In this document: in pieces, positions 1-64,000 of the stretch
Position numbering within the stretch: the stretch's first letter is position 1
Layout of the letters: every line of letters begins with the position of its first letter
Notes under the pieces: generated by a model
Databases searched by the model: none
Seen by the model: only the letters and a program-made list of their open reading frames with translations
Told to the model about the DNA's origin: nothing
Source: Cytophagaceae bacterium
GTDB taxonomy: Bacteria; Bacteroidota; Bacteroidia; Cytophagales; Cytophagaceae
Assembly: GCA_025454925.1 (NCBI GenBank)
Contig: JALONM010000006.1
Location: forward strand, 1-64,000
DNA: 64,000 nt
Direction: 5' to 3'
Position numbers and translations under genes: made by a program

Positions 1-93
1 ATCACCCACCTTCTTTCTTCAGGAGTATCCATAAAAGATATTGCAGCTCAACTCAATATTCCGGAATCTGAAATACAACGATGCCTGGAATAA
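1..93 (+). CDS. 3' end of a small HTH-like gene, cut by the window edge
   Basis: Reading frame 1 is open from base 1 to a TAA at 91-93 and gives about 30 residues. The segment GVSIKDIAAQLNIPESEI has the shape of a short helix-turn-helix, G-[hydrophobic]-S-x-x-x-I-A. Such a tail occurs at the C-terminus of Rpn-family (PD-(D/E)XK) transposase-like nucleases and also in LuxR-type regulators, and too little is present to choose between them. A related but broken sequence follows within 300 bp, so this appears to be one of two tandem copies. The N-terminus lies outside the window. Confidence 0.55.
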   Translation: MTHLLSSGVSIKDIAAQLNIPESEIQRCLE

Positions 94-143
94 ACTAATT
101 TTCATCGTTGAATAAAGAATTTCATTCCTAGAATTCAGCAGGC

Positions 144-372
144 ATGAGAAAAGAGATCATAGAACAGATGCAACGCGAAAACCTGATCAAGGAAGAATGG
201 GAAGCATTGAAGCGTTATAAAGAAACTGCTGAGTTGAGATTGGAGAAAGAGAACTACCAGTAAAAGAGAAAAAAAATTTGGAAATTTTAAGAGTGTCTTT
301 CTTCTTCAGGAGAGAGTATCAATAGAAGATATTGCCACTCATCTCAACATTACGGAATCTAACACACTATAA
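144..372 (+). pseudogene. Decayed tandem copy of the gene at the left edge
   Basis: An ATG at 144 opens a 39-codon, strongly charged helical reading frame that stops at 261-263. Beyond it, about 294-365 closely resembles the end of the first gene (bases 8-79) at the nucleotide level: both carry the run TTCTTCAGGAG, then an AAGATATTGC block and a CGGAATCT block. Relative to the first copy this one has a 4-base insertion after TTCAGGAG, which changes frame, plus an in-frame stop upstream. The displaced frame reads VSIEDIATHLNITES before a TAA at 370-372. This looks like a duplicated gene that has lost function; the 39-residue part could still be translated. Confidence 0.5.
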
Positions 373-540
373 TGGCTTCAATAGACTCCGAAACTAATGC
401 TGGGGGCCAGATCTTTTCCATAGCTTCTAACGCTATTTTAGGGTTAACCCTTTTGAGAAGTTTTTTATTTCAGTAGCAACTTACCTTCAGCATAATTCCT
501 TTCTTTTCCGTAACTTGAACCGAATTTATTTAAAAGTCAC
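373..540. other. Spacer before the ligase gene
   Basis: The spacer is AT-rich and holds no recognisable gene. A TAACTTGA sequence at about 510 resembles the Bacteroidetes -7 box imperfectly and could contribute to transcription of the gene at 541. No terminator hairpin with a T-tract was seen. Confidence 0.3.
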
Positions 541-3234
541 ATGAGGATCGGGATTTTTTTTGGAGGTCAATCCAGAGAACGAGAAATTTCTTTTGCCGGA
601 GGGCGAACTGTATACGATAATCTTAATAAAGAATTATTTGAGGCAGTGCCAATCTTTGTAGATAGCTTGGGTCACTTTATTTTACTGGATTGGCAATATA
701 TCTATAAAGGAACAATTCGCGATTTTTATCCTCCTCATTCCTTCCATCCTTATTCTCCCCATTCTTTTCAACTTTATCTGGAATCGTTGGGGGCAATTTC
801 TGAGGATGAAATGAATCGGATTATCGCTTCAGTGGGTAAAAGAATTAATCCTTCAGAATTTACATCCCTCTTCGACTTTGCTTTTCTGGCCTTGCATGGT
901 CCTTATGGGGAAGATGGCAACATTCAAGGCATTCTTGAATGGTATAATATACCATATTCCGGTGCTGGCATTTTACCATCGGCCATCGGCATCAACAAAA
1001 CGGTGCAACAGGGCCTTATGAAAAATGCAGGTTTTGCCAGACCTGAAAACAGAAGATTAAGTCGTAAAGATTGGTTTCGGGCTTCCGATAAGGGTGCTCT
1101 CATGCAGTCTTACAGCAAAGAGTTGGGGTGGCCACTGGTAGTAAAAGCTTCCAGTCAAGGCTCCTCTATAGGCGTTACCATACTTGATGCTCCGGATGTA
1201 CGTAAATTTGCGCATGCTGTAAACAGAGCGTTCTTCATTCAGGAAATCGAAACGGAAGAATGGAACCAAAAGAGTCCGGACGAGAAAATCGTTTATATAC
1301 GCCAACTGACGGATATTCGCGAAGGAATCGGATTGCCTGTAATGATCGGAGATACTTGCATTTATCACCCTGATCATTTGCTTTCCTATATGGATGAGTA
1401 TTTTGGAGCTAACGCAACTCCTTTATTTCTCGAAAGTCTCGATAATGAGGATGAAATTCTCATAGAATCTTTTATTCATGGAAAAGAGTTTTCCTGCATC
1501 GTCATTCAGGATGAGCAAGGAATTCCGATGGCCTTGCCGCCAACAGAAATAATTAAAGGGAACAATTTTTTTGATTATCGTTCCAAGTATCTTCCGGGTA
1601 TGTCGCGTAAGCAAACGCCGATTCAATTGCCGCTTTCCCAAATTCAAGAAATATGTAAAGCCTGTGAAAAACTCTTCACGGACCTGAGTTTTAATGTATA
1701 TGCTCGGTTGGATGGATTTATTACCGCAGAAGGTAAAATATTCTTGAATGATCCCAATACTACTTCTGGGATGTTGCCTTCCTCTTTCTTTTTTCATCAG
1801 GCAGCTGAAATTGGCCTCAATCCATCGCAGTTCCTGACCTACATCATTCGTACATCGCTGGCAGAACGCATTCGTACCGGGAAAAAGACCTATAAGCTGC
1901 GAAGTCTGCTCAATGATTTGGATATGGATCTGGAGCGTTTGCAAGCATCTGCTGCAGTAAAAACGAAAGTTGCCGTGTTTATGGGAGGGTTCTCATCCGA
2001 GCGGCATATTTCAGTGGAAAGTGGTAGGAATATTTACGAAAAACTTTCTTCCAGCACGAAATATCAGCCCCTGCCCGTATTTTTATCTGGTGATGAATCC
2101 CAGCATAGATTATTCCTAGTGCCAGTCAATATCATGTTGAAGGATAATGCTGACGATATCAGGGATAAAGTATTCAATCCGGTAGAAAAACATCCTGCCA
2201 TAAAGGAGATACAAAAACGTTGTGAATCAATTACACAGAAATATGCGGGGCAACCGCTTTCTGAGGTGAGGGAAATTCACTACCAGGAATTGTCATCTTT
2301 GGTAGATGCTGTGTTTATTGCCCTACATGGGCGACCAGGAGAAGATGGTGCTGTGCAAGCGGAGCTTGAAAAACTGGGACTTCCATACAATGGCTCCGGT
2401 GTTGAAAGTTCTCAGACTACCATCAATAAATTCGAGACGAATCGTAGACTACGAGAAGCTGGTGTGCATGTAGCTAATTCAATGCTGGTGTATAAGCAAG
2501 AGTGGGAGAATTTTTATTTTGATCTTATTGAAAGAATAGAGTCTCAGTTTAAATATCCATTTATTGCCAAACCTTCTGATGATGGATGCAGCTCTGCCGT
2601 TAAAAAAATTAAAAACAGAGATGAATTGGTTGCGTATGCTCGACTGATGTTTGGTTGGGAAGATATTCATGATTCTGAAAGTGCTCGCGTTTTGAAAATT
2701 CGTTTTAATGAAGAATTTCCTCTCAAAACGTATTTCATGATTGAAGATATTATTCAGGCTGACGGTGCACGCCATTTCCTTGAAGTTACAGGAGGTATGC
2801 TCTCTCATGTGAATGAACATGGAGACATGTGGTTGGAAGTATTTGAACCATCCGAAACCTTGGCCACGGGAGAGATTTTGTCGTTGGAAGAAAAGTTTCT
2901 TGCGGGAGAGGGACAGAATATAACTCCTGCTCGATTCGCCAAAGACGAAGGTACACGCTTGTATATTTCACAGCAGGTAAGAGAACAGTTAAAAAGAGCG
3001 GCACAGGTGTTAAATGTACAAGGCTATTGCCGTATAGATGCCTTCGTAAGAATTTTTGACGATAATCACGCAGAGGTGGTGGTTATAGAGATTAACTCTT
3101 TGCCTGGTATGACGCCTGCCACTTGTATCTTTCATCAAACAGCCATCAATGGATACAAGCCATATGATTTCATAGATCGAATTTTGACATTTGGAAAGCA
3201 GAGAACCTTAAAGAGTAAGGAAGTTTCGGCTTAA
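541..3234 (+). CDS. Tandem-fused D-alanine--D-alanine ligase-like protein (two ATP-grasp units)
   Basis: The 897-residue protein contains two complete D-Ala-D-Ala ligase-like units, about residues 1-455 and 475-890. Each begins with the ligase N-terminal motif (GGQSREREIS; GGFSSERHIS). Each then has the HGxxGEDG...GxPYxGxG signature, a lysine-containing ATP-grasp segment (KASSQGSS; KPSDDGCSS) and a late metal-binding segment. In the C-terminal unit that segment is EINSLPGMT, as in active ligases. In the N-terminal unit it is NDPNTTSGM, so the metal-binding Glu is replaced by Asp while the Asn is kept. Ordinary Ddl enzymes are about 310-370 residues. Family knowledge predicts ATP-dependent ligation of D-amino acids or related carboxylates in the cytoplasm, but the substrate is unknown. 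No murein-cluster genes adjoin it, so it may not be the housekeeping Ddl. A strong terminator follows. Confidence 0.85.
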   Translation: MRIGIFFGGQSREREISFAGGRTVYDNLNKELFEAVPIFVDSLGHFILLDWQYIYKGTIRDFYPPHSFHPYSPHSFQLYLESLGAISEDEMNRIIASVGKRINPSEFTSLFDFAFLALHGPYGEDGNIQGILEWYNIPYSGAGILPSAIGINKTVQQGLMKNAGFARPENRRLSRKDWFRASDKGALMQSYSKELGWPLVVKASSQGSSIGVTILDAPDVRKFAHAVNRAFFIQEIETEEWNQKSPDEKIVYIRQLTDIREGIGLPVMIGDTCIYHPDHLLSYMDEYFGANATPLFLESLDNEDEILIESFIHGKEFSCIVIQDEQGIPMALPPTEIIKGNNFFDYRSKYLPGMSRKQTPIQLPLSQIQEICKACEKLFTDLSFNVYARLDGFITAEGKIFLNDPNTTSGMLPSSFFFHQAAEIGLNPSQFLTYIIRTSLAERIRTGKKTYKLRSLLNDLDMDLERLQASAAVKTKVAVFMGGFSSERHISVESGRNIYEKLSSSTKYQPLPVFLSGDESQHRLFLVPVNIMLKDNADDIRDKVFNPVEKHPAIKEIQKRCESITQKYAGQPLSEVREIHYQELSSLVDAVFIALHGRPGEDGAVQAELEKLGLPYNGSGVESSQTTINKFETNRRLREAGVHVANSMLVYKQEWENFYFDLIERIESQFKYPFIAKPSDDGCSSAVKKIKNRDELVAYARLMFGWEDIHDSESARVLKIRFNEEFPLKTYFMIEDIIQADGARHFLEVTGGMLSHVNEHGDMWLEVFEPSETLATGEILSLEEKFLAGEGQNITPARFAKDEGTRLYISQQVREQLKRAAQVLNVQGYCRIDAFVRIFDDNHAEVVVIEINSLPGMTPATCIFHQTAINGYKPYDFIDRILTFGKQRTLKSKEVSA

Positions 3235-3255
3235 TTTTTTCGTCTGGTAATGCTG

Positions 3256-3292
3256 TCGGATCGCAAAACTACTTTGCGATCCGATTTTTTTT
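3256..3292 (+). terminator. Intrinsic terminator after the ligase gene
   Basis: A perfect 12-bp stem (3256-3267 with 3273-3284, sequence TCGGATCGCAAA) encloses a 5-base loop and runs into a T-tract at 3285-3292. It lies 21 bases past the stop codon. Confidence 0.9.
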
Positions 3293-3796
3293 GTAATCGG
3301 AATATGAATTTTGCTCCAATCTTCTCATTGTAAATTCTTCCATGGAAACGTGTAGAAATTAAACCGACTTTTCTCAACAGAACCGAAGCTAGTTTGAGAA
3401 ATCTCATGGATTGGCTATTCTCTAAGGGCCTCGTTGTTTTATGTAGAAAAATCGGATTAACGTTCGGATGGTTCCTTCTTTGGAAACTCAAGGAAATTCA
3501 CCGTGAGAATCGTCATGCTTAGGTAAAAGGTATATCGACACATACGTTCTTTTTTTTGTTTAAAAATCACCTGTTGAAATTTCTTGAAAAGTCTTAAAAC
3601 TACCATGGATAATGGGTTTAAGATAATTTTAGAGGTGGTTAAAAAGTATAGATTTTTAATACTTTTATTTTCTTCACAACGCGTTTCTGTCATAAATAAA
3701 ATAGTCTTTTTAAGAATAGTACAAGGATTGCTTTATTTTTTATTTTTTTTCAGCATTCCGATGGAGAGAATTTTTACAAATGGTTATACTTATTGA
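3293..3796. other. Long spacer without a convincing gene
   Basis: Part of this region (3361-3420) is a weak member of an interspersed repeat listed separately. The rest is AT-rich with long T-runs at 3540-3560 and 3730-3760. A 70-codon frame at 3584-3796 is mostly hydrophobic low-complexity sequence, ends directly against the next start codon and has no recognisable features, so it is not called. Confidence 0.4.
3361..3420 (+). repeat. Weak copy (A) of the GCGAAGC/GGAGAAA interspersed repeat
   Basis: The order of blocks CCGACTTTTC, CCGAAGC, GAGAAA and TCATGGAT matches the better copies at about 10711 and 59411, with substitutions and small gaps. The alignment is by eye, and this copy is noticeably more degenerate than the other two. 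Confidence 0.4.
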
Positions 3797-4744
3797 ATGA
3801 GAACTGTATTTGTGATTCTTTCTATCCCAGGGGTATTATTGGCTCAAAACAATCTGCCTGTATTGCAGCTTAATCAAGATTTTGAACCATGCAGAGCCGA
3901 TTCAGCGCGATATTACCGTGTAGGAACTATGGTAGATGGGTATCTTCAAGGGGATTGCAAGGAGTATTATGCTTCGGGGAAATTGTTTTCCACTTCATTT
4001 TATAATCAGCATTTTGAGCCCGAAGGGTTTGTTTTGATTTATCATGAAAATGGAAAGCGCAAAGAACGTGGACACTTTGTAAAAGATGTTTACAAGGTGC
4101 AACGCTTGTGGGATTCAGAAGGAAATCCGCTACTAAAGCGAGGGAAAGGCAAGGTCAAAGAGATGTATGAAAATGGCAGCCTGAAATACGAGGGTGAATT
4201 CCGTCACGGTTTGCGCGATGGTGAATGGATTTTTTACTATCGAAACGGTTTGGTTTCTGAAAAGGGAAATTATAAGTTTGGAATTTATTTTCTCGAAAAC
4301 GCCTGGGATGCAAAGGGCAATCTTCAAGTATCAAACGGCACAGGTCACCTCCTGCGATATTATGCCAATGGACAACTTAAATGTAAAGTTTCTTACCGTT
4401 CAGGATTGTTGCATGGAAAATGTACCTGGTATTTCCCCAATGGAAATATTCAAAAAGTCGGAGTGTTTGAAGAAGGACTCGAAGTGGGTGTTCATACCGA
4501 ATATTACAATACAGGAAAATTTAAATCTAAATCGGGTTTTCAGATGGGCATGCTCCATGGGGTCTATCTTTGTTATTATCCCAATGGTCGTATCCGGTAT
4601 TCTTGTGAATTCCGAAACGGGGATATTTGCAGCGAGCTTACTCATTTTGACGAGAAGGGAAATCGCGTACCAACCTATGATTCCGAGGATGGTCCACATT
4701 GGCAGAGTTTTAATACTCGTATTGTAAAAAATAAGTGGTGGTAA
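3797..4744 (+). CDS. Secreted MORN/YwqK-repeat protein
   Basis: The 315-residue protein starts with a short hydrophobic signal peptide ending near ...LLAQNN. The rest is made of repeats of about 23 residues of the type YYxNGxLKxxxxYxxGxxxGxxxxYxxNG, including YYANGQLK, YFPNGNIQ, YYNTGKFK and YYPNGRIR. This is the MORN_2 pattern used for the YwqK family; such antiparallel sheets usually bind partners or membranes, and no enzyme residues are evident. The start was chosen because the signal peptide follows immediately and the preceding frame ends at 3796. A toxin-antitoxin role has been attached to some YwqK proteins, but no toxin gene adjoins here. It is probably an exported structural or binding protein of unknown role. 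Confidence 0.75.
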   Translation: MRTVFVILSIPGVLLAQNNLPVLQLNQDFEPCRADSARYYRVGTMVDGYLQGDCKEYYASGKLFSTSFYNQHFEPEGFVLIYHENGKRKERGHFVKDVYKVQRLWDSEGNPLLKRGKGKVKEMYENGSLKYEGEFRHGLRDGEWIFYYRNGLVSEKGNYKFGIYFLENAWDAKGNLQVSNGTGHLLRYYANGQLKCKVSYRSGLLHGKCTWYFPNGNIQKVGVFEEGLEVGVHTEYYNTGKFKSKSGFQMGMLHGVYLCYYPNGRIRYSCEFRNGDICSELTHFDEKGNRVPTYDSEDGPHWQSFNTRIVKNKWW

Positions 4745-4883
4745 AACCTATGAATTCGAATTAGGGGAAGAAAAGGAGACAATGAAAGGCTCTCTTTTCG
4801 TAACCGTCTATCAAAACGAAATCAGGTAACAATATTTACGCTTCCTAACCAGAACTTTCAGTGGTTTTCATTGTTTTTTTTAC

Positions 4884-5564
4884 ATGAAAACTATTGTATT
4901 GGCCGGTGCTTCTTCTGCTATAGCGAAATCCTTGCAGAAGCAATTGCCTTCATTTTCGCACCAAATCGTAGGAATTTCTCGATCCGTATCTCCTGATGCT
5001 GAAATTCCTATTCACCAGGTGAATTCTTACCACGACGCTGCTTACCCGGAAATCTCAGATGACATTGATGGTTTGGTTTATTTTCCGGGCACCATTGTAT
5101 TAAAGCCTTTTAAGGGGTTAAAATCAGAAGAAATACTCCACGATTTTAATATTCATGTTTTAGGCGCAATGCGTTTTATACAGCACTATTTGCCACGATT
5201 GAAAGAAGGGGCCTCTGTGGTTTGCATTAGTTCTGTCGCAGCAAGCATAGGATTGCCGTTTCATGCCTCGGTGAGTATTAGCAAAGCAGGATTGGAGGGT
5301 TTGATTCGGGCACTAGCTGCTGAATATGCAGGTAAAATAAGATTCAACGCAGTCGCTCCCTCGCTCACCGATACTCCACTAGCGGCCAAGTTTCTGGCAA
5401 GTCCAGAAAAAGTAGAGGCCGCCCGACAGAGAAATCCTATGAAAAAAGTGGGAAGCCCGGACGACCTGGCTTCTGCGATCGCTTTTTTATTATCAGAAAA
5501 TTCATCGTGGATGACAGGACAAGTAGTAGCAGTGGATGGTGGGATGTCGATGTTAAAAGTATGA
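4884..5564 (+). CDS. SDR-family protein lacking the catalytic tyrosine
   Basis: The 226-residue protein has a short-chain dehydrogenase fold: a modified N-terminal nucleotide-binding motif (AGASSAIA), a PG replacement of NNAG (YFPGT), the catalytic-strand serines (CISSVAAS) and a C-terminal TGQVVAVDGGMS motif. At the usual YxxxK site it reads VSISK, so the lysine is present but the tyrosine is Val. That predicts loss or change of classical oxidoreductase activity while dinucleotide binding may remain. Its stop codon overlaps the next start (ATGA at 5561-5564), so it is the first gene of a translationally coupled operon with a flavin reductase-like protein and three photolyase/cryptochrome genes. 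I infer a cofactor-handling or regulatory role in that operon. Confidence 0.85.
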   Translation: MKTIVLAGASSAIAKSLQKQLPSFSHQIVGISRSVSPDAEIPIHQVNSYHDAAYPEISDDIDGLVYFPGTIVLKPFKGLKSEEILHDFNIHVLGAMRFIQHYLPRLKEGASVVCISSVAASIGLPFHASVSISKAGLEGLIRALAAEYAGKIRFNAVAPSLTDTPLAAKFLASPEKVEAARQRNPMKKVGSPDDLASAIAFLLSENSSWMTGQVVAVDGGMSMLKV

Positions 5565-6211
5565 ACGTAAAACAACAATATTTTTCAAGGTCCGATATTT
5601 CATTTATGGAAAAGCACTATCGGACACACTTCGTAAATTCTCTTGGAGGATTTAAAAGCGTTTGCTTGGTGGCTTCTGCTAACAACAAGGGAAATCTTAA
5701 TTTGGCAGTATTTAATTCCATCGTTCATTTAGGCGCAGATCCTCCGCTGATGGGTTGTATTTTAAGACCAGATTCAGTAGAAAGACATACGTTGGATAAT
5801 ATTCTGGAAACGGGCTATTATTCATTTAATCATATCCAACAATCTTTTTATCAGGCTGCGCACCAAGCTTCCGCCAAATACCCCAGAGAAGTTTCGGAAT
5901 TTGAAGCCACTGGTCTGCATTCAGAATACAAAAACCATTCTTCTATTCCCTATGTGAAAGAAAGTTTGATTCAGATTGGACTTAAATTCGTTGACCGAAT
6001 ACTTATACCTGTCAACGGAACAAGTTTACTGATTGGAAGTATTGAAGAAGTATATGTGCACGGCGATAGCATTCGGCCGGATGGATTTATAGAATTAAGC
6101 ACCGCTGGAACCATGGCAGGTACAGGCCTTGATGGATATGCGGAAGTTTCTAAAATAAAACGTCTTTCCTATGCTAAGCCTGGAACTATGTGCAGGGAAT
6201 TGGATTACTGA
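5561..6211 (+). CDS. Flavin reductase-like FMN-binding split-barrel protein
   Basis: The 216-residue product fits the flavin reductase-like split-barrel family: a FVNSLGGFKSVCLVAS segment, the NLAVFNSIVHLGADPPLMG core that lines the flavin site in this fold, and a later GTSLLIGSIEEVYV strand. Such proteins bind FMN or reduce free flavin with NAD(P)H. The frame extends upstream to 5507, but the ATG at 5561 overlaps the previous stop as ATGA, so it is preferred. The neighbours are FAD-dependent photolyases, so flavin supply or reduction is a plausible role. This is inferred from context. Confidence 0.85.
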   Translation: MNVKQQYFSRSDISFMEKHYRTHFVNSLGGFKSVCLVASANNKGNLNLAVFNSIVHLGADPPLMGCILRPDSVERHTLDNILETGYYSFNHIQQSFYQAAHQASAKYPREVSEFEATGLHSEYKNHSSIPYVKESLIQIGLKFVDRILIPVNGTSLLIGSIEEVYVHGDSIRPDGFIELSTAGTMAGTGLDGYAEVSKIKRLSYAKPGTMCRELDY

Positions 6212-6213
6212 CG

Positions 6214-7677
6214 ATGACAAAACCTAAGGTAAATGTTGTTTGGTTGAAACGTGATTTGCGGATACTGGATCATGCGCCTTTGTATCATGCGCAGCGCTCT
6301 TCGCTTCCATATCTGGTGGTGTATTGTTTCGAGCCGTCTCTAATGTCTGCGGAGGACAGTGACGTGCGGCATTGGAGATTTGTGTGGCAGTCCTTGCAGG
6401 AATTACAGCAAGTGCCTGGGTTTTCGATTCAGTTGTTCTATTGCGAAGTAGAACAAATGGTGGAATGGTTGCTGGCGCATGTTGCTGTCGATACATGGTA
6501 TTCCCACCAGGAAACGGGTAATAACCTCAGCTACCAGCGCGATATACGATTACAGAAGATATTTTCTTCTCATAAGATTACCTGGAAAGAATTTCAAAGC
6601 AACGGAGTAATTCGGAAATTAAAGGATCGAAAAAATTGGAAAGATGACTGGCAGTCTTATATGCATGCGCCAATGTTACATCCGGCCATGCAGTGGACAA
6701 ATTTAATGGATTTAAAACGAATTGGAATAGAACTTCCGGAAGTTAACCTACCAAACGAATTGCTGTCGCCCAATCCTGGAATGCAGCCAGGTGGTTTTAG
6801 GTATGCTGGCAGGTACCTGAAGTCGTTCCTCGATTCCAGGCATATTCAATATTCCAGCCATATCAGCAAGCCTCTGGAAGCTCGTATTTCCTGCAGCCGA
6901 CTTTCTCCCTACCTTGCGTATGGCAATCTGAGTGTTAGGCAAGTGGTCCAGGCACTTCATGCGGTATATCCGGTTTCTCGTAACAAAAGATCGTTATTGA
7001 ATTTTATGTCACGCCTGCAATGGCATTGCCATTTCATACAAAAATTTGAAACCGATTGCAGTATGGAATTCAATGAGGTGAATGCCTTATATCGAAAACT
7101 TTTAAAAGAAAAAAATGAGTCATGGCAACAAGCCTGGCAGCAAGGGAAAACGGGCGTTCCACTGGTAGATGCCTGCATGCGTTGTGTGGTTCAAACAGGA
7201 TATTTGAATTTCAGAATGCGCGCCATGGTGGTATCGTTTTTTGTTTTTCATTTATGGCAAGATTGGAAAGATTTGCATTTCCTAGCCCGTCAGTTTCTGG
7301 ATTATGAACCGGGCATTCATTATCCACAATTGCAAATGCAAGCGGGAGTAACAGGTGTTAATACCATTCGAATTTACAATCCAGTTAAAAATTCTCAACT
7401 CCATGATCCGGAAGGAACATTCATTCGCACCTGGATTCCCGAATTAACTTCTGTTCCGGCTCCATGGATTCACGAGCCCTGGACGATGACTGAAATGGAA
7501 CAGGAGCTCTTCGGCTGTCGGATTGGTGTTGACTATCCAGCACCGCTAGTGCCTTTGGAGGAACGCAGAAAATGGGCTGCTGAACAAATATGGAAAGTAA
7601 GACAAAATACATCAATCGAAGAAGAGAATACAAGGATCATACAAAAGTTTACTAATCCAGATCGGAATTGGACATAG
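6214..7677 (+). CDS. Divergent photolyase/cryptochrome-family protein (COG0415-like)
   Basis: The 487-residue protein begins with the photolyase N-terminal alpha/beta motif (VVWLKRDLRI). Its C-terminal FAD-binding helical domain contains SRLSPYLAYGNLS, GVPLVDACMR, LNFRMRAM, YEPGIHYPQLQMQAG and NPVKNSQLHDPEG. These match the FAD-pocket elements of CPD photolyases (SxLSPYL; VDAxMR; NRxRM; the final DPxGxYI), but YEPGIHYPQ stands where ordinary enzymes have DxDxAxNxGxWQW, marking a divergent subgroup. It may repair UV photoproducts with blue light or act as a photoreceptor; sequence alone does not decide. The ATG at 6214 lies 2 bases after the preceding stop. A longer frame from 6190 would overlap that gene and was not used. 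Confidence 0.88.
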   Translation: MTKPKVNVVWLKRDLRILDHAPLYHAQRSSLPYLVVYCFEPSLMSAEDSDVRHWRFVWQSLQELQQVPGFSIQLFYCEVEQMVEWLLAHVAVDTWYSHQETGNNLSYQRDIRLQKIFSSHKITWKEFQSNGVIRKLKDRKNWKDDWQSYMHAPMLHPAMQWTNLMDLKRIGIELPEVNLPNELLSPNPGMQPGGFRYAGRYLKSFLDSRHIQYSSHISKPLEARISCSRLSPYLAYGNLSVRQVVQALHAVYPVSRNKRSLLNFMSRLQWHCHFIQKFETDCSMEFNEVNALYRKLLKEKNESWQQAWQQGKTGVPLVDACMRCVVQTGYLNFRMRAMVVSFFVFHLWQDWKDLHFLARQFLDYEPGIHYPQLQMQAGVTGVNTIRIYNPVKNSQLHDPEGTFIRTWIPELTSVPAPWIHEPWTMTEMEQELFGCRIGVDYPAPLVPLEERRKWAAEQIWKVRQNTSIEEENTRIIQKFTNPDRNWT

Positions 7678-7689
7678 AATTTTAAGACG

Positions 7690-7833
7690 ATGAGGGGAGT
7701 GAAAAAAGAAGATCTTCCGGAAAAAATTTGTCCTGTTTGCCTTAGGCCATTTACCTGGAGAAAGAAGTGGGAAAAGAATTGGAGTGCCGTTATTTATTGC
7801 AGCAAAGGATGTTCTGCTAGAAAAAAACTATGA
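7690..7833 (+). CDS. DUF2256 mini-protein with paired CxxC zinc-ribbon-like cysteines
   Basis: This 47-residue basic protein is easily missed by gene callers. It contains [16 protein letters not shown] followed by YCSKGC, so four cysteines sit in two C-x2/3-C pairs around a tryptophan-rich centre, which is the DUF2256 pattern. It starts 12 bases after the photolyase stop and overlaps the next gene (ATGA at 7830-7833), so it is co-translated inside the photolyase operon. DUF2256 genes are known next to photolyase/cryptochrome genes, and their function is not established. Metal binding is a reasonable inference from the cysteine spacing. Confidence 0.88.
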
Positions 7834-9365
7834 AAAAGACACTTAGATTATTACTTGGTGACCAGCAGAACCCTCATCATTCTTGGTTTAGGGAGGTGGA
7901 TCCATCGGTGGTGTATGTGATGATGGAAATTCGCAGCGAAACAGATTATGTTCCACACCATGTGCAAAAGGTAATAGCCTTTTTTGCATCCATGCGTCAT
8001 TTCGCATCAGAGCTCAAGTCTATGGGGCATACGTTGATATATTTGAAAATATCGGACCCGGAAAATCAACAGTCCTTCGATAAAAATTTGATCGCCTTGT
8101 TTGCCAGCGGATCATTTGGAAAGTTTGAATATCAGGAGCCTGATGAGTGGAGGGTGGATGTTCTCTTGCGTGAGGTAATAAAAGCACAAGGTTGGAATGC
8201 AACGATGTATGATGCTGAACATTTTTTTACTTCCAGATCAGAGTTAGCGGAACTTTTTAAAGGGAAAAAACAGTACCTCATGGAAACCTTCTATAGAACG
8301 ATGCGCCGCAAGCATCATATTCTTATGGAAGGAAAAGAACCGGTAGGTGGAAAATGGAACTACGATGTTGAAAACCGGAAGGGGTTTAATAAAAAAGTAG
8401 ATATTCCATTTCCGAAAAATTTTCAACATTCATTGGAACGTATTCATCGTGAACTTATCGCAGCAGAAGTTACTACGATTGGAGAAGTGGATCCAGCGTC
8501 CTTTATCTGGCCGGTAAGCAGAAAGGACGGTTTGGAAGTGCTGCGTTATTTCTGCGACTACTTGCTTCCTGATTTTGGCACCTATCAAGATGCTATGTCC
8601 AAGCAGCATTGGTCTCTTTTTCATTCCAGGTTATCATTTTCTTTAAATGTAAAACATTTACATCCCAGGGAAGTGATAGAGGCCGCGGTGAAGGCATGGG
8701 AAAAAAATCCAGATCGCATAGGCATAGCACAATTGGAAGGATTTGTACGGCAGATTCTTGGATGGCGTGAGTATATGCGGGGAGTATATTGGGCCAATAT
8801 GCCCGGATATGCAAGCTTAAATTATTTCCAACATACCAAACCTCTTCCTTCTTGGTTTTGGAATGGTCACACCAAGATGAATTGTTTGCGCCATGCCATT
8901 TCACAATCGCTTGAATATGCGTATGCCCACCATATTCAAAGGCTTATGGTGACCGGTAATTTTTGTTTGCTGGCAGGCATAGAGCCATCGGAGGTAGATC
9001 AATGGTATTTGGGGATTTATATTGATGCGATTGAGTGGGTAGAAATAACGAATACCCGGGGCATGAGCCAATACGCCGATGGAGGAATTGTAGGTACTAA
9101 GCCTTATGTAAGCAGTGCTGCCTATATTGATAAAATGAGCGATTATTGCGCGGGATGTCATTACGATAAAAAGAAAAAGGTGGGCGATGGGGCGTGTCCT
9201 TTTAATAGTTTGTATTGGCATTTTTACAACAGAAATGAACACCTGCTGGGTAAAAATCCACGCATAGGAATGATGTACAAGGTATGGCATTCCATGGATG
9301 CAGAAGTAAAGAAAAACGTAGTTAAGCAAGCAGAGTACTATTTAAAAGAAATAGAAACCTTATGA
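7830..9365 (+). CDS. Iron-sulfur bacterial cryptochrome/(6-4) photolyase (PhrB/CryB type)
   Basis: The 511-residue protein belongs to the photolyase-related FeS-BCP family: N-terminal [15 protein letters not shown], a mid-protein [10 protein letters not shown] segment and a C-terminal cluster domain. Four cysteines occur at residues 352, 440, 443 and 456. They match, with a constant offset of two, the [4Fe-4S] ligands I recall for Agrobacterium PhrB (350, 438, 441, 454). Known members repair (6-4) photoproducts or act as blue-light receptors, carrying FAD and a ribolumazine-type antenna. The start overlaps the DUF2256 stop and the end overlaps the next start (ATGA at 9362), so expression is coupled on both sides. 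Confidence 0.92.
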
Positions 9366-10666
9366 AGACGAAAGCATTGGTCTGGTTTAAAACAGATCTT
9401 CGAATTCGTGATAACGAAACATTGCTGCAGGCAATACAACATCACGACGAGGTTATTCCGGTGTATTGTCTGGATGATCGTTTGTTTTCCTCAACACAGT
9501 TTGGGTTCAAACGGATCGGTAACTACCGAGCCCGGTTTTTATGGGAATCTTTGCAAGATTTAGATCAACAATTAAGAGCCATGGGATCAGGCTTGTGGTT
9601 GTTGAAAGGACTTCCTGAAATGGAGATACCGACCTTAGCGGCCAAGCTGGCAGTGCAGAAAGTTTATGCTAAAAAAGAAATTGCATTTGAAGAAAAATTA
9701 CTTAATGATTCCGTAGAACAGGAATTGTGGAAGCATAAAATTACGCTGGAAGTATTTAGTACCAGCACGCTCTACCGTGCACCCGATATGCCTTTTTCCA
9801 TCAAAGAAATTCCGGATCAATTTACGCCTTTCCGAAAAGCTTTGGAATCGGATTCATTTATCCGTTCGCTTAGCCCGACACCTTCAAAGATTTCTTCTCC
9901 GGAAATTCCAGTCTTTGAGCTTCCTGCTCTTACTTCCTTTGGCTTGGAGGATCTGGCAACGGATCCCCGTAGCGCAATGCCTTTCCAAGGTGGTGAGCGC
10001 AGTGCCTGGCAACGCTTACATTCTTTTTTTCAAGACCGCAAATTGTTGTCGAGCTATAAGGAAATTCGAAATGGAATGCTTGGTACCGATTACTCCACTA
10101 AGTTTTCAGCCTGGTTAGCCTTGGGTTGTATTTCTCCTAAATCCATTTATTTTGAAATAAAAAAATTCGAGGAAGAATTCGGTTCAAATGAATCTACGTA
10201 TTGGTTGGTGTTTGAATTGTTGTGGCGTGATTATTTTAGATTTATGTTTAAAAAGCATCAGCATCGGTATTTTCTTTTAAAGGGCATTCGTAAGCATGCA
10301 CGTGTGCACGACGGGCGAGATGCCATTCTGATTGATAAATGGATTCAAGGGAATACAGGAAACGACTTTATTGACGCCAACATGAGGGAGTTAAAGCACA
10401 CAGGATTTATGAGCAACCGTGGGCGTCAAAATGTGGCAAGCTTCTTTTGTCACCAATATAAATTGGATTGGCGAGTAGGGGCTTCATATTTTGAGTCGCA
10501 GTTGGTAGATTACGATGTAAGCAGTAATTGGGGTAACTGGGCTTATCTCGCTGGAGTTGGAAATGATCCCATGCAGAAACGAGTTTTTAATATTGAAAAC
10601 CAAAGTAAAGAGTACGATCCAAAGGAGGAATTCAGAAAACGTTGGCTGGCTTATTCCATGGAATAA
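9362..10666 (+). CDS. Cryptochrome DASH-family protein
   Basis: The 434-residue protein has the photolyase N-terminal domain (LVWFKTDLRIRDNETL) and an FAD-binding domain with TKFSAWLALGCISP, ELLWRDYFRF, DANMRELKHTGFMSNRGRQNVASF, DYDVSSNWGNWAYLAGVGNDP and a final FNIENQSKEYDPKEEF. The NRGRQNVASF and WGNW...GVGNDP blocks are typical of Cry-DASH. Members repair CPDs in single-stranded DNA or act as photoreceptors. It closes the operon, overlapping the previous gene by 4 bases. No strong terminator hairpin was seen before the repeat at about 10711. Confidence 0.92.
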   Translation: MKTKALVWFKTDLRIRDNETLLQAIQHHDEVIPVYCLDDRLFSSTQFGFKRIGNYRARFLWESLQDLDQQLRAMGSGLWLLKGLPEMEIPTLAAKLAVQKVYAKKEIAFEEKLLNDSVEQELWKHKITLEVFSTSTLYRAPDMPFSIKEIPDQFTPFRKALESDSFIRSLSPTPSKISSPEIPVFELPALTSFGLEDLATDPRSAMPFQGGERSAWQRLHSFFQDRKLLSSYKEIRNGMLGTDYSTKFSAWLALGCISPKSIYFEIKKFEEEFGSNESTYWLVFELLWRDYFRFMFKKHQHRYFLLKGIRKHARVHDGRDAILIDKWIQGNTGNDFIDANMRELKHTGFMSNRGRQNVASFFCHQYKLDWRVGASYFESQLVDYDVSSNWGNWAYLAGVGNDPMQKRVFNIENQSKEYDPKEEFRKRWLAYSME

Positions 10667-11432
10667 ATTCTCAAAGCTGAAATTTTTTCGTTGATTTTCT
10701 TTACAAGTTGCAACCGGATTTTTTCCAAAGTAGCGAAGCGCACGACGGAGAAAGCTCATGGATCCTAGAGTCATGGCCGGTAATCACGACTTAGAAATGC
10801 ATGAGGGCCGAAAATAATTTCTTCTGAAGCCTTTGATTTTATGTGGTGTTTTTCAAAAGAAAACGTGCTATTGAAAATTCGGGTTCAACTTGAATTTGTT
10901 CTATTTTGTTGAATTTATTAGATGTCTGAACGCGTAATTGTACCTAATCTGTTTTGAGTTTTGCGTATTCAAAATGCAGGTAAGAAATTTATTAGAATAG
11001 TATAGATATTTAACGGCCTCTATTCTGTATTGTAGTATAGGGTATAAAAATTGTGTTTTTCAAAACCTTATTTTTCTGTTGTTTAAGAAATTGTAAATTA
11101 TTTTTTAATAATAATCTATTATAAATAAACCTAAGTTGAGATTTTAATTGTAAGTCTTTTTACGTATCAGCATTTTTTTTATTTGAATTGAATAGTGCGT
11201 TTGTGACATGCATTGGATGAGGTTTGTACGTGTATTCATGTAATTTTTCTATTCTCTTATACAAAAAATTGTATGGAAACTTCGAAGTTATAATTTCATG
11301 AAATGTAAAGCGATGCAGAAACAATTATAATTTAATTGGATATGCGTTTTGACACCCGTGATTAATCTCTGATTTTTAGAATTGAGGTTTACTTGGGAAC
11401 AGGAAAAATTATTTTACTACCTAAACTACATT
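10667..11432. other. Long AT-rich spacer between the photolyase operon and the PKS
   Basis: The first 170 bases hold a copy of an interspersed repeat. From about 10860 to 11380 the sequence is very AT-rich, with runs of A and T and a small ATACAA/TTGTAT inverted pair near 11262. No gene, tRNA or terminator is recognisable, and no clear TAnnTTTG box was found before the PKS start. It could hold an extended promoter or regulatory region, or be foreign DNA. Confidence 0.5.
10711..10835 (+). repeat. Copy B of the GCGAAGC/GGAGAAA interspersed repeat
   Basis: This copy contains CCGGATTTTTTCC, AGTAGCGAAGCG, CGACGGAGAAAGCTCATGG, AGTCATGG, CGACTTAGAAA and CGAAAATAATTTCTT in that order. The copy at 59411 has the same blocks in the same order and spacing. 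It lies in the spacer and carries no reading frame of note. Confidence 0.75.
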
Positions 11433-14400
11433 ATGACTGCAAAGAAACAAAAGGAACCTATTGCCATAGTTGGTGTGGGTTGCCGATTCCCCGGTGGAAT
11501 TGATGGTCCGGAATCATTTTGGAAATTTTTAAAAAATGGTGGTGATGCCATCTCAGACATTCCCGAGGATCGTTTCAACATTTCTTCTTACTATGATCCC
11601 AATCCAAACAAAGCTGGAAAGTTGAAATCCAAAAAGGGTGGATTTATTCAAGGGATCGATCAATTTGATGCCAATTTTTTTAACATCTTTCCTAACGAAG
11701 CGCAACGCATCGACCCACAGCAGCGCTTGTTGCTGGAGGTGAGCTACGAAGCGATGGAAGACGCAGGAATTCCCTGGGAAAAAATTTCTAATACGCGCAC
11801 CGGTGTGTACATGGGTGTTTTTATGAACGATTATTGGGACATACAAGCATCTTCATTGCAACGCGATCATATTAGTCCTCATGTGCCAATGGGTGTTTCG
11901 CTCACGGCTATTGCCAACCGCCTTTCCTACGTATTCAATCTCAAGGGGCCAAGCATGACCATTGATACGGCCTGCTCTTCCTCCCTTGTATGTGTGCATC
12001 TGGCATGCCAGAGCATTTGGAATGGTGAAAGCGATCAGGCACTTGCGGGGGGCGTCAATTTAATTATACGTCCGGAGTCCTCCATCATGATGTCGAAGGG
12101 TAACTTTTTATCCCCCGATGGTTATTGCAAATCGTTTGATAGTCGCGCCAATGGTTATGTGCGCAGCGAGGGATCAGGCGTTATTGTTTTGAAGCCATTG
12201 TCTAAAGCATTGGAAGATGGAGATCAGATTTATTCGGTGATCCGTGGATCCGCAGTAAACTCCGACGGGCATACACACGAAGGATTTACAGTACCAAGCG
12301 TAGAGGCGCAAGTTGAAATGCTTCGCACAGCGTACGAAGATGCTCAGGTGGATCCTACACAAGTAGTATTTGTTGAGGCACATGGAACGGGTACACCGGT
12401 GGGAGATCCAATCGAAACCAATGCCTTCAGCCAAGTGATAGGAAAGGGCCGTCCGGTTGAAAACCCTTGCGTGATAGGGTCTGTAAAAAGTAATATTGGT
12501 CACCTGGAAGCGGCAGCAGGCATTGCTGGCCTCATTAAGTTAACACTTATTTTAAAGAATAAACAGATTCCGGCAAACTTACATTTTATAAAGCCGAATC
12601 CTAAAATTCCATTTGAGCAATACCGTTTGCGTGTTCCCGTAAGCTTGGAGGAAATTAAAAAAGAAGGTCCAATATACGGAGGCGTTAACTCCTTCGGTGC
12701 GGGCGGAACGAATGCACATATCGTTCTCGAATCCTTTGTGGTTGAAAAGCAAGTTTCGGCCACCAGCAAAGATGCCAGAGCCTTTTTATTTTCTGTTTCA
12801 GGAAAATCCAAAGAGGCGCTTATTGCAACCTGTCAACGGTATGTTGAATATCTTCCCACATCACATGAATCGTTGAGGGATATTGCGTTTACCAGTCTGG
12901 TAAGGAAATCTTCCTTAGACCATAAATTAACCATAACTGCAAGAACGAAAGAAGAGTTATTGTCTTGTATTCAAGCTTTTCTGAACGATGAGACGAGACC
13001 TGAAATGACCTATGCCGTCACTGAGAAACGCAGTAGCAAACCCAAGATTGGATTTGTGTACTCAGGCCAGGGGCCGCAATGGTATGCCATGGGACGTGAG
13101 CTGTTGCAGCGTTCAGAAGTTTTCCGCACGGTGGTCGAAAAAATTGAAGTGCATTTCAAGAAAATTTCCGGTTGGTCCTTGTTGGAGGAAATGAATAAAT
13201 CGGAAGAAGAATCCAGAGTTAGCGATACACGCATTGCACAACCAGCCATTATGGCGGTGCAGGTGGGGCTTACCGAAGTTTGGAAATCATGGGGTATCGA
13301 AGCCGATGGGTACGTGGGCCATTCCATAGGTGAGGTGGCAGCGGCTTATGCTTCCGGAGCCTTAACCCTGGAGCAAGCGGTAGAAGTAATTTATCACAGA
13401 AGTCGTGGACAAAATCGCGCCACGGGTAAAGGTAAGATGTTAGCGATTGGGCTTTCTCATAAAGATGCCTTAAAAGCAATTGCCGGACACGAAGCAAAAG
13501 TATCTATTGCAGCAGTGAATGGTCCGGTGAGTGTGGCACTGGCTGGTGACGAAGATGCCTTGGATATCATAGACAAAGCGCTTCAAGCCAAAGATATTTT
13601 TACCCGATACTTGAAAGTGAACGTTCCATTCCACAGTCATCATATGGAGCCACTCAAGGAGGAGTTGATAGAGTCCTTGAATTACCTTGTTCCTGCCCGT
13701 ACCAACAAGCCTTTGTATTCTACGGTTTCAGGCAAGCTGGAAAATGGCGACCACTTAGTGAGTGAATACTGGTATCGAAATGTTCGGGAAACGGTGTTCT
13801 TCAGCGATGCTGTGCAGGAAATGCTAAACGATGGTTTTGATACATTTATTGAAATAGCTCCTCACCCCATCCTGTCGGTAGGAGTAAACGAATTGATAGC
13901 CCTCAATAAAACCAAGCATGGCATTATCGTAGCTTCACTAAGACGTGGATCAGACGAAGAATACACATTACAAACCGCTCTCGGTACGCTTTACAATCAT
14001 GGCGTTTCCATCGATTGGAATAAATTTTTCGGGGCTGGAAAATTTGTGAAAACGGTGTCTTATGCATGGCAGCATCAGCGCTATTGGTTCGAAACGCAAG
14101 AACATCTGGAAAAACGTTTAGGTAATAAAGATTTTCCTTTTGTTGTTGGTAAGAAAAAAGCAGCCGTAGACACATACAATGAGCTATGGGAAATTGATCT
14201 GAATAAATCTACCTATTTGTTCCTGGAGGATCATAAAGTAGAAGGAACCATCATATTCCCTGGTACCGGACATCTCGAGATGGCTACGGAAGTAGGTAAA
14301 AGTTCCTTAAAAGAAAACTTCTCGCACCTTGCCGACATTCAGCTTGAATCAGCTTTGTTCCTGCCAGATGAGGGAGAATCACCGGAAGTACGATTGGAAA

Positions 14401-17400
14401 TTACCAGCGACGAAGGAAATTATACTATTTGTAGTCGACCACGTTACAGCGACGACAAATCCTGGTTGCAACATTCGAAAGGACGCATTGTTGCTGGTAT
14501 GCCGGTAATTGATACGACCAAACATAATGTCGAAGAGCTTCGCAAACGCATCACAGAGCCGGTTTCGGTTTCAGATTTCTATGTGGAATTGAAAGAAGGC
14601 GGGTTGAATTATGGTGAAACGTTCCGTTGTGTTCAGAAATTATGGACCAATGAGAACGAAGTGCTTGGAGCCTTGAGTCTGCCTGAATCTATTAGCTTTG
14701 AAGCGCCATCCTTTTTCTTCCATCCGGCATTGTTAGACGCTTGTTTGCATACCTTATTTGCAGCAAGGAAAAGTACGGTAGAAGAAAAACGTGGAATTTA
14801 CCTGCCGGTACAAATTGAAAAATACCAATTGCATCAACAACCCTCCAAACATGTATGGGTGCATATCGATGTTAAAGAAGCCAGTGCAGAATTTTTACGC
14901 GGAGATTATTTTATTCTGAATGAAGAAGGATACCTGGTAGCTGAAATAAAAGGCTTGACATGTAAATATGTAGAGGGATCACGATCCGAACATAAAGATG
15001 ATCTGTACCGTGGAATGTACGAGTACCAATGGAAAGCGATGGAATCAGCGCCTGCTGCTCTGAATAGCGCTAAGCAGGTGGTGATGGTATTGGCTGACAA
15101 AGGACGCTTGTATCAGCCATTGGTCGATGCCTTGGATAAAAACAATGTAAGCGTGGTGATGGTGCACCCTGGAGAAACGTACAATAGGGTAAATGCCAAT
15201 CAATTTGTGATCATTCCAGAATTAATTTCTGAGTTTGAGACGATGTTTTCCCTTCTGCAAACTGATGGTGTTAAAATATCCAAAATAGTTAATTTCTGGG
15301 CGCTTGATTATGCCAGCACAGAGGAACAAGATGCCAGCACGTTGGAAAAACAACAACATGTGTTGAACCTGGTAACGTTAAATGTACTGAAGAGTGTAGC
15401 CAGTCTTCCTTACGAACCAGGGGTAGTATTGTTGAACAGGTATCTTGAAAAAATCAAAGACAACGATTTGGTGCGCGTAAACCTATCGTCGCAGCTAGGA
15501 TTTGGTAGGGTATTGATTAATGAATTCCCTTTTATTCCGATGACCATGTTGAATCTGGGTACCGTATTGGGCAGTTCAGATTGGGAAACACTTTGTTCGG
15601 TGCTGCTTGCCGATCAAAATAAACTAAATCCGGAACTGGCCATACGTGGTGCCGAGATATTTGAGCGCAAGCTAACGCCAATATCGGAATCATTGGCCGA
15701 TGAAACCTATGCCCAGGAACTACCCGCTATTCAGCAAGCCTTCAAACCGGTAATTACTGAGTACGGGATGATTGATAATATCAAGTTCCGCTCCTTCCGC
15801 AGGAAGAAGCCTACCGGAAAACAGGTAGAAATTGAGGTGCGGGCTTCTGGTCTGAATTTTAAAGACGTGATGAATGTAATGGGCTTGCTAAGCGACGAAG
15901 CTGTGGATGGCGGTGTGGCAGGTAAGAAGTTAGGTTTGGAATGTTCTGGTGTAGTTGTAGCCGTAGGCAATGAAGTAAGTTCCCTTAAAGTAGGCGATGA
16001 GGTAATGGCGTGGTCTTCCGAATCATTTGCCGGTTATACCATCACCGATGAAAGTTGTGTGGTGGCCAAACCAAGCACGCTAAGTTTTGAGGAAGCAGCT
16101 TCGGTGACGGTAACATATCTTACCGCTTATTATGCCATGAATTATTTAGGCAGAGTAAGTAAAGGTGAGCGGGTGTTAATTCACTCAGCTACCGGTGGGG
16201 TAGGACTTGCTGCCATTCAATTGGCACGTTTGGCAGGTGCAGAAATATTCGCGACCGCAGGAAATGAAGAGAAACGGAAGTTGCTGCGCGATATGGGCAT
16301 CAAGTATGTTTACGATTCCAGAAACCTGGATTTCTCAGATAAAATTTTGGCCGATACGCAAGGCATGGGAGTGGATTTTGTACTGAACTCCCTTTCCGGA
16401 AAAGCGATTTCGCACAGCATACGATGTCTGGCACCGTTTGGCCGATTTGTAGAAATTGGTAAAACCGATATATACAAAGATGCCAAATTGGCGATGAAGC
16501 GCTTTGGTAATAACCTATCATTCTTTGGTGTGGACCTCGATCGTTTGATGCTTCAGAAGCCTGTTCTTGGTAAACAACTTTATGTAGAACTGAAACAGTT
16601 ATTCGAGGACAAAAAGTTGAAGGTCGAAAAAGTAACTGTATATCCGGTGCAGCAATTATCCGACGCACTTTCTTTCTTGAGCAAAGGCTTACATACAGGG
16701 AAAGTGGTGGTGCGTATGAATGATAAACCGCTGAAAGTGTATCCGAGCAAAGAACTTCAGTTGGATCCGGAAGCTTCTTACCTGGTTACCGGCGGCGCCA
16801 GTGGTTTTGGTTTGGAGCTTGCTCGCTGGCTGGCTACCAAAGGTGCTCGCTACCTGGTGCTGGTGAGCCGCAGTGGATGCAAAACTGATTATGACAAAAA
16901 AGTAATACTAGAGCTGGAGAAGCAAGGCGTTCGAGTAGGCTTAATGAATGTCGATATCAGTAAATATTCGGAGGTAGAAAAAGTGATTGCTACCATCAAT
17001 GCGGAAATGCCAGTATTGAAAGGTATCATACATAGTGCCGCGGTACTTAAAGATGCTACACTAAAAAATATGGATGCAGAACGTTTTGATTCTGTATACA
17101 ATCCGAAAGTCATGGGCGCCTGGAATTTCCACCTGGCAACGAAAGATCTGCCGATCGATTTCTTCCTGATGCTTTCGTCCATTTCCTCGATATTCGGATT
17201 GCCTGGTCAATCCAACTATTCCTCGGCTAATAATTTCCTCGACCGATTGGCTCAGTATCGTCAGGAGATTGGATTAAAAGCTTGTTCAGTCAATCTGGGA
17301 GTATTGGGCATGTATGCAGGTATGTCGAAAGAAGGAGAAGCCGTATTGAATGTTTTAGCGAACCAGGGTTGGTTCCCGTTAAGTTTATCGCAGGTTACTT

Positions 17401-18656
17401 CTAAAATCGAAACCTTGCTAGTGCAACAACCATCCTATCGCATGGCTGCCAACCTCGATTGGAAGCGATTCAAAGATTTCTTTGGACACTTGCAGCAAGA
17501 TCCACGTTTTGCTGAAATCATTCAAGAATCAGGAGCTAAAGGAGCCGGTGGAAAAGGTGGTTCCTCTCTCGCAGATCAAGTGCTGCAGCTTCCGGAAGCA
17601 GAACAACCTGCCTTCCTGCAAACCCGCATCGCTGAATCACTGGCTAAAATTCTCGGAACTTCCGTGGATCGATTGGATATCAACGAATCCGTGTCCAAAA
17701 TTGGATTGGATTCCTTGATGCTAAATCAACTTAGGAACTGGATACAGCAGAAGCTGGAAATTAATTTCCCTCTGATGCGGATTGCAAAAGGTCCGAGTAT
17801 CGTAGAATTGGCCACACAGCTGCTGGCCGAGCTTACCAACGTGGAAGCTTCCGATGCCGAGGCAGATACCACCGGTATGTCTACTGCCGACGATATTGAA
17901 ATCGTAAACGATTGGCTGGTGAAAGCAAAATCGAATACACGTCGCAATATACAAGGTCGGGTGTTCTGCATACACCCGGTAGGTGCCGGAGCTTCTATGT
18001 TCAGCCACTTTATGTACAATGCGCCCACGGAAACAGAAGTGCTTGCCTTCCAATTACCAGGTCGTGAAAACCGCAAAGACGAAACTAATTTTGAAGAAGT
18101 GCCTTTGGTAGTGGAACAAATGGCTAAAGCCATGTTGCCATTGCTCGACAAACCCTTTGTCATCATGGGCCATAGTTTCGGTGGAATTCTTGGGTATGAA
18201 TTAATTCGTTACCTCAAGCTTCATTACAATCTAATGCCTACCACTTTGTTTATTTCTGGTACCATAGCACCACAACTGACAAAAAAATGGAAGGAACGTG
18301 ATGTAATCAGTCAAACGGCGGTGTTTACAAATTCAGAAGAACGTTTGCTGGCTTTAATGACGTATATCGACGATGTAGAATTCCTGAAGCGCATACTCCC
18401 CGTGATGCGCAAGGATATGCCGCTCATTATGAATTACCAGTATGTGCCGGGAGAAAAACTACCTATTCCAATTGTCGCCTATGCCGCAGACAAAGATGAA
18501 GTAGTTACTGCCGCTGAAGTAGCTCAATGGGAAGCTCAGACAGAATCCTCCTTCGAGTTGGAAGTGGTGCCAGGCGATCACTGGTTCCTGAGCCGCAACC
18601 GGGATCAGATTTTGGAAAAGCTGGCTTCTGTAGCTAAAGAAGTATCCGTATCTTAA
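11433..18656 (+). CDS. Single-module fully reducing type I polyketide synthase (KS-AT-DH-ER-KR-ACP-TE)
   Basis: The 2407-residue megasynthase carries every domain of a reducing cycle plus release. KS (about 1-430): DTACSSSL with Cys181, HGTGTPVGDP, NIGHLEAAAG. AT: GHSIGE with Ser631; its specificity stretch reads VPFHSH, closer to the malonyl-type HAFH motif than to YASH. DH: HKVEGTIIFP with His934, and Asp1102 in HPALLDACLH. A noncatalytic region at about 1195-1430 shows no methyltransferase motif. ER: HSATGGVGLAA. KR: GGASGFG at 1787 and Tyr1929. ACP: LDSL with Ser2094. TE: GHSFGG with Ser2248, and GDHW with His2383. It probably works iteratively to build a saturated acyl chain freed by the thioesterase; the product is unknown. 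ATG 11433 is preferred over an upstream TTG at 11382 because the KS homology begins just after it. A phosphopantetheinyl transferase gene follows. Confidence 0.95.
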   Translation: MTAKKQKEPIAIVGVGCRFPGGIDGPESFWKFLKNGGDAISDIPEDRFNISSYYDPNPNKAGKLKSKKGGFIQGIDQFDANFFNIFPNEAQRIDPQQRLLLEVSYEAMEDAGIPWEKISNTRTGVYMGVFMNDYWDIQASSLQRDHISPHVPMGVSLTAIANRLSYVFNLKGPSMTIDTACSSSLVCVHLACQSIWNGESDQALAGGVNLIIRPESSIMMSKGNFLSPDGYCKSFDSRANGYVRSEGSGVIVLKPLSKALEDGDQIYSVIRGSAVNSDGHTHEGFTVPSVEAQVEMLRTAYEDAQVDPTQVVFVEAHGTGTPVGDPIETNAFSQVIGKGRPVENPCVIGSVKSNIGHLEAAAGIAGLIKLTLILKNKQIPANLHFIKPNPKIPFEQYRLRVPVSLEEIKKEGPIYGGVNSFGAGGTNAHIVLESFVVEKQVSATSKDARAFLFSVSGKSKEALIATCQRYVEYLPTSHESLRDIAFTSLVRKSSLDHKLTITARTKEELLSCIQAFLNDETRPEMTYAVTEKRSSKPKIGFVYSGQGPQWYAMGRELLQRSEVFRTVVEKIEVHFKKISGWSLLEEMNKSEEESRVSDTRIAQPAIMAVQVGLTEVWKSWGIEADGYVGHSIGEVAAAYASGALTLEQAVEVIYHRSRGQNRATGKGKMLAIGLSHKDALKAIAGHEAKVSIAAVNGPVSVALAGDEDALDIIDKALQAKDIFTRYLKVNVPFHSHHMEPLKEELIESLNYLVPARTNKPLYSTVSGKLENGDHLVSEYWYRNVRETVFFSDAVQEMLNDGFDTFIEIAPHPILSVGVNELIALNKTKHGIIVASLRRGSDEEYTLQTALGTLYNHGVSIDWNKFFGAGKFVKTVSYAWQHQRYWFETQEHLEKRLGNKDFPFVVGKKKAAVDTYNELWEIDLNKSTYLFLEDHKVEGTIIFPGTGHLEMATEVGKSSLKENFSHLADIQLESALFLPDEGESPEVRLEITSDEGNYTICSRPRYSDDKSWLQHSKGRIVAGMPVIDTTKHNVEELRKRITEPVSVSDFYVELKEGGLNYGETFRCVQKLWTNENEVLGALSLPESISFEAPSFFFHPALLDACLHTLFAARKSTVEEKRGIYLPVQIEKYQLHQQPSKHVWVHIDVKEASAEFLRGDYFILNEEGYLVAEIKGLTCKYVEGSRSEHKDDLYRGMYEYQWKAMESAPAALNSAKQVVMVLADKGRLYQPLVDALDKNNVSVVMVHPGETYNRVNANQFVIIPELISEFETMFSLLQTDGVKISKIVNFWALDYASTEEQDASTLEKQQHVLNLVTLNVLKSVASLPYEPGVVLLNRYLEKIKDNDLVRVNLSSQLGFGRVLINEFPFIPMTMLNLGTVLGSSDWETLCSVLLADQNKLNPELAIRGAEIFERKLTPISESLADETYAQELPAIQQAFKPVITEYGMIDNIKFRSFRRKKPTGKQVEIEVRASGLNFKDVMNVMGLLSDEAVDGGVAGKKLGLECSGVVVAVGNEVSSLKVGDEVMAWSSESFAGYTITDESCVVAKPSTLSFEEAASVTVTYLTAYYAMNYLGRVSKGERVLIHSATGGVGLAAIQLARLAGAEIFATAGNEEKRKLLRDMGIKYVYDSRNLDFSDKILADTQGMGVDFVLNSLSGKAISHSIRCLAPFGRFVEIGKTDIYKDAKLAMKRFGNNLSFFGVDLDRLMLQKPVLGKQLYVELKQLFEDKKLKVEKVTVYPVQQLSDALSFLSKGLHTGKVVVRMNDKPLKVYPSKELQLDPEASYLVTGGASGFGLELARWLATKGARYLVLVSRSGCKTDYDKKVILELEKQGVRVGLMNVDISKYSEVEKVIATINAEMPVLKGIIHSAAVLKDATLKNMDAERFDSVYNPKVMGAWNFHLATKDLPIDFFLMLSSISSIFGLPGQSNYSSANNFLDRLAQYRQEIGLKACSVNLGVLGMYAGMSKEGEAVLNVLANQGWFPLSLSQVTSKIETLLVQQPSYRMAANLDWKRFKDFFGHLQQDPRFAEIIQESGAKGAGGKGGSSLADQVLQLPEAEQPAFLQTRIAESLAKILGTSVDRLDINESVSKIGLDSLMLNQLRNWIQQKLEINFPLMRIAKGPSIVELATQLLAELTNVEASDAEADTTGMSTADDIEIVNDWLVKAKSNTRRNIQGRVFCIHPVGAGASMFSHFMYNAPTETEVLAFQLPGRENRKDETNFEEVPLVVEQMAKAMLPLLDKPFVIMGHSFGGILGYELIRYLKLHYNLMPTTLFISGTIAPQLTKKWKERDVISQTAVFTNSEERLLALMTYIDDVEFLKRILPVMRKDMPLIMNYQYVPGEKLPIPIVAYAADKDEVVTAAEVAQWEAQTESSFELEVVPGDHWFLSRNRDQILEKLASVAKEVSVS

Positions 18657-18673
18657 GTAGTAAGTTTGAACCC

Positions 18674-18705
18674 AAGAGGGGCCGGCATGCCGGCCCCTCT
18701 TTTTT
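18674..18705 (+). terminator. Strong GC-rich terminator after the PKS
   Basis: A perfect 28-base palindrome (18674-18701, half-site AAGAGGGGCCGGC) is followed by five or more T. It starts 18 bases past the PKS stop, so the next gene is probably transcribed from its own promoter. Confidence 0.93.
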
Positions 18706-18761
18706 ATATCCGTTGTATAAGGATAAATTATTGTCGTCTTACGTCCATCGGAAAGGCTGTT

Positions 18762-18769
18762 TAATTTTG
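18762..18769 (+). promoter_or_regulatory. Candidate -7 box for the phosphopantetheinyl transferase gene
   Basis: TAATTTTG fits the Bacteroidetes -7 consensus TAnnTTTG and lies 29 bases before the ATG at 18799, downstream of the PKS terminator. No well-spaced TTTG -33 element was seen, so this rests on the single box and its position. Confidence 0.45.
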
Positions 18770-18798
18770 CTATTTTAAGGGCTTTGGAGATTGTTTCT

Positions 18799-19524
18799 AT
18801 GAATATACTACCATTGCCTGGCATGAATTGCTCGGAAAGCCTGGCGCTGACATTTAACAGGAAGGAGAAAACGTTTTTTGCCACAATGGTTATGGCTCGT
18901 TTTCAATTTGAGTATTTACACGAACGATTTCATACTTTTTTAACAAAGGAAGAACAAACGATTTATTTGGATTTAACTAATATTAGTGTTGCGTTTAAAT
19001 ACCTACTGACAAGGTGGGTTGTTAGGTATTTATACGTAATGAAGTTTTCTGGAAAGCTGGAAGATCTACCGGTTTACAGAACTGGAATTTTTGGCCAGCC
19101 ATTGGGCTGTAGCCCCTATGGGATAAGCGTTTCACATACATCTGGCTATGTGGTTGCATTGCTCTTTCCCGACGAACATCCGGTGGGGGTAGATATCGAA
19201 ATGGTTAACAGGGAGGCTGTGGATAAAATTAAATCTCAATTGACCTCCCGTGAGCTACAAATTGCAAATTTCCTGAACGAAGCTAAAGAGATTGCGTATA
19301 CAAGACTGTGGACAGCGAAAGAATCTTTGTCGAAAGTTTTGACTACCGGATTAACCATTCCAATGTCGATGCTCGAGATAAGTAAAGTAGAGGAAAACGC
19401 AAATCGAATGGAATGTGAGTTCTCTCATTTTATTCAATACAAAGCGATAAGCATGCATGTTGGTCCGTTTATGCTTAGCATTGTTCATCCTGCTGCTTCT
19501 TCGTTGTCAATTACATTGATTTAA
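18799..19524 (+). CDS. 4'-phosphopantetheinyl transferase (Sfp/HetI type)
   Basis: The 241-residue enzyme has the Sfp-superfamily motifs: GISVSHTSGYVVALL, the metal-binding VGVDIEMV and RLWTAKESLSKVL (W-x-x-K-E-x-x-x-K). It transfers phosphopantetheine from CoA to a carrier-protein serine and, by position, most likely primes Ser2094 of the neighbouring PKS; it may also serve other carriers. The ATG at 18799 is preferred over a TTG five codons upstream. It is separated from the PKS by a strong terminator and preceded by a candidate promoter, so the two genes are probably transcribed separately. Confidence 0.9.
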   Translation: MNILPLPGMNCSESLALTFNRKEKTFFATMVMARFQFEYLHERFHTFLTKEEQTIYLDLTNISVAFKYLLTRWVVRYLYVMKFSGKLEDLPVYRTGIFGQPLGCSPYGISVSHTSGYVVALLFPDEHPVGVDIEMVNREAVDKIKSQLTSRELQIANFLNEAKEIAYTRLWTAKESLSKVLTTGLTIPMSMLEISKVEENANRMECEFSHFIQYKAISMHVGPFMLSIVHPAASSLSITLI

Positions 19525-19618
19525 AATAATTACGTTAATTACCGGATTAGTAGAATTGATTTCATTCTCATTTCTTCCAATTACGAATTATTCTTACTCA
19601 TTAATATCGTACTGTTCT

Positions 19619-20953
19619 ATGAACCTATTACAGCGTGCTTTAAAGGCGGGTGATTCTCCTGATATGCCCGATTATTTGCGAAGAAAGGTATTTCCTACCA
19701 ACCTCATCGCTCTCATCCTGATTTTTGGGGTGGCTACTCCGTTTGCAATCATTTCTACTTTCTACTTTGGATTTCTGGCGTTTTATCCGGCATTGGGAGG
19801 CATAATATGTTTGGGTTGTGTGATCGTGAATTTTATGGGTGGATTGTATTACACTCGTTATGTTATTTCACTGGTACCAATATTTTTAGGCTCCATTTAC
19901 AATGCTTATCTAAGTAACGATGGCGAACAACCTCTGTTAGCGCTTTATTTACTTGAGTTAGCCTTCACAATGATTCCCTTTGTGATATTTGATTTACGCG
20001 AGCGTAAACCGCTTATTTATCTCGTAGGCTTTTGTTCCGTTCTGATACTAAGTTTTCCGATTACCAACAACTGGTTCGTTTGTGATATTGATAGTACTGT
20101 GTTGCGCTTTGGGTGGCTTTCTACCTTAACGGTGGTATTGTCGATTACCTTCGCCGTAGGTTGTATTCTTGGACTTGCTTTGCTTAATAACCAGGCACAA
20201 CAAGATGCTGAAAAGCTTCTCACGGTGTCTACAGAAAAAAATGCAGAATTAGAGAAAAGTCGTGAGCAGATGTTGCTTCAAATGGAGGAGATTAAGCGCA
20301 GTAGTGAAATCATTCAACGGACGAACTGGGAAACAAATGGTATATCGTTGATATCTTCCATTACACGTCAGGAGTACGGAGATCATTTATATTCCGTGAT
20401 CACTCAGAAATTGGTGCAATATGTGGGCGCCTACCAGGCAGCCTTATACATACGCGATGGATCGCAGTTGAAATTGATGGGGAGCTATGCCTATGAGTAC
20501 ACCGTTGCCGATAATTATAGTGTTGACATTGAAGATTCCGGATTGCTGGGACAGTGTTACCGGGATCGCAGGCACCAGTTTATTACGAATGTTCCCAGTA
20601 CTTATATTCAAATCAATTCCGGATTAGGCGCCAAGTCACCCTTGAGTTTAATGGTGATGCCATTGATGAATGGAGAAGAAGTAGAAGGTATGATGGAACT
20701 TGCTTTTTTTGCCCAGTTGAAAGAGTATGAAGTTGACTTTTTGTTGAAGGTGGCTGAAAAAATTGGAATTACCATTCAGACGTACAGGCTTGAATTTAGT
20801 AATTCAGAATTATTAAACAGAACCCAAAGTCAGGAAGAGGAGTTGCGTCAGAACTTGGAAGAAATGACTGCAATTAATGAAGAGGCAAAACGTAAAATGG
20901 AACATTTTGAACAAATCATCGAAGAGCTCAGATTTCAGTTAAGAAGAGCGTAA
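19619..20953 (+). CDS. Membrane protein with six predicted TM helices, coiled coil and GAF-like domain
   Basis: The 444-residue protein has about six hydrophobic segments in residues 25-195, a short coiled coil, a GAF-like domain at about 235-385 (with YQAALYIRDG, SGLLGQCYRDR, MVMPLMNGEEVEGMMELAF), and a second coiled coil to the end. This is the layout of a Bacteroidetes sensor whose output is not a histidine kinase: no H-box or ATPase motif is present. It may pass a signal through its C-terminal coiled coil to a partner. ATG 19619 was chosen over a TTG at 19556. A bidirectional terminator follows. Any link to the PKS genes is only by proximity. Confidence 0.75.
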   Translation: MNLLQRALKAGDSPDMPDYLRRKVFPTNLIALILIFGVATPFAIISTFYFGFLAFYPALGGIICLGCVIVNFMGGLYYTRYVISLVPIFLGSIYNAYLSNDGEQPLLALYLLELAFTMIPFVIFDLRERKPLIYLVGFCSVLILSFPITNNWFVCDIDSTVLRFGWLSTLTVVLSITFAVGCILGLALLNNQAQQDAEKLLTVSTEKNAELEKSREQMLLQMEEIKRSSEIIQRTNWETNGISLISSITRQEYGDHLYSVITQKLVQYVGAYQAALYIRDGSQLKLMGSYAYEYTVADNYSVDIEDSGLLGQCYRDRRHQFITNVPSTYIQINSGLGAKSPLSLMVMPLMNGEEVEGMMELAFFAQLKEYEVDFLLKVAEKIGITIQTYRLEFSNSELLNRTQSQEEELRQNLEEMTAINEEAKRKMEHFEQIIEELRFQLRRA

Positions 20954-20992
20954 AATAAAAAGGACTGTTTCTCAAACAGCACCTTGGTCCAC

Positions 20993-21022
20993 AAAAAAGT
21001 CCCGTTACATCGGGACTTTTTT
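20993..21022. terminator. Bidirectional terminator between the GAF protein and pfkA
   Basis: A 12-bp perfect stem (AAAAAAGTCCCG with its complement, 20993-21004 and 21011-21022) has A-runs on one side and T-runs on the other, so it can act for both convergent genes. A small CTGTTT/AAACAG hairpin lies just before it, at about 20965-20979. Confidence 0.9.
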
Positions 21023-21085
21023 GGTTTTGTAAAGTGGTATAAAAATGTTTCAGCGATGGTATACCGAAACGATATGTTTATTGGC

Positions 21086-22141
21086 TTATTTACTTTTCGC
21101 CTTTTTTTTTGCCTTGGTAGATTTTTCAGCTTTGGCGGAGGCTTTGGCTTCGCTAGGCTGTTGATATTTTCTACCGTTTAAAATCTCAATCATTCTCGAT
21201 AGTTCGTTGTTGATTGGTTTTTTCTTGGTGATGGTTTCTTTGAAGTCAGTATAAGTAAGAGTTCTGTTAATAACACCCACCATCACATTGGTTTTGCTTT
21301 TCAAAAGTCCTTCTACAGCGCCTAGACCAAGACGGCTTGCCAGCACTCGGTCTGCTGCGGTTGGAGCACCACCACGTTGAACGTGCCCAAGGATGGTTAC
21401 TTTAATATCGAGATCAGGAATTGCTTTCTTCACAGCGGAAGCAATTTCTCCTGCTCTTCCGGAAGTATCACCTTCCGCTACAACTACAATGTGGGATGAT
21501 TTGGAACTGCTAGTGCCATACTTGAATTTTTCAATGATGTCTTTCACATTCATTTTTTTCTCAGGCATAATCGCCATCTCAGCGCCGCCGCCAATGGCTG
21601 ATCGTACGGCAATGTAGCCAGTATCACGACCCATTACTTCTATGAAAAATGCACGCTCGTGTGCATCGGCAGTATCGCGTATTCTATCGATCGCTGCCAG
21701 GCAAGTATTCACAGCGGTATCGTATCCAATGGTGAAGTCGGTGCCGTATAAATCGTTGTCGATGGTGCCTGGACATCCTACACATGGAATTCCAAATTCA
21801 GAATGGAAAAGTTGAGCCCCCGTAAAGGTTCCATTTCCACCGATGGCCACCAAGCCATCAATGCCAAACTTTTTAAGATTTTGAAAAGCTTTTTTTCTTC
21901 CCTCTGGAGTCCGGAATGCTTCACTGCGCGCAGATTTCAGGATGGTTCCGCCTTTTTGGATAATATTACTTACCGAACGGTCGTCCATTTCCATTAAATC
22001 TCCATTGATCATGCCATCATAACCACGAATTACCCCAAATACTTCCAGCCCGTAGTAATGTCCAGCTCTCACAACTGCCCGAATACAGGCATTCATACCA
22101 GGGGCATCACCACCAGAGGTGAAAACCGCAATTCTCTTCAT
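21086..22141 (-). CDS. pfkA: ATP-dependent 6-phosphofructokinase
   Basis: The 351-residue enzyme phosphorylates fructose 6-phosphate in glycolysis. It has the TSGGDAPGMNA nucleotide segment, PGTIDNDLYGTDFTIGYDTA with the catalytic TID region, MGRDTGYIA and GHVQRGGAP. Gly at position 104 and the PGTIDND sequence are consistent with ATP rather than pyrophosphate as donor. Residue 103, Asp in E. coli PfkA (GGDGS), is Asn here (GGNGT); I believe this also occurs in some other Bacteroidota enzymes. The last 25 or so residues form a Lys/Ala-rich tail (KASAKAEK...KKKAKSK) beyond the normal end of the family. Confidence 0.95.
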   Translation of the reverse strand: MKRIAVFTSGGDAPGMNACIRAVVRAGHYYGLEVFGVIRGYDGMINGDLMEMDDRSVSNIIQKGGTILKSARSEAFRTPEGRKKAFQNLKKFGIDGLVAIGGNGTFTGAQLFHSEFGIPCVGCPGTIDNDLYGTDFTIGYDTAVNTCLAAIDRIRDTADAHERAFFIEVMGRDTGYIAVRSAIGGGAEMAIMPEKKMNVKDIIEKFKYGTSSSKSSHIVVVAEGDTSGRAGEIASAVKKAIPDLDIKVTILGHVQRGGAPTAADRVLASRLGLGAVEGLLKSKTNVMVGVINRTLTYTDFKETITKKKPINNELSRMIEILNGRKYQQPSEAKASAKAEKSTKAKKKAKSK

Positions 22142-22420
22142 ATTTTTACTTAAAAAGTTAAAAATCCAAGGTCAAGTTTAACAATAATTTTCCTTAATTA
22201 AAAAAAACAATGCTTTTACACGCTTACCAGACACAAAATCGATGAATTCTTTTTGAAAAAATAGTTTTTAAAATTGACTTCATTGGATGATCTAATTGGC
22301 TTATTTTGAGAATTTTAGATAGATGCTTCTGAATCGTTTTTTTTCTTACATAAACCTTATTTTTACTCAACTTCCATGGTCTGTTTGCGTTTAATACCTC
22401 AAGACCTAACTCACCAAATT

Positions 22421-23287
22421 ATGTTGAGACGAGCAGGATTAATTACTTCATTACTTCTATTATCTTCATTCGGGCAGCCTGACGCTAAAACCTATTACGA
22501 AAGTGCTATTGCCAGCTTAAACAAAAAGGAATACATACAGGCCATTTCTGAATTTACCAATGCCATCAGCTTAAAACCCGATTATGCAGACGCATACTTT
22601 CAAAGGGCTACTGCCAAGGAATTGTTGGGTAAAAAGATGGGCTTCATGAGCACTGAATTATGTTCCGATTTGGTATCTGCCTTGGTGCATGGCAAATTAG
22701 AAGCCTTGGATAAAATTGAAAGCACTTGTATTCGTGAATGCTATGATTTGGATGGTGCTTTTTTAGAGCCAGAAATCGTGTATTGTGCTGATTTTAGTTC
22801 TAAAATTTTGTCCGACTTACCCGCAGGCTCAGATAAATTTACCAACATAGTAAAACTTAATTTGTTTAATAATCGTTTCAAATCTATCAATGATAATATT
22901 GGTAAATTAAATAAATTGATATCGCTGGATCTCAGTAGCAATAGTATATCCAGCGTTTCGCCTGAAATTGGGAAGTTGATATTCTTGAAAGAATTAAATC
23001 TAAGTAAAAATCAACTGAGTACGTTGCCGTATGAATTCGGAAACTTAAAAAAACTGAAAATGTTAAATCTTCGTTTGAATGGTTTAACCTCGTTCCCAAA
23101 GTCTGTAGCTAACTTGAATAATTTGGAAACACTTGATTTGGCATTGAACAAATTAACCTCGCTTCCGATTGAAATCAGCGGACTTAAAAATCTCAAGACC
23201 TTGATCTTGGTAGGGAATGAAATTTCAGGTTCAGAGCAGAAAAAAATAAAGGCATTGCTGCCGAATACAACCATCTATTTCGAATAG
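22421..23287 (+). CDS. Secreted TPR and leucine-rich-repeat protein
   Basis: The 288-residue protein starts with a signal peptide (LRRAGLITSLLLLSSFGQ). Next comes one or two TPR-like helices (YYESAIASLNKKEYIQAISEFTNAI...PDYADAYFQRATAKELLG), a cysteine-containing linker, and five or six leucine-rich repeats of about 23 residues of the LxxLxxLxLxxNxLxxLPxxIxxL type. It is probably a periplasmic or outer-membrane-associated binding protein with no catalytic motif. The frame extends to an ATG at 22376, but 22421 places the signal peptide at the N-terminus and is preferred. The gene stands alone between pfkA (divergent) and a convergent CoA-transferase gene. Confidence 0.75.
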   Translation: MLRRAGLITSLLLLSSFGQPDAKTYYESAIASLNKKEYIQAISEFTNAISLKPDYADAYFQRATAKELLGKKMGFMSTELCSDLVSALVHGKLEALDKIESTCIRECYDLDGAFLEPEIVYCADFSSKILSDLPAGSDKFTNIVKLNLFNNRFKSINDNIGKLNKLISLDLSSNSISSVSPEIGKLIFLKELNLSKNQLSTLPYEFGNLKKLKMLNLRLNGLTSFPKSVANLNNLETLDLALNKLTSLPIEISGLKNLKTLILVGNEISGSEQKKIKALLPNTTIYFE

Positions 23288-23449
23288 AATTTCTTGACAA
23301 TAAATAATTCGTTTTTCTGAATGTAAATTCAGAACGTTCTACAATACTGTCGTTGCCGGAAAATTGTTCAGAGTCATGGTGCAGATATGAACAGGAGAGG
23401 TAAAGGTTTTATGACTGGACAGTTTTCAGGGGCGCGGCAATCAAAAGTT

Positions 23450-23510
23450 AGGATCCACCATAGGTTTAGGTTAAGATTAGGGCAGGGTGTGGATCCTGCT
23501 TTTTTTTTAG
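23450..23510 (+). terminator. Possible terminator after the TPR-LRR gene
   Basis: A 9-bp inverted repeat (AGGATCCAC at 23450-23458 with GTGGATCCT at 23489-23497) encloses a 30-base loop and precedes a run of about eight T. The long loop makes it weaker than the other terminators here, and it lies over 160 bases past the stop. Confidence 0.5.
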
Positions 23511-23570
23511 GTGGTATCCTGTATTCAATACAAGTAGTGTAGGAACAGAAAATGTGGGGTTAAAGAAGGA

Positions 23571-24263
23571 TTAACGCGTGGTGCGGTTTTCTATTCTTTT
23601 CTCATACTTAGCACCTTGAAAGATGCGATGTACATAAACTCCCGGTGTATGTATAAAATTAGCGTCCAATTCTCCTGCGGGTACTAATTCTTCTACCTCA
23701 GCAATGGTAATTTTACCTGCGGCAGCCATCATAGGATTAAAATTACGGCTTGTACCTTTGTAGATCAGATTCCCTTGAGTATCCCCCTTCCAGGCTTTTA
23801 CAAGTGAGAAATCCGATCTAAGCCAATGCTCCATCAGGTACATTTTGCCATTAAATTCACGGAGCTCTTTTCCTTCCTGAACTTCGGTCCCGACACCAGC
23901 TGGTGTAAAAAATGCTGGAATTCCAGCCCCACCGGCCCTTATGCGTTCAGCCAGCGTTCCTTGAGGAATTAATTCTACTTCGAGCACCCCTGAAAGCAAC
24001 TGTCTTTCAAATTCTTCATTTTCTCCCACATAGGAGGAAATCATTTTCTTGATCTGGTGCTGTTGCAGAAGTAAACCAAGTCCAAAATCTGCAACGCCCG
24101 CATTGTTGGAGATGCAGGTAAGGCCTTTTACCCCTTTTTTTAACAAAGCAGAGATGCAATTTTCGGGTATTCCGGAAAGACCGAAACCTCCGACCATTAG
24201 AATCGCATTATCCGGGATGTCGGCTATGGCAATGTCTGCGTTGGCTACTACTTTCGAAATCAT
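23571..24263 (-). CDS. 3-oxoacid CoA-transferase, subunit A
   Basis: The 230-residue protein matches the alpha subunit of succinyl-CoA:3-ketoacid or acetoacetate CoA-transferases. It has the family signature ([16 protein letters not shown]), [15 protein letters not shown], and [25 protein letters not shown]. Together with a beta subunit it moves CoA between acyl groups, for example from succinyl-CoA to acetoacetate. The matching subunit B is not adjacent; it lies at 44903-45562 on the other strand. The gene is 4 bases downstream of an SRPBCC gene on the same strand, so the two are probably co-transcribed. Confidence 0.93.
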
Positions 24264-24267
24264 CGGA

Positions 24268-24657
24268 CTATTCCTCTTCTTCCTCTTCCAACATTTCTTT
24301 CAGAGGCCCCAGGTAATATTCGTCCCATCCTTCTGTAATGGAAAGGAAATTGCGGTCAGGGATAGCCTCATGAATCATTTCAAGGGTAGTAATTCCCCCT
24401 TTTTCAGAAATATTGAAGGTCACTTTGGAAAAGTGTTCCCAGGAGGCCTCTTTCCATTCCTGCACGATTTGGCTAGGTTTAACCAAATGGTTTTTTCCGT
24501 GGATATCACCTCCCCATAGAGAAAATTCTCCACCCGGACGAATGTCCATTTCGGCAGGTTCTCCGGACCATTCTTCGATAAGGTCAGGATTGGTCAGGGC
24601 TTCAAAAACCCTGGCGGCTGAGGCATTGATTTTGTAAACTTTGGTCAGGTTCTTCAT
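24268..24657 (-). CDS. SRPBCC (AHSA1-like) domain protein
   Basis: The 129-residue protein has the START/Bet v1-type helix-grip pattern of the AHSA1 family: [27 protein letters not shown] at the N-terminus, a central [15 protein letters not shown] strand pair, and a C-terminal [19 protein letters not shown] helix with an acidic tail. Members bind hydrophobic ligands or assist chaperones; no enzyme residues can be assigned. It lies directly upstream of CoA-transferase subunit A with a 4-base gap. No functional link beyond that arrangement is evident. Confidence 0.82.
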
Positions 24658-24847
24658 GATGCTAATGAAATCAACCCAAGCGTTGAGCTTTTAATGCTTA
24701 TGGATGAACTCTATTTGTTGCCTGTTGGATTCCGATTTGAAATCACGGCGGAAATTTAATATTATTCTGATTCTTAACGTAGTTGTGAATAACTTTTTTA
24801 CCGACAAGCACATGTTGGCCCCTCCCTTAAAAGACCTAAAATACTTC

Positions 24848-24871
24848 AATTTGGACATTTAAGTCCAAATT
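24848..24871. terminator. Small inverted repeat downstream of the glutathione peroxidase gene
   Basis: AATTTGGAC at 24848-24856 pairs perfectly with GTCCAAATT at 24863-24871 around a 6-base loop. No clean T-tract follows on the minus strand, so a terminator role is tentative. Confidence 0.4.
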
Positions 24872-24913
24872 TCATGGTACTGACAAATGAAAAAAGACAG
24901 CAGGTTTTTAGGA

Positions 24914-25507
24914 TTAGCGAACAATTTTATCCACAATTTTGGGGCTAATCGGACTCGTTCCCGAGCCGAAAAATTCCATCCATTCTCCATTTTCGGAAAT
25001 AAGATATTTACCAAAATTCCAGGAAGGACTTTCGTCGCTTTTCCCGTTCTGAGCTTTGGTGCTCAACCACTGATAAACGGGATGCACAGATTTTCCTTTT
25101 ACTTCTACCTTTTCAAATAATTGAAAGGTTACTCCGTAATTTTTTTTGCAGAATGCTCCTATTTCAGCGCTGCTGCCTGGTTCTTGGCCTCCAAACTGGT
25201 TGCAGGGAAAACCAAGTACCGTCACCTTCTGGCCATATTGTTCGTGTAATTTTTGCAATTCTTGCAGCTGTGGGGTAAAACCACATTCCGAGGCTGTATT
25301 CACCAATAATACTTTTTTGCCTCGTAATTGTTCAAATTCAAATGTTTTGCCATCTAGGGTGGTAGCTTTTAAACTGTAAAAGGAAACCGGTGCCTTCGAC
25401 ATAGAACTGCTGCTGATCGAACTTGTTTGTGCCTGGCTATCCTGACGAGGGGTGCAACCTAATGACAAAATAAACATCAATATTTTATATCTGAACTTAC
25501 GGAACAT
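24914..25507 (-). CDS. Glutathione peroxidase-family protein, predicted lipoprotein
   Basis: The 197-residue thiol peroxidase has the catalytic segment NTASECGFTPQ (peroxidatic Cys75, not selenocysteine), GFPCNQFGGQEPG with a further Cys and the active-site Gln, and the Trp-Asn pair in WNFGKYLI. Non-seleno GPx enzymes usually use thioredoxin rather than glutathione. The N-terminus MFRKFRYKILMFILSLGC is a lipoprotein signal peptide with a lipobox-type cysteine, so the enzyme probably sits outside the inner membrane. ATG 25507 was chosen for this signal; the frame runs on to 25573. A candidate -7 box lies just upstream. Confidence 0.88.
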   Translation of the reverse strand: MFRKFRYKILMFILSLGCTPRQDSQAQTSSISSSSMSKAPVSFYSLKATTLDGKTFEFEQLRGKKVLLVNTASECGFTPQLQELQKLHEQYGQKVTVLGFPCNQFGGQEPGSSAEIGAFCKKNYGVTFQLFEKVEVKGKSVHPVYQWLSTKAQNGKSDESPSWNFGKYLISENGEWMEFFGSGTSPISPKIVDKIVR

Positions 25508-25530
25508 ACTGTTTTTCAATTTATGTGTGA

Positions 25531-25538
25531 CAAAATTA
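25531..25538 (-). promoter_or_regulatory. Candidate -7 box for the glutathione peroxidase gene
   Basis: The minus strand reads TAATTTTG, which fits TAnnTTTG, 24 bases upstream of the chosen start at 25507. It supports that start over 25573, which would place the box inside the coding region. A matching -33 element at normal spacing is not clear. Confidence 0.45.
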
Positions 25539-25800
25539 CTATTCATTACAAACAAATTGTCATATTTGTTCAACTGGATTTATATTTGATACCGTATAAG
25601 TCGGTTAACTGTTTGTATTTTTCCGGATGGCAAATGGCCAACGTGGTTATTACAAGACCAAGTTTTTGCTTTGTCACCATATAGATTTAACATTTTTGAT
25701 GTTGAGTTTTTTGGGAAGCCGCGAGCTTCAGTAATATTCCTGAGGAAATTGGAACCTTCAATCAGGACCATTGTGTTAAGGTCAGAAAAATTCAAAGCGG

Positions 25801-25808
25801 TATTTTTG
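25801..25808 (+). promoter_or_regulatory. Candidate -7 box for the clpP gene pair
   Basis: TATTTTTG fits TAnnTTTG and ends 20 bases before the first clpP ATG. The -33 element is not evident. Confidence 0.4.
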
Positions 25809-25828
25809 GTTTCAAAATTACAATCATC

Positions 25829-26389
25829 ATGAGCACAAGTAACTTTACATTGAAAGACACCATTGAATCGAAAATTTTAAGCCAGCGAAAAATATTTCTT
25901 TGGGGACAAGTGGACGATGCCTCTGCCAAACATGTGGTAGACCGATTACTGTATCTGGAACTTACGGAGCCTGGCAAAGAGATTCAACTGATCATCAATA
26001 GCCCCGGAGGATATGTGACTTCTGGTTTCGCTATATACGATACCATGAAATCCATCAGCAGTCCGGTTTCTACGATTTGTGCAGGCTTGGCGGCATCGAT
26101 GGGTTCTATTTTACTTTCCGCAGGAACCAAAGGCCGTCGCTTTGTAATGCCTCATGGGCGAGTAATGATACACCAACCGAGCGGTGGATCCCAGGGCCAG
26201 GCTTCTGACATTGAAATTCAAATGCAGGAAATTGTTAAAACCAAACAATTAGGCGCAAAAATTCTGGCTGAAAATTGCGGTCAGTCTTTTGATAAAATTA
26301 TGAAAGACTTTAACCGCGATTATTGGATGGGTGCCGAAGAGTCTGTGAAATACGGAATCGTAGATGGTGTTTTTGAAAAAATGATTTAA
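25829..26389 (+). CDS. clpP: ATP-dependent Clp protease proteolytic subunit, first copy
   Basis: The 186-residue subunit is a complete ClpP with the serine-protease triad Ser90 (GLAASMGS), His115 (VMIHQPSGG) and Asp164 (DFNRDYWMG), plus the INSPGG segment that lines the chamber. It is more divergent than the next gene and has a shorter N-terminus. It lies 25 bases upstream of a second, more typical clpP and ahead of clpX. The two could form mixed heptamer rings, as in species with ClpP1/ClpP2, but separate rings are equally possible. Confidence 0.93.
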   Translation: MSTSNFTLKDTIESKILSQRKIFLWGQVDDASAKHVVDRLLYLELTEPGKEIQLIINSPGGYVTSGFAIYDTMKSISSPVSTICAGLAASMGSILLSAGTKGRRFVMPHGRVMIHQPSGGSQGQASDIEIQMQEIVKTKQLGAKILAENCGQSFDKIMKDFNRDYWMGAEESVKYGIVDGVFEKMI

Positions 26390-26414
26390 TCGGGATTATT
26401 AACCATAGTGAACC

Positions 26415-27113
26415 ATGCTTACTAAAGAAGAATTCAGAAAATTTGCGGTGAAAGGCCGCGGCATGAGCGGAAATTTTGTAGATCAATACTTGCATCATAT
26501 TGAAAGTATTGCCTATCCTTCCGTACAAGCCATGACTCCCAATATTGTGGAAGAGCGCCAGATGCGCGCCACAGTCATTGACGTATTTTCCCGTTTAATG
26601 GCCGACCGTATCATATTTATGGGTACTGGTGTGGATGATTATGTCGCTAATATTATTGTTGCCCAATTGTTATTCCTGGAATCGGCTGATTCCAAAAAGG
26701 ATATCCTGATGTATATCAACTCACCTGGTGGTTCTGTGTATGCAGGATTGGGTATTTACGATACTATGCAATATGTTAATCCCGATGTGGCTACTATTTG
26801 TACTGGATTAGCAGCTTCCATGGGTGCCGTATTGTTATCCGGTGGGGCGCATGGAAAACGTTCCTCGTTGCCACATGCTCGTATTATGATCCACCAACCT
26901 TTAGGTGGGGCGCAAGGACAGGCTTCCGATATTGAAATCACCGCCCGTGAAATCATGAAACTGAAGGTTGAATTATATGAAATCCTGGCTAAACATACCG
27001 GAAAAGATATTAAAACCATTGAAGAAAATTCGGATCGTGACTATTGGATGAAGGCCGTAGAAGCTAAAGAATATGGTTTGATCGATGAGGTATTGCAGAA
27101 AAATGCACGCTAA
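26415..27113 (+). CDS. clpP: ATP-dependent Clp protease proteolytic subunit, second copy
   Basis: The 232-residue subunit matches the standard Bacteroidetes ClpP, including the long N-terminal lead ([13 protein letters not shown]...[26 protein letters not shown]), [34 protein letters not shown] (active Ser), [19 protein letters not shown] (active His) and DRDYWM (Asp). It provides the proteolytic chamber loaded by ClpX, encoded 80 bases downstream. A shorter start at 26463 is possible, but the longer one matches the family N-terminus. Confidence 0.95.
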
Positions 27114-27137
27114 TCACGACATATTTCATTAATTTTG

Positions 27138-27169
27138 CGAAGTCTGGTGTCTAGCCAGACTTCGTTTTT
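27138..27169 (+). terminator. Hairpin with T-run between the second clpP and clpX
   Basis: A 10-bp perfect stem (CGAAGTCTGG at 27138-27147 with CCAGACTTCG at 27155-27164) is followed by TTTTTA. It lies 24 bases past the clpP stop and could terminate or attenuate read-through into clpX. A TAATTTTG box sits just before it at 27130-27137, so clpX may also have its own start site here. Confidence 0.75.
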
Positions 27170-27193
27170 ATCGTACTATTTATTTCAAGAGGC

Positions 27194-28420
27194 ATGGCGT
27201 TAACGTGTTCGTTTTGTGGAAGACCCAAAAAAGATGTCAATTTATTGATTTCGGGTGTGAATGCTCAGATTTGTGATCGTTGTATATACCAGGGTTACAG
27301 CATTCTGGAGGAGGATAAAAAGACGAACCAGAAAAAGAATTCACCAAAGTTTAATCTGATTAAACCGAGGGAAATGAAATCCTTTTTGGATCAATATGTA
27401 GTAGGTCAGGACGATGCTAAAAAGGTAATGTGCGTAGCGGTATATAACCACTACAAACGACTGATGCAAAAGGAATCGAAGGACGACATTACCATCGAAA
27501 AATCGAACATCGTGATGGTGGGCGAAACAGGGACCGGGAAAACGTATATCGCCCGCACCCTGGCCAAAGTATTGCAAGTTCCCTTCTGCATTGCGGATGC
27601 CACTGTGCTTACAGAGGCCGGTTACGTAGGGGAAGATGTAGAAAGTATCCTTACTCGCTTGCTGCAGGCCGCCGATTACGATGTAGAGGCGGCACAACGG
27701 GGAATCGTTTATATTGACGAAATTGATAAAATTGCCCGTAAATCAGATAATCCTTCTATTACGCGCGATGTAAGCGGCGAAGGCGTGCAACAAGCCTTGC
27801 TGAAACTGTTGGAAGGTACCACTGCCAATGTACCTCCTCAGGGTGGAAGAAAACACCCCGAACAACGCATGATTACCGTAAATACTGAAAATATCCTTTT
27901 CATTTGCGGTGGAGCTTTTGATGGCATCCAGCGACATATTGCCAATCGTATCAATACCAGACCTGTTGGATTTAAGCTGAACGAAAAAGAAGGAGAGGAT
28001 ATCGAGTCAGAAGATTTACTTTCGTATGTATCGGCACAAGATCTTAAAACGTTTGGCTTGATTCCAGAACTGATTGGTCGCTTGCCTGTAGTTACTTATT
28101 TGAAGCCACTCACAAAAGAAACTTTGCGGATGATCCTTACACAGCCCAAAAACTCTTTGCTGAAGCAATATTCCAAGCTTTTCCAAATGGAAGATATTGA
28201 ACTTACTATTGAAGAAGAAGCCTTGGATTTTATAGTCGAAAAAGCCATGGAGTACAAGTTGGGTGCCCGAGGACTTCGTTCAATATGCGAAGCCTTGCTT
28301 ACCGATGCCATGTATGAACTTCCATCCGAAGAAAGTGTTACATCATTTGTGCTGAAGCGTGAATATGCGGAAGAGAAATTCAGAAAATCTAGATTTTTAA
28401 AACAAATGAAGGCCGCTTAA
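27194..28420 (+). CDS. clpX: ATP-dependent Clp protease ATP-binding subunit ClpX
   Basis: The 408-residue AAA+ unfoldase has an N-terminal zinc-binding domain (CSFC...CDRC), Walker A (GETGTGKT), Walker B ([10 protein letters not shown]), sensor and arginine-finger regions, and a C-terminal ADALTDA-like helical domain. The ClpP-docking loop appears as RPVGF, a variant of the usual IGF tripeptide. It unfolds tagged substrates and feeds them into ClpP, here encoded directly upstream. Confidence 0.97.
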
Positions 28421-28431
28421 GGCTAGGTAGC

Positions 28432-29517
28432 ATGTCAAATGAACTTGTAATAAAAGCGCTTTCCCGCGTTATTGAACCGGATCTGAAGAAAGACCTGGTG
28501 TCTTTAAATATGGTGAAAGATATCGTTGTAAACGGAAATGCAGTTTCGTTTACGATAGTGCTTACCACTCCAGCTTGTCCACTGAAGGAAAAAATTCGCC
28601 AGGATTGCGTGGAAGCGGTTGTTGCGGAATTACCAGCGGCTCAGGTAACCATTCAGTTTACGGCTGAAGTAACTTCTTTGAGAAACAGTGGCCCCATTTT
28701 ACCAGGGGTAAAAAATATTATTGCCATAGCTTCTGGCAAAGGTGGCGTTGGTAAGTCTACGGTTACTGCCAATCTGGCTCTTGCGCTTTCAAAAGCGGGT
28801 GCTACCGTAGGGATTATTGATGCTGATATTTACGGCCCTTCGCAGCCGATTTTATTTGATGTAGAGGATGCCCATCCGCGTGTAGTGAAAGAAGACGATA
28901 AAAATCTCATCATTCCTATTCTGCAGTATGGAATAAAATTAATTTCCATCGGCTTTCTGGCTTCCGGAGAAACAGCAGTAGTATGGCGCGGCCCAATGGC
29001 AAGCTCAGCGCTGCGACAATTTATTACCGATGTAAAGTGGGAAGAGTTGGATTATTTGCTCATCGATTTACCTCCGGGTACTTCGGATATACATTTAACC
29101 TTGGTGCAAACAGTGCCCGTAACAGGCGTAATTATGGTGACGACCCCTCAAAAGGTTGCCATGGCAGACGCTCAAAAGGGCTTGAATATGTTTCGCCAGC
29201 CACAAATCAACGTGCCTATTTTGGGAGTGGTAGAAAATATGGCTTGGTTTACTCCAGAAGAATTGCCCGACCATAAATATTACATCTTTGGAAAAGATGG
29301 AGGTCAGGCTTTTGCAGAAAAAAACCAGATTCCTCTATTAGGTCAGATTCCACTTGTGCAAGGCATTCGCGAAAGTGGAGATGCAGGCAGGCCTAAAGTT
29401 TTGGATAACGATATCACAGCAGAGGCTTTCAAAATGGTGGCGGAACAAACGGCGCAGCAAATAGCCTTGAGAAACGCGGGTATGGAAGCTACTAAAAGAG
29501 TGGAAATAAAGGTGTAA
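28432..29517 (+). CDS. Mrp/NBP35-family iron-sulfur cluster carrier ATPase
   Basis: The 361-residue protein has an N-terminal MIP18/DUF59 domain (about 1-85) followed by a deviant Walker P-loop ATPase domain (ASGKGGVGKST at about 100, DADIYGPSQP, LIDLPPGTSD). Mrp/ApbC proteins carry Fe-S clusters to target apoproteins. Classical members have a C-terminal CxxC cluster motif; at that place this one reads NMAWFTPEELPDHKYYIFG with no cysteine pair, a form I believe is usual in Bacteroidota. It starts 11 bases after clpX and is followed by a NifU-domain gene, which supports an Fe-S role. Confidence 0.92.
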   Translation: MSNELVIKALSRVIEPDLKKDLVSLNMVKDIVVNGNAVSFTIVLTTPACPLKEKIRQDCVEAVVAELPAAQVTIQFTAEVTSLRNSGPILPGVKNIIAIASGKGGVGKSTVTANLALALSKAGATVGIIDADIYGPSQPILFDVEDAHPRVVKEDDKNLIIPILQYGIKLISIGFLASGETAVVWRGPMASSALRQFITDVKWEELDYLLIDLPPGTSDIHLTLVQTVPVTGVIMVTTPQKVAMADAQKGLNMFRQPQINVPILGVVENMAWFTPEELPDHKYYIFGKDGGQAFAEKNQIPLLGQIPLVQGIRESGDAGRPKVLDNDITAEAFKMVAEQTAQQIALRNAGMEATKRVEIKV

Positions 29518-29586
29518 GCTGAATAGGAATAGATAAAGCCTATTTTAGAATTTGTATAAATAAGAATCCTTTTGTTACTTAGCAGT

Positions 29587-29841
29587 ATGATTACCCTAGA
29601 GCATAAGCAGGAATTAGTGGAAAGAGTGGAAGCAGCGCTTGAGTCGGTTCGTCCTTACATGATTGCCGATGGAGGGAACATTCGTTTACTAGAAATTACA
29701 GAGGAAAAGGTAGTAAAATTGGAATTAATGGGGAATTGTGGCTCTTGTCCAATGTCGACCATGACCATGAAAGCAGGAGTTGAGGAGGCAATTTTAAAGG
29801 CTGTTCCAGAAATTACCGCGGTACTAGCTGTAAATTCCTGA
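29587..29841 (+). CDS. NifU C-terminal-domain iron-sulfur scaffold protein
   Basis: The 84-residue protein is a stand-alone NifU-like domain with ADGGNIRLLEI and the cluster-binding MGNCGSCPMS (CxxC). Such proteins hold or pass on Fe-S clusters. The ATG at 29587 is used; an in-frame TTG five codons earlier gives a less usual N-terminus. It lies 69 bases after the mrp stop on the same strand, and the two genes form a small Fe-S assembly group. Confidence 0.9.
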   Translation: MITLEHKQELVERVEAALESVRPYMIADGGNIRLLEITEEKVVKLELMGNCGSCPMSTMTMKAGVEEAILKAVPEITAVLAVNS

Positions 29842-29852
29842 CTTGTTCCTCT

Positions 29853-30392
29853 CTACTTTTTGGAAAGTACTTCTGCGTAAGCAGTAACTTTCTCGTGAAT
29901 CTCCCTGTTCAACATATCCAGGTTTTCCACCTCTTCAGCAAATGGGATCGATTCGATGCCTGTTTTAGGATGGTGTCCATTTAATACTACCGTCCTTTTG
30001 ATGGCCTTAAAAATCCTTTCTTTTTTAAAATAATACAGTTTTTCACTTACCTCTTTTTGGTGATTCGAAATCTGAAAGCTGGTAGTGATATGAGCTGAAA
30101 ACAGCTGTTTGTTCTTGAAATAATATATTTCTTTGGTGAGGTCTTTTTTGTAGGTCAGTTCTATTTCCATTTTTATCAATTCGTTGTTATGGAAATAACC
30201 CTTACGCACAATCAGGTAGTCGTCCATTTTTTCTTCGACGAGCTTCGGGGCTATCTTAAGAGAGCTTATAACATTTTCGATAGAGTCGTTTTGTGCTTGT
30301 TGGGCATACGCATGATTACTCGCCGCATGCAAGGAAGAGGTAATGGAGTTCCATCCCAGCAAAAAACAAGAAATCAATATTGAAAAAATCAT
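29853..30392 (-). CDS. Secreted hypothetical protein
   Basis: The 179-residue protein has an N-terminal signal peptide (MIFSILISCFLLGWNSITSSLHAA) and a soluble beta-rich domain with repeated charged strands (IYYFKNKQLFSAHITTS, KLYYFKKERIFKAIKRTVV). I do not recognise a family. ATG 30392 was chosen; a TTG two codons upstream is also open. It is convergent with the NifU-domain gene, only 11 bases apart, and downstream of ppk on the same strand after a gap of 157 bases. Confidence 0.65.
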   Translation of the reverse strand: MIFSILISCFLLGWNSITSSLHAASNHAYAQQAQNDSIENVISSLKIAPKLVEEKMDDYLIVRKGYFHNNELIKMEIELTYKKDLTKEIYYFKNKQLFSAHITTSFQISNHQKEVSEKLYYFKKERIFKAIKRTVVLNGHHPKTGIESIPFAEEVENLDMLNREIHEKVTAYAEVLSKK

Positions 30393-30549
30393 ATCCAACG
30401 TGCAATCACTAGATTATTGTACGAATTAACGCTTCATAAGATATGCAATATTGTGGCCAATTTTTTAAATCGTGTAAAAATTGAGAAATGGCCACCCATT
30501 TGCTGGCAAAAGCTAAAATTGAACGTAGGTCTATTGTTCCGTAGAGTAG

Positions 30550-32718
30550 TTATACAGTGGGCTTTGCCCTTCGAGCGCCTCTTTTGGTTTCAGTTTTCTT
30601 CTCTCCGTACCCATCCGGAAACAAACGTGCCTTTAAAACAATCGATTTTGTCACATGGAAAAACTCTTTATGTGCATCAAACGATTCTTCTCCTTCAGAA
30701 GGTATTGTTTTCATATAGGTACCATCCTCCAGAAGTAAATACGAATTCATGTTATCCTTCAGGTTGTAGTCCAGGATGTTGATGGATTCTTGTTTAAGAA
30801 AAGGATCTGTAATAAGGAACAGCGACTCAACTCTCCGGTCAAAGCTGCGAATCATCATATCGGCGCTACCGCCATATACTTTGGGATCACCCTGGTTGTG
30901 GAAATAATAAATCCTGCAATGTTCTAGGAAATTACCCACAATGGATTTAACGATAATATTTTCACTCAAGCCTTTCCTCCCTGGTCGCAAGCAGCACATA
31001 CCGCGAATGATAAGTTTTACCGGAACTCCAGCTTGAGAGGCTTCGTACAAAGCATCAATGGTTTTTAAATCCTGAAGGGAGTTGATTTTTATTACAATGC
31101 CACTAGGCTTGCCTGCTTTCGCAGCTTCTGCTTCTTTCTGAATTAACTCAATTAAATTATTTCTCATCTCCTTCGGAGAAGTAAGCAATAATTCATATGC
31201 ATCGGGTTGAGAATGCCCTGTCAGTACATTGAAAAATTCATTTACATCGTGGCCATATTTTTCATTGGTAGAAAGAAGGCTGATATCGGTATACAACCTC
31301 GCAGTGTCTTCGTTGTAATTTCCACTCGACATGTGCACGTACCTCGTTACAGAACCATCGATATCCCGCCGCACAATCAGCATCAGCTTGGTATGTGTTT
31401 TCAGACGGTTCATTCCATAAACCACAAAACACCCTGCTTTTTGTAGTCGTTGGGCTTCTTTGATATTGTTTTCTTCATCAAAACGCGCTTTTACTTCAAA
31501 CAATACAGATACGTGTTTACCATTTTCAGCAGCTTTCAGCAAAGCATTGGCAATTCTGGAATTTTTGGCCAGTCGGTAAATGGTAATTTTGATCGCCAAT
31601 ACTTTTGGATCTTCGGCAGCCTGCTCCAATAGATCTACTACCAGTTGCATATCGTTGTAAGGCTGATGAAGCAGTATGTCGTTTTTCTTTAGGTATTCGA
31701 AAGGATCTGTTTCGCCTTTGCGGGGGAATGAAATTGGTTTTACAGGAGGTGGCGGAGGAACAATATATCCTTTAAACTCCGTATGATTGATGATTTGCCA
31801 AAGTCCGGTATAATCAATCAGCGAAGCATTTTCGAAAATATTATGGTCGTCTATGTCGTAGCGTCCTTTCAGGATGCTCATCATCCATTCGCTGTATTCA
31901 GGTTCGATTTCAATGCGAACTACACGTGCGGTTTTGCGTAGTTTTAGTTTTTTGTGAATTTCTTCAATATAATGTTCTTCCATATCGTCGCTTTCCTCAA
32001 TGGAAAAATCTCCATTACGGGTAATACGAAGAATGCTTACATTTAAAATTTCAACATTGCGATAAAGTTTTTCCAGGTTTCCTTTGATGATTTCTTCTAG
32101 CGGCACAAAAACCGTAATCTCGTTGCGATCTAATTCAAAGAAACGAGGCAGGTTTTGTGGAACCTGAACAAAAGACAAGCGTTTATCATTATCTTTTCCT
32201 CCATTGGGGATTTTGGTAATCACCCCCAACGTTAGCATTTTATTAATCAGGATAGGGAAGGAGTGGTAGGAATCGTATGCCATGGGGGTAAGCATAGGAT
32301 AAACCGTTTCCTTAAAGTATTGTTCTACTTTTTTCTTTTCCTCTTCACTGAGGTCGGCAATGCCGCAAATCTGAAAACCATTCTTTTCAAATTCTTTGCA
32401 AAGCGTTCGTGTATAATAATCTTTCTGATGTTTGTAAAACGAATGTACTTCATTAAAGAGAACTTTTTGAAATGCAGTTTCTCTGAGCCCTGAATAATCG
32501 GTGCGTTCTTTCCCGTAATCGAGATAGTTGTAGAGGCTACCCACCCGTATTTGAAAGAATTCATCGAGATTGGACGATGTGATGGCTAGAAATTTTAGCC
32601 TTTCAAAAATATTGCGGGAGGGATCCTTGGATTGGTCCAATACCCTGCTATTAAAATTCAACCAGGAAAGGTCCCGACTGATGTAATTGCTTTCCAGCAA
32701 TGTTTTGCGCACTGACAT
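30550..32718 (-). CDS. ppk1: Polyphosphate kinase 1
   Basis: The 722-residue enzyme makes inorganic polyphosphate from ATP. It has the four-domain PPK1 layout: an N-terminal helical domain (RDLSWLNFNSRVL...SSNLDEFFQIRVG), the head domain, and two phospholipase-D-like catalytic domains. The autophosphorylated His is at residue 442 (KTHTKL) and the second conserved His at 607 (YYFHNQGDPKVYGGSADMM). Length matches the family (about 690-720). ATG 32718 gives a normal N-terminus; the frame extends 11 codons further. It lies between gyrB and a small secreted protein on the same strand. Confidence 0.95.
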   Translation of the reverse strand: MSVRKTLLESNYISRDLSWLNFNSRVLDQSKDPSRNIFERLKFLAITSSNLDEFFQIRVGSLYNYLDYGKERTDYSGLRETAFQKVLFNEVHSFYKHQKDYYTRTLCKEFEKNGFQICGIADLSEEEKKKVEQYFKETVYPMLTPMAYDSYHSFPILINKMLTLGVITKIPNGGKDNDKRLSFVQVPQNLPRFFELDRNEITVFVPLEEIIKGNLEKLYRNVEILNVSILRITRNGDFSIEESDDMEEHYIEEIHKKLKLRKTARVVRIEIEPEYSEWMMSILKGRYDIDDHNIFENASLIDYTGLWQIINHTEFKGYIVPPPPPVKPISFPRKGETDPFEYLKKNDILLHQPYNDMQLVVDLLEQAAEDPKVLAIKITIYRLAKNSRIANALLKAAENGKHVSVLFEVKARFDEENNIKEAQRLQKAGCFVVYGMNRLKTHTKLMLIVRRDIDGSVTRYVHMSSGNYNEDTARLYTDISLLSTNEKYGHDVNEFFNVLTGHSQPDAYELLLTSPKEMRNNLIELIQKEAEAAKAGKPSGIVIKINSLQDLKTIDALYEASQAGVPVKLIIRGMCCLRPGRKGLSENIIVKSIVGNFLEHCRIYYFHNQGDPKVYGGSADMMIRSFDRRVESLFLITDPFLKQESINILDYNLKDNMNSYLLLEDGTYMKTIPSEGEESFDAHKEFFHVTKSIVLKARLFPDGYGEKKTETKRGARRAKPTV

Positions 32719-32839
32719 AACTAATAACCTGAAAAAATCCCTGCATATCAAACAATAAGGGCTCTTACGAACCCTTATTATTTACTACGTTAATATATGT
32801 CTATTGTTTGAAAATCAATATTAAATCTTTGATAATTTC

Positions 32840-35335
<2,496 letters not shown>

Positions 35336-37276
35336 TTGGTTTTATTAAAAAAATCAGAAAGGAATTCATTGAGATTTTTAGTTTTTAATATCGGTTTTCT
35401 CTTTGCCTGGACAATGGTGTCACTGCAGGCCAGTCATATTGTAGGAGGAGAGTTTGAGTTGGTGTATACCGGCAGGGATGCCGTTTACCAGGTTCGTTTG
35501 AATATGTATTATGATGACATTAATGCCGAACCAAGTTTGGTAGAATCCGATATTACAATTACCGTAGGTGTTTTCTCTAAATTCAACAATGCGTTGGTTC
35601 GTACCTTGGTAATAACCAGGCAATCGAACACCTTTGTCAATTATACCCTCAATGGTTGTTCGGCCCCTTCCTTAATAAGAACCCGCAGGTTTCGTTACCT
35701 GGGTAATATTGATTTAAGTGGATACAATTCTCCCGCAGGTTATTACATCGTTTGGGAGCGCTGTTGCCGGAATTACGTTTCCAACAATATCGTGCACACC
35801 AATGTATTCGGCAACTACATTGAAGGACAAGTTTTTTATTTGGAATTTCCTGCCATAACCAATCTCAATAGACGGTTTATCAACTCCTCCCCTGAATTTG
35901 GTCCTATTCCATCGGAATACCTATGTTTAAATCAGCCCTATCAGGTAAGTTACGCGGGTACCGATCGCGACGGAGATTCGTTGGTATACAGTTTAGTTTC
36001 CCCGATGCGAGGGCATACCTCCGATCTTAATCCAATTCTCGATATGCCTTTGCCTGCACCCTACGATACAGTGATTTGGCGTTCGGGCTATGGGCGACTG
36101 AATATGATTCCTGGATCGCCTCCACTGAGAGTCAATAAGAATACAGGTTTATTAACTGTAACCCCCAACCGGCTTGGCTTGTATGTGTTCGGCGTTCGGG
36201 TTGAAGAATTTCGGAATGGGATAAAAATTGGAGAAGTAAGGAGAGATTTTCAATACCTTGTATACGATTGTCCGCCCAATTATGGAACCCTGGTCTCGGT
36301 AGATACTACAAGTTCTGCTAGCTTTAAATCGGATACGTTAGTAGCTCCTATCAACAAGCGGACTTGTTTCGAGATCACTGCTTCTGATACCAATGCACTG
36401 TTTTACAATGAATCAGAAAGCATACTGATCAATACAACCGGAATCAGTGAAAAACTAAAAAAAACGTTTGTTATTTCCCAATCAACAGTTACCATCACAC
36501 CTGCTAATCCTACGTTTAAAACTACCATGTGTTTTGATCCCTGCAATAAATTTGAGCCACAGCAAGATACCTTGGTTAAATTTTTTATTGTGGTTAACGA
36601 TAATAAATGTCCTTCCAAATACGACACAACAGTGTTCTGGGTAAAGTATGATTTGGAAGAAAATAATGTGCCACCCGTGATGAACGTGTCGTTAGATTCA
36701 GATAAGCAGTTGGTAAAAGTCGATTCGCTGATCGATTTTGTCATTTATGCGCTGGATCCAGATACCAGTGATTTGTTTCCGATTGAGTTGATAACGGAAG
36801 ATTATAGTTTGGATTTTTATGGCATGGAGTTTACTCAAACATTCATGGGCGACGATTCCGCGGCGGCAAGGTTTCGATGGACACCAGATTGCGATGATTT
36901 AGAAAAAGAAAAACGATTTCGATTGTTGTTTAAAACCAAAGACAAATCCTGTGTGTCTTCCCATGCCGTAACAAAGGAAATCATACTGGAGCTAGAAGAT
37001 AATACCACAACCTTGCCTTTGGTTCAACCACCTAATTTGGTGACCCCCAATGGAGATCAGAAGAATGATTGTTTTTCGATTCCATATTTACCCAACGATA
37101 ATTGCCAAACGTATTTCAAATCCATCAATATCTATAATCGTTGGGGAAGCAAGGTATTTGGCAGCTCAGACCGGAATTTCCAATGGTGTCCGGAAGCGCT
37201 CTCGGATGGCGTATATTATTACGCAATGGATATTCATACCGCAGTGGTGAAAGGCTGGATTCAGGTAATCCGATAG
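35336..37276 (+). CDS. Secreted gliding-motility-type protein with C-terminal T9SS domain
   Basis: The 646-residue exported protein has a mature N-terminus (SHIVGGEFELVY) like that of many large Bacteroidetes surface proteins, a region of beta-sandwich repeats, and a C-terminal CHU_C/gliding-type sorting domain (VTPNGDQKNDCFSIP...INIYNRWGSKVF...DGVYYYAM). That domain directs secretion through the type IX system. No ATG lies upstream of the signal sequence: an in-frame TAG at 35330-35332 limits the start to TTG 35336 or TTG 35369. TTG 35336 gives a basic N-terminus before the hydrophobic segment and is used here. The role is probably surface adhesion or motility. Confidence 0.82.
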   Translation: MVLLKKSERNSLRFLVFNIGFLFAWTMVSLQASHIVGGEFELVYTGRDAVYQVRLNMYYDDINAEPSLVESDITITVGVFSKFNNALVRTLVITRQSNTFVNYTLNGCSAPSLIRTRRFRYLGNIDLSGYNSPAGYYIVWERCCRNYVSNNIVHTNVFGNYIEGQVFYLEFPAITNLNRRFINSSPEFGPIPSEYLCLNQPYQVSYAGTDRDGDSLVYSLVSPMRGHTSDLNPILDMPLPAPYDTVIWRSGYGRLNMIPGSPPLRVNKNTGLLTVTPNRLGLYVFGVRVEEFRNGIKIGEVRRDFQYLVYDCPPNYGTLVSVDTTSSASFKSDTLVAPINKRTCFEITASDTNALFYNESESILINTTGISEKLKKTFVISQSTVTITPANPTFKTTMCFDPCNKFEPQQDTLVKFFIVVNDNKCPSKYDTTVFWVKYDLEENNVPPVMNVSLDSDKQLVKVDSLIDFVIYALDPDTSDLFPIELITEDYSLDFYGMEFTQTFMGDDSAAARFRWTPDCDDLEKEKRFRLLFKTKDKSCVSSHAVTKEIILELEDNTTTLPLVQPPNLVTPNGDQKNDCFSIPYLPNDNCQTYFKSINIYNRWGSKVFGSSDRNFQWCPEALSDGVYYYAMDIHTAVVKGWIQVIR

Positions 37277-37367
37277 TTCGATCAATGTCGATGGTATTGC
37301 CCCGCAATCCATAAACTATTTTTAAGACCGATTTTGTAGTGCCACCGTTTTTTTACAACTTTGAAAA

Positions 37368-38171
37368 ATGGCTGTTTATACAAAATCAGCTTCACTACAA
37401 ATCCGGTTGTTTATGGCTTGGTTAAAAGCAGAATCGAAAAAAGACATACTTGTCCATTTGGCAATAATCGTTGCCATTTTTTTACTGCTCATTTTGTTAT
37501 TCTTCTATGTATACCTGCCGGTTACTACCAACCATGGAGAATTGATCAAAGTGCCGGATCTGAAAGGGAAAAGTTTGTCTGAAATAGAAACGACATTGGA
37601 CGATGCTGGCCTGCGTTATAAAATTAATGATTCAAGCTATGTAGCCGGCGCCAAGCCGCTCACCGTGATTTCTCAGAATCCTCTTCCGAATGCAGAAGTA
37701 AAATCGAATCGACAAATTTATGTAACTATTACCGCCACTACGCCTCCCAAAGTGGGTATGCCAAATTTGGTTGATAAGTCGCTAAAAGCGGCGGAGTTGG
37801 ATTTAAGAAGTCGTGATTTGGTGCTGGCTGGTATTAATCAGGTGCCATCTCCTTTTGCTAACCTGGTGATCAATCAGTATGCCGAAGGAAAGAAAATAGA
37901 GCCCGGTACCATGATCGCAAAAGGAACTCGCATTACGCTGGACGTGGGTGATGGTATCGAAACCAAACCGGTGCCAATTCCCAACCTGGTTGGCTTACCC
38001 CTTGATGATGCCAGAGCTCTCTTGTCTTCGATGGGACTTCGTGAAGGGGATATTACGAAGCAGTCCGCTTCCGGTAAGGAATTTGGAGTGGTTTTAAAAC
38101 AAAAGCCTGAATTTAAAGACGGTTTAAAAATTTCTACAGGAGACAAAGTAGATCTTTGGGTGGCCGAATAA
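37368..38171 (+). CDS. Membrane-anchored protein with three PASTA domains and no kinase
   Basis: The 267-residue protein has a short cytoplasmic lead, one transmembrane helix (LVHLAIIVAIFLLLILLFFYVYL) and three extracytoplasmic PASTA domains. The first begins VPDLKGKSLSEIETTLDDAGL; the next two begin MPNLVDKSLKAAELDLRSRDL and IPNLVGLPLDDARALLSSMGL. PASTA domains often bind muropeptides or beta-lactams and usually sit on Ser/Thr kinases or penicillin-binding proteins. Here the cytoplasmic part is too short for a kinase. It is probably a cell-wall sensor or scaffold acting with another protein. It lies 91 bases after the gliding-type gene. Confidence 0.88.
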   Translation: MAVYTKSASLQIRLFMAWLKAESKKDILVHLAIIVAIFLLLILLFFYVYLPVTTNHGELIKVPDLKGKSLSEIETTLDDAGLRYKINDSSYVAGAKPLTVISQNPLPNAEVKSNRQIYVTITATTPPKVGMPNLVDKSLKAAELDLRSRDLVLAGINQVPSPFANLVINQYAEGKKIEPGTMIAKGTRITLDVGDGIETKPVPIPNLVGLPLDDARALLSSMGLREGDITKQSASGKEFGVVLKQKPEFKDGLKISTGDKVDLWVAE

Positions 38172-38206
38172 TATACTTTTTACTTGGTGCAAACGTTTAT
38201 ACTGGC

Positions 38207-40300
38207 ATGTGGTTTAGGTTCATAGCCTTGTTTTTTGGGTGGGCTACCCTCTTTGCCCAGTATGTGCCCCAGTTGGCGCCAATCCAGCATGAAAGAGAAG
38301 TAAGTTCTCCGCCGTTGCGCGTTGCCTCGCTGATGGATACAATTCGATTGCCATTTTTCGATGATTTTACTGGTTACGATCGTTTAATCGACAGTGTGGT
38401 AGTTTCCACTGGAAATCCGGTACGCTTGCATGCTCGCTTACTCGATACGCTAGGACTCAGCGCTACGGTATTTATAACCTTGCCTAAATCCATTAGTCCG
38501 AGCGTTAGTGCCCAATACCCTATATTCGGAACGGTACACCTGCAGCGCGAAAGTGCAGGTGTCTATCTGTTGGATACCAGTTCGGCTACCTTTAATACTG
38601 CGTTGTCATTAAATGAGGATACCGTCATGTATCAGGTTCATTGGTCAGAAGTAAACAAAGCATACGATCAACTGGATAGCTATCGCTGGGAAACCTCTCA
38701 GGTTTCGATCAACAACAGATTCGCCATTGGACAGCCCAGTTACAATGTGGCTACCTTTGATGGGTTAAGGTCTAACGGTAGTCCTTATAGCAATGTAGCA
38801 ACCACCGTTGGAGAAACGGACGTACTTACCTCTCGACCGATAAACCTGCAATGGAAAAATCCATCTGCAGCCAGCCCGGCCGATAGTATCTACCTGAGTT
38901 TTTTTTATCAGAACAAGGGATATGGTGGTGAAGCCGATAATTCAGACTACCTCAGTGTTCAGTTTCTGGATTCTACCGCAAACTGGCAAACCGTCTGGAC
39001 GATGTTCGGCACCTCCATGGCCTCCATCGATACGTTTCGACTAGCGAACATTGTAGTAAAAGATTCCATTTTTTTTCATAAGGGATTTCGTTTTCGCATA
39101 AAGTCCTATGGTCGACAATCCGGTACTTACGACGTATGGAACGTCGACTATATTTACCTGGATAAAAATCGAAGTCAGACTTACGTGGCACTTGAGGATT
39201 GGAGTTTGGGAGAAGTTGGAAACACATTTCTGCGCCATTTTTCATCTGTACCTTTCCGCCATTTTTTACCTAATAAAGTAGCACAAAGCGATTCGATCCT
39301 ATATCGAGTGTATAATCTTAGTCAGTTTCCCCTGGCTAACGTGATCGTGTACGGATCTGCCAGCGATAATTTGGGAAATACAATCGATTCGAAAGTAGTG
39401 TCAGCGATATTTTCAAACGATCCTACCTTCGAACAAGTGCGTACCTTTGATCCAACGGTTGCGAATATTACCACACCCATGGACCCTAGGCTGATTACAC
39501 ACGGGCTTTCGATCTCTACCAAAGATTCGGTCATTACCTTTCTTCACGCCAATAATCAGTTTTCAACACAAACCGTGTTGTATAATTATTACGCCTACGA
39601 TGATAATTCTGCAGAAGCGGGACTTGGTTTTCAATTAATCGGGGCGAAACAAGGAAACGAATACCAGTTTTTACAAAGCGATACCATTACACATATTGAT
39701 TTTAAATTTGTTCGCACCAAAGGTCCGGACATGAGTGGTAGAAGCATCATCATGAAAATTTGGGATAAGGATTATCAGGAAGTCAGATCTCAAGTGATTG
39801 CGGTCAATTACAACAACAATAATTTCGTACGATATGCCCTTGCATCGCCGCTTCCAGTGCAGGCAGGAGAAAAATACTACCTAGGCTACCAACAGAATTT
39901 TTCTGATTTTCTCACCATAGGTTTCGATCGTAATACCAAACGTTCGGATAAGATTTTTTATTTTGACGGGGCTACCTTTCAGCGGTATTCTGATCGCTCC
40001 GATTCTGATTCCGGAGCCCTCATGATCCGGCCAGTATTTTATAAGCCTGGAGAAGAATTGGTTCCGGTTATTGATCCAGTGTTTCTTCCTGATTTTGCTG
40101 TTTTTCCGATTCCTGCCGACGAGGAAATTTATATTGTTGGAAATATAGCTTCCTTTGAGATTCTCTCTTTGATGGGGGCTTCCTTAGCACAAGGAACACT
40201 AATTCCCTATCAAGAAAACAGAATTGATGTGTCTTCTCTTCCACCGGGCATTTACTTACTACGATCCGAATCGGTCGTTAAACGAATTATCATTCGTTAG
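38207..40300 (+). CDS. Secreted protein with C-terminal T9SS (type A) sorting domain
   Basis: The 697-residue protein has a signal peptide (MWFRFIALFFGWATLFAQ), a long beta-rich body of unknown fold and a C-terminal type A sorting domain (FPIPADEEIYI...FEILSLMGASL...IDVSSLPPGIYLLR). It is expected to be exported across the outer membrane and attached to the cell surface. The frame extends back to a TTG at 38156 that overlaps the PASTA gene, but ATG 38207 puts the signal peptide first. The only functional clue is its placement after two other cell-envelope genes. Confidence 0.85.
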   Translation: MWFRFIALFFGWATLFAQYVPQLAPIQHEREVSSPPLRVASLMDTIRLPFFDDFTGYDRLIDSVVVSTGNPVRLHARLLDTLGLSATVFITLPKSISPSVSAQYPIFGTVHLQRESAGVYLLDTSSATFNTALSLNEDTVMYQVHWSEVNKAYDQLDSYRWETSQVSINNRFAIGQPSYNVATFDGLRSNGSPYSNVATTVGETDVLTSRPINLQWKNPSAASPADSIYLSFFYQNKGYGGEADNSDYLSVQFLDSTANWQTVWTMFGTSMASIDTFRLANIVVKDSIFFHKGFRFRIKSYGRQSGTYDVWNVDYIYLDKNRSQTYVALEDWSLGEVGNTFLRHFSSVPFRHFLPNKVAQSDSILYRVYNLSQFPLANVIVYGSASDNLGNTIDSKVVSAIFSNDPTFEQVRTFDPTVANITTPMDPRLITHGLSISTKDSVITFLHANNQFSTQTVLYNYYAYDDNSAEAGLGFQLIGAKQGNEYQFLQSDTITHIDFKFVRTKGPDMSGRSIIMKIWDKDYQEVRSQVIAVNYNNNNFVRYALASPLPVQAGEKYYLGYQQNFSDFLTIGFDRNTKRSDKIFYFDGATFQRYSDRSDSDSGALMIRPVFYKPGEELVPVIDPVFLPDFAVFPIPADEEIYIVGNIASFEILSLMGASLAQGTLIPYQENRIDVSSLPPGIYLLRSESVVKRIIIR

Positions 40301-40320
40301 TATTGCAAGTGCCAATCATT

Positions 40321-41592
40321 CTAGCGCTTTCTTCGAGGTTTTGGTTTATTTTTAAAGGGGTGTTTTTTTTCGTGAAAGGCACCTTTAAAATCTGGATTCT
40401 CACGTTTTTTGATTGCATCAATTTCACGAGCTTGTGCTTGTCGCTCATCAAAAGGCGTTTCCTCGATGGTTACTTCGGCTGGTAATTCCGCAAAGGGAAT
40501 CTTCATTTTTATTAATTTTTCAATGCGCTCCAAGTGCCAGATTTCAGCATGATTTGCAAACGAAATGGCTACTCCGCTTAATCCTGCTCTTCCGGTACGG
40601 CCGATGCGGTGTACATAGTCGTCGTATTGGATGGGAACATCAAAGTTGATCACATGGCTTACGCCGGAGATATCAATGCCTCGTGCAGTAACATCAGTAG
40701 TTACCAAAATCCGAACGTTGCCTTCACGGAAGGCTTCCATGGCGTTAAAGCGGGCATTCTGATCTTTATTGGCATGGATTACACGCACCTCGTCTTCGGT
40801 TTTTCGCTTTAAATATTTGGAAATATTTTCAGCATGCTGGCGAGTTCGGGTAAATACAATAACCCGGGCCAACTCTTCGCGGTCAATAAGGTACTGAAGT
40901 AAATTAATTTTGGTCTTTATATTGGGAGTTTTATAGGCCAGTTGTTCCACCGCTTTGGCAGGAGTAGCAGGAGGTGTAACTTCGATGCGCACCGGAAATT
41001 CTAAAAATTCCTCCGTTAAGCGCGTTACTTTTTCGGGCATGGTAGCCGAAAACAATAAGTTTTGTCTTTTACGAGGTACTATCTCCAGAATTTTACGGAT
41101 TTGAGGCATAAAGCCCATGTCCATCATCCGGTCGGCTTCATCAAGCACCAAGGTTTGCAGTGCTTTCGTTTTGAGAACCCCGGAAAGGTACAAGTCCATA
41201 AAACGGCCAGGGGTAGCAATAATCAAATCGGTACCCGCTTCAATAAGCTCGGATTGCGCTTTGATGCCTACACCTCCATACACAGCTGCGATACGCACAT
41301 CGGTATGTTTGGCCAAGGCAAGCGCAGCTTCCTTTACCTGCACACACAGTTCCCTTGTGGGAACAAGCACCAGGGCCCGAGGCATGAGTCCTTGGGCAAA
41401 TTTTACTTTCATCAGCACTGGCAGCAGATAGGCCGCCGTTTTTCCGGTACCCGTTTGAGCGATACCCAACACATCGTGTCCGGCGAGAGTAACAGGAATG
41501 GTTTTATGTTGAATTTCGGTAGGCTCAGCGAATCCTAACTCTTCGATGGCAGTAAGCAACTGCCGGTTTAACGCAAATCCACTGAAGTCCAT
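40321..41592 (-). CDS. DEAD-box ATP-dependent RNA helicase (RhlE-like)
   Basis: The 423-residue helicase has the Q motif, AQTGTGKT (motif I), VLDEADRMMDMGF (II), SATM (III), and motifs V and VI including HRIGRTGRAG. A basic tail (KKHPFKNKPKPRRKR) probably binds RNA nonspecifically. Length and tail fit the RhlE group, involved in ribosome assembly and RNA turnover. It is transcribed after gatB with a 50-base gap and ends 20 bases from the convergent T9SS cargo gene. Confidence 0.93.
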   Translation of the reverse strand: MDFSGFALNRQLLTAIEELGFAEPTEIQHKTIPVTLAGHDVLGIAQTGTGKTAAYLLPVLMKVKFAQGLMPRALVLVPTRELCVQVKEAALALAKHTDVRIAAVYGGVGIKAQSELIEAGTDLIIATPGRFMDLYLSGVLKTKALQTLVLDEADRMMDMGFMPQIRKILEIVPRKRQNLLFSATMPEKVTRLTEEFLEFPVRIEVTPPATPAKAVEQLAYKTPNIKTKINLLQYLIDREELARVIVFTRTRQHAENISKYLKRKTEDEVRVIHANKDQNARFNAMEAFREGNVRILVTTDVTARGIDISGVSHVINFDVPIQYDDYVHRIGRTGRAGLSGVAISFANHAEIWHLERIEKLIKMKIPFAELPAEVTIEETPFDERQAQAREIDAIKKRENPDFKGAFHEKKHPFKNKPKPRRKR

Positions 41593-41642
41593 AATTTCAC
41601 AAATTCAAATACCGCCGCAAGTTTTTCTGCTTTTCAAACAGA

Positions 41643-43100
41643 TCAGGCTTCCAGCTTTTCTTTTAATATGCTGGTGGTTACTTTCGGGTCAGCTTTTCCT
41701 TTGGTGGCTTTCATAACTTCTCCCATAAACATCTGCAATACACCAGTTTTTCCACCTTTGTATTCTTTTACTTTATCAGGAAACTTAGCAAGCACCTCCA
41801 TCACAATGGGTTCTATAGCGTTGCTGTCGCTCGTTTGAATCAAGTTAAGCGACTCCGCAATCTGGAGGGCTTTTGTATTTCCATTCGATTCAATCAAGGC
41901 AGGCAAAATTTTCTGATTGGCCATGGCAAAACTCACCTTATTGCTTTCCACCAGCGCAATGAGGTCGGCCAGAGAAGCAGGAGGTAAGCTTAATTGGTCC
42001 ATCGACATCGTTAACTCATTTAAGTACGATTTTATAGGACCAGTCATCCAGTTGGCGGCCGCTTTATAATTTTGGGTATGGTTACAAACCTCTTCAAAAT
42101 ATAATGCCATTTCTTTTACATCAATCAACACATTGGCATCGTATTCAGGAAGGCCATACTGTTGAACAAACTTTTTGAATAAGGCTTGGGGTAAAGCCGG
42201 CATTTCGCTTTTGATTTTTTCGAGCACGGCATCACTTAGTCGCATGGGCTGCAGGTCTGGCTCAGGGAAGTAGCGGTAGTCGTTTAATTCCTCTTTGGTG
42301 CGCATGCCATGCGTAGTAAAGTGAACGGTGTCGAACTGACGAGTTTCAGAATAAATCGTGTTTCCTTTTTCTATTTCACCGATCTGACGTTCTATTTCAA
42401 AGTCAATGGCTCGCTGCACATTGCGGAGCGAGTTCATGTTTTTTACCTCTACCTTTTTGCCGTATTCTTTAGCGTCCTTCAGCATCACCGACACGTTGGC
42501 GTCGCAACGCAATGATCCTTCCTCCATGTTGCCATCGCAAATGTCCAGGTAGCGAACCAGCTTACGAATTTCAGCCAACAAGGCATATGCCTCTTCCGAA
42601 GAACGGATATCCGGTTCGGTAACAATTTCGATAAGTGGGGTGCCAGCGCGGTTATAGTCTACCAGCGTGTCTACTTCTCCGTCCAGGTGCAGGTTTTTTC
42701 CAGCATCGTCTTCCAGGTGGATACGGTTCAGCCGTATAAGCTTTTCTCCTTCAGAAGTTTTAATAGTGATGCTTCCGCCAATGCAGATGGGGGCTTTGTC
42801 CTGAGTAGTTTGATACCCTTTGGGTAGATCAGGATAAAAATAATTTTTGCGGTCGAAAAATGAATTCTGGTTAATGGTGCAACCACAAGCCATGCCCATC
42901 CGAACGGCAAATTCAACGGCTTTTTTATTCACTTTGGGCAAGGTGCCAGGATGTCCGAGTGTAATCACACTAATATTCGTATTGGGCAATTCGCCGAATT
43001 CGTTTACATCGGAAGCAAATATCTTACTGTTTGTAGAAAGCTGTGCATGTACTTCCAACCCTATTACTGGTTGGTACTTTTCAAAAATTGAAGCATCCAT
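41643..43100 (-). CDS. gatB: Aspartyl/glutamyl-tRNA amidotransferase subunit B
   Basis: The 485-residue protein converts Glu-tRNA(Gln) or Asp-tRNA(Asn) to the amide in complex with GatA and GatC, which are not in this window. It has the N-terminal PVIGLEVHAQLSTNSKIF, LEDDAGKN...DYNRAGTPLIEIVTEPD with the tRNA-handling signature, and a C-terminal YqeY-like tail. Start ATG 43100 gives the standard N-terminus. Confidence 0.97.
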   Translation of the reverse strand: MDASIFEKYQPVIGLEVHAQLSTNSKIFASDVNEFGELPNTNISVITLGHPGTLPKVNKKAVEFAVRMGMACGCTINQNSFFDRKNYFYPDLPKGYQTTQDKAPICIGGSITIKTSEGEKLIRLNRIHLEDDAGKNLHLDGEVDTLVDYNRAGTPLIEIVTEPDIRSSEEAYALLAEIRKLVRYLDICDGNMEEGSLRCDANVSVMLKDAKEYGKKVEVKNMNSLRNVQRAIDFEIERQIGEIEKGNTIYSETRQFDTVHFTTHGMRTKEELNDYRYFPEPDLQPMRLSDAVLEKIKSEMPALPQALFKKFVQQYGLPEYDANVLIDVKEMALYFEEVCNHTQNYKAAANWMTGPIKSYLNELTMSMDQLSLPPASLADLIALVESNKVSFAMANQKILPALIESNGNTKALQIAESLNLIQTSDSNAIEPIVMEVLAKFPDKVKEYKGGKTGVLQMFMGEVMKATKGKADPKVTTSILKEKLEA

Positions 43101-43128
43101 GTTGTTGCAAGGAATTATAAAAACGAAA

Positions 43129-43136
43129 CAAATATA
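43129..43136 (-). promoter_or_regulatory. Candidate -7 box for gatB
   Basis: The minus strand reads TATATTTG, a TAnnTTTG match, 29 bases upstream of the gatB start. No -33 element at normal spacing was seen. Confidence 0.4.
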
Positions 43137-43202
43137 TCAAAAAAAGCCAACATATCGGCACTGACTGTTCATCCATGGTAGATATCAACTTCTAAATTAT
43201 CA

Positions 43203-43233
43203 GTTGCTTAACTACTAAATCTTTGTAAGTTTG
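43203..43233 (+). promoter_or_regulatory. Bacteroidetes-type promoter for the flippase gene
   Basis: GTTG at 43203-43206 and TAAGTTTG at 43226-43233 are 19 bases apart, matching the TTTG-N19-TAnnTTTG layout. The transcript should begin near 43240, only a few bases before any possible start codon of the next gene. Confidence 0.55.
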
Positions 43234-43248
43234 TATCCCTAAATACCT

Positions 43249-44715
43249 ATTGATATCCGGAAACTTTTAGGAAATATTGGATTTATTGTCTTGCTCAATA
43301 TTTTGATCAAGCCGGTATGGTTGTTTCTGGATGCCAGGTCTCACAACGCCATTGGTCATAAAGACTTCGGGTTGATAGCTTCTTTTTTTGCCATTACAGG
43401 CATCTTGGCCACCATTGTAGATTTTGGTATCAATCAATATTCTACCAAAAAGATTGCGGCCAATCCTGAAGCCCAGCAAACTTTATATCCAGTAGTTTTC
43501 TATTACAAACTGATTCTGGTATTTCTATTTCCGCTTGCCTTGTCTCTTATAGGTATGGCCATCGGATATACTCCTAAGCAATTATTTTATATTACCTTAT
43601 TGGGTTTTGTGCAATCCCTCACTCAGTTGTTGTTTTTTCTGAGGGCTATGTTTCAGGGGAATCAAAAATTCATGATCGATTCCACCGCTTCGGTTTTAGA
43701 CAAGCTTGTCCTTATAGGACTGGTCATTGTTTTGTTAAGTTGGAATGCCATGAACCTGGAAAATTTCGTGTATGCACGCATCGCTTCCTTTGGTATTTCA
43801 GTGCTGATCTATTACATAGTTTCAATGAAGTTGTTTGGGTTTATAAAACCTGTTTTCGACTTTAATCAATTGGTGGAGATTGTTCGTATCTCCATCCCTT
43901 TCGGACTGATCAATATGCTTTATGCCACCAATGAGCGCCTGGATCAATACATGATCTATTCGCTGGCTCCGCACGAAGATCATTCCGGACATTACGCCGG
44001 AGGATATCGATTTCTCGATGCCATCATGATGTATTTGTGGACCATTCTCCCTATCTTTTTTGCCAAGTTCGCGCATCACATCCAGGATCATTCTGCCAAA
44101 CAACGCCTCTTCAACGTCGGTCAAATTATAGCCTCTGTCCCCATGACGTACGTCTGTATGTGCATCTTCTTTTATGGAGATAAATTGTTTCCATTACTGC
44201 TCGACAACAGCACGCCGGAGGATTTATATGCCATGTCAAGCATTTTGAAAATTTTGTTTTTATCTGCGTTCCTGCATGGGGTATTTGCCATTTATCACAC
44301 TTTGCTAACGTCTACGGGATATGAATTAAAAGTAGCGGTGATGGTAGTAGGAAGTATTGTGATCAACATTGTGTTGAATTACTTCGTTATTCCGGTACAC
44401 GGGGCGGTGGGCTCGGCATGGGTTACGCTGGTGAGTACAACATTCCTCTCTTTTTGCTACCTGGCCTATATTCATTGGTATACCGATATTCGAGTGCCCT
44501 ATACTATTCTGATTCGACTGGCCATTACGTATTCCGGGTTCGGATTATCATTTTATTTGCTTGATACCTTACTTCCTTCCATGTCAATAGAAATGTTTCA
44601 GAGAAGTTACGATCTGCAATGGTTGGTTGTCTGCAGCTTGGCGGGTTTATTTTTAATATTTTTCACCTGGCTTACCGGCTTATTCCGCATCCTAATACAA
44701 AAGGGTGAGCTCTAG
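43249..44715 (+). CDS. Polysaccharide flippase / MATE-like membrane transporter (non-ATG start)
   Basis: The protein has about 12-14 transmembrane helices and resembles Bacteroidetes oligosaccharide or lipopolysaccharide flippases, which move lipid-linked sugars across the inner membrane. The family-like N-terminus DIRKLLGNIGFIVLLNILIKPVWLF is encoded upstream of the first conventional start, a TTG at 43291. An in-frame TAA at 43240-43242 limits the true start to 43243-43291. No ATG or GTG lies in that range, so ATT 43249 (or ATA 43243) is proposed because it retains the conserved N-terminus. If TTG 43291 is used instead, 14 residues are lost, including RKLLGN. Confidence 0.8.
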   Translation: MDIRKLLGNIGFIVLLNILIKPVWLFLDARSHNAIGHKDFGLIASFFAITGILATIVDFGINQYSTKKIAANPEAQQTLYPVVFYYKLILVFLFPLALSLIGMAIGYTPKQLFYITLLGFVQSLTQLLFFLRAMFQGNQKFMIDSTASVLDKLVLIGLVIVLLSWNAMNLENFVYARIASFGISVLIYYIVSMKLFGFIKPVFDFNQLVEIVRISIPFGLINMLYATNERLDQYMIYSLAPHEDHSGHYAGGYRFLDAIMMYLWTILPIFFAKFAHHIQDHSAKQRLFNVGQIIASVPMTYVCMCIFFYGDKLFPLLLDNSTPEDLYAMSSILKILFLSAFLHGVFAIYHTLLTSTGYELKVAVMVVGSIVINIVLNYFVIPVHGAVGSAWVTLVSTTFLSFCYLAYIHWYTDIRVPYTILIRLAITYSGFGLSFYLLDTLLPSMSIEMFQRSYDLQWLVVCSLAGLFLIFFTWLTGLFRILIQKGEL

Positions 44716-44902
44716 GATTTGCGTGGCTTTCATTAAATCATTCATACTCTTCAGCGGCCTGTGCTTGTTCCTTGTCTGCCGTTTTACACTTCGCTATTTT
44801 GTTCAAGAGGTATAGCGCAATACAGCGAACTTTATTACATCCAAAATTTGCGTTTTACGTAGATGGAATTGGTCTTATTCAGTAAACTTGATATTTTTAG
44901 TT

Positions 44903-45562
44903 ATGGGCCTTGATAAATATGGGATTGCAAAGCGCATTGCACAAGAGGTTAAATCAGGTTATTATGTAAATCTGGGTATTGGAATACCAACCCTGGTGGC
45001 GAATTACATCCCTCCTGAAAAACAAGTAATCCTGCAGTCAGAGAACGGATTGTTGGGTATGGGACCATTTCCCGAAAAAGGTGAAGAAGATCCGGATATG
45101 ATTAATGCCGGTAAACAAACCATTACAGCACTGAAGGGTGCTGCGTTGTTTGATTCTGCCGAAAGTTTTGCCATGATCCGGAGTGGTAAAATAAATTTAA
45201 CCATTCTGGGTGCCATGGAAGTGTCGGATACGGGAGATATCGCCAATTGGAAAATACCTGGTAAAATGGTAAAGGGCATGGGGGGCGCCATGGATCTGGT
45301 GGCCAGCGCCAACAACATCATCGTGGCCATGCAGCATAAAAGTAAGGAAGGAGAGTCTAAGCTCTTGCATGCATGCACATTGCCGCTTACCGGAATAAAA
45401 TGTGTAAAAAAAATTGTCACTGATCTGGCCGTATTGGAAGTTATGCAGGAAGGTGGATTTAAACTGGTTGAACGGGCTCCTGGAGTAAGCGTGGAAGAGA
45501 TAAAACTCGCTACGGAAGGCCGCTTGTGGGTGCCAGAACAAGTGCCCGAAATGGTATTATAA
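44903..45562 (+). CDS. 3-oxoacid CoA-transferase, subunit B
   Basis: The 219-residue beta subunit contains the active-site glutamate in LQSENGLLG and the GIGIPTLVANYIP and GGAMDLVASANNIIVAMQH segments of the family. It partners subunit A for CoA transfer between acyl groups. In most bacteria the two subunit genes are adjacent; here A is at 23571-24263 on the opposite strand. ATG 44903 is used rather than an in-frame codon at 44888. Confidence 0.93.
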   Translation: MGLDKYGIAKRIAQEVKSGYYVNLGIGIPTLVANYIPPEKQVILQSENGLLGMGPFPEKGEEDPDMINAGKQTITALKGAALFDSAESFAMIRSGKINLTILGAMEVSDTGDIANWKIPGKMVKGMGGAMDLVASANNIIVAMQHKSKEGESKLLHACTLPLTGIKCVKKIVTDLAVLEVMQEGGFKLVERAPGVSVEEIKLATEGRLWVPEQVPEMVL

Positions 45563-45589
45563 TAGTATTGTCTGGGAATAGAAACGTGT

Positions 45590-45688
45590 ATGGAATCAGC
45601 ATTTAACAATTCTACTTCGATAATTGTGGGTATCGTTATAGCCCTCATCTTGTTTATTTTCGTCCTATTCAAGAAATTCATGTCCTGA
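45590..45688 (+). CDS. Tiny single-pass membrane protein
   Basis: A 32-codon frame (ATG 45590, TGA 45686-45688) encodes a short polar lead, one hydrophobic helix (IIVGIVIALILFIFVLF) and a basic KKFM end, the usual shape of a bitopic small protein. It lies 27 bases after CoA-transferase subunit B and 16 before the coiled-coil gene. The charge pattern and tight spacing support translation. The function is unknown. Confidence 0.6.
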   Translation: MESAFNNSTSIIVGIVIALILFIFVLFKKFMS

Positions 45689-45704
45689 ATTTAAAACTCA
45701 GTAC

Positions 45705-46424
45705 ATGCAGGATATACTTGGACCCTTCGAACATAAAGTACGCAAACTGGTAGAAGAGCATTTGGTGCTTCGCAAAGAATTGCTGGTTAGCATGGAGTCA
45801 AATCGTAGCTTAAAACAAACGATTCAGACCTTGCTCCTTGAAATCGACCAATTGAAATCCAATCCGGTTATTTCCGAGGAAGAGCTGGAAGCCCAGCAAA
45901 TGCTTCAGGATGCTTATGCCCAGGCATTGGCTGAACGCGACAGGAGCCAGGAGGAAGTGCAGCAACTCATTCAGGATAAACAGCAATTAGAGCTTGAACG
46001 CCGGCAATTGATGGATGCCCTCGAGAATATTCAGAATGAGATCAGTACCATTCAGAACAACAGCGATACTTTTTTTCAGGAATACGATGAAATCAAGCAA
46101 AGTTTGCAAGATCAACAAGCCATGCATACCGATGCGGCACAGCGTATTGAAGACCTCGAGATGCAGGTGGCAGATCATGTGCAGCAGCGTGATCGCATCG
46201 TTTTGGAAAATGAATCCCTGAAAATACAGTTGGAAGCTTCTAAAGAAGCCAACCGGGAACTGAAAGAACTCGCTCAAAAACGCCAGGAGTTTGAAAATCA
46301 AGAAAAAAGTACTAGTATTGTCGAGTCAATCGCAGAAGATGGTATTCAGAGAAATGAGATTAAACTCAAAATAAATGAATACATTAAGGAAATTGACAAG
46401 TGTATAGCACAGCTGAACGAATAG
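45705..46424 (+). CDS. Long coiled-coil protein upstream of zapA
   Basis: The 239-residue protein is almost entirely predicted coiled coil, rich in Glu, Gln, Leu and Lys, with no signal peptide or membrane helix. Its end (IKLKINEYIKEIDKCIAQLNE) resembles the C-terminus of the short coiled-coil proteins encoded just before zapA in many Bacteroidetes, which I take to be ZapB-like helpers of the FtsZ ring. It is longer than those I recall (about 100 residues). With zapA 18 bases downstream, a cell-division role is inferred. Confidence 0.7.
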   Translation: MQDILGPFEHKVRKLVEEHLVLRKELLVSMESNRSLKQTIQTLLLEIDQLKSNPVISEEELEAQQMLQDAYAQALAERDRSQEEVQQLIQDKQQLELERRQLMDALENIQNEISTIQNNSDTFFQEYDEIKQSLQDQQAMHTDAAQRIEDLEMQVADHVQQRDRIVLENESLKIQLEASKEANRELKELAQKRQEFENQEKSTSIVESIAEDGIQRNEIKLKINEYIKEIDKCIAQLNE

Positions 46425-46442
46425 TAGATATACATCCCCCTT

Positions 46443-46733
46443 ATGGGCGATTTATCCATAAAAATCCGGATTGCAGACCGCGAATATCCCATGCGGGTAC
46501 AGGCCGACGACCAGGACAAAATCCGAAGCGCCGGTCGGTTGCTGAATGAAAAAATAAATGAATTCAAGCAACAATTCGGTGTCGAAGACAAACAAGATTT
46601 GCTAGCCATGATAGCATTTGATTGTTTTGTCGAAAAAATAACTTCAGGTGAAGATTCCAATGCCTCGTTAAAGGTAATTCATCAGAAGCTATCCGATATG
46701 GATGACCTCATTTCAACGGCTCTTACCGAATAA
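46443..46733 (+). CDS. zapA: Cell division protein ZapA
   Basis: The 96-residue protein matches ZapA: an N-terminal IKIRIADREYPMRV beta hairpin, then DQDKIRSAGRLLNEKINEF and a C-terminal coiled coil. ZapA bundles FtsZ filaments at midcell. The gene is between the coiled-coil gene (18 bases) and rny (40 bases), consistent with one transcript. Confidence 0.9.
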   Translation: MGDLSIKIRIADREYPMRVQADDQDKIRSAGRLLNEKINEFKQQFGVEDKQDLLAMIAFDCFVEKITSGEDSNASLKVIHQKLSDMDDLISTALTE

Positions 46734-46773
46734 ATCCAATCTTCTGCGTCTGATTATATAATAATCTATATCC

Positions 46774-48339
46774 ATGGACGCTCTACTCTATATCATTTTG
46801 GCCCTTATCGCCGGACTCGCGGTGGGGGTGTTTGTAGGCAGAATGCTGATGGCTAAGGTATTTACCAAAGCTCTCACTGATGCTGAAGAAAAAGCAAAAC
46901 TCATTATCAAAGAAGCCGAGCTCAAAGGCGAAACTGTGAAAAATAATAAAATTCACGAAGCCAAAGAGAAATACCTCAAGCTTAAATCCGAATTCGAAGA
47001 AGAGGTTAATAAAAAGAAGAACCTCATCATTCAGAATGAAAACAAAGTAAAGCAACGCGAACAGTCGGCTTCCAAGCTGATTGAGCAAAACAATCGAAAA
47101 GAAGCCGAACTCGACAGCGCTAAGGAAAACCTTCAGGCTCAATTAGAAATTGTTAACAAGAAAAAGGAAGAAGTAGAAAAGCTTCGTTTGCAACAGGTTT
47201 CTCAAATTGAAAAGATAGCGAATCTTTCCGCCGACGAAGCCAAGACTCAATTGATCGAAGCACTTAAAGAAGAGGCTAAATCCAAGGCTTCGGCACACAT
47301 CAAAGATATTGTGGAAGAAGCTAAACTTACCGCTACGAAAGAGGCCCGTAAAATCGTAATCGAAACCATTCAACGCACCGCTACCGAGCATGCCATAGAA
47401 AACTGTGTTTCGGTGTTCAATATTGAAAACGACGATATCAAAGGGAAAATCATCGGTAGGGAAGGACGGAACATCCGCGCCCTGGAAGCTGCCACCGGAG
47501 TTGAAATTATTGTCGATGATACGCCTGAAGCCATTATTATTTCAGGCTTCGATCCGGTACGCCGCGAAGTAGCGCGCTTGTCTTTGCACCGTCTTGTACA
47601 GGATGGAAGAATTCACCCCGCCCGGATCGAAGAAGTAGTCGCCAAGACGTTCAAAAACATCGAAGAAGAAATTGTTGAAATCGGTGAACGTACGGTCATT
47701 GATTTAGGTATTCATGGCTTACACCCCGAATTAATTAAGTATATCGGAAGAATGCGGTTCCGTTCATCCTACGGACAGAATTTGCTGCAACACTCCCGAG
47801 AAGTGGCAAAGATGTGCGCCGTGATGGCCGCCGAATTAGGACTCAATGCCAAGCTTGCCAAACGTGCCGGATTGTTGCACGACATCGGAAAAGTATATCC
47901 CGAGGAGCAGGAATTACCACACGCATTATTGGGAATGGAATTGGCCAAAAAATACAAGGAGAATGCGGAAGTGTGCAATGCCATTGGTGCTCACCACGAT
48001 GAAATCGAAATGACTTCGCTTATCTCCCCAATCATTCAGGTTTGTGATGCCATATCCGGAGCCCGCCCCGGCGCACGCAGGGAGGTAATGGAATCCTATA
48101 TCAAACGGTTGAAAGAACTTGAACAATTGGCGCTTTCTTTCGACGGAGTTACCAAATGTTACGCTATTCAAGCCGGTCGTGAACTTCGTGTCATCGTCGA
48201 TGCCGACAATGTAAGCGATGAACGTGCAGGAATTCTTTCGTTTGAAATTTCTAAAAAGATTGAAAACGATATGCAATATCCCGGTCAGATCAAAGTAACA
48301 GTAATTCGTGAAATGAGATCCGTAAGTTACGCCAAGTAA
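46774..48339 (+). CDS. rny: Ribonuclease Y
   Basis: The 521-residue endoribonuclease has an N-terminal membrane helix ([18 protein letters not shown]), a long coiled coil to about residue 205, a KH domain ([27 protein letters not shown]) and an HD domain ([22 protein letters not shown]). It starts mRNA decay at the membrane. Length and domain order are standard. Two hairpin terminators lie downstream. Confidence 0.97.
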
Positions 48340-48365
48340 GGGTAACTCGTAATATCATTATAAAG

Positions 48366-48391
48366 AAGGTCCCCTTGGTGGGACTTTTTTT
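48366..48391 (+). terminator. Terminator after rny
   Basis: An 8-bp stem with one G-U pair (48366-48373 with 48380-48387, core GTCCC/GGGAC) and a 6-base loop runs into a T-tract. It starts 26 bases after the stop. Confidence 0.85.
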
Positions 48392-48574
48392 ATTCCCGCT
48401 GAAGGGTTCCTAGGACCCTCTGTTGATGTCTAAGTTTGCAATGAAACGACGATGGTGGAGCCTTAATTAGATAAGATGAGTGGATCTGCCGGCAGGCATT
48501 CGAGCATCGTTCTGATAAAGCCTTTATGAGCAAGAACAAAGATTATCTGTAAGGATTGTGTTAATGAAAGGCTA

Positions 48575-48614
48575 AAAATGCCAACAGCCATCCGAAGATA
48601 GCTGTTGGCGTTTT
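48575..48614 (-). terminator. Terminator for the beta-barrel gene, probably bidirectional
   Basis: A 14-bp stem with one G-U pair (AAAATGCCAACAGC at 48575-48588 with GCTGTTGGCGTTTT at 48601-48614) encloses a 12-base loop. It lies about 40 bases past the stop of the minus-strand gene, with A/T runs on both sides. Confidence 0.8.
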
Positions 48615-48653
48615 AGAAAGAAACGAAAATGGGAAATGGAATATGAATTGAGC

Positions 48654-49436
48654 TTAAAATCTTCTCTTTTTTCCGTAGGATTTACCTCTGAATTTATTTG
48701 AAGGGGCCAATATATTTTCTCTTCCAAGAATTTTGATGGTAAAGCCAATCATAAGGGCGCCGGTTATGTTTCGGGCAGCGCGATCACCTTGTCCGTTGAT
48801 CTCCTGAAGATCAAAACCTTCGTAGGTAGCATTTTTGTTTTCTGTATCTGTAATCGCATAGTCCAATTTAAATCCGGTGTTGATTTCACTGCGTTTCGAG
48901 ATGCTGATGTCAAAGCCTAAGCCTCCTGTTGCATCCAATACTAACTTTTTGTAATAATCATTTCCAGAAGGCGTAACTGGTAAGTCGAAGAAAACATCGG
49001 GAATATATACCACCATTCCGCCATCGTATTTAAGTAAATACGATAACTGTGGACCTAGGAAATAATTGAATCGGATTTTTTTTGCTATGGGATGAGAGAA
49101 TTTCACCAATACAGGAAACTTCAAATAGTCAAACCGTTTTTTGCCCACGTGTTCATAAGGAGTGCCGTAAAGAGTATAGGTAGATCGTATGATTTGATTC
49201 TGGGAAGAATAGATGCATCCTGTGCGAATACCAATTCGGTCGGAAAAATCATAACCTAACAAAAGCCCCGCACCACCTGAGAATGTAATTCTGTTTCTTA
49301 ATACTGAACTACTGCGGATATTATCGGAAGAGTTGGAGGAAATTTGAGGAAAACCAGTAATACCAACTGAAAACTGAGCCATGGACGAAATGACCACGGC
49401 GAAAATAGACGCCAATACTATGAATCGTGCTTGCAT
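48654..49436 (-). CDS. Outer membrane beta-barrel protein
   Basis: The 260-residue protein has a signal peptide (MQARFIVLASIFAVVISSMAQ) and alternating beta strands typical of the small PorT-like/OMP_b-brl barrels of Bacteroidetes (GGAGLLLGYDFSDRIGIRTGCIYSSQ, YLKFPVLVKF, FNYFLGPQLSYLL, ATGGLGFDISISKRSEINTGFKLDYAI). The tail is unusually basic (FRGKSYGKKRRF) and not a classical C-terminal aromatic strand. ATG 49436 fits the signal peptide; the frame runs to 49463. A -7 box lies just upstream. Confidence 0.78.
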   Translation of the reverse strand: MQARFIVLASIFAVVISSMAQFSVGITGFPQISSNSSDNIRSSSVLRNRITFSGGAGLLLGYDFSDRIGIRTGCIYSSQNQIIRSTYTLYGTPYEHVGKKRFDYLKFPVLVKFSHPIAKKIRFNYFLGPQLSYLLKYDGGMVVYIPDVFFDLPVTPSGNDYYKKLVLDATGGLGFDISISKRSEINTGFKLDYAITDTENKNATYEGFDLQEINGQGDRAARNITGALMIGFTIKILGRENILAPSNKFRGKSYGKKRRF

Positions 49437-49452
49437 GTCATAAATGTTTGCG

Positions 49453-49460
49453 CAAATATA
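49453..49460 (-). promoter_or_regulatory. Candidate -7 box for the beta-barrel gene
   Basis: The minus strand reads TATATTTG, a TAnnTTTG match, only 17 bases before the ATG at 49436. This predicts a very short leader and supports that start over 49463, which would overlap the box. Confidence 0.5.
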
Positions 49461-49701
49461 CATAAATTATAAATATTTATTAAAATACTTCTAAATTATT
49501 TCATATATATTTGCTTTCAATAGTACATTTAAGAGTGTTTTAATGCACTCTGAAACCTGCATCCAATGCGGTTGTAGCAGGTGATCCCTTGTACCCTGTG
49601 GCCTAGACAAGGTATTTCCTTAGCTCCGAATTTTAGGTAACTTCAAGGTTTTTACAGGAAAAAAATATAAATAGAAAGTATATCCAAAATACATTACAGG
49701 A

Positions 49702-51705
49702 GTGGAAGATCAGAAACGTACGATAGCATTAATAGAGGATGATCCATGGTTAGAGCCTTATCATCAGGATATTTCAGATAGAATTACCCGGTATGAAAAA
49801 GCGCTGAACATCATCACCATTCACAGCGACTCACTACTGAATTTTGCAAGCGCCCATAAATGGTATGGTTTGCACTTCCATGCCGAGCATCAGGGCTGGT
49901 ACCTGCGCGAATGGGCTCCTGGCGCGAATGCCATTTATCTGTTAGGAGATTTTAATCAATGGAATCCGGAAAGTCACCCCATGCAGCGAAAGTCAAACGG
50001 CGATTGGGAAATTTTTCTGAATTACCATCAGTACAAAGATACTTTCACCCATGGAAGCAATTATAAAATTCGCGTTGTTTCCGATATGGGCACCATGGAT
50101 CGCATTCCTGCTTATGCCAACCGCGTGTATCAGCAAGCACACAACAATGATTTTACTGCTCAGGTTTGGAACGCAGCTCCCTACACATGGAAGCATGAGA
50201 ACCCAGCTCCCCCCGAGTCACTGCTGATTTATGAAGCCCATGTGGGCATCGCTCAGGAAACCGAAGGGGTCGGAAGCTATAAAGAATTTACTGAGCGTAT
50301 TCTCCCTAGGATCAAAGAAGCCGGCTATACGATTATTCAGCTCATGGCTGTAATGGAACATCCGTACTATGGCTCATTTGGGTATCATGTTTCCAATTTC
50401 TTTGCTCCTTCTTTCCGCTTTGGAACTCCCGAAGAACTTAAAGAACTCATTGATACTGCGCATGGCATGGGTATAAGTGTAATCATGGATATCGTGCACA
50501 GCCATGCCGTTAAAAATACCGCCGAAGGTTTAAACTTGCTCGATGGAACCGATCATTTATACTTCCATAGCGGAAGCCGAGGCAACCATGAGCACTGGGA
50601 TAGTAAATTGTTCGACTATGGAAAATGGGAAGTGAAACGTTTTCTATTGTCCAACGTCCGGTATTGGTTGGAAGAATTCCACTTCGACGGCTATCGTTTT
50701 GATGGTGTTACTTCAATGCTTTATTACCATCACGGATTTACCACCTTCGACCACTACGACAAATATTTTAAAGGGGATGTAGATTGGGATGCGGTTATAT
50801 ACTTGCAATTGGCGAATAAGCTTATTCATGATTTTCGGGCAGAAGCAATTTCTATTGCAGAAGATGTAAGTGGAATGCCCGGACTAACCAGAACTCAGGA
50901 AGAAGGTGGGGTGGGATTTGACTACCGACTTGGAATGGGTATTCCGGATTATTGGATTAAACTATTGAAAGAGAAATCCGACGAAGATTGGGATATCCAT
51001 GAAATGTGGCACATCCTCACCAATCGCCGTTACAAAGAAAAAACCATCGGTTACGCCGAAAGTCATGACCAGGCACTCGTAGGCGATAAGACGCTTGCAT
51101 TCTGGCTGATGGATAAAGAAATGTATTTCCACATGATGATCGGCGATGAAAATTTTATCATCGACCGTGGAATTGCATTGCATAAAATGCTTCGATTCTT
51201 CACACTTACCTTAGGTGGAGAAGGATACCTGAATTTTATAGGCAATGAATTCGGACATCCTGAGTGGCTTGATTTTCCAAGGGAAGGAAATGGTTGGAGC
51301 TATAAATACGCTCGCCGCCAATGGTCGCTAGTTGACGACAGCAGACTGAAATATCAATTCCTGAGTAATTTTGATAAAGCCATGTTGAACTTTGTAAAAG
51401 ATCAACATATCTTAAAAGCTTTGCCCGCTCAGCAATTGAATATGGACGATACCAACAAAGTCATTATTTTCGAGCGCAACAACCTCATCTTTGTATTCAA
51501 TTTTAGTGTTTCCAATTCTATATTTGGATATAAATTCAGGGTGCCTAAACCAGGTACCTACCGTATCGTTTTGAATTCCGATGACAAGAATTTTGGTGGC
51601 TTCGGCAGAGTTGACAATTCCGTAGATCATTTTACCGATGAATTCAGGTACTTGAGTATTTATCTGACGAATAGAACAGTACTGGTGCTTCGGCACGTGG
51701 AGTAA
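49702..51705 (+). CDS. 1,4-alpha-glucan branching enzyme, eukaryote-like (GH13_8 type)
   Basis: The 667-residue enzyme adds alpha-1,6 branches to glycogen. The N-terminal CBM48 domain (GLHFHAEHQGWYLREWAPGANAIYLLGDFNQWNP) precedes a GH13 catalytic barrel with MDIVHSHA, DGYRFDGVTSMLYYHHG (nucleophile Asp334), IAEDVSGMPG (acid/base Glu387) and AESHDQALVG (Asp456). FRFDGVTSMLYxHHG-like sequence and the DPWLEPY lead are typical of eukaryotic-type branching enzymes rather than E. coli GlgB. The start is GTG 49702: no in-frame ATG precedes the conserved lead. No other glycogen genes are nearby. Confidence 0.93.
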   Translation: MEDQKRTIALIEDDPWLEPYHQDISDRITRYEKALNIITIHSDSLLNFASAHKWYGLHFHAEHQGWYLREWAPGANAIYLLGDFNQWNPESHPMQRKSNGDWEIFLNYHQYKDTFTHGSNYKIRVVSDMGTMDRIPAYANRVYQQAHNNDFTAQVWNAAPYTWKHENPAPPESLLIYEAHVGIAQETEGVGSYKEFTERILPRIKEAGYTIIQLMAVMEHPYYGSFGYHVSNFFAPSFRFGTPEELKELIDTAHGMGISVIMDIVHSHAVKNTAEGLNLLDGTDHLYFHSGSRGNHEHWDSKLFDYGKWEVKRFLLSNVRYWLEEFHFDGYRFDGVTSMLYYHHGFTTFDHYDKYFKGDVDWDAVIYLQLANKLIHDFRAEAISIAEDVSGMPGLTRTQEEGGVGFDYRLGMGIPDYWIKLLKEKSDEDWDIHEMWHILTNRRYKEKTIGYAESHDQALVGDKTLAFWLMDKEMYFHMMIGDENFIIDRGIALHKMLRFFTLTLGGEGYLNFIGNEFGHPEWLDFPREGNGWSYKYARRQWSLVDDSRLKYQFLSNFDKAMLNFVKDQHILKALPAQQLNMDDTNKVIIFERNNLIFVFNFSVSNSIFGYKFRVPKPGTYRIVLNSDDKNFGGFGRVDNSVDHFTDEFRYLSIYLTNRTVLVLRHVE

Positions 51706-51752
51706 GGTAAAAAACAGAACGTAAGTAAAAATAAGAATAACATTTTTGGGGT

Positions 51753-52541
51753 ATGCGCTTGCCTTTGGTTCTTTTATTTTTGATAGGTGTCTTACAGGCA
51801 CAACCGGCGAAAGTAAAATCGGCTACCTACACAGATTATTCCGCATTGGGAAATCCGGGGCACTCCTATACCTTGGAGTATTTATCCAATGGATTTCTTT
51901 CTGCCTGGAAGGAATTTGATATTGAAGGAAACCTAGAATCGGTGCGCCGATATGTACAACATAAGAACAGAAAAGTCCTTGCCGATACCCTCTACAATGA
52001 CAAAGGCGAAGTGTCCGATTTCTGGGAGTATCAATACAATTCCAAAGGCGATTTAATCTGGCAAAAACGAACCTACCCGGAGGAGAAAACTTTTTTTGTA
52101 GATTCGTATTTGCTCAGTTACGATAGCCTTGGACGATTGGTAAAAAGTCTTCAGTTTAATAAAGATTCGGTATTGGAATGGGAGTTTCAAAGCCGCTACA
52201 ACGCCGCAGGTAAAAAGGTTTTTGCGCTTTCAAAATTTCAAGGAGAAAATAGGGAAGAATATCATTATGATTATAAAGATTCCTTATTGGTAAAAGAATC
52301 TTTTTTTTCATACGATCAGGAGACGAAACGAAAGGAATTATTTATTGTTCGGCATTATTACTACAACGAGAAGGGATTGAAAGTAAAAATGGAAACTCAG
52401 CAAAACGGCCTTAACAAAAAAACAACGAGTTCTCTTGAATATTTTTACGATGAGTCTGGTAGGTTGGTGAAACAAATCCATTACCACGATGGAAAGCTGA
52501 AAACAACTACTAAAGTTTCTTATACCTTTTACGATAAATAG
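51753..52541 (+). CDS. Secreted RHS/YD-repeat-like protein
   Basis: The 262-residue protein has a signal peptide (MRLPLVLLFLIGVLQAQ) and a series of beta hairpins with YD-type repeat spacing: YNDKGEVSDFWEYQYNSKGDLIWQKR, YDSLGRLVKSLQF, YNAAGKKVFALS, YDESGRLVKQIHYHDGKL. Such repeats form sheets in RHS proteins, but no toxin or core domain is present and the protein is short. It resembles a surface or periplasmic binding protein. The gene is 47 bases after the branching enzyme on the same strand, with no clear functional link. Confidence 0.65.
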   Translation: MRLPLVLLFLIGVLQAQPAKVKSATYTDYSALGNPGHSYTLEYLSNGFLSAWKEFDIEGNLESVRRYVQHKNRKVLADTLYNDKGEVSDFWEYQYNSKGDLIWQKRTYPEEKTFFVDSYLLSYDSLGRLVKSLQFNKDSVLEWEFQSRYNAAGKKVFALSKFQGENREEYHYDYKDSLLVKESFFSYDQETKRKELFIVRHYYYNEKGLKVKMETQQNGLNKKTTSSLEYFYDESGRLVKQIHYHDGKLKTTTKVSYTFYDK

Positions 52542-52552
52542 TTCGGTGTTTT

Positions 52553-52680
52553 AAATCGGCATTTTACCTAAGACGAGAAGTATTCGATAAAAAAGATTTT
52601 TGGTTTAGAGAATCAGGGACTTTAAAAAAACTTCTTACCCGATTTTTTCTGAAGCCCTTGATTATAATAGTCGGTTTTTA
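52553..52680 (+). repeat. Very weak trace (D) of the GCGAAGC/GGAGAAA repeat
   Basis: CGGCATTTTACC...AAG near 52553 and TTTTTTCTGAAGCCCTTGAT near 52644 resemble parts of the copy at 10711 and its downstream flank (TTTCTTCTGAAGCCTTTGAT). The middle does not align well by eye. Confidence 0.25.
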
Positions 52681-52697
52681 AATTTAAATCAGAAGTA

Positions 52698-52817
52698 TGG
52701 GCGTGTCCCGTCGTGGCGCCTTTAGCGCCACTATAGGCCGGGCCTTCGCTGCAAGTCCTCGTGGTGGCGCTTTCAGCGCCAACGCCACTGCGGGCTTTTC
52801 GCTCTGTCCCTCACGCA
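52698..52817 (+). repeat. Hairpin-rich interspersed repeat, forward copy
   Basis: The element runs from TGGGCGTGTCCC to GTCCCTCACGCA, with GGCCGGGC...TTCGCTGCAAGTCC between and a TTTTCGCTCTGTCCC module near the end. Two internal hairpins fill the variable parts: GTGGCGC/GCGCCAC near 52713 and GGCGCT/AGCGCC near 52766. GCGTG near the left end and CACGC at the right end are complementary, giving short terminal inverted repeats. A reverse-oriented copy is at 59628-59760. Confidence 0.85.
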
Positions 52818-53136
52818 GCAATCTTTCTCCATAAAAAATCTATGAAGAAAAGCCATGCAAGCAAAACTCCTAACATACATGCTACTGCACTGAATAATGC
52901 GTATATTCATAATAGCGATGGTAGATACCCAATCCGTAACGACTGTTTCGATTTTGAGCTTACGGTTTGATGCATTCTAACTTTTTTTAATAAATATCGT
53001 TACTATAAAGTAGTTAGAGTATTTTTTAGTGTATCCGATGGCGATGCACTAGCCTTTCTCCGGCGATAATGGCTGCCCGGAAGTTCGGGCGAATGGGATA
53101 AATGAATCGGAAACTCCACACTCAAATGGAATAACA

Positions 53137-54765
53137 ATGGAACCTGAAATTTTAAAAAACAAAGAATCCTTAGAGCAGTTGTGTCAGCAACTTACTTCGC
53201 GATATGAACAAGTGAAGATGGGAGGCGGTGCGAAGAAAATTGCCGAACAACATGAAAAAGGAAAATGGACTGCTCGAGAGCGTATAGCCTATTTGTTGGA
53301 TAAGGATACAGAAACCATTGAGATTGGTGCATTGGCGGCTGAGGGTATGTATGAAGAATTCGGAGGTTGTCCTTCCGCAGGAGTGGTAGTGGTGATAGGT
53401 AAAGTGGAAGGAAGACTTTGTGTGGTGGTTGCCAACGACGCCACCGTAAAAGCTGGTGCCTGGTTTCCGATGACGGCTAAAAAGAATCTTCGTGCCCAAG
53501 AGATTGCTATGGAAAACAAGATACCCATCATTTACCTGGTGGATAGCGCAGGAGTCTTTTTGCCCTTGCAACAAGACGTATTTCCGGATAAAGAACATTT
53601 CGGCCGCATCTTCAGAAATAATTCGGTGATGTCGTCTATGGGTATAGTGCAGATTGCAGCCATCATGGGCAGTTGTGTGGCAGGTGGAGCCTATTTGCCC
53701 ATTCTTTCCGACGAAGCCTTGATCGTTGATAAAACAGGAAGCGTTTTTTTAGCAGGCTCTTACCTTGTAAAATCAGCCATAGGAGAAGATATTGATAATG
53801 AATCCTTGGGCGGCGCTACCACACACTGCGAAATTAGCGGAGTAACCGACCATAAATGTGAAAACGACCAGGTATGCCTCGATAAAATACGGAGTATGAT
53901 ATCGAAAATGGGACACTCGCCCCTGGCCGGCTTTGATCGTGCTGATCCTAAACTCCCCGCCAAAGATCCTCAGGAAATATTGAGCTTGCTTCCGGCAGAT
54001 CGATCTAAACCCTACGACATGATGGAGCTATTGGAGCGTATCATCGACGCAGGATCATTTGATGAATACAAAGCCTTGTATGGAAAATCGATGATTTGTG
54101 GTTTGGCTCGCATCGATGGCTGGGCCGTAGGCATAGTAGCCAATCAGCGCAAAATAGTAAAAACCAAAACCAATGAAATGCAGATGGGGGGCGTCATATA
54201 TTCCGATGCCGCAGATAAAGCAGCACGCTTTATCATGAATTGCAATCAGAAAAAAATACCTTTACTGTTTTTACATGACGTTACGGGATTTATGGTTGGC
54301 TCCCGGTCCGAAATGGGAGGCATTATCAAAGACGGAGCAAAAATGGTAAATGCCATGTCCAACTCGGTAGTCCCTAAATTCACCATCCTCGTTGGTAATT
54401 CCTTCGGTGCCGGCAATTATGCCATGTGTGGCAAAGCCTACGACCCGCGTTTGATTTTCGCATGGCCTACGGCTCAGATGGCCGTTATGGGAGGAGCTGC
54501 TGCCGCTAAAACACTCTTGCAAATAAAGGTGGCTTCCCTCAAAGCCAAAGGCAAGGAAATTACTCCAGAAGAAGAATCTCAATTACTCAACGAAATAAAA
54601 GGCCAGTACGAAGAGCAACTCTCTCCTTATTACGCCGCGGCCCGCTTATGGACAGATGGTATCATTCATCCACTGCAGACTCGCACTCTTATTTCCATGG
54701 GCATTGAGATGGCTAATCAAAACGCCAAGATTCCAGACTTTAACGTAGGTGTAATTCAAACCTAA
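53137..54765 (+). CDS. Acyl-CoA carboxylase, carboxyltransferase (beta) subunit
   Basis: The 542-residue protein has the crotonase-type carboxyltransferase fold of propionyl- or methylcrotonyl-CoA carboxylase beta chains: an N-terminal GKWTARERIAYLLD motif, SAGVFLPLQQDVFPDKEHFGRIF, MGSCVAGGAYLPILSDE, and a second half with DVTGFMVGSRSE and SFGAGNYAMCGKAYDPRLIFAWPTAQMAVMGG. It moves carboxyl from biotin to an acyl-CoA. The SAGVFLPLQ pattern and the length of about 540 favour the methylcrotonyl- or geranyl-CoA group over acetyl-CoA, but the substrate is not certain. The biotin-carrying alpha subunit is not in the window. Confidence 0.9.
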   Translation: MEPEILKNKESLEQLCQQLTSRYEQVKMGGGAKKIAEQHEKGKWTARERIAYLLDKDTETIEIGALAAEGMYEEFGGCPSAGVVVVIGKVEGRLCVVVANDATVKAGAWFPMTAKKNLRAQEIAMENKIPIIYLVDSAGVFLPLQQDVFPDKEHFGRIFRNNSVMSSMGIVQIAAIMGSCVAGGAYLPILSDEALIVDKTGSVFLAGSYLVKSAIGEDIDNESLGGATTHCEISGVTDHKCENDQVCLDKIRSMISKMGHSPLAGFDRADPKLPAKDPQEILSLLPADRSKPYDMMELLERIIDAGSFDEYKALYGKSMICGLARIDGWAVGIVANQRKIVKTKTNEMQMGGVIYSDAADKAARFIMNCNQKKIPLLFLHDVTGFMVGSRSEMGGIIKDGAKMVNAMSNSVVPKFTILVGNSFGAGNYAMCGKAYDPRLIFAWPTAQMAVMGGAAAAKTLLQIKVASLKAKGKEITPEEESQLLNEIKGQYEEQLSPYYAAARLWTDGIIHPLQTRTLISMGIEMANQNAKIPDFNVGVIQT

Positions 54766-54770
54766 GGTTT

Positions 54771-57700
54771 CTACTCTAACACCAAGGGAAAATCATGTCC
54801 TCGTGAAAACGTATACGGGTATTGAATCTTATTGCTGTGTTCACGGTTTAATTCCGGTACCTGATCATCGAGGTATGATTTGATTTCAAACAGAGTGATC
54901 TTGCCATCGTCGGGAGCTCCGTCTGCCGCTCCCTCCAAGGCTTTCAGGAGTACATACGTAAATATTCCATGTTTCAGAGTAGCCACTTCTTTTGCATTTT
55001 GTTCACTTCCTGCAGAAGCAAGAATGTGAATGCCGGCACTCCTGGAAAGTTGAGCCATCGCTTTTTCCTCCATGCCTCCGCGCATCGCCAATAGTTCCAC
55101 CGATCCTCCCGATTGACAAGCATCCATGATTATGATTTGCTTCAACGCTTTTATTTTTTGTAGGCGGTTTTGGATTTCACTGGCCTCCACAGCGCTGCTG
55201 GAGAGGGCTCCAGCTTCATACAAACGAGTACATTCATGTGGGATAAAATAAAATTTTCCATCGTTCATACTACCATGTCCGGCATAGTATAAAACAAACA
55301 CATCGTGCGAAGCAATAGATTTAGAAAGTTTATCCAAAGTGTCTAAGATATTCTTTTTGCTGGCTTCAGCATCAAACAAGCTGTGCACACGAATTTCCTT
55401 GTATAGGTTTTTACCTTTTGCAGCAAATGTTTGCACAAAATCTTCGGCATCTTTTCGCGCATAGTTTAATTCCATGTTGGCGTTTTTGTATTTATTAATA
55501 CCTATAGCAAGCACATGGCACACAGCGGCATTGGGTGCGTAAGGGGCCAGGTATTGCGCACTTGATGGCGGCGATTCAATTCGGAGACGGTTAATGCCTA
55601 CCGCTTCGAAAGTATTCATGCCTCCTACCAGATCAACCGTGTCTACATAAATCTTTGAATTGTTTTTCCCTTCCGGAAATTGAAGTCGAGCCGGTTTGAT
55701 TTCAATATTTTTGCCATTATGCATGAGTCGTAATTCTGCTACACCACCCCCCAGGTCGGTCATGCGCACATGCAGGCTGGCTTGTTTTCCATTGGCCAAA
55801 GGTTGCAGTGCCACTTTCAGCAGAGGAGGAGGAGCCTGGTTTAAGCGGGAATCAATGCTTACCTGGGAGCCGGATTCTGTATTGCCTCTTAATTTGAAAA
55901 TGGAACTAAAAAGATCAGGTCGGTAAAACTCATTAAAAAATTGCTCGGGTTTAAATACTTCCAATCCGCGCACAAAATGAATGGAATTGCGAGCTCCATT
56001 GGTGGCATTAAAATAGCCTTCTTTGGTTTTTACCATCCAATCGCGCTCATTCAAATGAATGTGCTCATAAAACTCACTGCCCTTATCCAGGTTCCAACAT
56101 TTTATAATCCCATCAATGCTGTACGATAAAAGTGATTTTCCGTCACTGGTGATTTGCAAGGAAGTAATCTGTGTTTGATGGCCTTCCAGGGTTTTTAACA
56201 CCTTGGCACTGCCAATATCCCAGATTCGAATAATGCGGTCGTCGCCCGCGGTAATAATTCTTTTTCCATCCGGCATAATCAGCGCGGCATGCAGGGGTTC
56301 GTTGGTTTTAAATTTCTGGAGCATAATGCCTGTGGTAATATCCCACAACCTTGCCGATCCATCCCACGAAGCACTCAGCATCTTGTATTTATCGTTTCCA
56401 AAGCTAACGGAGGAAACCATATCACTGTGTCCGATAAAACTTCGCACCAGTTTCCGAGAATCAGGTTCGTATAACTCCAAAGTTTTATTGAGTCTTCCAA
56501 CAACCAGGTACAATCCATCCGGACTAAAACTTAGTGAGTAAGGAGCTCCACCATCCAGATCGAGCAAGGATTCTTTGGTGCCTGTTTGTATATTCCAAAC
56601 GCTTACCTGGCTTTCCCAACCACCTAGGGCCACTTGCTCTCCGGAAGGATGTATGCTCATGCACAGAATAGGATGCCGGCTGTGATGAATGCTGCGCAGC
56701 GACTGTCCGCTGTTCAAGTCCCATACCATGGCATCGCCCGCTATATCGCCGGTTATCAGTAGTTTTCCATTTTTACTATGTTCCAGACTTAAAACGGCTT
56801 TGGAATGTCCATCTAAAATTTTATCGGCACTTCCTTTTTCCAGGTTCCACCAAACCGCTTTTTTCCCAATTTTGCCACTGGCCACATGCACATTGTCGGG
56901 CGCCAGCGAAATTACAGTTTTTAGCTTGGTATACTGGGCTATGTGAGAAGACCAATACGAATCCGGATCGTAGTCCAAGCCCCCTTTGTCGGCCTTTTGC
57001 AGCAAGCCTTCCAGCGTTCCTGCAATTTTACGTTCAGCAATGTTCCATACCAGCGTCGTATTTTTGTCGCAAGCCATGTACAACTGTTTTCCCTCTTTGT
57101 CTATCACCATTTCGTTAATGGTGCCATGCTTGCCTATATACACTGAGTCTAATCGCTTTTGTGAAGAAACTTGCAGCACCGAAAGCAGAGTGTCTGCCAT
57201 GCAATACAAAAGCTGATTGTCCGGTGAAAAAACGATGCCACCAATGTCATCGCCTTCCATGGCGAAGGTAGCCATGAGTCTTCCCGTCTCCAGTTCATAT
57301 ACTTCCGGTGCTCCATTTTGCGAAAACTTGGCCAGCAATTTACTATCCTGACTAAAATTGATAACGGTGCCGCAACCGCCACAGGAGCCTCTGGCAGGTG
57401 TAAAGGTATGCACCAAACTCCAATCTGAAACCCGGAATACTCGAACTGTTTTATTGTCTTCACCCAGTGCCATCCATTTTCCATCCGGACTTATTTCTAC
57501 CTGCACCCCCATGCCTCTGCCTTGATCTGCATTCACAGCAATTTTGAGTACGCGCTTGGTGGAAGACATTGAAAAAATTTCAAGGCTGTCGCTGTATCCC
57601 GCCACTACCAGCGATTTTCCATCGGGGGTAAAGGCAACATCGGTGATGTATTTGTCAAATTCAGGACTTGTAAACAGCAGTTTGCCACTCATGATGTCCC

Positions 57701-58022
57701 ATACACGTGCTTTCTGGTCATAGCTACCTGCTGCCAGCCATTTATGGTCGGCGCTAAATTGCAGGCTGTTGAGGGTAAGACCCGCACCGGTTAAGTTTCG
57801 TAATTCTTTGCGCGATTCCACATCCCATAATTTCACCAGGCGGTCCCTGCTACCGGTGGCAGCCAGCTTGCCATCTCCACTCAGGCAAACCGTTTTTACA
57901 GCGCCCGAATGCCCTTGTTGAATTATCGTTTCTAATTTGGTAACCTGCGCCTTGGCTAAAGGTGAGATCAGGCAATAAATACCAACACTTACCAGAGCCG
58001 AAAAATACATTGCTTTCATCAT
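54771..58022 (-). CDS. Secreted WD40 double-propeller protein with C-terminal caspase (C14) domain
   Basis: The protein of 1083 residues begins with a signal peptide (MMKAMYFSALVSVGIYCLISP). About residues 30-660 hold fourteen WD40-type repeats by count of their terminal strands (VKLWDVESRKEL, ARVWDIMSGKLL ... IRIWDIGSAKVL, IKCWNLDKGSEF), enough for two seven-bladed propellers. A beta linker (RDWMVKTKEGYFN...) leads to a caspase-like C14 domain (VLAIGINKYKNANMELNYARKDAEDF) with His916 in YYAGHGS and Cys969 in MDACQSGG. Such proteases usually cleave after Lys or Arg; the propellers probably bind a partner. Start 58022 fits the signal peptide; the frame runs on to 58208, overlapping the divergent gene. 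A periplasmic or surface location is predicted. Confidence 0.9.
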   Translation of the reverse strand: MMKAMYFSALVSVGIYCLISPLAKAQVTKLETIIQQGHSGAVKTVCLSGDGKLAATGSRDRLVKLWDVESRKELRNLTGAGLTLNSLQFSADHKWLAAGSYDQKARVWDIMSGKLLFTSPEFDKYITDVAFTPDGKSLVVAGYSDSLEIFSMSSTKRVLKIAVNADQGRGMGVQVEISPDGKWMALGEDNKTVRVFRVSDWSLVHTFTPARGSCGGCGTVINFSQDSKLLAKFSQNGAPEVYELETGRLMATFAMEGDDIGGIVFSPDNQLLYCMADTLLSVLQVSSQKRLDSVYIGKHGTINEMVIDKEGKQLYMACDKNTTLVWNIAERKIAGTLEGLLQKADKGGLDYDPDSYWSSHIAQYTKLKTVISLAPDNVHVASGKIGKKAVWWNLEKGSADKILDGHSKAVLSLEHSKNGKLLITGDIAGDAMVWDLNSGQSLRSIHHSRHPILCMSIHPSGEQVALGGWESQVSVWNIQTGTKESLLDLDGGAPYSLSFSPDGLYLVVGRLNKTLELYEPDSRKLVRSFIGHSDMVSSVSFGNDKYKMLSASWDGSARLWDITTGIMLQKFKTNEPLHAALIMPDGKRIITAGDDRIIRIWDIGSAKVLKTLEGHQTQITSLQITSDGKSLLSYSIDGIIKCWNLDKGSEFYEHIHLNERDWMVKTKEGYFNATNGARNSIHFVRGLEVFKPEQFFNEFYRPDLFSSIFKLRGNTESGSQVSIDSRLNQAPPPLLKVALQPLANGKQASLHVRMTDLGGGVAELRLMHNGKNIEIKPARLQFPEGKNNSKIYVDTVDLVGGMNTFEAVGINRLRIESPPSSAQYLAPYAPNAAVCHVLAIGINKYKNANMELNYARKDAEDFVQTFAAKGKNLYKEIRVHSLFDAEASKKNILDTLDKLSKSIASHDVFVLYYAGHGSMNDGKFYFIPHECTRLYEAGALSSSAVEASEIQNRLQKIKALKQIIIMDACQSGGSVELLAMRGGMEEKAMAQLSRSAGIHILASAGSEQNAKEVATLKHGIFTYVLLKALEGAADGAPDDGKITLFEIKSYLDDQVPELNREHSNKIQYPYTFSRGHDFPLVLE

Positions 58023-58110
58023 ACTGGAAGATATCGATTGAGAAACATTTTTCCAACACTTTTGGCATTCGCCTTGCCTTTTGTAATTTACATCCAATTC
58101 CATTGATCGT

Positions 58111-59142
58111 ATGAAAACTAATTTCCTATCTTTTCTACTAGCACTGCCTCTGTTCCTTGGGGCACAGAAACAAGATTCCGTAGTCATTGCCGGAGTAGGC
58201 GATATCATGTTCGGAACAAATTATCCTTCCCCTTCCTACTTGCCTCCCAACGATGGGAAAAATTTGTTGGATTCTGTCGCTTCATACCTGAAGTCTGCAA
58301 CCATTACTTTTGGCAACGCAGAAGGGACTTTTCTCAACGAAGGTGGTGAAGTCAAATCATGTTCCAATCCTGCGGTCTGTTACGCTTTCCGGCAGCCTGT
58401 TCGATATGCACAATATTTTCTTCAGGGAGGTTTTGATTTAATTAGTGTAGCCAATAATCATGTCGGCGATTTTGGTGAAACCGGTCGCCGGAGCACTGCC
58501 AAAACGTTGTCGGAGGCTGGACTGGGGTTTGCTGGACTCCTTACGCATCCTTATACAATTGTGGAACGCGATGGAAAAAAGTTCGGGCTGGTGGCTTTTT
58601 CGCCTAACGGCGGAACCTGCGACATTAAGAATATTCGCGAAGCGGCAAAACTGGTAAAGAAGGTGGATAGCTTATGCGATATTCTCATAGTTTCGTTTCA
58701 TGGCGGCGCGGAAGGAAGCAAGCATACGCATGTCACCAAGAATACAGAAATCTTTTACGGCGAAGACCGTGGTAATGTGCATGCATTCAGTCATGCCATG
58801 ATCGATGCCGGTGCCGATGTGGTGTTTGGTCATGGTCCGCACGTAACCAGGGCGGTTGAAGTGTATAAAAATAGATTCATAGCCTACAGCCTTGGTAATT
58901 TTTGTACCTATGGCAGGTTTAATTTAAAAGGAATTAATGGACTGGCTCCGATTATAAAAGTAATGACGAATCAAAAGGGGGAGTTTATGAAAGCGGATGT
59001 TATTTCTACACGCCAGATAGGAGAGGGGATACCCGTGATCGATCCGACAGAAGGAGCTTTCAAACAGTTGGAAATGCTCACCAACTCTGATTTCCCGGGC
59101 CATGGCTTACTGTTTCACAACAATCAGATCCGTTTGAAATAA
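58111..59142 (+). CDS. CapA-family (PGA_cap-type) metallophosphatase-like protein
   Basis: The 343-residue protein has a signal peptide (MKTNFLSFLLALPLFLGAQ) and the CapA fold: VVIAGVGDIMFGTNY, NAEGTFL, VANNHVGDFG and VSFHGGAEGS...DVVFGHGPHV. CapA proteins belong to the metallophosphoesterase-like group tied to poly-gamma-glutamate capsule export, though many Bacteroidetes homologues have unknown roles. The start is 88 bases from the divergent WD40-caspase start, so the two share a promoter region. No other capsule synthesis genes of this type adjoin. Confidence 0.88.
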   Translation: MKTNFLSFLLALPLFLGAQKQDSVVIAGVGDIMFGTNYPSPSYLPPNDGKNLLDSVASYLKSATITFGNAEGTFLNEGGEVKSCSNPAVCYAFRQPVRYAQYFLQGGFDLISVANNHVGDFGETGRRSTAKTLSEAGLGFAGLLTHPYTIVERDGKKFGLVAFSPNGGTCDIKNIREAAKLVKKVDSLCDILIVSFHGGAEGSKHTHVTKNTEIFYGEDRGNVHAFSHAMIDAGADVVFGHGPHVTRAVEVYKNRFIAYSLGNFCTYGRFNLKGINGLAPIIKVMTNQKGEFMKADVISTRQIGEGIPVIDPTEGAFKQLEMLTNSDFPGHGLLFHNNQIRLK

Positions 59143-59181
59143 CCAGGCGGAAAAAATCTGGAATGCCTATGTTGCCGTATT

Positions 59182-59233
59182 CTTATAAAAACGAAAGCCT
59201 TCTTTTTCCAAGGAAGGCTTTCGTTTTTATAAG
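59182..59233. terminator. Very strong bidirectional terminator after the CapA-like gene
   Basis: A perfect 21-bp stem (59182-59202 with 59213-59233, core ACGAAAGCCTTC) has a 10-base loop and A/T runs on both sides. It starts 39 bases after the stop codon. Confidence 0.93.
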
Positions 59234-59410
59234 GCTTATTAACCGCAATTAGGCTGTAGTACATGTACTACGAGTCGAAATCTCTTTATCAGAGTGTGTT
59301 TCCTCGAATTTCCTCGTCGAAATATGGGTTGGTATTCCTTCCTCTTAAATTCTTGTGGGAACGCGCTTTGATAGTGAGCTTTCGGCTCTCGTTGCAATCT
59401 CTACTGTCTA

Positions 59411-59535
59411 ATTGCGGTTCAAGCGGCTTTTCCCCATAGTTGCGAAGCGTGCGATGGAGAAAGTTCATGGATGGTAGTTCCATGGATTCTAATTCCGACA
59501 TAGAAAATATTGGGCTTCGAAAATCATTTCTTGTT
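59411..59535 (+). repeat. Copy C of the GCGAAGC/GGAGAAA interspersed repeat
   Basis: Blocks GCGGCTTTTCC, AGTTGCGAAGCG, CGATGGAGAAAGTTCATGG, CCATGG, CGACATAGAAA and CGAAAATCATTTCTT occur in the same order and spacing as at 10711-10835. Differences are mainly transitions. Confidence 0.75.
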
Positions 59536-59627
59536 TTCGAATTTTTTTGAAACATCCGATTTGGTTTTCGGTTTTTGACAGACGAATTTCTACAGGGAAA
59601 TTCTATTTCTAATGGCAGGGCTGGTGT

Positions 59628-59760
59628 TGCGTGAGGGATAGAGTGTAAAGCCTGTTGGCGTTGTGGCGCGAAAGGCGCCACAACCCCAACAAGGGCTTGA
59701 AGCGATAGCCCGGCCCGCGGTGACGTGGCGCCGAAGGCGCCACCACAAGGGACACGCCCA
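59628..59760 (-). repeat. Hairpin-rich interspersed repeat, reverse copy
   Basis: Read on the minus strand it runs TGGGCGTGTCCC...GGGCCGGGC...TCGCTTCAAG...TATCCCTCACGCA, matching the element at 52698-52817. Its internal hairpins (GTGGCGCC/GGCGCCAC; TTGTGGCGC/GCGCCACAA) differ in sequence and length from the other copy but keep pairing. Confidence 0.85.
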
Positions 59761-59846
59761 AGTTCTTGCTACTTTGAAAAAGGTATATTCGTAGGGATAT
59801 TTAGCTTGACAACCAACCTTTGGAACTGCTTAGTTGGAGGCTTGCA

Positions 59847-61139
59847 TTACAAACTCCAATACGTAAAACCGCTGAGTTTATTCCGCAATATTCCTTTGAT
59901 GTCAACAAAAATAGGATTCGTTCCTGCCAATTTACTAAAGTACTCCTGCCCTAGTTGCTGGTAGTCGCGGTGCATGACCGCCAATACAATGGCGTCGTAG
60001 CCTTGCGATGCTTCCTTGCACATGCTAATGCCGTATTCGTGCTCGAATTCTTCCGGCGAAGCATAGGGATCTACCACATCTACCTGTAAGCTATATTCTT
60101 TTAGTTCGCGGATAATATCGACCACTTTGGAATTGCGAATGTCTTCTACGTTTTCTTTAAACGTAGCGCCCATCACCAATACTTTCGAAGCATTAATTAC
60201 TTTGCCGGCCTTGATCAGCATTTGTACTGTATTTTTAGCAATGTACTGTCCCATGCTATCGTTGATGTGGCGACCGCTTAGAATAACATTTGGATTATAT
60301 CCCAATTGTTTGGCTTTATGAGTAAGGTAGTATGGGTCTACACCTATGCAATGACCACCCACCAAACCTGGCGTAAATTTTAGAAAGTTCCATTTGGTGC
60401 CTGCTGCTTCGAGCACCTCAAAGGTATTGATGCCCAGTTTATGGCAAATCATCGAGAGTTCGTTCATCAGAGCAATATTTAAATCGCGCTGCGTGTTCTC
60501 GATGATTTTGGCGGCTTCGGCCACTTTGATGCTTGAGGCTTTGTGCACACCGGCTTTTACTACCAGTTCGTAAACCTGTGCAATCTGTGCAGAGGATTCT
60601 TCATCGCAACCCGACACTACTTTAATAATTTTGGAAAGGGTATGCTCCTTATCTCCCGGATTAATGCGCTCCGGAGAGTAGCCAAGCTTAAAATCCTGCA
60701 CGGCTTTTAAGCCCGACAGTTTTTCTAAAATCGGTACACAATCCTCTTCGGTACAACCCGGGTATACGGTAGATTCGAATACAACATAATCTCCTTTTTT
60801 CAGCACACTTCCCACCGTTTTGGATGCTCCCAACAAAGGCTTCAGATCGGGAAGATTAAACTCGTCGATAGGGGTAGGAACTGCTACAATAAAGAAAGTA
60901 ACTTTTTTTAAATCCTCCGGCTTACAGGTAAATTCTATGTCGCATCCTTCAAAGTCTTTTGATTCAAGTTCCCCACTCGGATCAATATTTTTTTTCATCA
61001 ATTCAACACGACTTTCATTGATGTCAAAGCCTACCACTTTTATTTTTCTGGCAAACTCAAGGGCTATGGGTAAACCGACGTACCCCAAACCTATTACAGC
61101 CAGACAAGTCTCTTTTTTTACCAGACGGTCAATGATCAT
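59847..61139 (-). CDS. UDP-sugar dehydrogenase (UDP-HexNAc type, TviB/WbpA-like)
   Basis: The 430-residue NAD-dependent enzyme oxidises a nucleotide sugar to a uronic acid for surface polysaccharides. It has the Rossmann start (AVIGLGYVGLPIALEFA), AVPTPIDEFNLPDLKPL, STVYPGCTEE, YSPERINPGDKEH, the catalytic-cysteine segment GLVGGHCIGVDPYYL and the C-terminal domain (GATFKENVEDIRNSKV). The PERINPGDKEH and DPYYLTHKA patterns favour UDP-N-acetylhexosamine dehydrogenases over UDP-glucose dehydrogenase. It stands alone, away from other polysaccharide genes apart from the flippase about 15 kb upstream. Confidence 0.92.
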   Translation of the reverse strand: MIIDRLVKKETCLAVIGLGYVGLPIALEFARKIKVVGFDINESRVELMKKNIDPSGELESKDFEGCDIEFTCKPEDLKKVTFFIVAVPTPIDEFNLPDLKPLLGASKTVGSVLKKGDYVVFESTVYPGCTEEDCVPILEKLSGLKAVQDFKLGYSPERINPGDKEHTLSKIIKVVSGCDEESSAQIAQVYELVVKAGVHKASSIKVAEAAKIIENTQRDLNIALMNELSMICHKLGINTFEVLEAAGTKWNFLKFTPGLVGGHCIGVDPYYLTHKAKQLGYNPNVILSGRHINDSMGQYIAKNTVQMLIKAGKVINASKVLVMGATFKENVEDIRNSKVVDIIRELKEYSLQVDVVDPYASPEEFEHEYGISMCKEASQGYDAIVLAVMHRDYQQLGQEYFSKLAGTNPIFVDIKGILRNKLSGFTYWSL

Positions 61140-61386
61140 ACTACCTGTTATTATTATGTTGCTAATTTGTTTATTGGATTTCTTATCAGAAAAGTTTAAT
61201 GATTGCCAGGGTGTGAATACTCATACCTCAAAAAAACGAATCCGGTTGACTTTCAACAATACTTAATTATTCTTCCGGTATTCCCGATGTGGCAAAATCA
61301 AACCACACCATTTCTACATCCATGCATTCCTTAATCCCTGTAACAGCCAACTACGAAATTCAAACGAAATGGTTAGGATATATAAA

Positions 61387-61428
61387 GCATGCACCTGGCT
61401 GTCTTCAACCAACTGGCCAGGTGCATGC
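61387..61428 (-). terminator. Terminator after pgi
   Basis: A 13-bp perfect stem (GCATGCACCTGGC at 61387-61399 with its complement at 61416-61428) has a 16-base loop and is followed on the minus strand by TTTATATA. It begins 3 bases past the pgi stop. Confidence 0.82.
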
Positions 61429-61431
61429 AGC

Positions 61432-63075
61432 TTATGCTTTGTGTTGTTTGTAATAATTGATCAACCCATTGGTAGAAGAATCATGGCTCGCGATTTTATC
61501 AGAAGAATGCAGTTCCCCTAAGATTTTCTTTGCCAGTTGTTTTCCTAGTTCAACCCCCCATTGGTCGAATGAATTGATGTTCCAGATAATTCCCTGTACA
61601 AATATTTTATGTTCGTACATGGCAATCAAAGAACCCAACACCCTTGGGCTTAGTTTTTTAAACATGATGGAATTGGTGGGGCGGTTTCCTGGGAAAACTT
61701 TATGCGCCAGCAAACGATCGAGCGCTTCTCCCTGAAGGCCTTCTTTCTCCAGCTCCGCACGTGCCTCGTCCCAATTTTTACCTTTCATCAAAGCTTCTGT
61801 TTGCGCAAAGAAGTTGGCAAGCAATTTTTCATGATGGTCGCTCAATGGGTTCTGCGAATTTACCGGAGCCAGAAAGTCACAAGGAATCAGTTTGGTGCCC
61901 TGGTGAATTAATTGGTAGAAAGCGTGCTGACCGTTAGTGCCTGGCTCGCCCCACAGGATAGGTCCTGTGCTGTATTCCGAAATTACTTCACCGTCTTTGG
62001 TTACTCGTTTACCATTACTTTCCATGTCGCCCTGCTGGAAATAAGCCGCAAAGCGATGCATGTACTGGTCGTAAGGCAATATGGCATGTGTTTCACTTCC
62101 GAAAAAGTTGTTGTACCAAATGCCCAGCAAGGCTAATAATACGGGTATGTTTTGTTCGTAAGGAGATGTGCGGAAATGCTCGTCCATATCGTGCGCGCCA
62201 TCCAATAACTCACGGAAATTCTGGAATCCTATGGATACCGCAATGGATAATCCAATGGCAGACCACAGCGAATAACGGCCACCTACCCAATCCCAGAATT
62301 CAAACATATTGTTGGTGTCGATACCAAACTTCGCTACTTCAGTAGCGTTGGTAGACAAGGCCACAAAATGCTTGGCAACATGCGAAACTTCCTGCGCCGA
62401 CTGTAAAAACCAATGACGTGCGCTTTCTGCATTCGTTATGGTTTCCTGAGTAGTAAAGGTTTTGGAAGCAATAATGAAAAGTGTCGTTTCCGGATTTAAT
62501 CCACGCAAAACTTCTGAAATATGCGTGCCGTCTACGTTCGACACAAAATGCACCTTTGGTCCGCTATGTCCGTATGATTTTAGTGCTTCCGTTACCATTA
62601 ATGGTCCTAAGTCCGAACCGCCGATTCCTATATTAACTACATCACTGATGCTTTTTCCGGTATATCCTTTCCAATCACCACTGCGAACTTTCTCCGAAAA
62701 CTCCTTCATCTTGTCCAACACCGGATGAATTTTTTTCATCACATCTTCACCGTCTACCGTAATATGCGAAGCCGATGGATTCCGGAGGGCTACATGCAAT
62801 ACAGACCGGTTTTCTGTGGTATTTATTTTTACCCCTCCAAACATACTGTCTATGGCTTGTCTCAGGTTACTTTCATGAGCCAGTTGTATCAGCACGCTGC
62901 GGGTCTCTTCGGTAATTCTGTTTTTGGAATAATCCAACAGAATGTCATTGAACTGAATCGAAAATTTACTGAAACGTTGTGGGTCCTGATCAAACAAATC
63001 GCGCATTTGCAAACCGGATACAGTTTGGAAGTGCGCTTCTAATCGCTGCCAACTTGGTAAAGACGTAGGTTTCAT
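61432..63075 (-). CDS. pgi: Glucose-6-phosphate isomerase
   Basis: The 547-residue enzyme interconverts glucose 6-phosphate and fructose 6-phosphate. It has [22 protein letters not shown], the [13 protein letters not shown] sugar-phosphate site, [21 protein letters not shown] and a C-terminal [16 protein letters not shown]. Length matches the E. coli-type enzyme (about 550). With pfkA elsewhere in the window it supplies the upper glycolytic steps. Confidence 0.97.
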
Positions 63076-63307
63076 GAATAGAATTTTTTTAGTGTTATGC
63101 TTCGCAGATACCCCAGGGGACTGCGATAGACCGTAAATGTAAGGAATATTTCAAGAGATAAAAACCAGGAAATTCGACTCTTTTTGGCAGGTAAATCCAA
63201 TACAAAAATCCTATAATTGAACACACAGGCAGAGGAGCCTGTGCTGACATCGCAAGGCTTATAGATGGGCAATGAGGGACGTTTGAGCACTTAGCCTTAG
63301 CCAAAGC

Positions 63308-63826
63308 TCATACGCTTTTAGGTAGGGTATTACGTTTTTTGCGTTCCGATCTAAATTTCCATACATGCCACCCAATGCCCGCCAGCATGCCAATCACCCC
63401 ACCAATTTTTGCAAAATTATTCATCTGTACTACTTTCCTGAATGCTTCCTGATCGCCAATATCGGGATAGCGAAGTCCGGAGGCCTGAAGAGGAATCCAA
63501 AAGCCAAGCACGGCAAATACAGTAGCCAGAAAAAGTGAGATCAAAAAGCTTTGTAAGGTTACTTTCCATTGCTTGCTCAGGCCATCGTGAAATAAGCCCA
63601 CCAATCCGAGTACTGTACCCAATATCAATCCTATAGTCCAGGTATTGGAAAATCCAGACTGTGCAACTTCCCAGCGCAAGGAGGGCGATTGTTCCGAAAC
63701 ACCCCGCACCTTTATAAAAAAATCGGGGGAAATGAAAAACGTAAATTGATCGAACAAAGCACCATACAGTCCTCCCAACAAAGGAGCCAAGAGTATAAAT
63801 ATTGCAGCTAGTAAATATTTCTTCAT
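63308..63826 (-). CDS. Small integral membrane protein of unknown function
   Basis: The 172-residue protein has about four hydrophobic segments (YLLAAIFILLAPLLGGLYGALF, WTIGLILGTVLGLVGLF, FLISLFLATVFAVLGFWIPL, IGGVIGMLAGIGWHVW) and a basic C-terminus (KFRSERKKRNTLPKSV). The first could be a signal anchor. I do not recognise a family. It is followed by about 230 bases without a gene before pgi on the same strand. Confidence 0.7.
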   Translation of the reverse strand: MKKYLLAAIFILLAPLLGGLYGALFDQFTFFISPDFFIKVRGVSEQSPSLRWEVAQSGFSNTWTIGLILGTVLGLVGLFHDGLSKQWKVTLQSFLISLFLATVFAVLGFWIPLQASGLRYPDIGDQEAFRKVVQMNNFAKIGGVIGMLAGIGWHVWKFRSERKKRNTLPKSV

Positions 63827-64000
63827 TCGTAACTTTTTTGTTCTGTTTATGCTCTTACGTAAAATGCCAAAAAATGATCAGTTTGCCTTACATAGGCTGC
63901 TAACAAGGTATTGAATTATGCAGTAACTTGTGGTGATTTTTGTATTTCACGGTTGTAAGAAGAGAGTCTTGCCTTCTTAGAGATTCGGCAAAAAGCAAGA
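63827..64000. other. Right-edge spacer
   Basis: No gene, RNA or repeat was recognised in these bases. Confidence 0.4.

Follow-up and report, generated by a model that had tools for sequence, protein, structure and literature searches.

The window, that is, the whole stretch of 64,000 nucleotides that was analysed, contains only two copies of the element described here, and both are intergenic. Copy 1 (52699–52817) lies on the plus strand, which we call the reader's strand and whose complement is the Flavo-1 strand discussed below, between an unassigned gene encoding a 262-aa protein and a carboxyl-transferase gene; it is detected with an E-value of 6.5e-22 and a score of 130.9 bits by R1, a model based on copies from the same genome only. 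Copy 2 (59628–59759, minus strand, E = 1.4e-16) has the same architecture, with a longer arm 2, and is flanked by a WD40-caspase gene and a UDP-glucose/GDP-mannose dehydrogenase gene. Two such copies had been announced in a preliminary description of this DNA, and they are indeed present. The minus strand of the window also encodes (54771–58208) a protein of 1145 aa that combines WD40 propellers with a caspase-like domain (Peptidase_C14) at its C-terminus. A remnant of another interspersed repeat, about 190 bp long when complete (AATTTTTCAATAGAAATTCTTCTATTGAAAAACGACTACTAAAATCAAGGGCTTCAGAAGG...), lies directly upstream of copy 1 (52640–52690, minus strand); this repeat often adjoins the element (L061, L050, L004), and one of its copies, on contig C54, starts at the stop codon that ends a Y1-transposase fragment.

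The element folds as a three-way junction, and the same plan recurred when 52 copies were folded separately: an outer stem P1 (GCGTG/CACGC), a short hairpin arm P2 (CCC–tip–GGG) and a long arm P3 (GGG, two pairs, a loop, GC, a loop, AAGYCC–tip–GGGCTT, then CCC) which carries two symmetric 3x3 internal loops. In copy 1, the 5' strand of P1 (GCGTG, 52701–52705) pairs with the 3' strand (CACGC, 52812–52816), which covaries in both the own-genome and the related-genus alignments. The P2 arm, or arm 1 (52707–52737), consists of CCC, a variable tip (GTGGCGCC TTT AGCGCCAC) and GG. The P3 arm, or arm 2 (52740–52810), is the only one that corresponds to the Rfam model of Flavo-1; it reads GGG, a 2-bp helix, an internal loop, GC, an internal loop, AAGTCC, a variable tip, GGGCTT and CCC. 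The two window copies have in common the series GGGCGTGTCCC ... GGCCGGGC ... TCGCT ... TCCCTCACGCA, and their hairpin tips differ while the pairing is retained, as the preliminary description had proposed when it spoke of a fixed frame with inner modules.

The genome (4.5 Mb in 135 contigs) contains 180 occurrences of the right end CCCTCACGC, versus 9 for the reversed control, and 122 matches to the pattern GGGCGTG-N(17-47)-GGGYCGGGC, versus 0 for the control, so the repetition of the element is not a matter of chance. A covariance model built from 33 own-genome copies returns at least 146 full-length copies (E ≤ 0.01), all of which match model positions 1–119; this is a lower bound, obtained by scoring 150 of 1221 candidates with the model. 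The pair seen in the window are copies of a DNA element of about 120 bases, of which the genome contains about 150. A small copy number would have spoken against the interspersed, folded element that had been suggested, and the count is the opposite of that. Conservation ends at (T)GGGCGTG on one side and at CACGC(A) on the other, and longer flanks are common to a subset of copies. In one copy (L043:1741–1854, minus strand) the tip of arm 2 contains a long run of C, which comes either from a replication slip or from an assembly error.

The stems covary. In an alignment of 33 own-genome copies with 35 pairs, 94.4% of the cells are paired and the covariation score is 0.096, versus 0.053 for shuffled alignments (0/500) and at most 0.029 when the partners are slid; one P3 pair is C–G in 16 copies, U–A in 17 and broken in none. 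The score is 0.097 versus 0.030 for 138 copies from a related genus, g175, where the last pair of P1 is G–C in 90 copies, U–A in 47 and broken in 1, and 0.193 versus 0.064 for 74 distinct copies mostly from other Bacteroidota, with 97.5% of pairs formed; the latter two were aligned by fitting to the model, which biases their pairing percentages towards it, and more weight should be given in them to the two-sided changes and to the slid controls. The joint changes can also be read directly from the copies, where the letters of P3 swap together (TA/TA, CA/TG, TT/AA, TC/GA), and the loss of one base on one side of an internal loop is usually matched by a loss on the other. In independent sets of sequences, the fold is borne out by covariation. 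The preliminary description had inferred from covarying stems that the folded form is what is kept, an idea that uncompensated changes would have refuted; compensating pairs are present in the three alignments, with a higher contrast outside the own genome.

Across the phylum the frame hardly varies, while the tips do so freely, as do three base positions: the tip N and, in the 3x3 loops, N1 and N2 (one per loop) are found with any of the four bases in the related genus. The combination C/C is absent from the junction letters in 59 own-genome copies (Fisher 6e-8) and in 78 copies from the genus g175, and present in 3 of 45 copies in a mixed named set from other genera. This avoidance is a hint that two purines might be in contact at the junction on the Flavo-1 strand.

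A search of the whole window against Rfam at the gathering cut-off returned no match, nor did a search with copy 1 alone, even at E ≤ 10. The gathering score of Flavo-1 (RF01705) is 42 bits, which the window copies do not reach, and relatives in the same genome score 28 bits (L043) and 25 bits (L022). Two Flavobacterium copies that have the same frame, L156 and L078, score 62.7 and 62.1 bits with RF01705, on the opposite strand, and R1 matches L078 and L156 with 49.8 and 48.3 bits. The variant of the window is thereby tied to accepted members of the Flavo-1 family. The 76-position Rfam model spans the P3 arm alone and is written on the complement of the reader's strand; the helix order that we derived independently is that of the Rfam alignment: a 3-bp helix, a 1-nt offset, a 2-bp helix, a 3x3 loop, GC, a 3x3 loop and a stem, with the consensus helices and the two purine-rich 3x3 loops on the Rfam strand. 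The strand-specific letters are identical (GAUAGNAGCGGA...GNAGCGGAUAGC) and, like Flavo-1, the element occurs in Bacteroidetes. On the contrary, the outer stem P1 and the hairpin arm P2 are not part of the Rfam model, and in the own genome the internal loops lack one base on each side (in the window copies, each loop is shorter by one base on one side) and the tips are GC-rich. The element belongs to Flavo-1 as judged from homology; it is an enlarged variant, which scores below the cut-off and has two helices beyond the Rfam model. The preliminary description had overlooked that the family was already catalogued, on the other strand and as one arm. Alongside complete elements, a number of solitary P3 arms, which match model positions 23–84 only, occur in two Flavobacterium-like genomes, G343 (for example at C1:1704251–1704313) and G451, and they may be the reason why the Rfam model has one arm.

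Flavo-1 was published in 2010 by Weinberg et al. as a candidate RNA, marked neither as cis-regulatory nor as a switch (PMC2864571), and Rfam gives it the type "Gene; sRNA". In RNA-seq data from Flavobacterium psychrophilum, the only transcriptome comment on Flavo-1 that we found, the matches lie sense and antisense alike and many are outside transcripts (PMC9723704). No functional study of the family came up in the literature that we searched, and Rfam has listed it since 2010 as a candidate RNA to which no function is assigned. The present results suggest that the Rfam entry is one arm of a larger unit and that the transcript viewpoint is unsupported by the RNA-seq. The Rfam result on the window at the gathering level, taken alone, would have concealed the family.

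The complement, that is, the Flavo-1 strand, is the more stable when folded with RNA parameters in 55 of 59 own-genome copies and in 67 of 81 related-genus copies, and with DNA parameters in 55 of 59 and 73 of 81, respectively. A hand-written consensus of the related genus forms the three-way junction on the complement only. On that strand the internal loops present GNA facing GGA, and a common tip is a GNA triloop. As a counter-argument, one P3 pair is usually U–G on the reader's strand, which makes it C–A on the other. The imbalance between G–T and A–C proved weak as a test of the strand. RNA and single-stranded DNA are not distinguishable from sequence. Gene orientation, counted from open reading frames that were defined simply as the longest frames, leaves the choice between DNA and RNA undecided as well: in g175, the two neighbours of a copy both have the Flavo-1 strand as their sense strand in 38 cases versus 13, while there is no such bias in the own genome (9 versus 11), where 29 of 54 copies lie between convergent genes. 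On the single contig of G343, where a replication-strand bias was looked for, about 22 copies are concordant with the sampled GC skew versus 13 discordant, by a hand count and with a skew that is itself irregular.

Close relatives occur in many other Bacteroidota, in agreement with the similar GGGCGTG elements that the preliminary description mentioned for other Bacteroidetes. The right-end matches that were listed include Flavobacterium, Pedobacter, Niabella, Mesonia, Aquimarina, Algoriphagus, Adhaeribacter, Rufibacter, Mucilaginibacter, Saprospiraceae, Tannerellaceae and others; the single non-Bacteroidota record among them (L342) has no left half, and it may be a stray match or a contamination. 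In the window's own family the distribution is patchy, from 0 to at least 57 copies per genome. The right-end pattern is found in 4 of 2.9 million viral contigs, and we rejected a viral carrier on that ground. Two kinds of variants were seen. In g175, there is a subfamily whose outer stems read GCGTT/AACGC and whose P3 differs in its interior (CCACTCGC...GAGCTCAGACAATGG); it occurs at L176:16238, L192:1969, L228:2468 and other places, in several of them beside a copy of the main subfamily in the opposite orientation. In MAG-134 and MAG-72 (L285, L306, L318, L323, L336), versions of about 200–240 nt have very long, near-perfect P2 hairpins, and most of them have in common an insert in P3 (CTAGCAGTGTCTTCCGCTGTCAGCCCTGCTAG).

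The genus g175, in which the frame is near-constant and every copy has a distinct loop of about 33 nt, makes it possible to compare copies at the same site. In nine orthologous pairs from the related genus, the left part of the frame is 95% identical and the right part 81% (a figure that includes about 10 loop bases and so understates conservation), while the identity is 61% in the loop and 60% and 69% in the flanks; non-orthologous flanks are 46–49% identical. Orthologues swap tips, for example CCCTTCGGG for CCCCGCCGAAAAAGGCGGG. Since orthologous loops are on average no closer than unrelated ones (0.61 versus 0.59), most of these pairs may alternatively reflect independent reinsertion at the same site or replacement of the tip by recombination. 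We also considered that the loops could be guides or spacers, and rejected it: a weak consensus runs through the loops, and common descent is clear in two orthologous pairs, which makes ordinary divergence a sufficient explanation. In the same genus, some sites hold a copy in one species and none in another. From this and from the identity of the orthologous frames, it follows that copies are gained and lost, and that those which are retained keep their frame. The intergenic flanks are too diverged for a target-site duplication or a clean empty site to have been obtained.

We lean towards the reading that the element is a dispersed repeat, probably mobilised in trans and recognised as a folded single strand, with an additional constraint in place. 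It starts from what is directly observed, namely the fold, the copy number, the dispersal, the filled and empty sites and the frame retained at orthologous sites. The functional molecule would be the Rfam strand in a folded, single-stranded state, either DNA exposed at replication or RNA. A putative protein would read the frame (the outer stem, the junction purines and the purine-rich 3x3 loops) rather than the tips; encoded elsewhere, it would copy or insert the element in trans, which would result in a non-autonomous spread. The same recognition, or a use found by the host, may then hold the resident frames under purifying selection. Mobility is supported by two copies that are 93% identical in unrelated flanks (L001 and L002), by the filled and empty sites and by the patchy distribution in the family; the element is present as whole full-length units at unrelated sites, and every apparent half-copy in the related genus turned out to be an intact variant. 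Our search returned no mobilising gene, and none of the loci that were read has an autonomous version in which the ends enclose a gene. These two results go against the preferred reading, as do the diverged flanks that yielded neither a target-site duplication nor a clean empty site, the orthologous loops that are no closer than unrelated ones, and a conservation at fixed sites that exceeds what a purely selfish element needs.

The latter observation brings us to the idea that each copy has a function for the host at its site, as a chromosomal or RNA element involved in protein binding, DNA topology or the processing or stability of mRNA, whose dispersal would be old and which selection would have maintained, mobility being secondary. 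We regard this as possible, though rather doubtful: it would account for the frames kept at orthologous sites with diverging flanks, for the fact that nearly all copies are intact and for the sense bias in the related genus, but it fits poorly with the patchiness within one family, with sites that are filled or empty depending on the species, with the own genome, where the sense bias is absent and most copies lie between convergent genes, and with the F. psychrophilum matches, sense and antisense alike and often outside transcripts.

It is improbable that the element is a trans-acting small RNA gene family, as filed by Rfam: the Rfam strand does have a stable and covarying single-strand fold, but the copies, about 150, are dispersed and their tips unrelated, the transcripts in F. 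psychrophilum are not consistent, and the own genome shows no orientation bias. Mobilisation as a REP/BIME-type element by a RAYT (TnpA-REP) transposase, which the preliminary description had proposed to look for, has an equally small chance of being correct. The intergenic hairpins at high copy number would suit it, as would the Y1 gene found about 270 bp from the single copy detected in genome G049, and Bacteroidetes RAYTs of subclass 2.6 have been reported to be flanked by "atypical secondary structures" (PMC6006769). A search for Y1_Tnp in the own genome and 21 others, in which those loci that could be excised were re-scanned with model R2, does not bear it out: near 32 Y1 loci (30 from copy-bearing genomes and 2 from the own genome), only 3 full copies lie within about 1.5 kb, never on both sides, which is close to what the density of copies predicts. 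Two genomes that have copies of the element, G218 and G202, have no Y1 match, and the own genome has just two Y1 fragments, near other repeats. The GTAG/GGAG tag at the foot of a single hairpin is also absent, the aligned copies having GGGCGTG/CACGC ends and three helices. We therefore rejected the link to RAYT, since Y1 genes are not systematically beside copies and G218 and G202 have none; of the proposal of a REP/BIME-like or mobile element, the dispersed, high-copy, folded repeat stands, and membership of the REP/RAYT system does not. On contig C61 of the own genome, a Y1-transposase fragment (L031) lies amid GTTGATGCGTAGCATCAAC repeats, which form a separate REP-like family. Last, intrinsic terminators are very improbable in spite of the GC-rich hairpins that often lie between convergent genes, because flanks that are T-rich in 5' and A-rich in 3' on the reader's strand leave no U-run after the stem on either strand, and termination needs neither fixed unpaired bases nor a three-way junction.

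Coming back to the dispersed repeat that is recognised as a folded single strand, we would tentatively go one step further, although we doubt this more than we trust it: Flavo-1 might not be a small RNA but one arm of a class of mobile, structured DNA that is spread over the whole phylum, namely a three-way junction with interchangeable tips that a putative enzyme would read as folded single-stranded DNA, and that the host would have co-opted, with resident copies under selection. Which protein binds the folded strand, and whether the element is moved, used or both, are questions that have become testable now that the complete junction has been described, free positions have been told apart from fixed ones and many copies can be compared at the same site in one genus.

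Among known systems, miniature inverted-repeat elements (MITEs) are also short, non-coding and dispersed as whole units; in contrast to them, the outer inverted match of the element is just 5 bp and its internal fold is conserved, and in the loci that were read, whose flanks have diverged, no target duplication was visible and no gene-carrying relative was seen. The CGTC-tagged palindromic repeats, reported also in Bacteroidetes, are likewise dispersed palindromes without a dedicated transposase (PMC3733652), but they are short single hairpins with a CGTC end, whereas the element has GGGCGTG and CACGC ends and two arms. Like REP and BIME sequences, it is intergenic, present in high copy number, hairpin-forming and probably recognised as a folded single strand; unlike them, it has neither the GTAG tag nor an association with a Y1 transposase, and it forms a three-way junction of about 75–240 nt, whereas a REP hairpin has 21–65 nt (PMC6006769). 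A mobiliser reading a three-way junction of single-stranded DNA would differ from RAYT and from the hairpin readers of IS200/IS605.
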